Below, in pieces: positions 1 to 44,437 of a stretch of DNA of 44,437 bases. Position 1 is the stretch's first letter. Every line of letters starts with the position of its first letter. Source of the stretch: Fibrobacterota bacterium (GTDB lineage Bacteria; Fibrobacterota; Fibrobacteria; UBA11236); the NCBI GenBank assembly GCA_028287465.1, contig JAQBPO010000044.1, positions 1-44,437 of the forward strand, written 5' to 3'. Below the pieces are notes generated by a model. The model saw only the letters and a program-made list of their open reading frames with translations, made no database searches and was not told the origin of the DNA. A program made the position numbers and the translations under genes.

Positions 1-1334
1 CCCTGGTCTTGATCGGCGTGGCCGGCGCCCTGGTCCTTTCCGCTACGGCCGCGATCGGTTTGGCTGTCTTGTGCCTCCTCCTGATCGGCACCGTTCTTCT
101 GGCGGGCCAACGCGCCCGTAAAATCGCGGCGGCGGAAGCCCTGCGCAACCGGCTTTCCGCCTGGAAGGACCAATGGGCGGTGGGCGCCTTGGCATCCCCG
201 GCGCCATCCTCCTCTTCGGCATCCCTCTCGGGTTCTTCTCCCGGAATGGGAGTGGGGGAGGTTTCCACCCTGGAGGGATTCGTCCAGGCCATGGAAGTCT
301 GCGCCCGGGAACGGGACGACCTGGAAGCGCGGGAGGCGGATTCCACCCGGCGCTGGGATGGATTGCGGGAAACCCTGGAGCGGATCGATACCGCCATCAA
401 GGCCATCCAGGAAGAAGAAGAGATTGCCCGCCGCGCGGAACGGGATTGGCTGGCCCGCCAGGGAGTGGCGGATTTCGAAACCTACCTGTCCCAGGCGGCC
501 CGCTGCAAGCAGGTGGGCAGCGACCTCGCCAAGCGCCGTACGGAATTGGAAATCCTGGCCGGGGAATCCGGATTGGAGGCCTTCCGAAGGGATCTGCGCC
601 GCAAATTGCAGGACCTGGATCAGGAAGGGGTGGCGGAAAAGGGACGGGACGAGGCCGCTTTGCGGCGCATGCGGCTGCGACGCCAGGAGCTGCAGAATAC
701 GTACGAAGTGTTGGGTCGCAAGGAAGGGGACCTGATAGCCCAGAAGGAACGCCTGGCGGGGGAGATCAGCGGAGCCATGGGCAAGCTGGCGCCCGAAATC
801 GTGGCCTGGGAGGATCGCCTGGCGGAAGCGGAAGCGGAAATCCGGGCCAAGGAGCTGGACAAGAGGGCCGCTTCCCTGGTGCGGGATATCTTCCGCGAGA
901 TCGGGGATGGGGCGGACCTCATGCTCAAGGGATTGGCCGGGGAGATGGAACGGATGTTGGGTAACATCCTGCCCAAGGGACGGGCGGTAACCTTATCGGG
1001 CCTGGAGGATCGGCATATCCAGGTGGAGGACGCGGCAGGGGGATCCCGCTCCCTGGATCAACTCTCGACCGGAACGCGGCATGCCATGGTATTGGCGGCC
1101 AAGCTGGCCATGGCCCTCAAGCATCGCCAGGGACCGGGCATCCTGGTCCTGGACGAACCGTTCCTGGCCATGGACGATGAACGGGAAACCCGCGCCCTTG
1201 AACTGCTGCGGGATTTCCACGACCGTAACGGCTGGCAAATCATCCTGTTGACGAAGGAAATCCATCTGCGCGACAAGGTCCTGGGATTGTTCACGGACGC
1301 GCGCGTACTCGAACTTTCCAGGGCGGTAGGCTAA
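1..1334 (+). CDS. YhaN/SbcC-like coiled-coil ATPase, 5' end outside the window
   Basis: This is the C-terminal part of an SMC/Rad50-type ATPase; the frame is open from base 3, so the true start lies upstream. A strongly hydrophobic segment (about 20-60 bases into the gene piece onward, LVLSATAAIGLAVL to TVLLAG) is followed by about 250 residues rich in Glu, Arg and Leu that look like coiled coil. The C-terminal ATPase lobe carries an ABC-type signature (LDQLSTGTRHAM), Walker B (GILVLDEPFLAMDD) and a switch-like region (IILLTKE). A membrane-like stretch in the middle of a Rad50-like protein is typical of the YhaN family, which usually pairs with a YhaO/SbcD-like nuclease upstream; that partner cannot be seen here. 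The role, DNA end processing or repair, is inferred from the family. The Walker A half is not in view, so activity cannot be judged. Confidence 0.75.
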   Translation, partial: LVLIGVAGALVLSATAAIGLAVLCLLLIGTVLLAGQRARKIAAAEALRNRLSAWKDQWAVGALASPAPSSSSASLSGSSPGMGVGEVSTLEGFVQAMEVCARERDDLEAREADSTRRWDGLRETLERIDTAIKAIQEEEEIARRAERDWLARQGVADFETYLSQAARCKQVGSDLAKRRTELEILAGESGLEAFRRDLRRKLQDLDQEGVAEKGRDEAALRRMRLRRQELQNTYEVLGRKEGDLIAQKERLAGEISGAMGKLAPEIVAWEDRLAEAEAEIRAKELDKRAASLVRDIFREIGDGADLMLKGLAGEMERMLGNILPKGRAVTLSGLEDRHIQVEDAAGGSRSLDQLSTGTRHAMVLAAKLAMALKHRQGPGILVLDEPFLAMDDERETRALELLRDFHDRNGWQIILLTKEIHLRDKVLGLFTDARVLELSRAVG

Positions 1335-1523
1335 GGGCACAAATGGCTCGCCGGCGGACGTCCAAGGGACGGACCGGTCCCATCCTTGGTTACCGTTATT
1401 CCCGTAACAATATCCTTGCGGTCATGCCCGCGTAATGGATCTTGCAGGGAGCCCCGCCGGGCCTTTCCGGCGATGGACCGTTCGCCGCGGTTCAGGCGAG
1501 GGCAACGGTGATTCACGGATAGG

Positions 1524-1539
1524 GTTATGTTATTATAAC
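1524..1539. promoter_or_regulatory. Dyad upstream of the acyl-CoA ligase, possible operator
   Basis: GTTAT and ATAAC arms flank a six-base AT-rich centre, ending 21 bases before the ligase start. It is an AT-rich patch in a GC-rich spacer and overlaps a TATTAT box (1531-1536), so it may be a promoter -10 region, an operator for a fatty-acid regulator, or both. No regulator gene is adjacent. Confidence 0.3.
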
Positions 1540-1560
1540 AGGACGATTAGGGGAACCCTC

Positions 1561-3321
1561 ATGAGCGAAACTTTCCGGACTTTGCCCGGTCTTCTCAAGT
1601 ACGTGGAAGCGAACAACAAGAACGTTTGCGCCTTGGGATACAAGAAGGCCGGCGCATGGGTGGGCATGTCCACGGCCGAAGTGGGGGATACCGTCCGCCG
1701 TCTCTGCCTGGGTCTGGTGGAGCTGGGCCTCAAGCCCGGAGACAAGGTGGGCGTGGTCGCGGACCCGTCCCCGTCCTGGATCCTGATGGACCTTGCCATC
1801 CTGGGGGCGGGCGCCGTTTCCGTCCCCATGTTCGCCAATATCTCCCATGACAACCTGAAGTACGAGATCGAGGATTCGGGAATGCGGTTCCTCTTCGTGG
1901 GTTCCGATCAACAATACCAGGCCATGAAGCCGTTCTTCGGCAAGGTCGAGAAGATCATCACCATGCCGGATGGGCTCGGGGACGGCCAATGCGTTTCCTA
2001 CGAGGGCCTGCAGCAGATGGGCGCCAAGCGCCAGGCAAAGAACGCGGGGGAATACCTGCGCCTTTCGGAAGGCATCAACGAGCAGGATACGGCGACCCTC
2101 ATCTATACCTCCGGCAGCACGGGCGTGCCCAAGGGCGTGGAGCTGACCCATCGCAACCTGGTCTTCCAGGTCCTCGCCGCCCATAAGCGGTTTCCCCTGG
2201 ATCCCAAGACGGACTCCATCCTGAGCTGTCTGCCCTTGGCCCATGTGTTCGAGCGCATGGTGACCTACTACTACTTCTACACCGGCACCAGCATCTACTT
2301 CGCGGAGGAAATCAAAAAGGTCGCCGAAAACCTCCGGGAGCTGCATCCTACCGTCATCACCATGGTGCCGCGGCTTTTGGAGAAGGTGCATGCCAAGATG
2401 CAGGCGAACGTGGAGATGGCCCAGGGATTCAAGAAGACCTTGGGTAGCAAGGCCTGGGCCCGGGCGCATAGCAAGGTTCCGGGAAGCAAGGACTCCATGA
2501 TGGACAAGCTGTACGACGCCCTCGTCTACAAAAAGATGCGCGCCGCCCTGGGCGGCAATCTCCGCATCGCCATTTCCGGCAGCGCCCCCCTGGATCCCGG
2601 CCTGGCCGCCTTCCTGCTCAATATCGGCATCCCCATCTATGAGGGCTACGGCCTTACGGAAGCCTCGCCGGTCATCTCCTGCAACTTCCCCGGCCATCGC
2701 AAGCTGGGCACGGTCGGCCTGGCGTTCCCGGGCGTCGAAGTCAAGATCGGCGATGACGGCGAGATCCTCACCCGCGGCCCCCATGTGATGAAAGGCTATT
2801 ACAACAAGCCGGTCGAGACCGCCGAGGTCATCGACAAGATGGGCTGGCTGCATACCGGGGATCTCGGGCACCTGGATCCGGAGAATTTCATCAAGATCAC
2901 CGGCCGTAAAAAGGAGCTCTTCAAGACCGCCAACGGCAAGTACGTGGCGCCGGTCCCGATCGAGCAGGCCCTCGCCGCCAACAAGCTCGTGGACATGGTC
3001 ATGGTGGTGGCCGAAGGTAAACCGTATACGACCGCCCTCATTTTCCCCGATTTCGAAAACCTCGGCGCGGTCAAAACGGAAATCGGAGACCAGTCCGGGA
3101 ACGACGCCTTCCTGGACAGCGCCGCGGCCAAGGCCTACATCCAAAAAACCGTGGACGAAGTCAACTCCAAGCTCAACCACTGGGAGCAAATCCAGAAGTT
3201 CATCGTCATCAAGACCCCGATTACGGTGGATTCCGGTCAATTGACCCCCACCATGAAGATCCGTCGGCATATCGTGATGGAAAAATACCGCGCGGAAATT
3301 GATTCTATGTACCGCCCATAG
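1561..3321 (+). CDS. fadD: Long-chain acyl-CoA synthetase (AMP-forming)
   Basis: This enzyme activates free fatty acids with ATP and CoA to acyl-CoA, the entry step of beta-oxidation. The ATG at 1561 gives 586 residues and follows a purine-rich AGGGGA. An in-frame start at 1435 would only add low-complexity residues and would run through the AT-rich promoter-like dyad, so it was not used. The AMP-binding P-loop is at residues 183-192 (TSGSTGVPKG). Further on are the adenylation motif YEGYGLTEASP and the hinge and C-terminal motif GWLHTGDLGHLDPENFIKITGRKK-type segment ending in a Lys-rich loop. Length and motifs fit the FadD/FAA long-chain group rather than acetyl-CoA synthetase. It leads a cluster with fadN and fadA on the same strand, which supports a degradative role, although such enzymes also feed lipid synthesis. 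Confidence 0.92.
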   Translation: MSETFRTLPGLLKYVEANNKNVCALGYKKAGAWVGMSTAEVGDTVRRLCLGLVELGLKPGDKVGVVADPSPSWILMDLAILGAGAVSVPMFANISHDNLKYEIEDSGMRFLFVGSDQQYQAMKPFFGKVEKIITMPDGLGDGQCVSYEGLQQMGAKRQAKNAGEYLRLSEGINEQDTATLIYTSGSTGVPKGVELTHRNLVFQVLAAHKRFPLDPKTDSILSCLPLAHVFERMVTYYYFYTGTSIYFAEEIKKVAENLRELHPTVITMVPRLLEKVHAKMQANVEMAQGFKKTLGSKAWARAHSKVPGSKDSMMDKLYDALVYKKMRAALGGNLRIAISGSAPLDPGLAAFLLNIGIPIYEGYGLTEASPVISCNFPGHRKLGTVGLAFPGVEVKIGDDGEILTRGPHVMKGYYNKPVETAEVIDKMGWLHTGDLGHLDPENFIKITGRKKELFKTANGKYVAPVPIEQALAANKLVDMVMVVAEGKPYTTALIFPDFENLGAVKTEIGDQSGNDAFLDSAAAKAYIQKTVDEVNSKLNHWEQIQKFIVIKTPITVDSGQLTPTMKIRRHIVMEKYRAEIDSMYRP

Positions 3322-3341
3322 GTAAAATGTTGATTGAGCGG

Positions 3342-3358
3342 GGGGACGATTCCCCTTT
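3342..3358 (+). terminator. Short hairpin between acyl-CoA ligase and fadN, possible attenuator
   Basis: GGGGA and TCCCC pair around a four-base loop and are followed by only three T residues. The stem is short, so at most partial termination or mRNA processing between the two genes is plausible. Confidence 0.3.
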
Positions 3359-3388
3359 CGCAAGCCTTACATTACCGGAGGAACTCCT

Positions 3389-5719
3389 ATGCAACCGATT
3401 CGCAGCGCAACCGTCATCGGCAGCGGCATCATGGGTTCCCAGATCGCCGCGCATCTGGCCGGATGCGGGATTCCCGTGCTCCTGCTGGACGTGCCCACCG
3501 AGGGGAAGAACCGCAACCTCGTGGCCGACAAGGGCCGCGACGGCCTGAAGAAGATCAAGCCTTCGCCCACCTACTCCGCGGACGCCCTGGACCTCATCTC
3601 AACCGGCAACACGGCCGATCATCTCGCCGAGGCGGGCAAGACGGACTGGATCATCGAAGCCATCATCGAACAGCCGGATCCCAAGCGGGAGCTGTTCAAG
3701 AAGCTTCAGGCCGTAATGGGCCCCAATACCATCCTCGCCACCAATACGTCCGGCATCCCCTTGAAGGTTCTCTGCCAGGACCTCAACGCCTCCGTGCAGG
3801 AGCGCTTCATCGGCACCCATTTCTTCAACCCTCCGCGATACCTGCGTCTGGTGGAAGTGATCCGCGGACCCAAGACCTCCCAGGTCACCGTGGATCGCAT
3901 CAACCATGTGCTTACGGCCGTCCTCAACAAGGTCGCCGTGCCCGCCCTGGATTCCCCGGCCTTCATCGCCAACCGTATCGGCGTGCACGCCATGGTGGCC
4001 ACCGTCGCCTTGGCCAAGGAGATGAACCTGACCGTGGAAGAGGTGGACGTCCTCACCGGACCCATCATCGGCCGCCCCAAGACCGGCACCTTCAAGCTGG
4101 TGGACATGGTCGGCATCGACACCCTGGGCCATATCATCAAGGGCCTGCAGCAGGCCTTCCCCAAGGAAATTTTCGCCATCGACCCGGTCATCCAGGGCCT
4201 CATCGACAAGAAAGCCTTCGGACGCAAGTCCGGAGCGGGCTTCTACCGCAAGTCCAAGGAAGGCATGGACGTCCTGGACCTGGCCAAGGGCGAGTACCGG
4301 CCGGAAGCCAAGGCCCGCTTCGAGGAGCTCAAGGACGTATCGAAAGAGGAGAACCCGGGAAAGAAGTTCCGCAAGCTCTTTTCCGCCGAAGGCCGGGGCG
4401 CGGACGCCGCCCGCCGCATACTCGCGACCACCCTGGCCTATGCCGCCACCGTCGCGCCCTCCATCACGGAAGACCTGTCCTACCTGGACGAGGCGATGGA
4501 GCTCGGATTCGCCTGGGAGATGGGGCCGTTCAAGATCATCGACGCCATCGGCCCGGAAAAGTTCCAGGAAGCCTGCGCCAAATACAAAATAGAGGCCCCC
4601 GCCTGGCTATTCCAGCAGGCCGCCGGGGACGCGCGCGTCTACAAGCCCGAAAGCGGCCGGATCGCCATCAAGGATCTGCCCAAGTCCGGCGCCGCCTCAT
4701 CGCGCCATGAGCTAAAGCCCCGGGGCTTCAGCCTTGCCTCCCATCGCGCCAATTCCAAGCCCGTCATCGAGACCACGGATGCGACCCTGTGGGACATGGG
4801 CGACCGGATCCTGCTCCTCGAATTCCATTCCAAGATGAACTCCATGGGACCCATCTCCCTGGACATGATCCTCAAGTCCGTGGACAAGGCGAACGACGGC
4901 TGGGAAGGCCTGGTCATCGGCAACCAGGGATCCAACTTCTGCGCGGGCGCCAACATCGCCATGGTGCTCATCGATGCCGCCAACGGCGAGTTCGACAATA
5001 TCGATTACGCCATCAAGCAGTTCCAGCGCGCGAGCATGGCAATCAAGTATTCCGGCGTGCCCGTGGTCGTTTCGCCCCATAACATGGCCCTCGGCGGCGG
5101 CTGCGAATTCGTCTTGCACAGCAATCGTCCCGTACTCTCCCCCGAGACCTACATGGGCCTGGTGGAAGTAGGCGTGGGCCTGCTGCCCGCGGGCGGCGGC
5201 ACCAAGGAACTGGCCGTGCGCACCTACCAGAACGTGAAGGGCCCCCTGGCCCTCAATCCCCTCATCAAGGCCTTCGAGCTCATCGCCATGGGCAAGGTTT
5301 CCACGAGCGCCAAGGAAGCCTTCGACATGGGCTACATGGACAAACGCGCCGTGATCGCGTCCAACGAATCCACCCGCCTGGACCATGCGAAGGCCGAAGC
5401 CCTCGCCATGAGCCGCGCGGGTTACCGCCCTCCGGCGCCGGCCCGCAAGGTGGAAGTGCTGGGCACCGAAGCCATGGCCGCCTTCGACACCGGCGTGTAC
5501 ATGCTACGCGAAGCCGGCTTCGCTTCCGAGCACGACGCCCTCATCGCCAGGGAAGTCGGCAAGGTCCTGGCGGGCGGCAACGTCACCGCCGGCACCACCG
5601 TGGACGAGGACTATCTGCTGGACCTGGAGCGGGACGGATTCCTGCGCCTGGTGGGCACCAAGAAATCGCAAGAGCGCATCGAGTTCATGCTAAAGAAGGG
5701 CAAGCCGTTGCGCAATTGA
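3389..5719 (+). CDS. fadN: 3-hydroxyacyl-CoA dehydrogenase / enoyl-CoA hydratase fusion (FadN type)
   Basis: This bifunctional enzyme carries out the hydration and NAD-dependent dehydrogenation steps of beta-oxidation. It has 776 residues, starting at an ATG 7 bases after a GGAGG. The domain order is dehydrogenase first (Rossmann motif VIGSGIMGSQIAAHLAG near the N-terminus, catalytic-His region GTHFFNPPRYL, second dehydrogenase lobe to about residue 430). A crotonase domain follows from about residue 470, with oxyanion-hole motifs GSNFCAGANIAMV and NMALGGGCEFVLH and the segment GLLPAGGGTKE. This order is the reverse of E. coli FadB/FadJ and matches Bacillus FadN and its relatives in length. 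It sits between acyl-CoA ligase and thiolase. No acyl-CoA dehydrogenase is present in the window, so that step must be encoded elsewhere. Confidence 0.93.
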   Translation: MQPIRSATVIGSGIMGSQIAAHLAGCGIPVLLLDVPTEGKNRNLVADKGRDGLKKIKPSPTYSADALDLISTGNTADHLAEAGKTDWIIEAIIEQPDPKRELFKKLQAVMGPNTILATNTSGIPLKVLCQDLNASVQERFIGTHFFNPPRYLRLVEVIRGPKTSQVTVDRINHVLTAVLNKVAVPALDSPAFIANRIGVHAMVATVALAKEMNLTVEEVDVLTGPIIGRPKTGTFKLVDMVGIDTLGHIIKGLQQAFPKEIFAIDPVIQGLIDKKAFGRKSGAGFYRKSKEGMDVLDLAKGEYRPEAKARFEELKDVSKEENPGKKFRKLFSAEGRGADAARRILATTLAYAATVAPSITEDLSYLDEAMELGFAWEMGPFKIIDAIGPEKFQEACAKYKIEAPAWLFQQAAGDARVYKPESGRIAIKDLPKSGAASSRHELKPRGFSLASHRANSKPVIETTDATLWDMGDRILLLEFHSKMNSMGPISLDMILKSVDKANDGWEGLVIGNQGSNFCAGANIAMVLIDAANGEFDNIDYAIKQFQRASMAIKYSGVPVVVSPHNMALGGGCEFVLHSNRPVLSPETYMGLVEVGVGLLPAGGGTKELAVRTYQNVKGPLALNPLIKAFELIAMGKVSTSAKEAFDMGYMDKRAVIASNESTRLDHAKAEALAMSRAGYRPPAPARKVEVLGTEAMAAFDTGVYMLREAGFASEHDALIAREVGKVLAGGNVTAGTTVDEDYLLDLERDGFLRLVGTKKSQERIEFMLKKGKPLRN

Positions 5720-5840
5720 TGGGCCGCGGCCAGGCCCCCTTCGGCGGGTCCGGTGGGGCGGCTGTTCGTATTTTGATCATCCGGCGGGAGCCGGCGGCGG
5801 GCCCGGATGCCTGCCGGGAAGAGGAACTTCAGGAGGATAT

Positions 5841-7019
5841 ATGAGCGAAGCGGTAATCGTAGCGGGAGTGAGGACTCCGGTGGGCAAGGCGGGCAAAGGC
5901 TCCTTTACCCACGTTCGTTCGGATTCCCTGGCGGCCATCACGGTCCGGGAAGTCCTGAAGCGCGCCCCCGGCGCCAAGGCGGCGGACATCGAGGACCTGA
6001 TCCTCGGATGCGCCATGCCGGAAGCCGAACAGGGAATGAACGTCGCGCGCATGGTGGGCCTGATGGCCGGCCTGCCCGATTCGGTTCCCGGCATGACCGT
6101 GAACCGGTATTGCTCTTCAGGACTCCAATCCATCGCCCTCGCCTCGGATCGCATCAACCTGGGCGATGCGGAGGCCATCCTGGCCGGCGGACTGGAAAGC
6201 ATGTCCATGATCCCCATGGGCGGGCACAAGATCGCCCCCAATGCGGAACTGGTCGGCAAGCGTCCCGAATCCTACATGACCATGGGCCTTACCGCCGAGC
6301 GGGTCGCCGAGAAATTCGGCATCAGCCGCGCGGAGCAGGACGCCTTCTCCTTCCGCTCCCACCAGAAGGCCATCGCGGCCATCCAATCCGGCCGGTTCAA
6401 GGACGAGATCGTACCCGTAACCTGGATGGAAACCCAGCTGGACGCCAACCGCAAGGAAAAGTCCATCGAACGCACCTTGGCCATGGACGAAGGCCCCCGC
6501 GCCGACACCACGGTGGAAGCCCTCGCCGGCCTCAAGGCGGTTTTCAAGAACAACGGCACGGTGACCGCCGGCAACAGCTCCCAGGTCAGCGACGGCGCGG
6601 CCATGATGCTCCTGACCTCCCGCAAATACGCGGACTCCCACGGGCTCAAGGCCATCGCGCGCCTGGTCAAGTACGCCGTGGTGGGCGTGGCCCCCGAAAT
6701 CATGGGCATCGGCCCCGCGGACGCCATTCCCGCCGTCCTGAAGAAGGCCGGGATTTCCATGGACCAGATCGACCTGATCGAACTCAATGAAGCCTTCGCC
6801 GCCCAGTCCCTGGCCGTACTCAAGGCTTTGAAGTTCCCGGAGGAGAAGGTGAACGTGAACGGCGGCGCCATCGCCTTGGGCCATCCCCTCGGCTGCACCG
6901 GCACCAAGCTGACCGTTTCCCTGCTCAGCGAGCTCAAACGCCGGGGCGGCAGGTACGGCATCGTGTCCATGTGCATCGGCGGCGGCATGGGCGCGGCCGG
7001 TCTGTTCGAAATGTTGTGA
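5841..7019 (+). CDS. fadA: Acetyl-CoA acyltransferase (beta-ketothiolase)
   Basis: This thiolase cleaves 3-ketoacyl-CoA with CoA to give acetyl-CoA and a shortened acyl-CoA, completing the beta-oxidation cycle. It has 392 residues, starting at an ATG just after an AGGAGGA ribosome site. The nucleophilic cysteine is Cys91 in NRYCSSGLQSI. The other family motifs are present: NSSQVSDGAAMM, NEAFAAQSLA, GGAIALGHPLGCTGTK with the catalytic His, and the C-terminal CIGGGMGAAG with the second cysteine. It is 121 bases downstream of fadN. That spacer holds several GC-rich hairpins, including a 7-bp stem at 5778-5809, so its level may be set separately from fadN. A strong terminator follows at 7065. A degradative thiolase fits better than a biosynthetic one because of the neighbours. 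Confidence 0.93.
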   Translation: MSEAVIVAGVRTPVGKAGKGSFTHVRSDSLAAITVREVLKRAPGAKAADIEDLILGCAMPEAEQGMNVARMVGLMAGLPDSVPGMTVNRYCSSGLQSIALASDRINLGDAEAILAGGLESMSMIPMGGHKIAPNAELVGKRPESYMTMGLTAERVAEKFGISRAEQDAFSFRSHQKAIAAIQSGRFKDEIVPVTWMETQLDANRKEKSIERTLAMDEGPRADTTVEALAGLKAVFKNNGTVTAGNSSQVSDGAAMMLLTSRKYADSHGLKAIARLVKYAVVGVAPEIMGIGPADAIPAVLKKAGISMDQIDLIELNEAFAAQSLAVLKALKFPEEKVNVNGGAIALGHPLGCTGTKLTVSLLSELKRRGGRYGIVSMCIGGGMGAAGLFEML

Positions 7020-7064
7020 TGCCTTCCTTCCAAGCCCGGAATTTACGGGCATTTGAATGGATTG

Positions 7065-7088
7065 GGGCCGGGGTTTCCGGCCCTTTTT
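7065..7088 (+). terminator. Rho-independent terminator after fadA
   Basis: A perfect 7-bp stem, GGGCCGG with CCGGCCC, encloses a five-base loop and is followed directly by TTTTT. It ends the fad cluster and also shows that the next gene starts downstream of it, not at the ATG at 7057. Confidence 0.85.
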
Positions 7089-7092
7089 GATT

Positions 7093-7100
7093 TATATTTG
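7093..7100 (+). promoter_or_regulatory. TATATTTG box, candidate Bacteroidota-type -10 element
   Basis: The box matches TAnnTTTG and lies just after the fadA terminator. The same ten bases, TTTATATTTG, recur before gap at 34591. It is only 5 bases from the GTG start at 7105, so transcription from it would be leaderless or start inside the gene unless translation begins at the ATG at 7138. No clear -33 TTTG is seen at the right distance. Confidence 0.35.
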
Positions 7101-7104
7101 GCAA

Positions 7105-10100
7105 GTGCGCCTACTCGCCCTCCTCTCCGTCATCCTGATGTCCCTCGTCATCTGGTCCTGTAATACAAACAGCGCCGAGGACGAATACACCGTAACCTTC
7201 AAGCTCGATTCCGCGCGCGTCGGCAAGTTCGACAGCGTCCTTGTCGAGATCTACAATGGCGCCGCGCCCGGACCGGGCGAAGCCAAGGCGCCGGTGCAGA
7301 AGCAGGTTATCGCGGTCTCGCGGACGGCCAGGGAAATCACGATCAAACTCGACGCGAAGGTCCAGAAAGATTTCTCCGTCGTCATCACGGGATTCGCCGG
7401 CGACGTGATCGTCTATCGCAACCTCCACGAAGTCGATGGGTATACGTCCCCGGACCCGTCCAAGCCCTCCGTTCTGCTCATCACCACCATCAAGGCGGAA
7501 GATCTTACGGTCAGCGTAGGGGAGACGCGCGCTCCCGCTTTATCCATTACGCCCGAAAACGCCGGGGATAAACGGGTCCTCCTGGTCAGCAGCGACTCCG
7601 CCAAGGTGAAAATCGTTTCAGATACCCTCGTGATGGGCCTCGTCGCCGGAAGCGCCAAGGTTGTCGCCTCCACCGCGGACCGATCCATCAAGGTCGAATT
7701 CACGGTGAACGTGGTTGCGGTCCGGGTCAATGGATTCACCGCGGATTCGGTGCTTGCCCTGAAAGTAGGGGACAGCGTGGTTCCGGCCATTTCCATCCTG
7801 CCCGCCAATGCCACGGAAAAGGGTTTCAGCCTCGAGTCGTCCGATTCCGCCCTAGTGGAAGTCGACGGGAAGTCGATCAAGGCCTTGAAGGCCGGCAAGG
7901 TTCTCCTGACCCTCATTTCCAAGGATGGCGGTGCCAAGGATACCATAACGGTCAACGTGCGCCTCGCCGTTACGGGTATGAAAGGGAATGACCTGGTCAA
8001 GCAAGTGGGGGACCGCTTCGTCCCCGTTCTGGAATGGACGCCCTCGGATGCGACGAATCAGGGATATACCCTGGTTTCCAGCGACCCGTCCAAGGTCGAG
8101 GTTTCCGGGGACAGCCTGGTGTCGAAGGCCATCGGAACCGCTACGGTGACCGCGACCAGCAAGGACGGCGGCTTCAAGGCCGGGTTCGTAATCACGGTAC
8201 AGGCCCGCGTCTTCAAGGTCAAGGGAATCGAAGCCGGGAACCTGAGGGCCCTGGCCGGGGATACGGTCGCGGCCACGGTGACCTTCGATCCGGCCAATGC
8301 CTCGGACAAGGGGTTCACCCTCGCTACCGCCGATACGGCCGTGGTGAAGCTCCTCGACGACAAGATAGCCGCCCTGGCGAACGGGACCGCCGAGATCGTG
8401 GTCACCAGCGTGGACGGAGGCTTCAAGGACACCATCACCTTCTCCGTCGAGACTTCGAATTTCAAGGACGATATCAAGCCGATCACGGCCTCCAAATGCG
8501 CGGCCTGCCACGTTCCCCCGTCCCGCCTGGATTGGACCGATTCCGCCGTGTTCATCCGCCACGGCGCCACGGCCATCGCCAGGCTGAAGCTTCCCGCGAG
8601 CGATTCCCTGCATATGCCTTTGCCCGGTGCCGTCGGCGGCCCCATCACGGAACGGGAGTTGAAGGTTCTGCTCGCCTGGCTGGCGCGGACCGTGGTTCCC
8701 TTGCAATCCGGTTCCATCGCGGATACCACGGTGAACCTCGGGGATACGGTCGTGCCGGACATCAAATTCGTTCCGGCCAACGCCTCCAACAAGTTCTACA
8801 CCCTGACCCTGCCCGATACCTCGGTCGCCATGGTCGTGGGCGGGGCCCTGGTACCGGTCGCCACGGGCAAGGTCAACGTCACCGCGACCCTGGAAGACGG
8901 GAACCGCAAGGTCGTTTTCAGCATGACGGTGAAGGCGCCTTTGTTCCAGACGAACGTGCTCCCCATCGTTTCCATCAAGTGCGCCCCCTGCCATCTCAAG
9001 GGATCCAACTTCAACTGGCAGGATTCCGTGGCCCTGATGGCCGACGGTTCGGAGGCCATCCGCCGCATCAATCTCGCGGTCGGCGCGCCCGGGCATATGC
9101 CGCAGTCCACGGACGGCAATCCCGCGCCGAACGGCGAACTTACCGCCCAGCAATTGCGCGTTCTCCTCGGGTGGTTGCATTCCAAGGTCGTGCCCTTGAT
9201 CGGCATCACCGCCCCGAACGACAGCGTCTTCCTCGGGACCTCCAAGGCGCCCAACATCGTCTACAACCCGGCCAATGCCAGCAATAAGACCTATGAGTTG
9301 ATCAGCACGGACTCGTCCAAGATCACCGTAGAAGACGGGAAGCTGTTCGGGCTGGCCCTCGGTTCCGCCCTGGTCCAGGTCAAGGCCCTCGACGGCGGAT
9401 TCGTCAAGTTCTTCACGGTCAAGGTGGTGCCGGTGGCGGTCGACTCCATCGCCGCCCATGATACGGCGGGCGCCATCGGGGATACCGTTTTCCCCGCGGT
9501 CGACTTTTTCCCCTCGGCTTCGACCAACAAGGGCTTCACCATCGCCCTTCTCAAGGCGTCCACCAAGGTCAAGATCGATTCGGCGAAGAAGATCATCGGT
9601 TTGGCTCTGGGCAAGGACACCCTGGAAGCGACTTCCGCCGACGGGTCGAAGAAATCGAAATTCACCTTCACCGTGGGTCCGGTCCTGCCCAAGTCCATGG
9701 TCATCGCCGATACGGACGGGGTCGTCAGCGGTTCCCAGGTAAAGCCGAGGATCACCTGGGTTCCCACAACCACGACCGACAAGCGTTTCAAGCTGCAGGT
9801 GACCGTTGGGGACACGACTCTTGTAGCGGCCGTCCGGACCGATTCCTTCATGCTTCCCAGGACCGCGGTAGGCCAGGTCACGGTCAAGGCCACTTCGGTT
9901 GCGGACCCGTCCATTTTCGATTCCTTCACCTTCACCGTGGGTACCGTAGCGGTATCCTCCATCGCGGTAACCAATACACCGGTCAAGGTGGCCATCGGGT
10001 TCACCGTTGCGCCCGGCCTGACCTTCACCCCAACAAATGCAACAAACAAAGGTTATTCCCTGGCCGTTCCGGTTGGAGACGCGTCCAACCTGATCACAGC

Positions 10101-10467
10101 GGGAGGGGGCCTTTTGATTCAGGGCGTCCACCTCGATACCTCGGTGGTGGTGGTGTCCTCCACGGACGGCGCGAAGAAGGCGAATTGGAACGTTCAAGTT
10201 ATTCGTACTCCTATGGGAAATTCTAAAACATTGATCTTCAACCGATGCAGTGGATGCCATTATCCTGCTAGCATATACGGCAACATTCCGGCATGGTGCA
10301 CGACAGTGACTAATGCCGGTGGGCACGCGGATTCGGGCCTGATCGTCATCGATTCCAATTCCACGAAAATCATCAAACGGATATCCACGCTCAAGGATAT
10401 GCCCCCAGGCGGCGCCCTGCCGCAGGCCGAAATCGATACCATCGTGAACTGGCTCAACAAGAAATAA
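7105..10467 (+). CDS. Large lipoprotein with about nine Ig-like (BIG2-type) repeats and three c-type heme motifs
   Basis: From the GTG at 7105 it has 1120 residues. A hydrophobic signal segment ends in VIWSC, a probable lipidation site. About nine related beta-sandwich repeats follow, each with a GDxVxP-like opening and an NAxxKxxxL strand, resembling bacterial Ig-like group 2 domains. Three cytochrome c modules interrupt them, with CxxCH motifs CAACH (residue 465), CAPCH (626) and CSGCH (1048, near the C-terminus). Each is followed 30-50 residues later by an MP motif that could supply the axial Met and by a helix of the type ELKVLLAWL. It is probably a surface or periplasmic electron carrier on an adhesin-like stalk, which is inference. 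The start is uncertain: the ATG at 7057 precedes the fadA terminator and is rejected, and an ATG at 7138 is also possible. Base composition falls around the third heme motif (about 10200-10340). Confidence 0.8.
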   Translation: MRLLALLSVILMSLVIWSCNTNSAEDEYTVTFKLDSARVGKFDSVLVEIYNGAAPGPGEAKAPVQKQVIAVSRTAREITIKLDAKVQKDFSVVITGFAGDVIVYRNLHEVDGYTSPDPSKPSVLLITTIKAEDLTVSVGETRAPALSITPENAGDKRVLLVSSDSAKVKIVSDTLVMGLVAGSAKVVASTADRSIKVEFTVNVVAVRVNGFTADSVLALKVGDSVVPAISILPANATEKGFSLESSDSALVEVDGKSIKALKAGKVLLTLISKDGGAKDTITVNVRLAVTGMKGNDLVKQVGDRFVPVLEWTPSDATNQGYTLVSSDPSKVEVSGDSLVSKAIGTATVTATSKDGGFKAGFVITVQARVFKVKGIEAGNLRALAGDTVAATVTFDPANASDKGFTLATADTAVVKLLDDKIAALANGTAEIVVTSVDGGFKDTITFSVETSNFKDDIKPITASKCAACHVPPSRLDWTDSAVFIRHGATAIARLKLPASDSLHMPLPGAVGGPITERELKVLLAWLARTVVPLQSGSIADTTVNLGDTVVPDIKFVPANASNKFYTLTLPDTSVAMVVGGALVPVATGKVNVTATLEDGNRKVVFSMTVKAPLFQTNVLPIVSIKCAPCHLKGSNFNWQDSVALMADGSEAIRRINLAVGAPGHMPQSTDGNPAPNGELTAQQLRVLLGWLHSKVVPLIGITAPNDSVFLGTSKAPNIVYNPANASNKTYELISTDSSKITVEDGKLFGLALGSALVQVKALDGGFVKFFTVKVVPVAVDSIAAHDTAGAIGDTVFPAVDFFPSASTNKGFTIALLKASTKVKIDSAKKIIGLALGKDTLEATSADGSKKSKFTFTVGPVLPKSMVIADTDGVVSGSQVKPRITWVPTTTTDKRFKLQVTVGDTTLVAAVRTDSFMLPRTAVGQVTVKATSVADPSIFDSFTFTVGTVAVSSIAVTNTPVKVAIGFTVAPGLTFTPTNATNKGYSLAVPVGDASNLITAGGGLLIQGVHLDTSVVVVSSTDGAKKANWNVQVIRTPMGNSKTLIFNRCSGCHYPASIYGNIPAWCTTVTNAGGHADSGLIVIDSNSTKIIKRISTLKDMPPGGALPQAEIDTIVNWLNKK

Positions 10468-10511
10468 TCCCGGGACCTTTCGACCCTCCGGTGGAATCGA
10501 AACGGCGGAAT

Positions 10512-10542
10512 AAAAAAAGGGGAGCCCTGCGGCTCCCCTTTT
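10512..10542. terminator. Bidirectional terminator between convergent genes
   Basis: A 12-bp inverted repeat, AAAAGGGGAGCC and GGCTCCCCTTTT, surrounds a four-base loop, with an A-run on the left and a T-run on the right. It can serve both the triheme lipoprotein gene (plus) and the barrel-like gene (minus). Confidence 0.85.
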
Positions 10543-10566
10543 CATTTCAAGCGGTAAGTGTTCCGA

Positions 10567-11391
10567 TTAGAGAGCGTTGTACAGGCCTTCATCCAAGGTG
10601 AAGAAAAGCTTCAGGCGGAAGGACTGGGTCTCCGGCTGGTTCTGGCCGGAAATCGACATGGGGAACGCCATTTCCGCGCTCACGATTTTGTTGAAGGTGT
10701 AATAGGCCCCGGGCGCCACCATGAACAGATGGGCTCCCGTGTCCTCGGACTCGCCGTTGACCATGTGGTTGAAATAGAAGTCATAGGACATGGCCAGGTT
10801 CACGCCCAGGTATTGGTTCTTCGCCGTCATCGCCTTGATGGAAAGCGGATATTCCGGCTTGGCGAACAGGTGGAGGTTATCGATCTTGTTCTTGTCGTTG
10901 TCTTCGGTATTGAAGGTGTACGACGCGTTGCTGAAGAGCTTCACCTGGGGGAAATCCTTATCGTACATGCCTCCGAAGGTCATGCTCGCGTAGTTGCCCG
11001 CGTTCATGATGTCTTCGAACCCGACAGGAAGGGCGATGGCCAGGAAGCCGCCTCCGCCGGTCACCGGATCCCCGTATTTCAGGGCCAGGACGGGACGATC
11101 GAGGCCGGTGCTGCCGGTCGCGTCCACGAACAGGTAGGTAATGGCCATGGAGGCTTCGAGCTTGTCCAATAAGCCGAATTTCCCCTGCATGGGCAAGGCG
11201 GTGGGGTTGTCCGCATTTTCCTTATTATCGCTTTCCCAACTGTCCAGATAGTTCCCGGTTATCGCGGACCGTTCGAAACCCATGTTGATTTGCATGACCC
11301 GGGTGGGTACCGGCATATACTCGTCCAACGCGAAAAGCGCCGAGGCCGTGCAAAAGGCGGTAAGGGTTGATAGCATCATCTTATGGGACAT
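10567..11391 (-). CDS. Probable outer-membrane beta-barrel protein, function unknown
   Basis: This protein has 274 residues, starting at an ATG 6 bases after an AGGAG. An N-terminal signal peptide (hydrophobic to about residue 20, ending SALFALDEY) is followed by alternating hydrophobic and polar residues with many aromatic-ended strands, as in small outer-membrane barrels. Examples are LEASMAITYLFVD, GAYYTFNKIVSAEMAF and the last strand SFRLKLFFTL. There are no cysteines in the mature part and no known catalytic motif. The C-terminal residues after the last strand (DEGLYNAL) do not end in Phe, unlike classical porins. It shares a divergent 265-base spacer with an Rrf2-type regulator and could be one of its targets, which is inference. 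A solute channel of the kind annotated as a putative transporter is the likeliest class. Confidence 0.65.
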   Translation of the reverse strand: MSHKMMLSTLTAFCTASALFALDEYMPVPTRVMQINMGFERSAITGNYLDSWESDNKENADNPTALPMQGKFGLLDKLEASMAITYLFVDATGSTGLDRPVLALKYGDPVTGGGGFLAIALPVGFEDIMNAGNYASMTFGGMYDKDFPQVKLFSNASYTFNTEDNDKNKIDNLHLFAKPEYPLSIKAMTAKNQYLGVNLAMSYDFYFNHMVNGESEDTGAHLFMVAPGAYYTFNKIVSAEMAFPMSISGQNQPETQSFRLKLFFTLDEGLYNAL

Positions 11392-11632
11392 TCATCGCTC
11401 CTGAGCTTTGGTTTCCGGTTCCCGGGGTCACCTTCGGGCCGCAAAAAGGGTCACCCCCAGTTTAACCGATTTTCGGCCATGATTTCAATATTTTGATGCT
11501 GGACCGTGAATAAATTTCCTCTCGTGGTTGGTCCGCGCGGATGTTGGCGGTCCAAAAGCGGTAAGATGGGGAAATAGGCCCTTTTGCCAAGGGAGACCTT
11601 CGGGAACAAAGGCCTGGCCCGGTGGGTTAGAC

Positions 11633-11640
11633 TATATTAA
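11633..11640 (+). promoter_or_regulatory. Possible -10 box for the Rrf2 gene
   Basis: TATATTAA lies 16 bases before the ATG in an otherwise GC-rich spacer. No matching -35 element is clear. Rrf2 proteins often repress their own gene, so an operator may overlap here. Confidence 0.35.
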
Positions 11641-11656
11641 TAGCCTGGAATAGCCG

Positions 11657-12157
11657 ATGAAATTCACCAAGAAGACCGATTACGCCCTCAGGACCATGCA
11701 GTTCCTGGCCCGGCAATGGTTCCAGCCCGAGGGCGGGGAAGAGGGTAGGCCCCATCCCGTGCCCGTTCAGGCGATCTCGGACCAGTCCCACCTGTCCATG
11801 CGCTTTCTCCAGGGGATCGTCTCCCGCCTGTCCAAGGCCAAGCTCTTGCGCACCATTCCCGGCGTCAAGGGAGGCATCATGCTGGCCCGGGAGCCGGAGC
11901 GGATCACCATCCTCGACATCATCGAGGCGGTTGAGGGCAAGATCAACCTGATGAATTGCCTGGAACATCCCGAGCATTGCGGGGATTTCCAGGGGTGCTC
12001 GATCATGGGCGTGCTCTCCACGGCCCAGACGGCCCTCATAACCGCCCTGTCCAATACCAATCTGAAATTGATGGTCAAGGCCAAGCAGGACCCCTTCAAC
12101 CGGATGCCGGAAAAGCACTTCCTGAAGCCCCAATTCGGTTGTCCCGTCCTGAAGTAA
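11657..12157 (+). CDS. Rrf2-family transcriptional regulator, probable Fe-S sensor
   Basis: This regulator has 166 residues. The N-terminal winged helix begins in the family manner (MKFTKKTDYALRTMQFLA). A recognition helix follows in the region ISDQSHLSMRFLQGIVSRL, then the wing GVKGGIMLAREPERITILDIIEAVEG. Three cysteines at residues 101, 108 and 114 give C-X6-C-X5-C, close to but not the same as the spacing in IscR and NsrR, where they bind a [2Fe-2S] or [4Fe-4S] cluster. A fourth cysteine sits in the C-terminal GCPVLK. An extra charged loop (about residues 22-36, EGGEEGRPHP) enlarges the DNA-binding domain. It likely senses oxidative or nitrosative stress or Fe-S status. Its neighbours are a divergent barrel protein and the sucCD operon, not isc or suf genes, so the regulon cannot be named. 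The ribosome site is weak. Confidence 0.85.
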   Translation: MKFTKKTDYALRTMQFLARQWFQPEGGEEGRPHPVPVQAISDQSHLSMRFLQGIVSRLSKAKLLRTIPGVKGGIMLAREPERITILDIIEAVEGKINLMNCLEHPEHCGDFQGCSIMGVLSTAQTALITALSNTNLKLMVKAKQDPFNRMPEKHFLKPQFGCPVLK

Positions 12158-12394
12158 GCTAAGGGCGAAGCAGGGTCGTTGGCCCGGTCCCTTTTCAAGG
12201 GCGTCCGGCCTCGGACGGCGGGCGTATCGACTGGACGAGTCCATTTTAATTGCATTCACGCCGGACGCTGATCGAACCCCGCCGGGGCTTTCACCCAATT
12301 TATCGCCTACCTCCCATTCTTTGCCTCAAAATGATTGATCGCGGGCCGGTTTTTGAGCATTTTTTACCGGGTCTAAACCAATCAAGGACAATCC

Positions 12395-13579
12395 ATGAAG
12401 TTGCATGAATACCAAGCCAAGGCCATCCTGCGCCAGGCTGGCCTGCCCGTGCCCAAAGGGGAAGTCGTCTTCAAAGCCGAAGAGGTTTCCAACGCGTTGG
12501 CCAAGCTCGGCATGAACACCGGCGTCGCCAAGGCTCAAGCCTATACCGGCGGCCGCGGCAAAGCCGGCGGCATCAAACTGTACAAGACCGCGGACGAGGC
12601 CCTGGCCCTTACCAAGCAACTGATCGGGATGACCTTGGTCACCAAGCAGACCGGACCCGAAGGCGTCAAAATCGAGGCCGTCCTCCTCGAAGAGGCCAGC
12701 GTCATCAAGCGCGAGCTCTACGTGGCCGTCACCCTGGATAGGGCCAAGGCCAATATCGTCCTCATCCTGAGCCCGGAAGGCGGCATGGATATCGAGGAAG
12801 TGGCGGAGAAGACTCCGGACCGCATCCTCAAGCTCTACCCGGCCTGGGGCCGCAACGTGGATCCGGCCTTGGCCGCCCAAGGCGCCAAGTTCCTCGGTCT
12901 CGAGGGCGAACAGGCGAAAGCCTTCGGGGACATCCTCGAGAAGCTGTACCGCATCTACCAGGAAAAGGATTGCACCCTCCTGGAAATCAACCCCCTGGTG
13001 GTCAACGGCACGGGCGGCCTGTCCCTGTTGGATTGCAAGTTCAACATCGACGACAATGCCGTCTACCGCCAGACCGAGACCGGCGGCGATCCGGACGCGG
13101 AAAAGGACCCTTCCGAAATCGAAGCCGGCAAGTACGGCCTGAGCTACATCAAGCTGGACGGGGACATCGGCTGCATGGTGAACGGCGCGGGACTGGCCAT
13201 GGCCACCATGGACATCATCGCCCATTACGGCGCGCAACCGGCCAACTTCTTGGACGTGGGCGGATCGGCTTCGGAAGAGGCCGTCACCAAGGCCTTCGAA
13301 ATCATCACCTCGGACAAGAACGTCAAAGGCATCCTGGTCAACATCTTCGGCGGCATCATGCCTTGCGATCGCATCGCCCGCGGCATCGTGAACGCGGTGA
13401 AGACCACGGGCCTGAACGTGCCCCTGGTGGTGCGCCTGGAAGGCACCAATGTCAAGGAAGGCAAGGAAGTGATCGAGAATTCGGGGCTGAACCTCACCAG
13501 CGCCTCGGACCTGGAAGACGCCGCCAAACTGGCCGCGCAGAACGTGAAAGCCTTGAAGGCCGGCAAAGGAGCGAACTGA
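12395..13579 (+). CDS. sucC: Succinyl-CoA ligase, beta subunit
   Basis: This subunit joins SucD to make the TCA-cycle enzyme that interconverts succinyl-CoA with succinate and ATP or GTP. It has 394 residues, slightly longer than the E. coli form. The N-terminal ATP-grasp fold begins [20 protein letters not shown]. Family motifs include [35 protein letters not shown], the metal-site region LLEINPLVV, and in the C-terminal domain [14 protein letters not shown] and [16 protein letters not shown]. An AAGGA sits 7-8 bases before the ATG. It is followed after one base by sucD (TGA-G-ATG), so the two are surely co-translated. Nucleotide specificity cannot be read from the sequence by eye. Confidence 0.97.
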
Positions 13580-13580
13580 G

Positions 13581-15522
<1,942 letters not shown>

Positions 15523-15562
15523 ATGCGCGACTGGCGTCCATCCTTGGACGCTCCAGCCAACG

Positions 15563-15595
15563 AAAAGGCCCGCCCTGTGAGGGGCGGGCCTTTTT
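15563..15595 (+). terminator. Rho-independent terminator of sucCD-mdh
   Basis: A 9-bp GC-rich stem, GGCCCGCCC with GGGCGGGCC, has a six-base loop. It is preceded by AAAA and followed by TTTTT, so it may also act on the converging protease gene. Confidence 0.9.
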
Positions 15596-15688
15596 ATTTC
15601 CGATCCATTCGAGGCTGGGGGCCGAAGGGGAGGACCGGAAACAAGGACTCAACCCTGCCCGGTCCGGCCGGGCAGGCGGATTCGGTGA

Positions 15689-16972
15689 TTACCTGGAGTT
15701 CACGACCAGGCGGATGGAACCGTCCTGCTGCTTGACGGCCACCATGCGGGCCGTAGAGAGGTTTTCCATGGCGCGTCCCATGATGTTGAAGGCCGGCACA
15801 CCGGCATCCCGGAAGAGGCGGATATTGCGGTTATTGGTCAGGGTCACGGGATTGCTGCCCGGAATGGTCACCTGGATGTCCACCCAGCCTTCTTCGGTGA
15901 AGGTGCCGGTATTGATGGCGAGGGTCTTGAAGGAGGTCTGCCCGTATTTGTCCTGGAAGGATTTGCCGACGGCGAGCACGCCGTCCGACTCGTCGCCGCT
16001 GGTCTTCGAGCCAGGGGTGGTGTCCAGGTACCAGGAATCCAGGTTGGTGGCGGTTCGGAAGCCCTGGAACATCACAGTGGCGCCGTTGCGGGCGCTGGTG
16101 CTGACGGTCCGGTACTCGAACCAATAGCCGTAGCTGGCGTTCCCCGAGGGGATGCGCAGGCCGATGGTGCGGCCCTTATGTACGGCATTGTCCTGGGCAT
16201 AGACCCGGTAGGTGCCGCTGGCCTTCACTTCCTTGATCTCGGCGGAGTCTTCCCAGCCGATGCGCCACTTGTAGAGCACGTTGAAATGCCCGGTTGAACC
16301 CCCGCGGCCCATGATGTCATAGGGGTTGCCGTATTCATTGGTCTGGGCCGTGGTTCCCGGGGTCCCGAACATATCGGGACCCGCTTCGATGGAATGGGCA
16401 TGCGGGAGCCCGAGCGAGTGGCCGAGTTCGTGGCCGGTCACGCCCGCGCTGTAGCTGCCGTTGATCCAGTCGGCATCGCGCATGTTGGAAAGGCCCGCCC
16501 AACCGACGGAGATCTGGGGAAAGCTGGCGACGAAAACGTCATAGTCGATCCCGCGCTTCAATCCTGCGGCGGTCATCTGGGAGGAAATCCAGGATTGCAG
16601 GCTGCTGAAATTGGCGCCATACTCGGCCTTCGTGCCGGGAGCGTTCAGGATCACGCCATAGGTGCGCCAATCCCATTCGAAGGTATTGCGCGACATGGAG
16701 CGATATAGGGTATTGATGGTCCCATTCGTCTTGTTGATGGTGGCCGTGTCGATGGCGTAGGGCGCATCCGAAAACCCGACGCGGATGACCATGGCCTTCA
16801 GCTTTCCCGACCAGGTCTTGGTGATCTTGGGAATATCGGCAGACTTGCCCAAGGCGGGCATGACGTCCGGCGTACCGCAGTTCAGTCCCTCATCCTGGGC
16901 GGCAGCCCGACCCGCGGTCAGGCATGCGGCCAAGGCGAGCAAGCAAAGCTTCCGCGCGTTTCGTGAATTCAT
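15689..16972 (-). CDS. Secreted zinc metalloprotease with metzincin motif
   Basis: This protein has 427 residues. A signal peptide (MNSRNARKLCLLALAACLTAGRAAA-type, cleavage near residue 25) indicates export. The zinc motif HELGHSLGLPH at residues 181-191 is a full HExxHxxGxxH, with Glu182 as catalytic base and His181, His185 and His191 as metal ligands. The segment before it (MVIRVGFSDAPY, then WDWRTYGVILNAPGT) resembles the opening of M6- or M11-like peptidases. A Met-turn candidate is PYDIMGRGG, about 30 residues later. The C-terminal 150 residues are beta-rich and end in a segment (FNIMGRAMENLSTARMV) that may be a small accessory or anchoring domain. It is divergent from the copper oxidase gene. 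The exact peptidase family and substrate cannot be fixed by eye. Confidence 0.8.
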   Translation of the reverse strand: MNSRNARKLCLLALAACLTAGRAAAQDEGLNCGTPDVMPALGKSADIPKITKTWSGKLKAMVIRVGFSDAPYAIDTATINKTNGTINTLYRSMSRNTFEWDWRTYGVILNAPGTKAEYGANFSSLQSWISSQMTAAGLKRGIDYDVFVASFPQISVGWAGLSNMRDADWINGSYSAGVTGHELGHSLGLPHAHSIEAGPDMFGTPGTTAQTNEYGNPYDIMGRGGSTGHFNVLYKWRIGWEDSAEIKEVKASGTYRVYAQDNAVHKGRTIGLRIPSGNASYGYWFEYRTVSTSARNGATVMFQGFRTATNLDSWYLDTTPGSKTSGDESDGVLAVGKSFQDKYGQTSFKTLAINTGTFTEEGWVDIQVTIPGSNPVTLTNNRNIRLFRDAGVPAFNIMGRAMENLSTARMVAVKQQDGSIRLVVNSR

Positions 16973-17233
16973 CCGTCCCCCTCTGCTATTCTTGAATGAA
17001 CCGTTGGATTCGGATCCGGTCGGTTCGTATGATTATATGGATACCGTCATATCCGAGATCGGGCAGGATAAAAACCCGATAACTGAAATCTCCGTTGCCC
17101 GTGGGACAACGCGATTTCCCCAGGATTCCGGGAGGGCGGTTTTCCCTCGCGTAAACATGAGGACGCACGCTTATCATTACCACGGATCACATTGGTATTA
17201 TAGGGCTTGGAAGGGTTAGAGGTCCGTAAAAGC

Positions 17234-19612
17234 ATGGAAGCATCGATTCGCATGACGCTACCGTTTTGGGCCCGGTTGAGTCTTATCCCGGCCATATTAG
17301 CGATTTTCTGTTGTTCCGATAAATCCACAAGTGTGAATAACGGTGTCGACCCGCAAAACGGGCCGAAAATCCCGTACGATGCCGGAGTCGAGGGACTTCC
17401 CGAGGCCGTGGCGACATCCACCATCGAAGCCTTCGATGGCGATACCGTGCGATTGAAGGTTTCCTACGTCGCTAAGATGATAGCAGGAAAAAAGGTCCGC
17501 ATGCTCGCCTATAACGGCTCGGTACCCGGTCCCACGCTCAAGATCCCCCAAGGCGCGGAAATCACCGTGCTCCTTGAAAACGAAACGAATCTTCCCACAA
17601 CCCTGCATTCGCACGGGGTCCGTCTCGATTATCACAGCGATGGCGTCCCTGACCTGACCCAATCCGCCACCCAAGGCGGCAAGACCTTCGCGTACCGGAT
17701 CCGGTTCCCGGATCCCGGGATCTTCTGGTACCATCCGCATTTCCGGGAGGATTACCAGATGGAATTGGGGTTGTACGGAAGTTACCTGGTAACGCCCAAG
17801 GATACCACGTATTGGCAGCCCGTGAACCGGGAAGTCGTGCTGATGGTGGACGATCTTTCCGTGGGCGGCAACGTCATCGAACCCTTCTACGGCAACCTGC
17901 CCGACCATTCCCTGATGGGCCGTTTCGGGAACGTATTCCTGGTCAACGGGGATACCGCCTTCACCCTTCACGTCAAGCGGAACGAGACGATCCGATTCTA
18001 CGTTGTGAACGCATCCAACGCCCGCGTCTACAACCTCCAATACTCCAGGGACATGGACCTCAACGTCGTCGGGGCCGACAATGGCCGGTTCGAATTCCCC
18101 TCCAACCGGGAGAATTACGTGGTGGCGCCGTCCGAACGCGCCATCTTCCAGCTTTATTTCAACGACGGGCTGAACGATTACGATACCCTCGACCTCTGGA
18201 ACGTAACGCCCGCGGGCGTCTCCGTGCTCGCCCATTTCGTCTATGACGCGGATACGGCCAAGCCGGATTTGAGATCCAGCATCTCCACGCGGCAAAGCCC
18301 CCAGGTCGCGGCATCCATCGACCCCTTCCGGCCCTTTTTCGACAAGCTTCCGGACGAGGAGATCCTCCTCACCGGATACATGGACATGTCGGTTCCCTTG
18401 GCCAAGGCCTCCGCGGCCCAGCATGATCCGGATCCGACGAACCGGATGGGGGTGGAGTGGACCGATAGCGTACACGGACCCGCCATGCTGGCGATGAACG
18501 GCCAGTCGAATACGCGGAACACGCATTGGATCATACGCGATTTGAAGACGGGAAAGGAGAACCACCAAATCGATTGGGCCTTCAAGAGGGGATCGAAGGT
18601 GCTTATCAGGGTGCGGAACGATACCACGGTCGCGTCCACGAACGCCAATATCATGAACCACCCCATGCCGCACCCCATCCATTTCCACGGCCAGCGCTTC
18701 CTGGTGGTCCGCGAGAACGGCCAAGTGCCCCTGGAAGGGCTCGCATGGCGGGACAGTTACCTCATCGGCCGGGGCTTTACGGTCGATCTGCTTCTGGATG
18801 CGGACAATCCTGGCGATTGGATGTTCCATTGCCATATCGCCGAGCACCTCGAAGACGATATGATGGGCCACTTCAAGGTGCTGGAGGAGCTCGCCAACGA
18901 GAAAATCCCTTTCGAATGGTCCTTGAGCCTTCATCTCGCGAACCCGGCCGATTCCCTACGCAGGGACACCACCCTGGTTTCCGCGGTACCGGCCACCGTC
19001 ACGGGACGCATCAATGCCTTCGCGCCGTCCGGGAGCGCGCACGGGGTTTCCCTGGCGACGGCCCTGGACGGGTTCGCCTATTTCGAGAACGCGGACGATC
19101 CATCCCTGAAAGCCGCCGCGGCCTTGGATCCCTCCGGCGATTTCTCCTTACCCACGGCCGGCCTGCTCGGGGCATCTCCCGTGACGCGGGTCAAGGTTTT
19201 CCTGAAGCCCAGGATACCGGTCTATCGCCCCAGTCCGGATACCTTGCGCCTGGTCTTCGATCGCCAAGGGAAAATCGCGTGGTCGCTGGACCTGGATTTG
19301 GCGGGGGATACCCTATTGACCTCGCTCCGCGGAGAGGCCTCGGCGGTAAGCCATATGCAGGGAGCGGTGACCGGCAAAGTGAACGGGTTCGACCCCGCGA
19401 CCACGCGCGATACTCTATATTTCCGGAACGTGATTTATCCCGAACTTTACGCGGACGTTCCGCTCGCCCAGGACGGCGCCTTTTCCTTCGACGCGGCCGA
19501 CGTGGTGGCCAGCCTCGATGGATTGCATACCCTGCATATCTTCCTCCGTCCCAGGACCGGCCAGCGCAAGATGGATCCGGACACGGTCCGGGTCAATATC
19601 AGCATCCCATGA
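17234..19612 (+). CDS. Multicopper oxidase lipoprotein with duplicated C-terminal domain
   Basis: The ATG at 17234 gives 792 residues; an in-frame TTG at 17207 is less likely. A hydrophobic segment ends in AIFCC, a probable though atypical lipid site. Three cupredoxin domains carry all copper ligands: HSHG (His125, His127), HPH (167, 169), HPIHFH (480, 483, 485) and HCHIAEHLEDDM (His532, Cys533, His534, His538, Met543). The Met543 axial ligand gives an ordinary type 1 site. It may oxidise phenolics, metal ions or other reductants outside the inner membrane; the substrate is unknown. After the oxidase (from about residue 588) come two related segments of about 85 residues that are not part of normal laccases. 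The stop overlaps the start of mtnN (ATGA), so the two are translationally coupled. Confidence 0.9.
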   Translation: MEASIRMTLPFWARLSLIPAILAIFCCSDKSTSVNNGVDPQNGPKIPYDAGVEGLPEAVATSTIEAFDGDTVRLKVSYVAKMIAGKKVRMLAYNGSVPGPTLKIPQGAEITVLLENETNLPTTLHSHGVRLDYHSDGVPDLTQSATQGGKTFAYRIRFPDPGIFWYHPHFREDYQMELGLYGSYLVTPKDTTYWQPVNREVVLMVDDLSVGGNVIEPFYGNLPDHSLMGRFGNVFLVNGDTAFTLHVKRNETIRFYVVNASNARVYNLQYSRDMDLNVVGADNGRFEFPSNRENYVVAPSERAIFQLYFNDGLNDYDTLDLWNVTPAGVSVLAHFVYDADTAKPDLRSSISTRQSPQVAASIDPFRPFFDKLPDEEILLTGYMDMSVPLAKASAAQHDPDPTNRMGVEWTDSVHGPAMLAMNGQSNTRNTHWIIRDLKTGKENHQIDWAFKRGSKVLIRVRNDTTVASTNANIMNHPMPHPIHFHGQRFLVVRENGQVPLEGLAWRDSYLIGRGFTVDLLLDADNPGDWMFHCHIAEHLEDDMMGHFKVLEELANEKIPFEWSLSLHLANPADSLRRDTTLVSAVPATVTGRINAFAPSGSAHGVSLATALDGFAYFENADDPSLKAAAALDPSGDFSLPTAGLLGASPVTRVKVFLKPRIPVYRPSPDTLRLVFDRQGKIAWSLDLDLAGDTLLTSLRGEASAVSHMQGAVTGKVNGFDPATTRDTLYFRNVIYPELYADVPLAQDGAFSFDAADVVASLDGLHTLHIFLRPRTGQRKMDPDTVRVNISIP

Positions 19613-20322
19613 CGCCCGATCGGATCGGCATCATGGGCGCGATGGATGCGGAAATCACCGAATTCCTCGGCCATGCGGACCTGATCGAGAGCACGGAATG
19701 GCGGGGCTTCACCTTCCATACCGTCCGCCTGGAGGGACGGGAGGCCGTCCTGGTGAAATCCGGGATCGGCAAGGTCTTCTCCGCGCTCGTAAGCCAGCAT
19801 CTCATCGACGCCTTCGCGCCGGAGGCCCTCATCTTCACCGGCGTGGCTGGCGCCTTGAATCCCGCCTACGAAATCGGGGACGTCGTGATCAGCCGGGACT
19901 GCATCCAGCACGATGTGGATGGCCGCGCCCTGGGCTTCGCCCGCGGCAACCTGCTGTATACGGACCTTAAAATCTTCGCCGCCGATCCCGACCTGGCCCG
20001 CATCGCCCTATCCGCCGATGCCGTAGGCCATAACATCCGATCCGGCCGCATCCTGACCGGGGATCAGTTCATGACCCGGGACCAGATCAACCACCACCGT
20101 TACCTGGTGGATGAGCTTCACGGGGACGCGGTCGAGATGGAGGGCGGGGCGATGGCGCAGGTCTGCGCCGTGAACGGGATCCCCTTCGTCGTGGTCCGGA
20201 CGATTTCCGACCGGGCGGACGGGGACGCCGTGGAGGATTTCAACCGGTTCCTTCCGGAAGTGGCGCGGAACTCCTTCGCAATCGTAAGGCATATCCTCTC
20301 GCGCCTGCCGCGTTCGGCCTGA
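19609..20322 (+). CDS. mtnN: 5'-methylthioadenosine/S-adenosylhomocysteine nucleosidase
   Basis: This enzyme hydrolyses MTA and SAH to adenine and the thioribose product, recycling by-products of methylation and polyamine synthesis. It has 237 residues, within the family range. The N-terminal GIMGAMDAEITEF contains the conserved catalytic Glu region. GVAGALNPAYEIGDVVIS forms the phosphorylase-fold core, VEMEGGAMAQVC binds ribose, and RTISDRAD carries the catalytic Asp. Its ATG overlaps the stop of the copper oxidase gene by four bases, an odd functional pairing. Related futalosine hydrolases share the fold, but the motifs fit MTA/SAH nucleosidase better. It converges on the yciO-like gene with a 3-base gap and no terminator between. 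Confidence 0.9.
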   Translation: MTPDRIGIMGAMDAEITEFLGHADLIESTEWRGFTFHTVRLEGREAVLVKSGIGKVFSALVSQHLIDAFAPEALIFTGVAGALNPAYEIGDVVISRDCIQHDVDGRALGFARGNLLYTDLKIFAADPDLARIALSADAVGHNIRSGRILTGDQFMTRDQINHHRYLVDELHGDAVEMEGGAMAQVCAVNGIPFVVVRTISDRADGDAVEDFNRFLPEVARNSFAIVRHILSRLPRSA

Positions 20323-20325
20323 GGC

Positions 20326-20985
20326 TTAGCGTCGGATCTTGGGCCCGGGCGTGATGGCTCGGGATTCGGTTCCCGGAATGGCGCCCGCGCCTTCGCGGAT
20401 GATTTCCGGAGAATCCCCGACCAGGGAAATCACCGTCGTGGGGGTAACCGGCAGGGGACCAAGGTCGACGATCAGATCCACGACGTGGCCGTACATCGCT
20501 TCGATGTCCGACGGATCGATGAAATTGTCGTCCTCCTGGACCTTCGCCGCCGTGGTCAGGATGACCGATTCGGGGGCCAATTGGAACAGGGTATCGGTGA
20601 AAGGGCTGCCGGGCATCCGCACGCCCACCTCGGGGCGGTTGACGTCCAGGATCTTGCGCGCCCGCACCGTGGCCGGCAGGATGAAGGTATAGGCTCCGGG
20701 CACCAAGGCCTTCATATACCGGAAGGCGGAGGTATCCACCTTGGCGAATTCCGAAAGCGCGCCGAAATCGCGCACCATCAGGGCCATCATGTACTTTTTC
20801 ATGGCCCGTTTGATGTGGTAAAGCTTATGCACGCCCTTCTTGGAGAGGGCGTCGCAGCCCATGCTGTATCCCGAATCGGTGGGGTAGACGACCACCTCGC
20901 CCGCGGCGAAGGCGTCCAGCACCTTCTTCATGAAGCGGACTTCGGGATTCTTAGGGTGCAATTCCAGACGCATGGGCGGGCTCAT
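20326..20985 (-). CDS. YciO/Sua5/YrdC-family protein (threonylcarbamoyl-AMP synthase-like)
   Basis: The family includes TsaC/Sua5, which makes threonylcarbamoyl-AMP for tRNA t6A modification; YciO is a close but functionally unclear branch. The N-terminus LELHPKNPEVRFM aligns well with YciO (HPDNP region), followed by VVVYPTDSGYSMGCDALS, the core nucleotide-binding motif, and KRAMKKYMM. The 219-residue length lacks the extra Sua5 domain. The AGGAGG lies directly against the ATG at 20985 with no spacing, so the in-frame ATG at 20973, which also fits YciO alignments, may be the real start (215 residues). It is the last gene of the kinase-yraN-yciO minus-strand run, 45 bases after yraN. Confidence 0.85.
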   Translation of the reverse strand: MSPPMRLELHPKNPEVRFMKKVLDAFAAGEVVVYPTDSGYSMGCDALSKKGVHKLYHIKRAMKKYMMALMVRDFGALSEFAKVDTSAFRYMKALVPGAYTFILPATVRARKILDVNRPEVGVRMPGSPFTDTLFQLAPESVILTTAAKVQEDDNFIDPSDIEAMYGHVVDLIVDLGPLPVTPTTVISLVGDSPEIIREGAGAIPGTESRAITPGPKIRR

Positions 20986-21030
20986 CCTCCTGCCAGGGCG
21001 CGAAAACCAAGGCGGGGATAAGATAGCTTT

Positions 21031-21435
21031 TCAGCGGGAAGGGTAATAGTTCGCGCCGTCCGGGAGGAAGGCGTTGGGGATATGCTCCAGGCCCGGCCGG
21101 GAGCCGTCCTCGGGCATTTCAACGCCCACCACGTCGAACCGCATGTCCCGATGCTCCTGGCCTTGTTGGCAGCAATACCGTTGGGCCAGGCGTTGCAGGC
21201 GCCTTATCTTCCTGCCGTCGATGCGCTCCAGGGGGCGGCCCTTGGTGCTGGTCCGGTTCGCCTTGACCTCCACGAATACCAGGACCTTGTCCGGATCCTC
21301 CATGATGAGGTCGATTTCCCCCCGTCCCCGCCGGTAGTTGCGATGGAGGAGGGTGAAGCCTTTGGACGCGAGGAGGGTGAGGGCCAGGTCTTCGCCCCTA
21401 CGGCCCGCGCCGCAATGGTTTTCCGGCTTATTCAT
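21031..21435 (-). CDS. yraN: YraN/UPF0102 family endonuclease-like protein
   Basis: This 134-residue protein has a restriction-endonuclease-like core. It opens with GRRGEDLALTLLASKGF, then RNYRRGRGEIDLIMEDPDKVLVFVEVK, which holds the GEID...EVK acidic and Lys residues of a PD-(D/E)XK-type site. This is followed by the KIRRLQRLAQRY helix and the MRFDVVGV strand. The family is widespread and its role is poorly defined, with links to DNA repair or uptake proposed for some members. The start overlaps the end of the upstream kinase gene by 8 bases, indicating translational coupling. Coupling to a Ser/Thr kinase is unusual for yraN, which more often sits next to rnhB or rsmI. Confidence 0.92.
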   Translation of the reverse strand: MNKPENHCGAGRRGEDLALTLLASKGFTLLHRNYRRGRGEIDLIMEDPDKVLVFVEVKANRTSTKGRPLERIDGRKIRRLQRLAQRYCCQQGQEHRDMRFDVVGVEMPEDGSRPGLEHIPNAFLPDGANYYPSR

Positions 21436-22945
21436 AGGGAAGGCCCAGGAATCGGACCTCCCGTACGGCGATCGGTTTGACGGATGCGGGAGACGCCGCG
21501 CCCGCGGGAGCGGTTCCGAGGGAGAAACGGAGGGTGCCTTTTTCCAGCATCACCCCGCCCAAGGCCAGGTATTGTGGCCCGTCCGATTCCGACAGACCGA
21601 GCCGGATGGGCTTGCGGCCTTCCGCCTCCAAGGTGACGAATCTGGGATAGGCGTAAGCCGGCGCGGAACCGTCCGCATTCTGGAATCCCGCTTCGATGAC
21701 GAGGCCGGTTACCAGGATCTTTTTCGCGAAGGCGAATCCGATTTCCGCGTCATCGCGGGTCGTTCCCAGGGGCGCGGCCCAGGCGGTGGATCGTTTCCCG
21801 TCGAAGAGGTTCTCCACGCTCGAAGCGCCGCTCGGGCCGGTAGCCGCCGATGGCCCGGAATAGGTCGCGGGAACGGTCCAACCAAGGGTCTTCGCGGAGC
21901 CGGTGCCTGGCCGCAAAAGGAGGAAAGCCAGGGCGGCGAGGATGATCGCGAAAAGTCCCAGGATGCCCCAGAGATATCCCCGCGATACCGCCATGGGTTC
22001 ACCCGTGTATCGGCGATCCTTGTTGCGCCTATCCGTTATCCGCAGATCGGACGGGATTTGGGTCTTGCTCGTGGCCAGCTCAGGGGACACGTCCAGATGG
22101 GCCGAATCGAGATCCTTGAGCAACTCGTCCGCGGTAAGGTAGCGATCCGCCTTGTTCTTCTTCAGGCATTTGGCAACGATCAGTTCCAGCCGGGGCGGAA
22201 CGTCATGGGCCTTTTTGCCGAGCAGGGGAGGGGTCTCATGGACCTGTTTGTAGGCGACCGCGAGGGGGGTATCCGCCAGGAAGGGCGGGCGGCCGGTGAC
22301 CATCTCGTAGATGATGATGCCCAGGCCGTAGATATCGCTCTGGCCGTCCACCAGCCCGCCTTCGCATTGTTCCGGCGCCATGTACTCCGGCGTGCCCATG
22401 GCCATGCCGGTGGTGGTGATGCTCGGCGCGTCGATGACCTTGGCGATGCCGAAATCGGAGATGTAGACCTTGTCGCCCGGTTCGACCATGATATTGCCGG
22501 ACTTGATGTCGCGATGCACGATCTCGTTCTGGTGGGCGTACTTCAGGCCCCGGCAGATCTGCTTGGTGATGCCGATGATCCGCGCGTAGTCCAGGTACTT
22601 CTTCTCGTTCTGGATCAGTTTGCTCAGGGTGGTGCCCTGGACATATTGCATGGCGATGAACTTCTGCCCGTTCTCCTCGCCGTAGTCGTAGATGGTGACG
22701 ATGTTCTGATGCTGCAGGCGGGAAATCGCATAGGCCTCGGTGAAGAACCGTTCCGAGAACTCGGTGCTGCGGGCCAGCAGGCTCGGCAGGATTTTCAGGG
22801 CGACCGTCCGGTCGAGTCCGGTCTGGACGGCCTTGTAGACGTCGCCCATGCCGCCTTTTCCGAGATGCTCGACGATGGTGTAAGCCCCGAACTGGTGTTC
22901 GGTGAAGGCTTCGGGTTGCGTCGGTTTGATCGCGGCCTTGTCCAT
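21428..22945 (-). CDS. Membrane Ser/Thr protein kinase with C-terminal discoidin-like domain
   Basis: This Hanks-type kinase has 505 residues from the ATG at 22945. The glycine loop is LGKGGMGDVYKA. Lys51 is in VALKIL, the catalytic Asp146 in HRDIKSGNIMV, Asp164 in the DFG, and the APE motif in YMAPEQ after a Thr-rich activation loop. All catalytic residues are intact. A single membrane helix (about residues 323-347, WGILGLFAIILAALAFLLL) follows an arginine-rich juxtamembrane stretch. The outer domain has an NLFDGKRSTAWAAP motif typical of discoidin (F5/8 type C) sandwiches, so it may bind sugar or envelope ligands. An in-frame ATG at 23083 would add 46 residues, but a TATAAT box lies inside that region and an AAGGA precedes 22945. 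It heads the kinase-yraN-yciO run and is divergent from another kinase. Confidence 0.88.
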   Translation of the reverse strand: MDKAAIKPTQPEAFTEHQFGAYTIVEHLGKGGMGDVYKAVQTGLDRTVALKILPSLLARSTEFSERFFTEAYAISRLQHQNIVTIYDYGEENGQKFIAMQYVQGTTLSKLIQNEKKYLDYARIIGITKQICRGLKYAHQNEIVHRDIKSGNIMVEPGDKVYISDFGIAKVIDAPSITTTGMAMGTPEYMAPEQCEGGLVDGQSDIYGLGIIIYEMVTGRPPFLADTPLAVAYKQVHETPPLLGKKAHDVPPRLELIVAKCLKKNKADRYLTADELLKDLDSAHLDVSPELATSKTQIPSDLRITDRRNKDRRYTGEPMAVSRGYLWGILGLFAIILAALAFLLLRPGTGSAKTLGWTVPATYSGPSAATGPSGASSVENLFDGKRSTAWAAPLGTTRDDAEIGFAFAKKILVTGLVIEAGFQNADGSAPAYAYPRFVTLEAEGRKPIRLGLSESDGPQYLALGGVMLEKGTLRFSLGTAPAGAASPASVKPIAVREVRFLGLPYE

Positions 22946-23059
22946 GGATTGTCCTTTCCGAATCGGAAACCGCCCGGCTTCGGACCCGCCCTGCCTCGGC
23001 TCCAGGGAGACGGAAGGCTTGCGGGGAAGCGGAATGGTTTCCAAGCCGAATGTACCGAA

Positions 23060-23065
23060 ATTATA
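23060..23065 (-). promoter_or_regulatory. TATAAT box, candidate -10 for the kinase-yraN-yciO run
   Basis: On the minus strand the bases read TATAAT, about 115 bases upstream of the preferred kinase start. No good -35 is seen 17 bases further up. Its position inside the longer kinase frame favours the shorter start at 22945. Confidence 0.4.
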
Positions 23066-23151
23066 GGAAAAATCCGTGTCCATGATCTCTAAAAACCTCG
23101 GATTCCCCGGGTTATCCTCTCCCGCTTTCCGTGTTGCTACCTTCCCGGCGC

Positions 23152-24786
23152 ATGAACAGCCGTTACGGTAGGTACGAAGTCCTGTACAAGCTGGGCCAGG
23201 GAGCCATGGCGCAGGTATTCCTGGCGCGGGACCCCGTCCTGTCCCGCTTCGTCGCCGTAAAGGTCCTGCACGCGGATCTGGCCTCCCGCAAGGACGTGCT
23301 GCAACGCTTTTTCAACGAAGCGCGTACCGTGGCCGTGGTCCGCAACCCGCATGTGGTGGAGGTCTTCGACTTCGGCCAAGAAGGGAAGGATCTCTACCTG
23401 GTCATGGAATTCGTGGACGGCCTCAGCCTTCACGGGGTCCTCAAGCAATTGCGTCCCGCATCCCCCGGACATGTCGATACGCCCCAGGATCTTACCGCTT
23501 CCGCGCGGGACCTGTCGCCGTACTTCGAGCCGTTGGATTCGACCATCACGGCCGCCCTGATGTGCCAGGCGGCGGAAGGCTTGACCTTGGCCGCGCAGCA
23601 TGGCGTCGTCCATCGGGACATCAAGCCCGAGAACCTGATGATCAATCAGCAAGGTTACCTGAAGATTTCCGATTTCGGCATCGCGCACGTCCAGGATGAA
23701 AGCATCACCAAGACCGGTGCGGTCCTGGGTTCCCCCCTATTCATGTCCCCGGAACAGGCGCGCGGCATCAAACCCATCACTTCCCAGGCCGACATGTTCT
23801 CCCTGGGCGCGGTCTTCTATTCCTGCCTCGTTGGGCATCCGCCCTTCAAGGGCCGGAATCTCACGGATCTGTTCCGCAAGATCGCTTCCGAAGCGCATAT
23901 CCCCCTTTGGAGGCTTCGTCCCGATCTGGATCCCGCCCTGGGAACCCTCGTGGAAACCCTGCTCCGGAAGGATCCCGCCGAACGCGGGGCGGGACCACGA
24001 TGGCTGCACCGCCAACTCAAGGGTTACCTGATGGCCTTGGGAATCATGGATCCAGCGGAATTGATCGCGGGATACCTGCAGGAGCTTTCCGCGCGGGGGA
24101 TACAGACCACTTGGCGCATGGAGGGTCCGGGATCGCCTCGGCCGGCCACGCTTCCGGTGGGGACCCTGCCCATGAATTCAGCCGCCACCGAGCGTTATAC
24201 GCGCGAAAGCGACCGTCGCATGCCGGCGGCGGCTTTGGGAGCGGCCTTGGGCATCCTGGGGATGGCCGCGGCGGGCGTGGCATGGGGCGTTCTTTCCCAC
24301 ATGGGCAAACCGGGGGCCGCCGCGGAGGCCCGGGCCTCAAGTAACGTAAGTGGTACCCTGGCCTCTTTCGCGGTTCCCGCCGGCGGAGTCCCTGGGACGG
24401 CCAGGCGGGAAGGCGAAGGGCGGGAAACCGCGTCGGGCGGGAAGGATTCCGCGGCCTCGCAGCCCCTCATTCCGGATCCGGAACCGATAGCCGTATCGGC
24501 AAAGGATCCTGCTGAAAAGCCGCAAGGGACCGAGGAAAACGCCATTCTGGTCCTGAAAAGCTCGCCGCCCTTCGCCGAAACCTTCGTGGACGGGAATTTC
24601 ATGGGCGTAACCCCGGTGAGGCTGGCGTCCCTTCCCGCGGGCCGGCACCGGGTAATCCTGAAGGTCAAGCATGCTCCGGCCTTCGATACCGTACTCGTCC
24701 TGAAATCCGGGACGCAGGCCTACAAGTTCCGCATGGATGACGGCGCGCCATCGCGCTTGGCGGCGACTCCCGAAGACCCGCTCTAA
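23152..24786 (+). CDS. Membrane Ser/Thr protein kinase with C-terminal PEGA domain
   Basis: This is a 544-residue Hanks-type kinase. Its motifs are LGQGAMAQVFLARD, Lys37 in VAVKVL, HRDIKPENLMI with Asp156, Asp174 in the DFG, and MSPEQA. An insert of about 25 residues between the N and C lobes (PASPGHVDTPQDLTASARD) is longer than usual. A membrane helix lies at about residues 358-381 (AALGAALGILGMAAAGVAWGVL). The outer part is a Ser/Gly/Pro-rich linker and then a PEGA domain (SSPPFAETFVDGNFMGVTPV, then GRHRVILK). PEGA domains are common on surface and lipoprotein-like sensors. A GTG at 23131 could add 7 residues. It is divergent from the discoidin-type kinase and overlaps the converging aminotransferase gene by 4 bases. 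Confidence 0.9.
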   Translation: MNSRYGRYEVLYKLGQGAMAQVFLARDPVLSRFVAVKVLHADLASRKDVLQRFFNEARTVAVVRNPHVVEVFDFGQEGKDLYLVMEFVDGLSLHGVLKQLRPASPGHVDTPQDLTASARDLSPYFEPLDSTITAALMCQAAEGLTLAAQHGVVHRDIKPENLMINQQGYLKISDFGIAHVQDESITKTGAVLGSPLFMSPEQARGIKPITSQADMFSLGAVFYSCLVGHPPFKGRNLTDLFRKIASEAHIPLWRLRPDLDPALGTLVETLLRKDPAERGAGPRWLHRQLKGYLMALGIMDPAELIAGYLQELSARGIQTTWRMEGPGSPRPATLPVGTLPMNSAATERYTRESDRRMPAAALGAALGILGMAAAGVAWGVLSHMGKPGAAAEARASSNVSGTLASFAVPAGGVPGTARREGEGRETASGGKDSAASQPLIPDPEPIAVSAKDPAEKPQGTEENAILVLKSSPPFAETFVDGNFMGVTPVRLASLPAGRHRVILKVKHAPAFDTVLVLKSGTQAYKFRMDDGAPSRLAATPEDPL

Positions 24787-25985
24787 CCGGGAACCAGGGC
24801 CAGCAATCCCGATTCCAGGCGATCCAGCGCCGCCCCTAGGATGTCGAGGCTGTTGGCGAAGGAAATCCGCATGTACCCTTCCAGACCGAAGCTGCTGCCC
24901 GGAACGGTGGCGAGCATTCGGCGCTCGAGCAAGTATTCGCAGATATCCATCGAGGTCCGCATTATCTTCCCGCCGAAGGATTTCCCGAGGTAGGCCTCCA
25001 GGTTGAAAAACACGTAGAAGGCCCCTTCCGGTTTCAGGACCTTCAATCCGGGTATGCGGGACAATCGCTCCAAGGCCAGATCCCGGCATTCACCAAGATG
25101 ACGGCGCATGACCTCCGGGAAGGCCAGGCCGTCTTCCAGGGCGGCCAAGGCCGCATACTGGGAGGCATTGGCGGGATGATGCGTTCCATGGCTCTGGATG
25201 GCCCCGATGGCCGAGGCGAGCGCCGGCGGCGCACCGGTATAGCCGATGCGCCAGCCCGTCATGGCATAGGCTTTGGACATGCCGTTGATGGTGATGGTCC
25301 TGGCGAAAATCTCCGGACCCAGGGCGGCGATGCTGACATGCCGGTTCCCGTCGTACATGATGTACTCATAGATTTCATCGGACAGGCAGTAGATATCGGC
25401 CTTCACGGCGACGCCGGCGAGCGCGCGCAATTCGGATTCGGAGTAGACGGCGCCGGTCGGATTGCCGGGGGAATTCAGGATCAACAATTTGGATTTCGGG
25501 GTCAGGGCCTTTTCCATCTGGGCCGCGGTCAGCTTGAACCCAGACGCCATATCGGTAGGGACGATCACCGGCGTCCCGCCCAGGAACCGGACCAGCTCCG
25601 GGTAGGTGACCCAGCACGGGGTGGGGATGATCACTTCATCGCCCTCTTCGACCAGGGCCATCAGGGCATTGAAGACGGCGTGCTTCGCGCCGCTGGAAAT
25701 GATGATCTCCGATGGGGAATAGGCGAGACCGTTGTCGCGGGCGAACTTGCGGCTGACCGCCTCCTTGAGGCCGGGTAGCCCGGTCACATTGGAATATTTG
25801 GTCTGGCCGGCCCGGATCGATTCGATGGCCGCAAGCTTGGCCGGCTCCGGGGTATCCAGATCCGGTTCTCCGGCGCCCAGGCTGAGAACGTCCTTGCCCT
25901 CGGCCTTCAGCCGCTTGTACTTCGCATCGATGGCGACGGTCTGGGACGTACTGATCCGTCCCGTCCGCGCGGCGAGGGGCTTCAT
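24783..25985 (-). CDS. Class I/II pyridoxal-phosphate aminotransferase (aspartate-type)
   Basis: This 400-residue aminotransferase is of fold type I. Its N-terminus ISTSQTVAIDAKYKRLKAEG and LSLGAGEPDLDTP match the AspB/AspC-Ib group. NSPGNPTGAV carries the conserved Asn, and Lys238 in NGMSKAYAMTGWRIGY forms the Schiff base with the cofactor. The C-terminal Arg for the alpha-carboxylate is in MRISFANS. It probably transfers amino groups between aspartate or related amino acids and 2-oxoglutarate. It starts 13 bases after the ilvD stop on the same strand, so it may take part in branched-chain amino-acid synthesis, or the pairing may be accidental. Substrate range cannot be told from the motifs. 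Confidence 0.9.
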   Translation of the reverse strand: MKPLAARTGRISTSQTVAIDAKYKRLKAEGKDVLSLGAGEPDLDTPEPAKLAAIESIRAGQTKYSNVTGLPGLKEAVSRKFARDNGLAYSPSEIIISSGAKHAVFNALMALVEEGDEVIIPTPCWVTYPELVRFLGGTPVIVPTDMASGFKLTAAQMEKALTPKSKLLILNSPGNPTGAVYSESELRALAGVAVKADIYCLSDEIYEYIMYDGNRHVSIAALGPEIFARTITINGMSKAYAMTGWRIGYTGAPPALASAIGAIQSHGTHHPANASQYAALAALEDGLAFPEVMRRHLGECRDLALERLSRIPGLKVLKPEGAFYVFFNLEAYLGKSFGGKIMRTSMDICEYLLERRMLATVPGSSFGLEGYMRISFANSLDILGAALDRLESGLLALVPG

Positions 25986-25998
25986 GGTTTTCCGGGGA

Positions 25999-27675
25999 TC
26001 ATGCGTCGGTGACGCAGCCTTCGGAAGCCGTGCTCACGGTCTTGATGTACTTGTACAGGGTACCCTGGGTGATCTTGTACGGCGGCGCCTTCCATCCCTT
26101 GAAGCGGGAGGCGATTTCCGCCTCGGTCAGGTCCGCGTCCAGGGTGTTCTTGTCCGCATCGATGGTGATCACGTCCCCGGTCTTGAGGACGGCGAGCAGG
26201 CCGCCGGTCTGGGCCTCGGGCGTGATATGGCCCACCACGAAACCGTGGGTCCCTCCGGAGAAGCGGCCGTCCGTGATCAGCGCGACGCTCTTGCCCAGGC
26301 CGGCTCCCATGATGGCCGACGTCACGGTGAGCATTTCGCTCATGCCCGGACCGCCCTTGGGGCCTTCGTAGCGGATGACGACGACGTCGCCGGGCAGGAT
26401 TTCCTTGCGCTCCAGGGCATGCAGGGTCTCCTCTTCGGAATCATAGACCTTGGCGGGGCCGGTGAAGGACAGGCCTTCCTTGCCCGTGATCTTGGCGACC
26501 GCGCCTTCCCGGGCCAGGTTACCGTAGAGGATGCGGATATGGCCGCTCTTCTTGAGGGGTTGGCTGACGGGGAAGATGATCTTCTGGCCTTCCTTGAGGC
26601 CGGGCAGATCCTCGACGTTCTCGGCCAGGGTCTTGCCGGTCACGGTCATGCAGGAGCCGTCGATAAGGCCTTCCTTGATGAGCAGCTTGGTTACCGCGGG
26701 GACGCCGCCCGCGCCATGCAGATCTTCCATCACGAATTTTCCGCTCGGCTTCAAGTCGGCCAGGTAAGGGCGCTTGTCGCTGATGCGCTGGAGGTCGTCG
26801 ATGGTCAAGGGCACGTGCGCGGCCTTGGCCATGGCGATCAGATGCAATACCGCGTTGGTGGACCCACCCAGGGCGATGACCATGGTGAAGGCGTTCTCGA
26901 AGGCCTTGCGGGTCATGATGTCCCGGGGCTTGAGGTCGAGTTCCAGGATGCGCTTGATGGCCTTGCCCACGTTCAGGCATTCGCGGAACTTCTCGTCGCT
27001 TACGGCAGGGGAGGACGAATCGTAAGGCAGGGACATGCCCAGGGTCTCGATGGCCGAGGCCATGGTATTGGCCGTGTACATGCCGCCGCAGGCGCCTTGG
27101 CCGGGGCAGGCCTTCTGGATGATCTCGTTCATGCCGGCTTCGTCGGTCTTTCCGTTCACGAACTCGCCGTACGCCTCGAAGGCCGAGACCACGTCGAGCT
27201 TCCTGCCGTCATGGTAACCCGGCAGGATGGTGCCGCCGTAGACCATGATGGACGGCCGGTTGAACCGGGCCATGGCCATGAGGGATCCGGGCATGTTCTT
27301 GTCGCAGCCCATCACCGAAATGTTCGCGTCGTACCACATCGCGCAGGTCACGGTCTCGATGGAGTCCGCGATCAGGTCGCGGGACTGGAGGGAGTAGTTC
27401 ATGCCCTCGGTGCCCATGGAAATGCCGTCGCTCACGCCGATGGTGTTGAAGATCAGGCCCATCAAGCCTTCTTCCTTGACGCCTTTCTTGATATGGGCGG
27501 CCAGGTCGTTCAGGTGCATATTGCACGGATTGCCGTCGTAACCGGCGCTGGCGATCCCCACTTGCGCCTTGCCCATGTCCTCGTCCGTCATGCCTATGGC
27601 GTGGAGCATGGCCTTGGAACCGGGCTGGGAGATGGTCTGGGTCAGTCGGGAGCTGTATTTATTGAGCTTTTGCAT
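25999..27675 (-). CDS. ilvD: Dihydroxy-acid dehydratase
   Basis: This enzyme dehydrates 2,3-dihydroxy-isovalerate and its homologue to the 2-keto acids that precede valine, leucine and isoleucine. It has 558 residues, standard for the Fe-S IlvD/Edd family. Conserved segments include [27 protein letters not shown] and [17 protein letters not shown], holding the Fe-S cysteines. Also present are [37 protein letters not shown], and the C-terminal [25 protein letters not shown] rather than phosphogluconate dehydratase is supported by these motifs and the neighbouring aminotransferase. The upstream transglutaminase-type gene ends 106 bases before it, so it may have its own promoter. No other ilv genes are in the window. 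Confidence 0.95.
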
Positions 27676-27781
27676 GGTGGCCTTTGCAGTACTGGGAAGC
27701 CTTGAATTTAGTAAAAGCGGCCGCTTTCCAGCAGAGGCGCGGTGGGCCCGCCTGGTTCAGAATGACCTCAGGGCGGTAAAA

Positions 27782-30700
27782 TCAACGCTTGGAAATGACC
27801 AGCCGGAGGCTGGAGCGGGCCAGGATGGGATCCCATTCGGCCTGGATCTTGGCGTATTCCTCCGGGGTGGCCACGAAGGGGTCGATGCGCCAGTTCTGCT
27901 TGATGACGATGGACTCCGGTGTGCCTTGGTTGATGGACAGGAGCCAATGCAGGTAATGTTCCGACAGCTCCCGGTCCAGATTCAGGGACTTCCATCCGTA
28001 GCCTTCCGGGATTTCGTAGACCCATTGGGAATTGATCTGGATCTCATGGGGGAAGTACACCGGGGCCTTCCGGGAAGTGGCGCGCGGGAACCTCAGGAAA
28101 CTCAATTCCAGCTTGGGGAAATGCTCGAACTCCTGGAGCGCGGTGCGGAACGGGAACTTGGCCCGGTACCGGAAGACCATCACCAGGGGAAGATCCGGAT
28201 CGTTCTCGTTGAGCACGCGGAAGCGTTCATCGGCGAAAGCGGGATAGCTTTGGGCCAGCCAGCTCAGGAGGTTCTCGAATTTCGTGTTCGGGTTCCAGGC
28301 CCGCATATGGGCGCGGAATTCGGACGCGACCTTGCCGGAAAGGACCAGGCTGTCGGAACCGATGGCGGTCTGATTGGGATCCACCTTCAGATTGTGGAAG
28401 ACCTGGACGCGATGCTCCCCTGCGGAATCCAATTCCGGGATGGTCGCCATGCGGGAGTTCTCATCGTCGATGATAAGGACGTTCTTGCCTTCCAGGGCGA
28501 GGGGCGCGCGGCGGAAAGCATAGGATTTTTCCGTCGGGTCCAGGAAGTACTGGGGCAAGCCCTTCTGGGCCGGCACATGCACGATCATGTGGTTGAACTG
28601 GTGGAGGCTGGGCTGATCGATATCGCCCGCGTGATTGAGGCTGACGAGGCAGAGGTGGGCCTCCAGGTTGCGCGCCTTCAGCATCTGCATCAAGAGCAGG
28701 GCGTGGCCTTTGCAATCGGAGTATCCGTTCGTCAGAACGGCTTCGCAGCGTTCCGGAACAAGGGCCTGGAGGCTGAATTCGTAATTGTTGTACCGGACCG
28801 AATCCCGGACGAACCGATAGAGGGCCATCACGGGATTCACCCCGCGGTTCTTGTCCATGGTCTCGGCCGCACGTTCCTGTACGGGCACGGGGATGGAATC
28901 GAGGCGGATCCCGGACTTTTCGAGGAAGCGCTGGTAATTGCGACCCACCTCGCGCCAGGTCGTGAACGGGGTTATGGAGAAGCCCGTTCCGAACTCATCG
29001 TTGTAGGGGCGGAAATTCTCCTCGAAGGCCGGAGTGGGTTCATCCATGCGGATCACAAGGCGATCGGGAAGGCTGTCCACCTTGGTTTCACCGAAGGCGC
29101 TGAGGAGGAGGTGCTTCGGCGGGTGAAGGATCTCATAAGTGCTATTCAGGACCGGAAAGGGATAGGCATGATCGTAGCGGAGATAGGGGAATTCTGCGAC
29201 CGGAAGCTGCGACTCTTCGGTCGTGATCGCTTCGAGGAATTGGACGCCCGGTTTGGTCTTGAGGGGAAGGTGGACCAGGAGGTTTTCCGGATGAAGGGTC
29301 GTATTGTGGCTTTTCGTCACGTAGAAATCGGCCGCCGTCTCGGATTCGACGACCTTGCCGTTCCCGTCGTACAGGCGGAACGCGTTCACGTAGAACCGCG
29401 AATATCCGGGATTCATTTCATAGGTGAGCTCGGACATGCGGAAGAGCTTTTTCGCGTCCTTGATATGGTAGAACTGGTGGCGCGTTTTCTTCCAGCGACC
29501 ATCGGTAGCCCGGGTCTTGGGCGCCCAGGAATAAACGATGTCCTGGGTCAGCATGGTCAGGGGGGATTGGGCGGACAGCTTCAGGTTATCCGGCTTCTGC
29601 ATCAGGGCCTTGGCCGCCGAAAGGCTTGCCCTGGTCTTTAGCGGAGAGATGGGCGTGCGGAGGATGAGATTGCTGCGATTGCCCATCAATGCGGCCACTT
29701 GGGTGGCCAATTGCTGCGCTTCCCGATTGGCGGGATCCAGGTCCACGGCCTGTTTGGCGGACTGTCCCGCCAGGCGGTAGAGCTTGAGGTTGAATTCGCA
29801 TTCTCCCTTCAGCAGGTAATTGTTGGAGCTGGGCGGGAATCCATTGCCCAAGGTGCGGACGAAATCCAGAGCGCCTTCATAGTCCTTCAGGCCGGCCAGG
29901 GCCCGAAGGTAGTACTCCGCGGATTTCTCGTTCGGAACCGTATCGGCATGGGTTTGGACCAGCACTTGCCGGGCATTCTCGTACTCCTCCAGGCCAAGGT
30001 AGGTGGACGCCAGATATACCGAAAGCCGGAAGGTCGGCTTCTCGCTGTAGCGTCGGAGCAGGACATTCTTCGAATGGACCCGCTCGCCCAAGCCCCAAAG
30101 CGCGTCGGAAAGGTTGATGAGCCACTCCGTGTTTTCCGGTTCCAATTCCAAGGCTTTGAGGGCCCAGTCCTTGGCCTCCTGGTATTTGCCCAACTCCTCG
30201 AACAGGGCCCCCATGATGCCGGCCAATTCGCCGGAAGTCGTGAGAAGCTTCGGGAAGCGGGACAGGAAATCAAGACCGGCGAGGGTTTCCTTGCGGACTT
30301 GGAAGATGGCGGCGCAATTGACCAGGTAGGCCGCGTTCGCGGCATCGAGATCCAGCGCTTTCTGGAAATGCTTCATGGCCGCGGTCCAATTGGAGTCCTC
30401 GACGGCTTTGAGGCCCAAGGTGTTCTCGATAGCGGCCCGAAAGCTGCGCAAGCATGAATCCGGGAGCGATCCAGGCTTTGAGGGCTGGTATTCCATGCGG
30501 ATATCGTCGATTCCCCCGAGGCGATCCCGGCTAAGGGGCATTTTCGATTCCACGCTGACGAAAAGCAGGGAGGAGTCCGAACGCATCATCAGACCCCAGT
30601 GCTTCAGGGTATCCTCGGGGGATTTGAAAAGGAAGGCCCGCCCCGCCGGAGGTTCCGCGCCTCCTGCCGACGAATCCGGATCGGCCTTGAATAGATAGGC

Positions 30701-31096
30701 GAAGGCGGCCGTAAGCTGCTTTTCCCCGGAGTGCCCTTTAGGAAGGGTGGTTTCGAAAAGGGAAATCCTTACCTTGCGGTCATCACCCCGGACCAAGGTG
30801 CGCACCGGATACCCTTTATCGGTACGTTCCCCGGGTACTTCGATCCAGATCGGCTTGACCGCGGTGAAGTTCCATCCCGTACCGCTCTGGTATTCCTGGA
30901 AGAAGCGGTCCTGTTCGCGCTTGGCGGCGACGGATTCGGGAACATGGAAAACGGTGGAATCGGCGAGGGAACGGGCGGTGCGACCGGAGCGCCCGGGACC
31001 TGCGCAATCCCATATCCCTAGGGAGGATATCAACCATAGCCCGGCCATTGCCAAGGTCAATGGGATCCGTCGGGGGATGGATGTCTGGGAGGGCAA
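27782..31096 (-). CDS. Large TPR and transglutaminase-like (DUF3857-type) exported protein
   Basis: This protein has 1104 residues from a TTG at 31096. Alternative starts inside the signal segment exist, but the RR-containing N-terminus and the promoter placement favour the TTG. The hydrophobic segment ends in GIWDC, a possible lipid site. Residues of about 220-470 contain helical TPR-like pairs (AMKHFQKALDLDAANAAYLVNCAA; WALKALELEPENTEWLINLSDALWGLG). A beta-rich region (about 530-730) resembles DUF3857. A transglutaminase core follows with Cys795 in DCKGHALLL, His836 in FNHMIVHV and a DPTE motif about 15 residues on. Such proteins are envelope-associated in Bacteroidota relatives and mostly uncharacterised. 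Protein cross-linking or proteolysis is possible but unproven. The TPR block placed before DUF3857 is less usual. Confidence 0.8.
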   Translation of the reverse strand: MPSQTSIPRRIPLTLAMAGLWLISSLGIWDCAGPGRSGRTARSLADSTVFHVPESVAAKREQDRFFQEYQSGTGWNFTAVKPIWIEVPGERTDKGYPVRTLVRGDDRKVRISLFETTLPKGHSGEKQLTAAFAYLFKADPDSSAGGAEPPAGRAFLFKSPEDTLKHWGLMMRSDSSLLFVSVESKMPLSRDRLGGIDDIRMEYQPSKPGSLPDSCLRSFRAAIENTLGLKAVEDSNWTAAMKHFQKALDLDAANAAYLVNCAAIFQVRKETLAGLDFLSRFPKLLTTSGELAGIMGALFEELGKYQEAKDWALKALELEPENTEWLINLSDALWGLGERVHSKNVLLRRYSEKPTFRLSVYLASTYLGLEEYENARQVLVQTHADTVPNEKSAEYYLRALAGLKDYEGALDFVRTLGNGFPPSSNNYLLKGECEFNLKLYRLAGQSAKQAVDLDPANREAQQLATQVAALMGNRSNLILRTPISPLKTRASLSAAKALMQKPDNLKLSAQSPLTMLTQDIVYSWAPKTRATDGRWKKTRHQFYHIKDAKKLFRMSELTYEMNPGYSRFYVNAFRLYDGNGKVVESETAADFYVTKSHNTTLHPENLLVHLPLKTKPGVQFLEAITTEESQLPVAEFPYLRYDHAYPFPVLNSTYEILHPPKHLLLSAFGETKVDSLPDRLVIRMDEPTPAFEENFRPYNDEFGTGFSITPFTTWREVGRNYQRFLEKSGIRLDSIPVPVQERAAETMDKNRGVNPVMALYRFVRDSVRYNNYEFSLQALVPERCEAVLTNGYSDCKGHALLLMQMLKARNLEAHLCLVSLNHAGDIDQPSLHQFNHMIVHVPAQKGLPQYFLDPTEKSYAFRRAPLALEGKNVLIIDDENSRMATIPELDSAGEHRVQVFHNLKVDPNQTAIGSDSLVLSGKVASEFRAHMRAWNPNTKFENLLSWLAQSYPAFADERFRVLNENDPDLPLVMVFRYRAKFPFRTALQEFEHFPKLELSFLRFPRATSRKAPVYFPHEIQINSQWVYEIPEGYGWKSLNLDRELSEHYLHWLLSINQGTPESIVIKQNWRIDPFVATPEEYAKIQAEWDPILARSSLRLVISKR

Positions 31097-31140
31097 GGGT
31101 ATTTACACCATTTTCGGGGAAACCTTCGGCGCTTCCGTTC

Positions 31141-31149
31141 ATTATAGCA
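31141..31149 (-). promoter_or_regulatory. Extended -10 promoter for the transglutaminase-type gene
   Basis: The minus strand reads TGCTATAAT, an exact TGnTATAAT extended -10. Transcription would start near 31134, giving a leader of about 38 bases before the TTG start. A -35 element is not evident, as is common for extended -10 promoters. Confidence 0.5.
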
Positions 31150-31198
31150 TTTCGATAATTTACGAATCCCGGTCGGGTGCGGAACCCCTGGAACGAAT

Positions 31199-31206
31199 TA
31201 TATTTG
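31199..31206 (+). promoter_or_regulatory. TATATTTG box, candidate promoter for the unknown gene and FHA-transglycosylase gene
   Basis: This matches TAnnTTTG and lies in the AT-rich divergent spacer. No TTG is found 19-21 bases upstream. It would give a leader of about 140 bases if the first gene starts at 31353. Confidence 0.35.
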
Positions 31207-31352
31207 CAACCGTGGCAGGTGGAATAGGCGACTTCAGCGTTTCGGCAGGCAAAGATCTTTCCGGAAACCGGGGCGGAGAGTCCCAAGCGGGAACCCAGAA
31301 CCGTTCCGCCGGCGCGCGCATAGCCGGACAGGGCAATTCCCATTACATCGTG

Positions 31353-32618
31353 ATGATGAAAAAGGGCTGGGAACAGGAGGCGCCGTTGCGCTTCCATAAC
31401 GGGTTCCTGGATGACCTCCGCAATCGTTTCCGCCTTACTTCCAAGGTCCCATTGCCGGAGATGCCCGACTTCTTCCCGACCGGGGCGGAAGGGGAGATGA
31501 TCTTCCAGGGCCGGAACGTCCTCCATCTGGACAATGCTTTGCGCGAGCAAACCCTTTTCGCCCATCTGGAAAACCTGCGGGATCTCGTACAAAGGGTCGC
31601 TGACCGGAAGATCACCTTCCCGGACTTCATCTCCGGCCTCAACGGCATCTCCATACCGCCTTCCTGGCGCAATGAGATCGTCAACGGGCTTTTCGAGCAC
31701 GCCGCTCCCGGAACCACCTTGATCCCCGAGGCCAAGGCCCCAGGCCTATCGAGCGACATCGACCGGTTGATGGACATGATCAACCAGGACAATACCGGCG
31801 GATCCAAACTGAGTCCGCATCTCGGTCGCTTCCTGGAAGAGGTGGGGCGCGACAGCACCGGCTTCAAGCTGAGGGACGGGGCCGCCAAGCAGCTTCATAA
31901 GGATCTTGTCCAAACCCTTGAGGCCTTGCGTGGAAGCCTATTGCGCCACGGGGCGTTGGCCGACGCCCTCGGATTCATGTCCACCTTGCAACGCCTGGCC
32001 CGCGGAGCCAAGGGCCGCGAACGCCAGACGGTCCACCTCTGGACCGAAGTTCCAACGGATCCCCGCGCTGTTCTCCTGGGCGAAACCGCCGATGGAGGAG
32101 CGGATTTCGCGGTCGCCGTCGTGGTAACCGATCCCCTTGATCGCGAGCCCGCCTATCTCAGAGAGGTCGCCGGGCTTTGCGCAACGCTCGCCTGCCCCCT
32201 GCTCCTGCAATTGCCGGGCGAGGAATTCCCCAAAGCCGTCGATGGCGAGGCCGCCTCGTCGGCCATAACCGCCCTTTCAGCCCTCGCCGAATCGGTCCGC
32301 AAGCCGGACGCCTACTTTTTCGCCGGAGGGGTGGCTTCCCGCGTGGAAGGGGAGAATTGCGTTTTCCGCCCCGCGGCCCTGGCCTTTCTGGAGGGACTGG
32401 TCGCTTCCCGGGAAAACGTGGACTTTTATACCCACCGGTCAATGGTCCTCGGAGATCAGGACCTGGTCACGGAGAAGGGGCAGGCCCGGGCCACGGACCG
32501 GCTTTTGGATCAAACCCAGGTGAATGCTTTGAGCGGCATGAGAATCAATCGCGTCAATGGCGCACGCAACCGCAGTGAAGCCTCCTTTCCGCTCCTGACT
32601 CCCTGGGGCGATGCGTGA
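31353..32618 (+). CDS. Protein of unknown function preceding the FHA-transglycosylase gene
   Basis: I do not recognise this 421-residue protein. The start is uncertain: GTG 31350, ATG 31353 and ATG 31356 are consecutive in frame and no good ribosome site precedes them. The open frame extends further upstream, but that part overlaps the divergent promoters. The protein has no signal peptide or membrane helix, so it is probably cytoplasmic. The N-terminal half is helical and charged. The C-terminal half has hydrophobic strands (DFAVAVVVTDP, CATLACPLLLQLPG, PDAYFFAGGVASRV) suggesting an alpha/beta domain, and ends in a basic tail (MRINRVNGARNRS). It is 26 bases before the FHA-lytic transglycosylase gene and very likely co-transcribed. 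The final region distantly recalls contractile-sheath proteins, but not enough to call it. Confidence 0.6.
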   Translation: MMKKGWEQEAPLRFHNGFLDDLRNRFRLTSKVPLPEMPDFFPTGAEGEMIFQGRNVLHLDNALREQTLFAHLENLRDLVQRVADRKITFPDFISGLNGISIPPSWRNEIVNGLFEHAAPGTTLIPEAKAPGLSSDIDRLMDMINQDNTGGSKLSPHLGRFLEEVGRDSTGFKLRDGAAKQLHKDLVQTLEALRGSLLRHGALADALGFMSTLQRLARGAKGRERQTVHLWTEVPTDPRAVLLGETADGGADFAVAVVVTDPLDREPAYLREVAGLCATLACPLLLQLPGEEFPKAVDGEAASSAITALSALAESVRKPDAYFFAGGVASRVEGENCVFRPAALAFLEGLVASRENVDFYTHRSMVLGDQDLVTEKGQARATDRLLDQTQVNALSGMRINRVNGARNRSEASFPLLTPWGDA

Positions 32619-32644
32619 ACGGGCCGACGGCCTGAAGGCATTCC

Positions 32645-34339
32645 ATGGCTGACTATTTCCTCCAAATCATCTCCGGCGTCCAGGTCGGCCGGAAAATCCG
32701 CATCGCCAACGGCATTACGCTCGGCAGGAATCCGGAAAACACGGTTTGCTTTTCCGGACCCGACGGCACCCTTGTTTCCGGCAAGCACGCCGTCATCGAG
32801 AAGCGCGGCGAAATCCTCATGCTCCGGGACCTGGGCAGCACAAACGGCACCTTCATCAACGGGACCCAGATAGCCGAGCATGCCTTGAACACGGACGAGG
32901 TGATCAGCCTCGGCGTCAGCGGTCCCAAGATGCGGCTCGTGGAAAAAACCTCCTCCGCCACCGACTCCACCACCATGAGGCCCGTCGGTAATCCGGCCTT
33001 GGGCGTTTCCAACCAGGAACCGCGCCAGGTCCGAACCGAATTCGAGGGAAAGCGCCCGGCCGCCAAGGCGGCGACGCCGCCCGGTTTCTTCAAATCCAAA
33101 GGAAAGGTCCCGCGGGACGGAGTCCCGGCGGCCGGTCCAGGAGCCAAAGGAGCCGCAGGACGGGGTCCGGCCGGACAGAGTCCGGGCAATCCCGATCACG
33201 GCGATTTCGGCGGCGGCATGGATGACGAGAACGCCGGCAACTACACCATGGGCCTGGCCCAGCGTTTCAAGGACGACGAGGCCGGCCACGATGAGCTCCA
33301 GGACTTGATCAAGGACAAAGGCCGCGCGGAGCGCATGGTCAAGAGCGGGGTGCTGAGCAAGCGCGACGCCATGATGATCCATTCCGCCGCTTCCATGCAC
33401 TCCCATCAGAAAAAGCGCGCCTTGATCATCCTCGGTTCCGTCTCCGTGGTCGCCTTCACCATCGTCAGCGTGCTCTTGTACCAGAACATGGGCTATCGCG
33501 GCAAGCTTAAGCAGCAGGAAAGCCTTCTTTCCAACGTCCGCACCCTGGAATCGCAGATCACCGCCCCGGCTTCCACCAGCCAGGACGAGCATGAAAAGGC
33601 CGAGCTGGTCGCCAAGCTCCGCGCCGCGGAACGACAATTGATGAGCGTCCGCTCCAACCTCAAATCCTCCGATATCATCAATACCTACAAGAATCCCCTG
33701 GGGAGGGAGATCCATACCATCCTGGAAGGGTTCGGCAAACGCGATTATATCGTGCCGGAAATCTTCATCAAGCAAGTGGAAAAGCACATCTACACCTTCA
33801 CCAAGACCTCCACGCGCAACATCATGGAGCGCTCCTTCGCCAATAGCCATCTGCACAAGCGCACCATCGAGGACGAGTTGTCCCGGCAGGGGATGCCCTT
33901 GGCGTTCTATTACCTGGCAATGCATGAGAGCCTGCTCGACTCCACCATCGTCAGCAAGGCCGGCGCGCGCGGGCTCTGGCAGTTCATGCCCCAGACGGCG
34001 CGGGATTACGGCCTGAAGGTCCCGGAGAATTGGGAAAGCCTTTCCCCCGAATACGATCAGCGCACCAACCCGCAGATGGCGACCCAGGCGGGCGTGAAAT
34101 ACGTGAAGACCCTTTATGCGGAATTCGGCGACGTCGCCTTGGCCATGGCTGCCTACAATGCGGGCGAAGGCCGCATCCGCAAGGCCCTGCGCAGCATCGA
34201 TGATCCGATCAACAACCGGGACTTCTGGTACATTTATCGCCTGGGAACCTTGGCGGAGGAGACCAACGAATACGTGCCGAAAATCATCGCGACCATGATA
34301 GTCGACAAGAACCGGGCGAGGTACGGGTTTTCCGAGTAG
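32645..34339 (+). CDS. FHA domain - membrane helix - lytic transglycosylase fusion
   Basis: This protein has 564 residues with three parts. The N-terminal FHA domain (about residues 5-100) has the phosphothreonine-binding set Arg28, Ser45, His48 and Asn67 (LGRNPEN, SGKHAVI, LGSTNGTF). A Gly/Pro/Lys-rich linker and a helical stretch follow. A single membrane helix lies at about residues 259-281 (ALIILGSVSVVAFTIVSVLLY), then a coiled-coil-like region with a heptad pattern (residues about 290-340). The C-terminus is an SLT/MltD-like lytic transglycosylase with the catalytic Glu428 in AMHESLLDS and the motifs GARGLWQFMPQTARDYGL and AYNAGEGRIRKAL. With the FHA part inside the cell and the enzyme in the periplasm, it could cut peptidoglycan under control of a phosphorylated partner. 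That topology and role are inference. Confidence 0.88.
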   Translation: MADYFLQIISGVQVGRKIRIANGITLGRNPENTVCFSGPDGTLVSGKHAVIEKRGEILMLRDLGSTNGTFINGTQIAEHALNTDEVISLGVSGPKMRLVEKTSSATDSTTMRPVGNPALGVSNQEPRQVRTEFEGKRPAAKAATPPGFFKSKGKVPRDGVPAAGPGAKGAAGRGPAGQSPGNPDHGDFGGGMDDENAGNYTMGLAQRFKDDEAGHDELQDLIKDKGRAERMVKSGVLSKRDAMMIHSAASMHSHQKKRALIILGSVSVVAFTIVSVLLYQNMGYRGKLKQQESLLSNVRTLESQITAPASTSQDEHEKAELVAKLRAAERQLMSVRSNLKSSDIINTYKNPLGREIHTILEGFGKRDYIVPEIFIKQVEKHIYTFTKTSTRNIMERSFANSHLHKRTIEDELSRQGMPLAFYYLAMHESLLDSTIVSKAGARGLWQFMPQTARDYGLKVPENWESLSPEYDQRTNPQMATQAGVKYVKTLYAEFGDVALAMAAYNAGEGRIRKALRSIDDPINNRDFWYIYRLGTLAEETNEYVPKIIATMIVDKNRARYGFSE

Positions 34340-34545
34340 AGTCGGGAAGATTCCCTTACTCACCCACCGGAAACGTTCCGGTTCTCCGGCCCGGGAACCA
34401 TTTCGCGACCTCCCTTTCCGCGCTCTGATCCTCCGAATCGTCGGCTTTTCCGGGATTGCGCGGGGACATTAGGGGTTTTTCACGCCCGTCGTAACACTTT
34501 CAGCCAATATCCATCGGGTTCGCGGCCACCCCGCAAGTCCAATAG

Positions 34546-35643
<1,098 letters not shown>

Positions 35644-35665
35644 GTCAAGGGACGGGCCGGAGGCC

Positions 35666-35684
35666 CGCTCCTTAGGGAGCGGAA
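35666..35684 (+). other. Hairpin just after gap
   Basis: A 7-bp GC-rich stem, CCGCTCC with GGAGCGG, lies about 25 bases after the gap stop and has no T-run. It may protect the 3' end of the gap message. Confidence 0.4.
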
Positions 35685-35730
35685 TCTTCCGGGCGCGGCG
35701 GGCCATTCCAACCGCCGCACCTGACCCCCA

Positions 35731-35770
35731 GGGCTGTCCTTACCAGCGGTCATTGCCGCTTCGACAGCCC
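35731..35770 (+). other. Nested 40-base hairpin between gap and pgk
   Basis: An outer 8-bp stem (GGGCTGTC with GACAGCCC) encloses an inner 5-bp stem (AGCGG with CCGCT). This makes a compact two-part hairpin directly before the terminator at 35774. It could be part of a small RNA, an mRNA stabiliser or a leader element of pgk. Confidence 0.5.
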
Positions 35771-35773
35771 AAA

Positions 35774-35807
35774 CGCCGCGGCCCGCAAGGACCGCGGCGC
35801 TTTTTTT
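35774..35807 (+). terminator. Rho-independent terminator between gap and pgk
   Basis: An 8-bp GC stem, CGCCGCGG with CCGCGGCG, has a ten-base loop and seven T residues following one C. It is a strong candidate for ending or attenuating transcription from the gap promoter. Confidence 0.85.
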
Positions 35808-35867
35808 CCGTCCCACGCCCGAACACGGCGGGGGCGATTTCCCGAATCTCCAACCACGGATGGACAT

Positions 35868-37064
35868 ATGGCGAAGCTCTTCATCGAAGACCTACAGGTT
35901 AAAGGTAAGCGGGTCATCACCCGCGTGGATTTCAACGTTCCCTTGAAGGACGGCAAGGTAGAGAGCGACAAGCGCCTCCGCGAATCCCTGCCCACCATCA
36001 AGTTCCTCTCGAAGAGCGGCGCCAAGACCATCCTGATGTCTCATCTCGGCCGTCCCAAGGGCGTTACCGAATCCCTGCGCATGGCCCCGGTCGCTCAGGC
36101 CCTGTCGGCCCTTCTGGACAGGCCGGTCAAGGTCGTATCCGATTGCATCGGTCCCGAGGTCGAAAAGGCCGTTGCGGCCATGCAGGATGGGGACATCCTC
36201 CTGCTCGAGAACCTGCGCTTCTATTCGGAGGAAGAAGGGAACGATCCCGCCTTCGCCAAAAAGCTCGCCTCCCTGGCCGACATCTACGTCAACGACGCTT
36301 TCGGAACCGCCCATCGCGCCCATGCCTCCACGGAAGGCATCACCCGCCACATCGCCAAGAGCGCGAGCGGCTACCTGATGAAGAAGGAATTGGACTTCCT
36401 GGGCGGCGCCCTGGATCAACCCAAGCGCCCCTTCGTGTCCATCATCGGCGGTTCGAAGATTTCCGGCAAGATCGACGTCATCGAAGCCATGCTCCCCAAG
36501 GTCGACAAGCTCCTGATCGGCGGCGGCATGGCCTATACCTTCCTCAAGGCCCAGGGCTTCGAGATAGGCAAGTCCCTCTGCGAGAACGATAAGGTCGACC
36601 TGGCCAAGTCCCTGCTGGCCCGCGCCGGCGACAAGATCCAGCTGCCCATCGACTTCGTCGCCACCGACAGCTTCGACTTCAAGGGCCGCAAGCTCGGCAA
36701 GCTCGTCACCGTCGAGAAGGCCGGCATCCCCGCCGACATGGAATCCGTGGACATCGGCCCCAAGACCGCCAAGCTCTACGCCTCCATCGTAACCGAAGCC
36801 AAGACCGTGGTCTGGAACGGCCCCATGGGCGTGTTCGAGATCCCGGAGAGCGCCGCGGGAACCTTCGCCGTGGCCAAGGCCCTGGTGGAAGCGACCTCCA
36901 AGGGCGCCATCACCATCATAGGCGGGGGCGATTCCGCCGCCGCCATCGAACAGCTCGGCCTGGCCGAAAAGGTCTCCCATGTTTCCACCGGCGGCGGCGC
37001 CTCCCTGGAATTCCTGGAAGGCAAGGTCCTGCCCGGCGTCCACGCTCTCACGGAAAAGGCCTGA
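35868..37064 (+). CDS. pgk: Phosphoglycerate kinase
   Basis: This enzyme transfers phosphate from 1,3-bisphosphoglycerate to ADP in glycolysis. It has 398 residues, normal for bacterial forms. N-terminal substrate-binding motifs are [11 protein letters not shown] and [10 protein letters not shown], with [15 protein letters not shown]. The nucleotide-binding C-lobe has [36 protein letters not shown], and [13 protein letters not shown] near [13 protein letters not shown]. It ends 3 bases before tpiA, so these two are co-translated. A terminator lies upstream, so it may need read-through from gap or its own promoter, and no clear promoter box is seen. Confidence 0.97.
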
Positions 37065-37067
37065 ACC

Positions 37068-37829
37068 ATGCGTAAGAAAATCATCGTCGGCAACTGGAAG
37101 ATGAACAAGTCGGTGGAGGAATCCGCCAAGCTCGCCACCGAGCTGGTCGCGGCCTGCAAGGGCCAGGCGTTCTCGGATAAGGTCGACATCGGCATCGCGC
37201 CGACCTATCTGGCGCTGGACCGCGTCGCGGGAATCGTCAAGGGTTCGCCCGTCAAGCTTGCTGCGCAGGATGCGCACTGGGAAAACCAGGGCGCCTTCAC
37301 CTCCAAGATCTCGGTCGACATGCTCAAGGCGCTTGGCGTAACCTACGTGATACTGGGCCATTCGGAGCCGCGCACCCTGTTCGGCGAAACCGACGCGAAC
37401 GTGAACAAGAAGACCGTCAAGGTCCTGGCCGAAGGCCTAATCCCCATCGTCTGCGTAGGGGAGACCCTGGCGGAACGGGAAGGGAATATCACCGAAAAGG
37501 TGGTAGGGACCCAGGTCCGCGCCGCCTACCAGGGCGTATCCGCCCTGGACGCGGCCAAGACCGTTATCGCCTATGAACCCGTCTGGGCCATCGGCACCGG
37601 CCGGACCGCAAGCGACGATCAGGCCCAGGCCGTGCACAAGTATATCCGCGGTCTCCTGAAGGAAATGTATGGCTCGGAGGTGGCCGAGGTCGTCCGGATC
37701 CAATATGGCGGCAGCATGAAAGCCGAGAATGCGGCTGGATTGCTGACCCAGCCAGACGTGGACGGTGGATTGATTGGCGGCGCTTCCTTGAAGGTGGATA
37801 GCTTTTTAGGTATTATTAAAGCCGCCTAA
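37068..37829 (+). CDS. tpiA: Triosephosphate isomerase
   Basis: This enzyme interconverts dihydroxyacetone phosphate and glyceraldehyde-3-phosphate. It has 253 residues. The catalytic residues are present: Asn and Lys in GNWKMNKS, the electrophilic His in ILGHSEPRTLFGE, and the base Glu in AYEPVWAIGTGRTAS. The phosphate-binding loops GGSMKAENAA and DGGLIGGASL are also intact. One oddity is the sequence HSEPR where the family normally has HSERR, so the first conserved Arg is Pro here. The catalytic His and Glu are unaffected. It lies between pgk (3-base gap) and secG (16-base gap). Confidence 0.96.
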   Translation: MRKKIIVGNWKMNKSVEESAKLATELVAACKGQAFSDKVDIGIAPTYLALDRVAGIVKGSPVKLAAQDAHWENQGAFTSKISVDMLKALGVTYVILGHSEPRTLFGETDANVNKKTVKVLAEGLIPIVCVGETLAEREGNITEKVVGTQVRAAYQGVSALDAAKTVIAYEPVWAIGTGRTASDDQAQAVHKYIRGLLKEMYGSEVAEVVRIQYGGSMKAENAAGLLTQPDVDGGLIGGASLKVDSFLGIIKAA

Positions 37830-37845
37830 AAAACGGGTTTAAAAA

Positions 37846-38292
37846 ATGAATCATTGGTTATTCGTCGCATTGGTGGTTCTGCACATTTTCGTGTGCGTCC
37901 TGCTTGTCCTCCTCATCCTCGTCCAGAACGACAAGGGTGGCGGGCTTGCCGGCGCTTTCGGGGGAATGGGCGGAGGTGCGGCCTTCACGGGCAGTTCCGC
38001 AGCCACCTTTTTGACCAAGTTGACCCAAGGCGTGGCCTTGGTTTCGTTCATCCTCCTTCTCGGCTTGAACTACTTGTCCACCAAGGGCATTGAGTCCGGT
38101 CGTAGGGAGTCGGAATTGAAATCGGCCCGGCATGGTCTGTCCAGCGTATTGCCTCCCGGTCAGGCTCCCGTAAACGGCGCCTCGGAAGGTCCGGTCAACG
38201 CCATTCCCGGATTGGGCAATTCGCCCGCTGGAACGGCGCCGTCCAACGAAGGCCAGGCCGCTCCGGCACAAGTTCCGGCCAAAGGCAAATAA
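37846..38292 (+). CDS. secG: Preprotein translocase subunit SecG
   Basis: This small inner-membrane subunit of the SecYEG channel has 148 residues. Two membrane helices (WLFVALVVLHIFVCVLLVLLILV and the segment around GVALVSFILLLGLNYL) flank the family loop NDKGGGLAGAFGGMGG followed by FTGSSAATFLTKLT. The C-terminal tail of about 65 residues, rich in Ala, Pro, Gly and Ser, is longer than in E. coli but common in other phyla. The position after tpiA and before a tRNA-Leu gene is a conserved arrangement in many bacteria. Confidence 0.95.
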   Translation: MNHWLFVALVVLHIFVCVLLVLLILVQNDKGGGLAGAFGGMGGGAAFTGSSAATFLTKLTQGVALVSFILLLGLNYLSTKGIESGRRESELKSARHGLSSVLPPGQAPVNGASEGPVNAIPGLGNSPAGTAPSNEGQAAPAQVPAKGK

Positions 38293-38363
38293 GGGTTTCA
38301 GTCCGATGCGTAGGGGAGGATCCGGAATTCCGCCCAACCTCGGACCTGGTTTTCGCGAGATTC

Positions 38364-38447
38364 GCGGTCGTGGTGAAATTGGTAGACACGCCAGCTTGAG
38401 GTGCTGGTGGGGGCAACCCCTTCGCGGTTCAAGTCCGCGCGACCGCA
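38364..38447 (+). tRNA. tRNA-Leu (anticodon GAG)
   Basis: The 84-base gene has a perfect 7-bp acceptor stem (GCGGTCG with CGACCGC). The anticodon stem CCAGC/GCTGG carries the loop TTGAGGT, with anticodon GAG at 38398-38400. A long variable arm has a GGGG/CCCC stem as in class II leucine tRNAs, and the T-arm is CGCGG-TTCAAGT-CCGCG. The discriminator base is A and no CCA is encoded. Confidence 0.95.
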
Positions 38448-38475
38448 GTCTTTCTCTTCTCTTTCCTGTCTTTTG

Positions 38476-38493
38476 CCCCTTATCGGGGTTTTT
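38476..38493 (+). terminator. Short terminator after tRNA-Leu
   Basis: CCCC and GGGG pair around TTATC and are followed by TTTTT. The stem is short but GC-only, and the position right after the tRNA fits. Confidence 0.6.
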
Positions 38494-38534
38494 GCCTGGT
38501 CTTTCCGCCCCTTCAGCCTGATTCAGGGAGCCCC

Positions 38535-39377
38535 ATGCTTTACCGGCTCCTGCATATCCTCCCCAAAAACCTCCTCAGTTATTTCGTAGGCATCCTGACC
38601 CATGCCCGCTATCCGTTCGGCCTGCATATCGTGCTCCGGAATTGGTTCATCCGCCAATATCGTATCGAAACCGCGGAGGCGGAGCATCCTTTGGAACATT
38701 ATCCCACCATGGGGGATTTTTTCGTCCGCCGGCTCAAACCTGGCGCCCGTCCCATCGCATCCACCTCCCTCGTTTCACCCGTCGATGGAACCTTGACCCA
38801 AGGCGGGCATTTCCAGCCGGGAAATGCCGTTCTTACCCAAATCAAGGATTTGGATTATAGCCTCAGGGATCTGGCCGGACCGGGATGGAACCTTGAAGAT
38901 TACCTCCAAGGCGGATTCCTGACCATCTACCTGGCGCCTTACAACTACCATCGCATCCATTCCCCAATCGATGGCCAGGTCACCCAGGTTTCGTATACTC
39001 CAGGCGCCCTGTGGCCGGTGAATACCTGGAGCGTCGGCCATATCCCCGGTCTTTTCGTGGTCAATGAGCGTATCACCGTTGAGCTTTCCGGACCCGCGGG
39101 AAAGGCTCTCATCGTCATGGTCGGCGCCACCAATGTAGGCCGTATCACCCTGGATTTCCATTCCGGGATGGAAGGCAACAAGCTTCCACGCCCAAAGGCC
39201 GGACATTGGCATCCGCCTCAGACCATCCATCTTGGGAAGGGTCAAGGGCTCGGGTGTTTCGAACTGGGATCCACCGTGATCCTCATCCTTTCCAAGGATT
39301 TGATGCAAAAGGTGGATCAAGGCTTCCTAGCGGCAGGGACCAAGATCGTCCGCATGGGCCAAGGGCTCGCCCCTTGA
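38535..39377 (+). CDS. psd: Phosphatidylserine decarboxylase
   Basis: This inner-membrane enzyme converts phosphatidylserine to phosphatidylethanolamine. It is made as a 280-residue proenzyme that cleaves itself at the LGST motif. Ser246 (in CFELGSTVILI) becomes the pyruvoyl group. Other family motifs are PVDGTLTQGG with the Asp of the self-cleavage triad, LAPYNYHRIHSPIDG with the His, and GATNVGRITLDF. Length and motifs match the long bacterial type I enzymes. The next gene starts by overlapping its stop codon, so expression of the two is coupled. Confidence 0.95.
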   Translation: MLYRLLHILPKNLLSYFVGILTHARYPFGLHIVLRNWFIRQYRIETAEAEHPLEHYPTMGDFFVRRLKPGARPIASTSLVSPVDGTLTQGGHFQPGNAVLTQIKDLDYSLRDLAGPGWNLEDYLQGGFLTIYLAPYNYHRIHSPIDGQVTQVSYTPGALWPVNTWSVGHIPGLFVVNERITVELSGPAGKALIVMVGATNVGRITLDFHSGMEGNKLPRPKAGHWHPPQTIHLGKGQGLGCFELGSTVILILSKDLMQKVDQGFLAAGTKIVRMGQGLAP

Positions 39378-40321
39378 CCTGGGTGGAGCGCAACCGGGAA
39401 CAAATCGAAAAAATCAGGATCTACCTTGCCGGTTTCCGGGAGGCCAAGCCTCCCGTCTTCGATTGGTTCCAGGGCGGAAAAGATCCTTTGTTCCCCTATG
39501 CCCCGGAGTCGGATCGGGGAACGGCCCTCCTGCTCTGTTTTTGCGCGCTTTACCAGGGAATTCAGGCCGAAAAACTCATCCGGGTCCTCGCTTACCTTTT
39601 CAAGGAATACGGAAACGATTTCTTCCGTTTGAGCAAATTGCCCTTCGATGATTTGCAGGCCCGCATGGACCGGCTGACCGATCTCCGCAATTGGGAAATA
39701 GCTCCCAAGGCGCCAGGCATCCTGAGGAGCGTTTCCGATTTTTTTTTCAAGCATGGCCGCCTTGGCCCCTGGGTCATGGCCCAAGCTGACGGGGAGGAAA
39801 CCGTCCGAGTCCTTTGCGAAGAAATCTTCATGATGGGGAAGACCTCGGCCCTCAAATCAAAACCCAGGTATTTTCTTTGGCTGTTGACCCAGTTGCCCGG
39901 GGGTGAGCCTTCGCGATTCTGGACCAGCCACACCCTCCTACCCATCACTCCGGGGCACCTGCGCTTCCTGAGGGAGTTCGGTCCGCTGAAGGGCAGGAAG
40001 CATTCCCCTTGGGTGACGCCGGAGGAAAAATTGGCCTATTGCAACCGGTTCTACAGGATGCTTGCGCCGGAAAATCCTTGGAGCGTCTATGCTCCTTTGG
40101 ATGCGTACCTGAAGCCGAACGGGTTTACGGAGAGGCGGCCTTCACATCCGGATCCATCGACCCTTTCAAAAGCAGGAACGGGATTTCCTTTTTCGGGCCT
40201 GCCGGGAAGCGTTCTGGATGCCGTTCAAGAATCGGAGCGGAAATGGCTATGCCGGGATATCCTTGGTGGGTGCCTTCAATGCCCCTTGGCCCCCGATTGT
40301 CCTGGCCGGGAAGAACTTTGA
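39374..40321 (+). CDS. DUF2400 (TIGR02757)-like protein with C-terminal Fe-S cysteine motif
   Basis: From a TTG at 39374, overlapping the psd stop, it has 315 residues; a GTG at 39383 is an alternative. The middle part matches my memory of the DUF2400/TIGR02757 family: SKPRYFLWLLTQ (family KRxxMFLRWMVR), FWTSHTLLPITPGHLRF (family vDxGxW..LxxPLDtH), and MLAPENPWSVYAPL (family PeDPvkYDfaL). The very C-terminus has four cysteines spaced C-X6-C-X2-C-X5-C. This is exactly the spacing of the [4Fe-4S] loop of endonuclease III and MutY glycosylases. The family function is unknown. The cluster motif suggests a DNA-repair glycosylase-like fold, which is inference. Conserved family residues are diverged here, so the family call is moderately certain. 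Confidence 0.65.
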   Translation: MTWVERNREQIEKIRIYLAGFREAKPPVFDWFQGGKDPLFPYAPESDRGTALLLCFCALYQGIQAEKLIRVLAYLFKEYGNDFFRLSKLPFDDLQARMDRLTDLRNWEIAPKAPGILRSVSDFFFKHGRLGPWVMAQADGEETVRVLCEEIFMMGKTSALKSKPRYFLWLLTQLPGGEPSRFWTSHTLLPITPGHLRFLREFGPLKGRKHSPWVTPEEKLAYCNRFYRMLAPENPWSVYAPLDAYLKPNGFTERRPSHPDPSTLSKAGTGFPFSGLPGSVLDAVQESERKWLCRDILGGCLQCPLAPDCPGREEL

Positions 40322-40334
40322 AAAGAATGAACCC

Positions 40335-41198
40335 ATGAAATACAGCATGCAAAAGCCTCTTGCCCTGGTTCCTATCTTGGTCCTATTCACGATCGCAATG
40401 GCACTGGATGCTTGCCGCTTCGGCAAGGAACCGGAAGCGCCGCCCTTACCCCTATCTCAGAAGGTCTCCTGGGGGGGGAAGGTTGCCGCGACCTATTCCG
40501 ACTCCCTGATCGTTGGGGAGGATTCCACCCAAACCGAGTCCCCCTTCCGAATCCGTGAATTTTCATTTGTTGGGGCGGATACCCTGCATTTGCGGCTTTT
40601 TGAATACCGGCAACCTTACTATGCCTATGCGGCATTCCAATCGGCCGCGAGCCCAATGGAATTGGCGGATGGATTCTACCGGAATCATACCGCCCTCATC
40701 TTCCATCATGGACGGTTCATCGGAGACCTGCAGAATGTCCAAGGCAGCCTGGTTCCCGCGGAATTCCTCAAGGAGAACCTTGCTTTCGCTGGAGAAGACC
40801 TCTTTTCCAATCCCAAGGAATTCGATGCCTTTCCGCTGCTTGGAAGAGTCCCCCATAGTGAACGGGTCATTACACGATATTTCCTGGGACGAACCTGGCA
40901 GGGTCCCGTATTTACGGTCTCCTATCGTTGCCACGAGGATTCAGCCACGGCCTTCCGTGCTTTCGCCCAGGACTTCCAAGCAGTGAAAGGGTGGATGGAT
41001 GAATGGCAGGGGAAAAGGGACACTCTGGATTGGGGCAGGGAAATCCATTTCCAGGGGTGGGATGAGTTCAACCGCCCACTGATTTTTTGGCTTTTTTCGG
41101 AAGGGGCGATGGGGTTTTACGGATGTTTCGACCCCAAATTAGCCCAAGAATGTGCTAAAAAAATGGAAAAAACAGCAGTATTATGGCCTAAACCTTGA
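40335..41198 (+). CDS. Lipoprotein of unknown function
   Basis: This protein has 287 residues from the ATG at 40335. A hydrophobic signal segment ends in ALDAC, a likely lipid-attachment site with an acidic residue two positions before the Cys. The mature part is a mixed alpha/beta domain rich in aromatics (RLFEYRQPYYAYAAFQSAA, HTALIFHHGRFIGDLQNVQG, RVITRYFLGRTWQGPVF). The text PMELADGFYRNHTALIF, with a following residue pattern, resembles proteins that detect or bind quinones or lipids only in a general way, so I assign no function. It lies 13 bases after the DUF2400-like gene on the same strand. Its codons are less GC-biased than those of the metabolic genes. Confidence 0.7.
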   Translation: MKYSMQKPLALVPILVLFTIAMALDACRFGKEPEAPPLPLSQKVSWGGKVAATYSDSLIVGEDSTQTESPFRIREFSFVGADTLHLRLFEYRQPYYAYAAFQSAASPMELADGFYRNHTALIFHHGRFIGDLQNVQGSLVPAEFLKENLAFAGEDLFSNPKEFDAFPLLGRVPHSERVITRYFLGRTWQGPVFTVSYRCHEDSATAFRAFAQDFQAVKGWMDEWQGKRDTLDWGREIHFQGWDEFNRPLIFWLFSEGAMGFYGCFDPKLAQECAKKMEKTAVLWPKP

Positions 41199-41224
41199 TT
41201 TTTATGTAAAAATGCAATTATGAT

Positions 41225-41230
41225 TTGACA
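41225..41230 (+). promoter_or_regulatory. TTGACA box upstream of the H1-like gene
   Basis: A perfect TTGACA, also readable as TTTG for a Bacteroidota-type -33, lies 73 bases before the ATG in an AT-rich spacer. No equally clear -10 is found; the best is around 41248-41256. Confidence 0.35.
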
Positions 41231-41302
41231 TTCCGCCCTTTTTGTTGCAATTTACAAGGTCATAGGGCAATTTAAGCCACATTCAGCACCGGAGGTCGTC
41301 CA

Positions 41303-41491
41303 ATGAGCACCATTCAAGCCTTGGAAAATGAAATCGGATTACTCAAAGAAGAGTACGAGAAGTTCGAGCGCGGCAATAAATCCGCTGGCACTCGCGCTCG
41401 TAAAATCCTGCAGAACATCAAGCGTATTTCCCAGGAAATCCGCGTCACCATCCAGACCGTTAAGAAGACCGAAGAAAAAGAAGAAGCCTAG
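41303..41491 (+). CDS. Small histone H1-like DNA-binding protein
   Basis: This basic 62-residue protein starts at an ATG 7 bases after GGAGG. The core GNKSAGTRARKILQNIKRISQEIRVTIQ matches the short bacterial H1/Hc1-like proteins seen in Bacteroidota and relatives. In these a single amphipathic helical unit with a GNK-AGTRxRKxLQ motif is followed by a Lys/Glu tail. It likely binds DNA without sequence specificity and helps compact the nucleoid. It stands alone, with an AT-rich upstream spacer and a good ribosome site, consistent with an abundant protein. Confidence 0.75.
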   Translation: MSTIQALENEIGLLKEEYEKFERGNKSAGTRARKILQNIKRISQEIRVTIQTVKKTEEKEEA

Positions 41492-41802
41492 CATTCCGGT
41501 CGGCCAGCCCAGGTTTCCTGGGTTTGCCCCCACCGGATTGCCCTGACTTTGTTTTCTGGTCCTCGCCGCCCCAAAACGGCGATGATCGGCTACAGGGCTT
41601 TTTCAAGAATATCTGGTCAACGGTTGGATTGCCCATTCTGGGCAAATCAGCAATATCCTCTTTGAACCGTGTAAGGGTACATATCCTGTACCTCCGGTTT
41701 GCTATATAGCCTGGAAACAATTCCCATAAATCCAGGCGTGGAATCGTACCGGAAATGGCAAAAGGATTCGATCCCGATCCATTTTCGATCGGACCATGCC
41801 CT
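41492..41802. other. Intergenic region with several dyads
   Basis: These 311 bases separate the H1-like gene from the converging transporter operon. They hold the inverted repeats TTGCCCA/TGGGCAA (41629-41645, three-base loop), GGTAC/GTACC (41676-41692) and the palindrome GCTATATAGC (41701-41710). A small open frame at 41524-41709 has no ribosome site and is not convincing. No gene is seen. Confidence 0.45.
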
Positions 41803-42699
41803 TCAATTCAGTTTTGAGGTCGGATCCAAGGCGTCCCTGAGGCTGTCCCCCAGAAAATTCATGCATAAAAGGCAAATCGTCAGAATCAACCCCGGAAAGA
41901 GTAAAAGCCACCAGGCCGAATCCATATAGTCCTTGCCATCCGCAATCAGGACTCCCCAAGTGCAATTCGATACATTAAGGCCCAGGAAGCTCAGGAATGC
42001 CTCCTGGAGGATTACGGATGGCACGGTCAGGGTGGCGTAAACGATGACCACTCCCATCACATTCGGCACGATATGCCTGAGGATGATACGGAAACTCCCC
42101 ACCCCCAAGGTCCTTGCCGCCAAAATGAATTCCTCGCGTTTCAGGGATAGAACCTGGCCACGGACGATACGGGCCACGGTCAGCCATTGCACCAATCCCA
42201 AGGCGATGAATAGCACATAGAGATTCTTCCCGAATTGGAAGATGAGGATGATGACCAGGAACATGTAGGGCAGGGAATAGAGGATGTCGACCACGCGCAT
42301 CATGGCCAGGTCCAGCTTTTCGTGGAAAAATCCGGAAATGCATCCGTATAGGGTTCCTATCAGCACGCTGATCAAGGTCCCAATCAGCCCAATCGCCAAC
42401 GACAACTGGCCGCCCTTCAGAACCCGTGCGAAAAGGTCCCGTCCCAGATGATCGGTTCCCATCCAATGGGCCGGCGAGGGGGTGGCCAGCTGGGATTCGA
42501 GCACCTGCTTTTCGAAATCGGGAAGGAAAAACGGCCCAATGAAAACGGCCAACCCGAGCAAGGCCAATATCAAGGCGGAGCCTAGGGCGCGCTTGTCCTT
42601 TACCAGCTTGTCCAGGGCCAGGCGGCCGGGGGAGGGTGCGGTCACGGGTTTCGGTAGGGGTGCCGCCATGGCGGTCGTCATGTCATTTCCGGTCGTCAT
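41803..42699 (-). CDS. Oligopeptide/dipeptide ABC transporter permease (DppC/OppC type)
   Basis: This inner-membrane permease has 298 residues and about six membrane helices. The first follows a cytoplasmic N-terminus (LGSALILALLGLAVFIGPFFL). The N-terminal half has HWMGTDHLGRDLFARVLKG, a hallmark of the DppC/OppC family. The ATPase-docking EAA-type loop is EEFILAARTLGVGSFRIILRHIVPN. The last periplasmic and helical segments include ILQEAFLSFLGL and the C-terminal GDSLRDALDP. It overlaps the DppB-type gene by 4 bases and pairs with it. No ATPase genes are in the window, so they must be supplied from elsewhere. Confidence 0.93.
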   Translation of the reverse strand: MTTGNDMTTAMAAPLPKPVTAPSPGRLALDKLVKDKRALGSALILALLGLAVFIGPFFLPDFEKQVLESQLATPSPAHWMGTDHLGRDLFARVLKGGQLSLAIGLIGTLISVLIGTLYGCISGFFHEKLDLAMMRVVDILYSLPYMFLVIILIFQFGKNLYVLFIALGLVQWLTVARIVRGQVLSLKREEFILAARTLGVGSFRIILRHIVPNVMGVVIVYATLTVPSVILQEAFLSFLGLNVSNCTWGVLIADGKDYMDSAWWLLLFPGLILTICLLCMNFLGDSLRDALDPTSKLN

Positions 42700-43616
42700 T
42701 GCAACTGTATCCGCGGGTCAACGAAGGTGAGTACGATGTCGGCCAACAGATTGAGGAAGAGGAGGAATATGGAATAGACGATGATGACGCCCAGGGCCAA
42801 GGGGAAATCCCGCTGGAATACGGACTCGATGAAGTACCGCCCCATCCCGGGAATGTTGAAGATCTTCTCGACCACGATGGTCCCGGTAAGGATGGATGCC
42901 GTAGCCGGCGCAAGGTAGTTGATGATGGGCAGGATGCTATTGCGCAACAGGTGCTTCAAGAGGATGCGCGGTTCCGGCAAGCCTTTGGCGCGCGCCGTGC
43001 GGATATAGTCCTTGTTCAGGTTCTCCAGGAAGCTTCCGCGGCCGATGCGGGTGATATAGGCGATATAGGTGAGGCTCAGGGTGATGACCGGCAGGATCTT
43101 GGTTCCGATATCGGACCAGCCGGCAACCGGCGTAACCCGCAGCTTCAACGAGAAGATGAGCTGGAGCAGGGAGCCCAGCACGAAGTTGGGGATGGCGATT
43201 CCGATCATGGCCAGGGCCATGATGAAACTTTCGAACCAGCGGCCGCGATACAGAGCCGAGAGCAGGCCCCACAACAGGCCCGCAACGATGGCCAGGGTCA
43301 GGGCGTAGAAACCGAGTTCCATGGAAACCGGAAGGGCTTCGAAAATGATTTCCAGCACGGTGGAGTTCCGGTGGGAGTAGGAATACCGGAAGTCTCCATG
43401 GAACAGGATGCCTTCGAGGTATTGCAGGTAGGTGAAATCGTACTTCTTATGCAGCTCCTCGAGAACCTGAGGGGACGGGTTCCGCTCGGTTTCGAAGGGC
43501 TTGCCGGGCGCCGACTTCATTATAGCGAAGGAAACGGTGATGATGATGACGAGAGTCATCAGGTTGAGCGCCATGCGCACGCCGACGCGCTTCAGGTAGG
43601 CCGGATTGAATCTCAT
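42696..43616 (-). CDS. Oligopeptide/dipeptide ABC transporter permease (DppB/OppB type)
   Basis: This 306-residue inner-membrane permease has an N-terminal helix (MALNLMTLVIIITVSFAIM) followed by a periplasmic segment of about 70 residues as usual in the family. Five further helices follow. The EAA-type loop for ATPase contact is DYIRTARAKGLPEPRILLKHLLRN. The C-terminal part has VEKIFNIPGMGRYFIESV, typical of DppB/OppB. It precedes the DppC-type gene with a 4-base overlap and follows the truncated binding-protein gene after 48 bases, in the standard operon order. If the binding-protein gene is broken, the promoter of this operon may also have been lost. Confidence 0.93.
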   Translation of the reverse strand: MRFNPAYLKRVGVRMALNLMTLVIIITVSFAIMKSAPGKPFETERNPSPQVLEELHKKYDFTYLQYLEGILFHGDFRYSYSHRNSTVLEIIFEALPVSMELGFYALTLAIVAGLLWGLLSALYRGRWFESFIMALAMIGIAIPNFVLGSLLQLIFSLKLRVTPVAGWSDIGTKILPVITLSLTYIAYITRIGRGSFLENLNKDYIRTARAKGLPEPRILLKHLLRNSILPIINYLAPATASILTGTIVVEKIFNIPGMGRYFIESVFQRDFPLALGVIIVYSIFLLFLNLLADIVLTFVDPRIQLQ

Positions 43617-43664
43617 GATGGCGCCCTACCCGGGGCCTTAGTAACTTGGGCGTTACCCAGCCGT

Positions 43665-44318
43665 TCAAGGAGCAAGATGGATGTCCTTCCAGGAGTACAT
43701 GCCGAGAGGATTAGGCAATGCGTTCCGGAGGTTCGGGGACCGCAATTCGGTCAGGGCATAGGTGTAGATCGGGATTATCGGCATGTCATCCATGAGGATG
43801 GCCTCGGCTTCCTTAAGCTTGGCAAGGCGCTGGCCGGGATCGGGAATGGTCCAGCTCGCCTGGATGGCCTTGTCGTATTCGGGATTGTGATATCCGGTAC
43901 GATTGTTCCCATTATCGGAGGTGTAGAGTTCCAGGAATGAAATGGGGTCGGCGAAATCCCCGATCCAGGAAGCCCGGGCCACGGAGCGGTAATTCAGGTT
44001 TTTGGTGTTTTCCAGGTACACTTTCCATTCGTAATTGACCAGGGTGGCATCGAGTCCCAGGGTTTCCTTCCACATCTGCTGGATGACCTGGGCGATGTCC
44101 CGGTGGGTGTCGGTAGTATTATATAAGATCTGGAGGTCGGGGGGCTGCTTATCAGGGCCAAATCCGGACTTGGCCAAGTACTGCTTGGCCTTCACAGGAT
44201 CATAAAGATTCATACTTACCCCGGGATACAGTGGGGTAGGGGGGACGAAACCCTTCGCTACGGAGGGTATGCCCTTCATTACGCGGGTAACAATCTTTCC
44301 CCTATCGATGGCATGAAA
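43665..44318 (-). pseudogene. Oligopeptide-binding protein (OppA/DppA type), N-terminal part missing
   Basis: The readable part encodes about 215 residues of a family 5 solute-binding protein, normally over 500 residues long. Clear family segments are FHAIDRGKIVTRVMKG, GFVPPTPLYPG, ARASWIGDFADPISFLELYTSD, GYHNPEYDKAIQ and EAEAILMDDMPIIPIYTY. Homology stops at about 44318. Further upstream the frame reads unrelated residues and hits a stop at 44373-44375, and no other minus-strand frame continues the protein. The ATG at 44279 falls in the middle of the domain and has no ribosome site, so it is not a real start. Signal peptide and first lobe are absent. This is either a true gene breakage or a chimeric join in the assembly. 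It otherwise fits the operon with the two permeases. Confidence 0.8.
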
Positions 44319-44437
44319 ATATTTACAGCGGTACTTATTGGATTTACAGGGTGTGTAATGCTTTTTATAGCCTTATCCGGCTGTAACCGTAAGGAGCTTT
44401 TATCACCTCACCCTGTGGTGGATAGCACTATTGTGGC
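44313..44437 (+). CDS. Start of a lipoprotein gene, cut by the window end
   Basis: An ATG at 44313 opens a frame of 41 codons to the window edge. It encodes a basic start, a hydrophobic stretch (MKIFTAVLIGFTGCVMLFIAL) and a perfect lipobox LSGC followed by NRKE, so it is a lipoprotein signal peptide. The DNA is AT-rich (about 42% GC by my hand count of these 125 bases), unlike the neighbours. No ribosome site is seen because the bases just upstream belong to the truncated binding-protein gene. The function is unknown. Confidence 0.55.
   Translation, partial: MKIFTAVLIGFTGCVMLFIALSGCNRKELLSPHPVVDSTIV

Follow-up and report, generated by a model that had tools for sequence, protein, structure and literature searches.

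One protein encoded in the window, the whole 44,437-nucleotide stretch of Fibrobacterota DNA that was analysed, joins an FHA domain through a membrane helix to an SLT lytic transglycosylase domain. On balance, we favour the reading that this FHA-SLT protein is a lytic transglycosylase anchored in the membrane and recruited by phosphothreonine, and that in Fibrobacterota it most likely opens peptidoglycan for the type VI secretion system (T6SS). Recruitment of the wall enzyme by phosphothreonine is likely, and so is service to the T6SS, the latter for Fibrobacterota only. How do bacteria ensure that the wall is cut only where a trans-envelope machine is being built? If our proposal is true, a reader of kinase marks on the inside and a peptidoglycan cutter on the outside, held in one chain, would answer this open question directly and in a testable way.

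Architecture and conservation of the FHA-SLT protein

The FHA-SLT gene (32645-34339, plus strand) starts with ATG and encodes 564 residues free of internal stops, and about 30 full-length relatives are found. Pfam recognizes an FHA domain (PF00498) at residues 24-90 (E 6e-15, 55.9 bits against a gathering cut-off of 20.7) and an SLT domain (PF01464) at residues 413-517 (E 1.6e-25, far above the gathering score). The FHA domain occupies residues 1-100 (32645-32944) and is followed by a disordered linker, predicted to be cytoplasmic, at about residues 101-199 (32945-33241). A single membrane helix at residues 260-278 (33422-33478; hydropathy 2.67) leads into a long helical stalk (residues 279-345; 33479-33679) that links the membrane to the MltD-type SLT domain (residues 346-564; 33680-34336), all on the plus strand. 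The fusion of FHA and SLT domains via a membrane helix, described in the initial annotation, is thus confirmed by both Pfam domains, the lone helix and the intact frame. One such hydropathy peak is present in all 31 family members.

An AlphaFold model built from 31 relatives places the FHA domain at a pLDDT of ~93 and the SLT domain mostly at 90 or above, with residues 103-195 disordered (pLDDT below 50). A helix at residues 239-306 of the model would span the membrane and then extend outside. In Foldseek searches, the best PDB match of the enzyme part is Pseudomonas aeruginosa MltD (7e-9; 8rhf/8rhe fold), and the front part matches FhaA-type FHA domains (4e-7) as well as the GarA and OdhI types. 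Profile searches agree on both parts, and the MltD model NF008050 matches the SLT part with an E-value of 4.9e-26. The topology is probably N-in/C-out, given that no signal precedes the FHA domain and that the lone helix lies in the middle of the protein; because charges are alike on both helix flanks, the positive-inside rule alone is not decisive for this orientation.

The residues expected to act at both ends are retained. In the FHA pocket, G27, R28, S45 and H48 are invariant in 31 of 31 aligned proteins, and N67 is Asn in 30 of 31, with Gln in L043. The loss of FHA binding residues in homologues, which had been named as a finding that would speak against a signalling role, is therefore not what these 31 proteins display, and the claim of an intact pocket stands. 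On the SLT side, the claimed catalytic Glu is likewise intact: the putative catalytic Glu428 (codon 33926-33928, plus strand, HES motif) is invariant in all 31 rows, as are S429, W445, Q446, Y504, N505 and G507, and the motifs GA.G.WQ and AYN.G (AYNAG) are intact. To judge from the aligned sequences, both ends of the protein are kept by selection. Within the genus, identity reaches 82-95% in the FHA part and 81-90% in the SLT part against 50-75% in the linker, and linker identity drops to 31% or less outside the genus.

Within the diverging linker, about 30 residues past the FHA domain, a [RK]T.[DE][DE]-type motif occurs in 15 of 31 proteins, compared with about one expected from shuffled linkers. 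The window version reads R130-T131-E-F-E. FHA domains such as Rad53 FHA1 are known to recognize a Thr followed by an acidic residue at +3. Thr131 (codon 33035-33037, plus strand), with Glu at +3, is therefore a candidate phospho-acceptor site. The motif is absent from the paralogue, the short-linker forms and the Myxococcota relatives, and its absence in Myxococcota rules out the Thr131 motif as a general family feature.

Distribution of the family

The protein belongs to an old family with members in both Fibrobacterota and Myxococcota. A paralogue with 42% identity lies on another contig (C100) of the same genome. The five remaining genomes of the genus all have the layout, as does one genome of the same order. 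We surveyed 168 Fibrobacterota genomes and 195 Myxococcota genomes. The FHA part alone, used as a query against the Fibrobacterota set, retrieves 30 loci, 29 of which encode FHA-SLT proteins; the sole locus not confirmed as such (L123) ends at a contig edge. A profile of 31 proteins detects the layout in about 39 of the 168 genomes (E below 1e-100); in family f3, which is rich in genera, it detects nothing but a separate MltD-like enzyme. A locus in a 'Deltaproteobacteria' metagenome-assembled genome was labelled Myxococcota by the tree tool, which led to the search of that phylum. There, 18 of 195 genomes pass and about 13 have a recognizable FHA pocket; one relative matches Pfam FHA at 1.9e-20 and SLT at 1.3e-21. 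A chance or artefactual fusion is ruled out by the intact frame and by the occurrence of the layout in dozens of genomes from two phyla.

In a maximum-likelihood tree of SLT domains, all FHA-SLT enzymes form one group (support 97/88) apart from MltD-type enzymes, and a single change of label accounts for FHA-SLT in the tree and in 98% of bootstrap trees. These sequence comparisons indicate that the FHA-SLT enzyme domain arose once. The initial annotation missed the old two-phylum family and its paralogue in this genome, the tracking of the T6SS in Fibrobacterota and the MltD-type nature of the SLT part.

As a separate observation, the FHA-SLT gene is flanked in several Myxococcota genomes by genes for a DUF1257 protein, an AAA ATPase and a family of ~470 residues that lacks a clear Pfam domain (L214:8193-8696, L214:10506-11909).

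Kinase and type VI secretion genes

Two membrane Ser/Thr kinases of 551 residues each are encoded in the window, one at 21428-23083 (minus strand; Pkinase 5.9e-55) and the other, which carries a PEGA domain, at 23131-24786 (plus strand; Pkinase 1.2e-44). The two kinases noted in the initial annotation are thus real: each has HRD and DFG motifs and a single membrane helix. Their distance from the FHA-SLT gene is about 8 to 11 kb, and neither adjoins it. The initial annotation also proposed that Ser/Thr kinase signalling is linked to wall cleavage. This link is supported by the pocket conservation and by the kinase genes found upstream in relatives, whereas the proximity of the two window kinases, taken alone, is weak evidence.

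In nine Fibrobacterota genomes from four families (G077, G080, G082, G083, G091, G092, G096, G098 and G100), the gene immediately before FHA-SLT, in the same orientation, codes for a CHASE2 receptor Ser/Thr kinase. These kinases form one family of ~790 residues and end just ahead of the FHA-SLT start; the CHASE2 and Ser/Thr kinase domains were checked for G091 and G098. At ~25 kinases per 4,500 genes, nine kinase-adjacent cases among 20 loci would have a probability of 3.9e-13 if the loci were independent, which they are not. Such adjacency is not chance. In addition, a PEGA-type kinase gene is divergently adjacent to FHA-SLT in G010, and a kinase gene adjoins FHA-SLT at the Myxococcota locus L223. 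In many Fibrobacterota genomes, another FHA protein of a different kind (open frame of about 680-760 residues) is encoded at a distance of 2-3 kb from a Ser/Thr kinase (G065:C1:101124/103008, G066:C84, G073:C19, G092:C1, G096:C86 and Fibrobacter-type genomes).

T6SS genes are a recurrent neighbour of FHA-SLT in Fibrobacterota. In 7 genomes, no more than about 12 kb separates FHA-SLT from the T6SS sheath gene tssC. Among G064, G065, G077, G078, G079, G084 and G098, the neighbours include tssA/B/C/hcp/tssE/F/G, clpV or vgrG; six of these genomes have tssA, tssB, tssC and hcp, mostly with tssE, tssF and tssG, and G077 has clpV. The second FHA-SLT copy of G080 lies between tssM and two kinase genes, with tssK, tssL and tssA-C also nearby. 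Across the 168 Fibrobacterota genomes, 36 have both TssC and FHA-SLT, 3 have FHA-SLT only, 14 have TssC only and 115 have neither. Two of the three FHA-SLT-only genomes are 68% and 79% complete, and the 14 TssC-only genomes belong to families f3 and f4. The Fisher value for this co-occurrence is 1e-21, which overstates the case because related genomes are not independent. Since relatedness inflates any p-value, pairs within a genus weigh most: G062 and G085 (98-100% complete) lack both genes, their congeners G063 and G084 have both, and the genome without both genes is the larger one in each pair. G166 and G167, which are large (5.4-5.6 Mb) and kinase-bearing, also lack TssC and FHA-SLT. TagH (TIGR03354) reaches its cut-off in none of the 168 genomes. 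Among cultured species of the phylum, Chitinispirillum alkaliphilum is reported to possess a T6SS (PMC4814513).

In the window's own genome, the T6SS genes for TssA-C, E-G, K (VasE), L (DotU) and M (IcmF) lie on another contig (C73), and FHA-SLT is not beside recognized T6SS genes anywhere in the window's genus. Its immediate surroundings in the window are glycolytic genes and one gene without a family. The latter, directly upstream (31212-32618, plus strand, GTG start), encodes 468 residues with no Pfam hit, adjoins FHA-SLT in all six genomes of the genus and is conserved in the genus only. Its product reaches 27-33% in hhalign against a TssB/TssC-like protein, a weak hint that it may be a far relative of that sheath-like protein; its AlphaFold model has a pLDDT of 56 and no PDB fold match, and the fold search is uninformative. 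The TssB/TssC-like gene itself lies upstream of FHA-SLT in G091, G092, G080, G082, G083 and G075. Its product combines a TssB-like front with a TssC-like middle (hhalign against TssC 97%, E 3.8e-11) and, with ~550 residues, appears to be a diverged sheath-like protein. Genes for such proteins are found close upstream of FecR, CHASE2-kinase and FHA-SLT genes (L149:3583-5265, L151, L153, L155, L159 and L160). Elsewhere in the window, positions 27782-31096 encode a 1104-residue protein, conserved in the genus, with TPR repeats and a weak transglutaminase-like core.

Among the ~13 Myxococcota genomes with the layout, only two (G216 and G222) have TssC. We therefore restrict the proposed T6SS service to Fibrobacterota. 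The T6SS is no necessary partner of the architecture, and its role as a universal partner is ruled out.

Proposed function and comparison with known systems

We propose that a membrane receptor Ser/Thr kinase modifies a threonine, either in the inner-membrane complex of the T6SS or in the linker of FHA-SLT itself, by phosphorylation. The cytoplasmic FHA domain would dock on this phosphothreonine, and the periplasmic MltD-type enzyme would be concentrated, and possibly activated, at a defined site of the envelope. The wall would then be opened at the docking place, which in Fibrobacterota is most likely the T6SS machine. One chain would thereby do the work of both the T6SS FHA protein (Fha1/TagH), the reader of the PpkA kinase signal, and the T6SS wall-opening enzyme (MltE or TagX). 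Phosphothreonine binding, transglycosylase activity and the direction of control are all predicted here, and so is a T6SS role of the protein in the genome of the window, where the T6SS genes and FHA-SLT lie on different contigs. A stronger version, which we hold only tentatively, is that this one transmembrane protein is the Fibrobacterota substitute for both TagH and MltE/TagX, with a CHASE2 receptor kinase licensing the cell to cut its own wall precisely at the site of a future T6SS.

Could FHA-SLT instead serve general kinase-controlled wall remodelling in elongation, division or envelope stress, its T6SS link reflecting gains and losses that both share with large genomes rich in kinases? 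Most Myxococcota relatives lack a T6SS, the window gene sits beside glycolytic genes and a gene without a family, and kinase-rich genomes tend to carry FHA-SLT. However, kinase-bearing genomes that lack a T6SS also lack FHA-SLT even if they are large, as in G166, G167, G062 and G085, and the direct T6SS neighbourhood recurs in seven genera. We thus consider general remodelling unlikely, and the T6SS neighbourhood together with the presence and absence of the two genes in Fibrobacterota indicates that wall cutting probably serves the secretion machine rather than general turnover.

The FHA domain might also be purely structural, in the manner of the cytoplasmic FHA-like domain of YscD/SctD: it would tether the enzyme to a ring in the inner membrane and read no phosphothreonine. 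The FHA region also scores just below the cut-off of Pfam Yop-YscD_cpl (9.9e-8) and above it in relatives, and L043 has Gln at the pocket Asn. Such a role is quite improbable, given that the pocket is conserved across great divergence, that the best structural matches are the phosphothreonine-binding domains of FhaA, GarA and OdhI, and that a kinase gene adjoins in relatives. A different use of the same pocket is an intramolecular switch, in which the kinase phosphorylates Thr131 and the linker folds onto the FHA domain, as in GarA and OdhI, or links neighbouring molecules and alters enzyme clustering. The enrichment of the basic-Thr-x-acidic-acidic motif in an otherwise diverging, disordered linker favours this switch, but the forms that lack the motif and the non-independence of the relatives that bear it make it rather unlikely as the full account. 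It may act together with the phosphothreonine-recruited T6SS function that we prefer.

MltD is a lipoprotein with LysM domains. The P. aeruginosa enzyme (8RHE/8RHF; NF008050) is the closest to the catalytic domain in sequence and fold; FHA-SLT lacks LysM and has a membrane helix and a predicted cytoplasmic FHA domain instead. Membership of the full-length MltD family is rejected at 91 bits against a cut-off of 508. In type III secretion, the FHA-like EscD/SctD and the lytic transglycosylase EtgA form a pair that brings both functions into one secretion system, but as two separate proteins. Both are mentioned for the LEE locus (PMC1084347). FHA-SLT itself is not an SctD/YscD ring protein (Yop-YscD_cpl 32.6 against 33.2 bits), and its periplasmic part is SLT.

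Fha1/TagH (TIGR03354) resembles FHA-SLT in its FHA domain, T6SS neighbourhood and kinase partner; unlike FHA-SLT, it has no enzyme domain, and FHA-SLT scores 30.5 bits against the TagH cut-off of 120.25. PpkA phosphorylates TssL, whose phosphothreonine is bound by Fha (PMC3953482), and PpkA and Fha position the T6SS machine (PMC12607579). This pathway shares with our proposal a membrane kinase, a phosphothreonine reader and the T6SS inner-membrane complex. However, its reader is a separate cytoplasmic scaffold, whereas that of FHA-SLT is fused to a wall enzyme, and the kinase beside FHA-SLT relatives differs in having a CHASE2 sensor. MltE of Escherichia coli and TagX of Acinetobacter open peptidoglycan for T6SS assembly (PMC5841429, PMC5061870), the role proposed here for FHA-SLT, but MltE is a lipoprotein, TagX is an L,D-endopeptidase, and both lack an FHA domain and kinase input. 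No description of an FHA-transglycosylase fusion was found in the open-access full-text literature; the layout may nevertheless be listed in a database or mentioned in unpublished work. Thus, the separate parts have published parallels, and what is new is the union of a phosphothreonine reader and a wall cutter in one chain.
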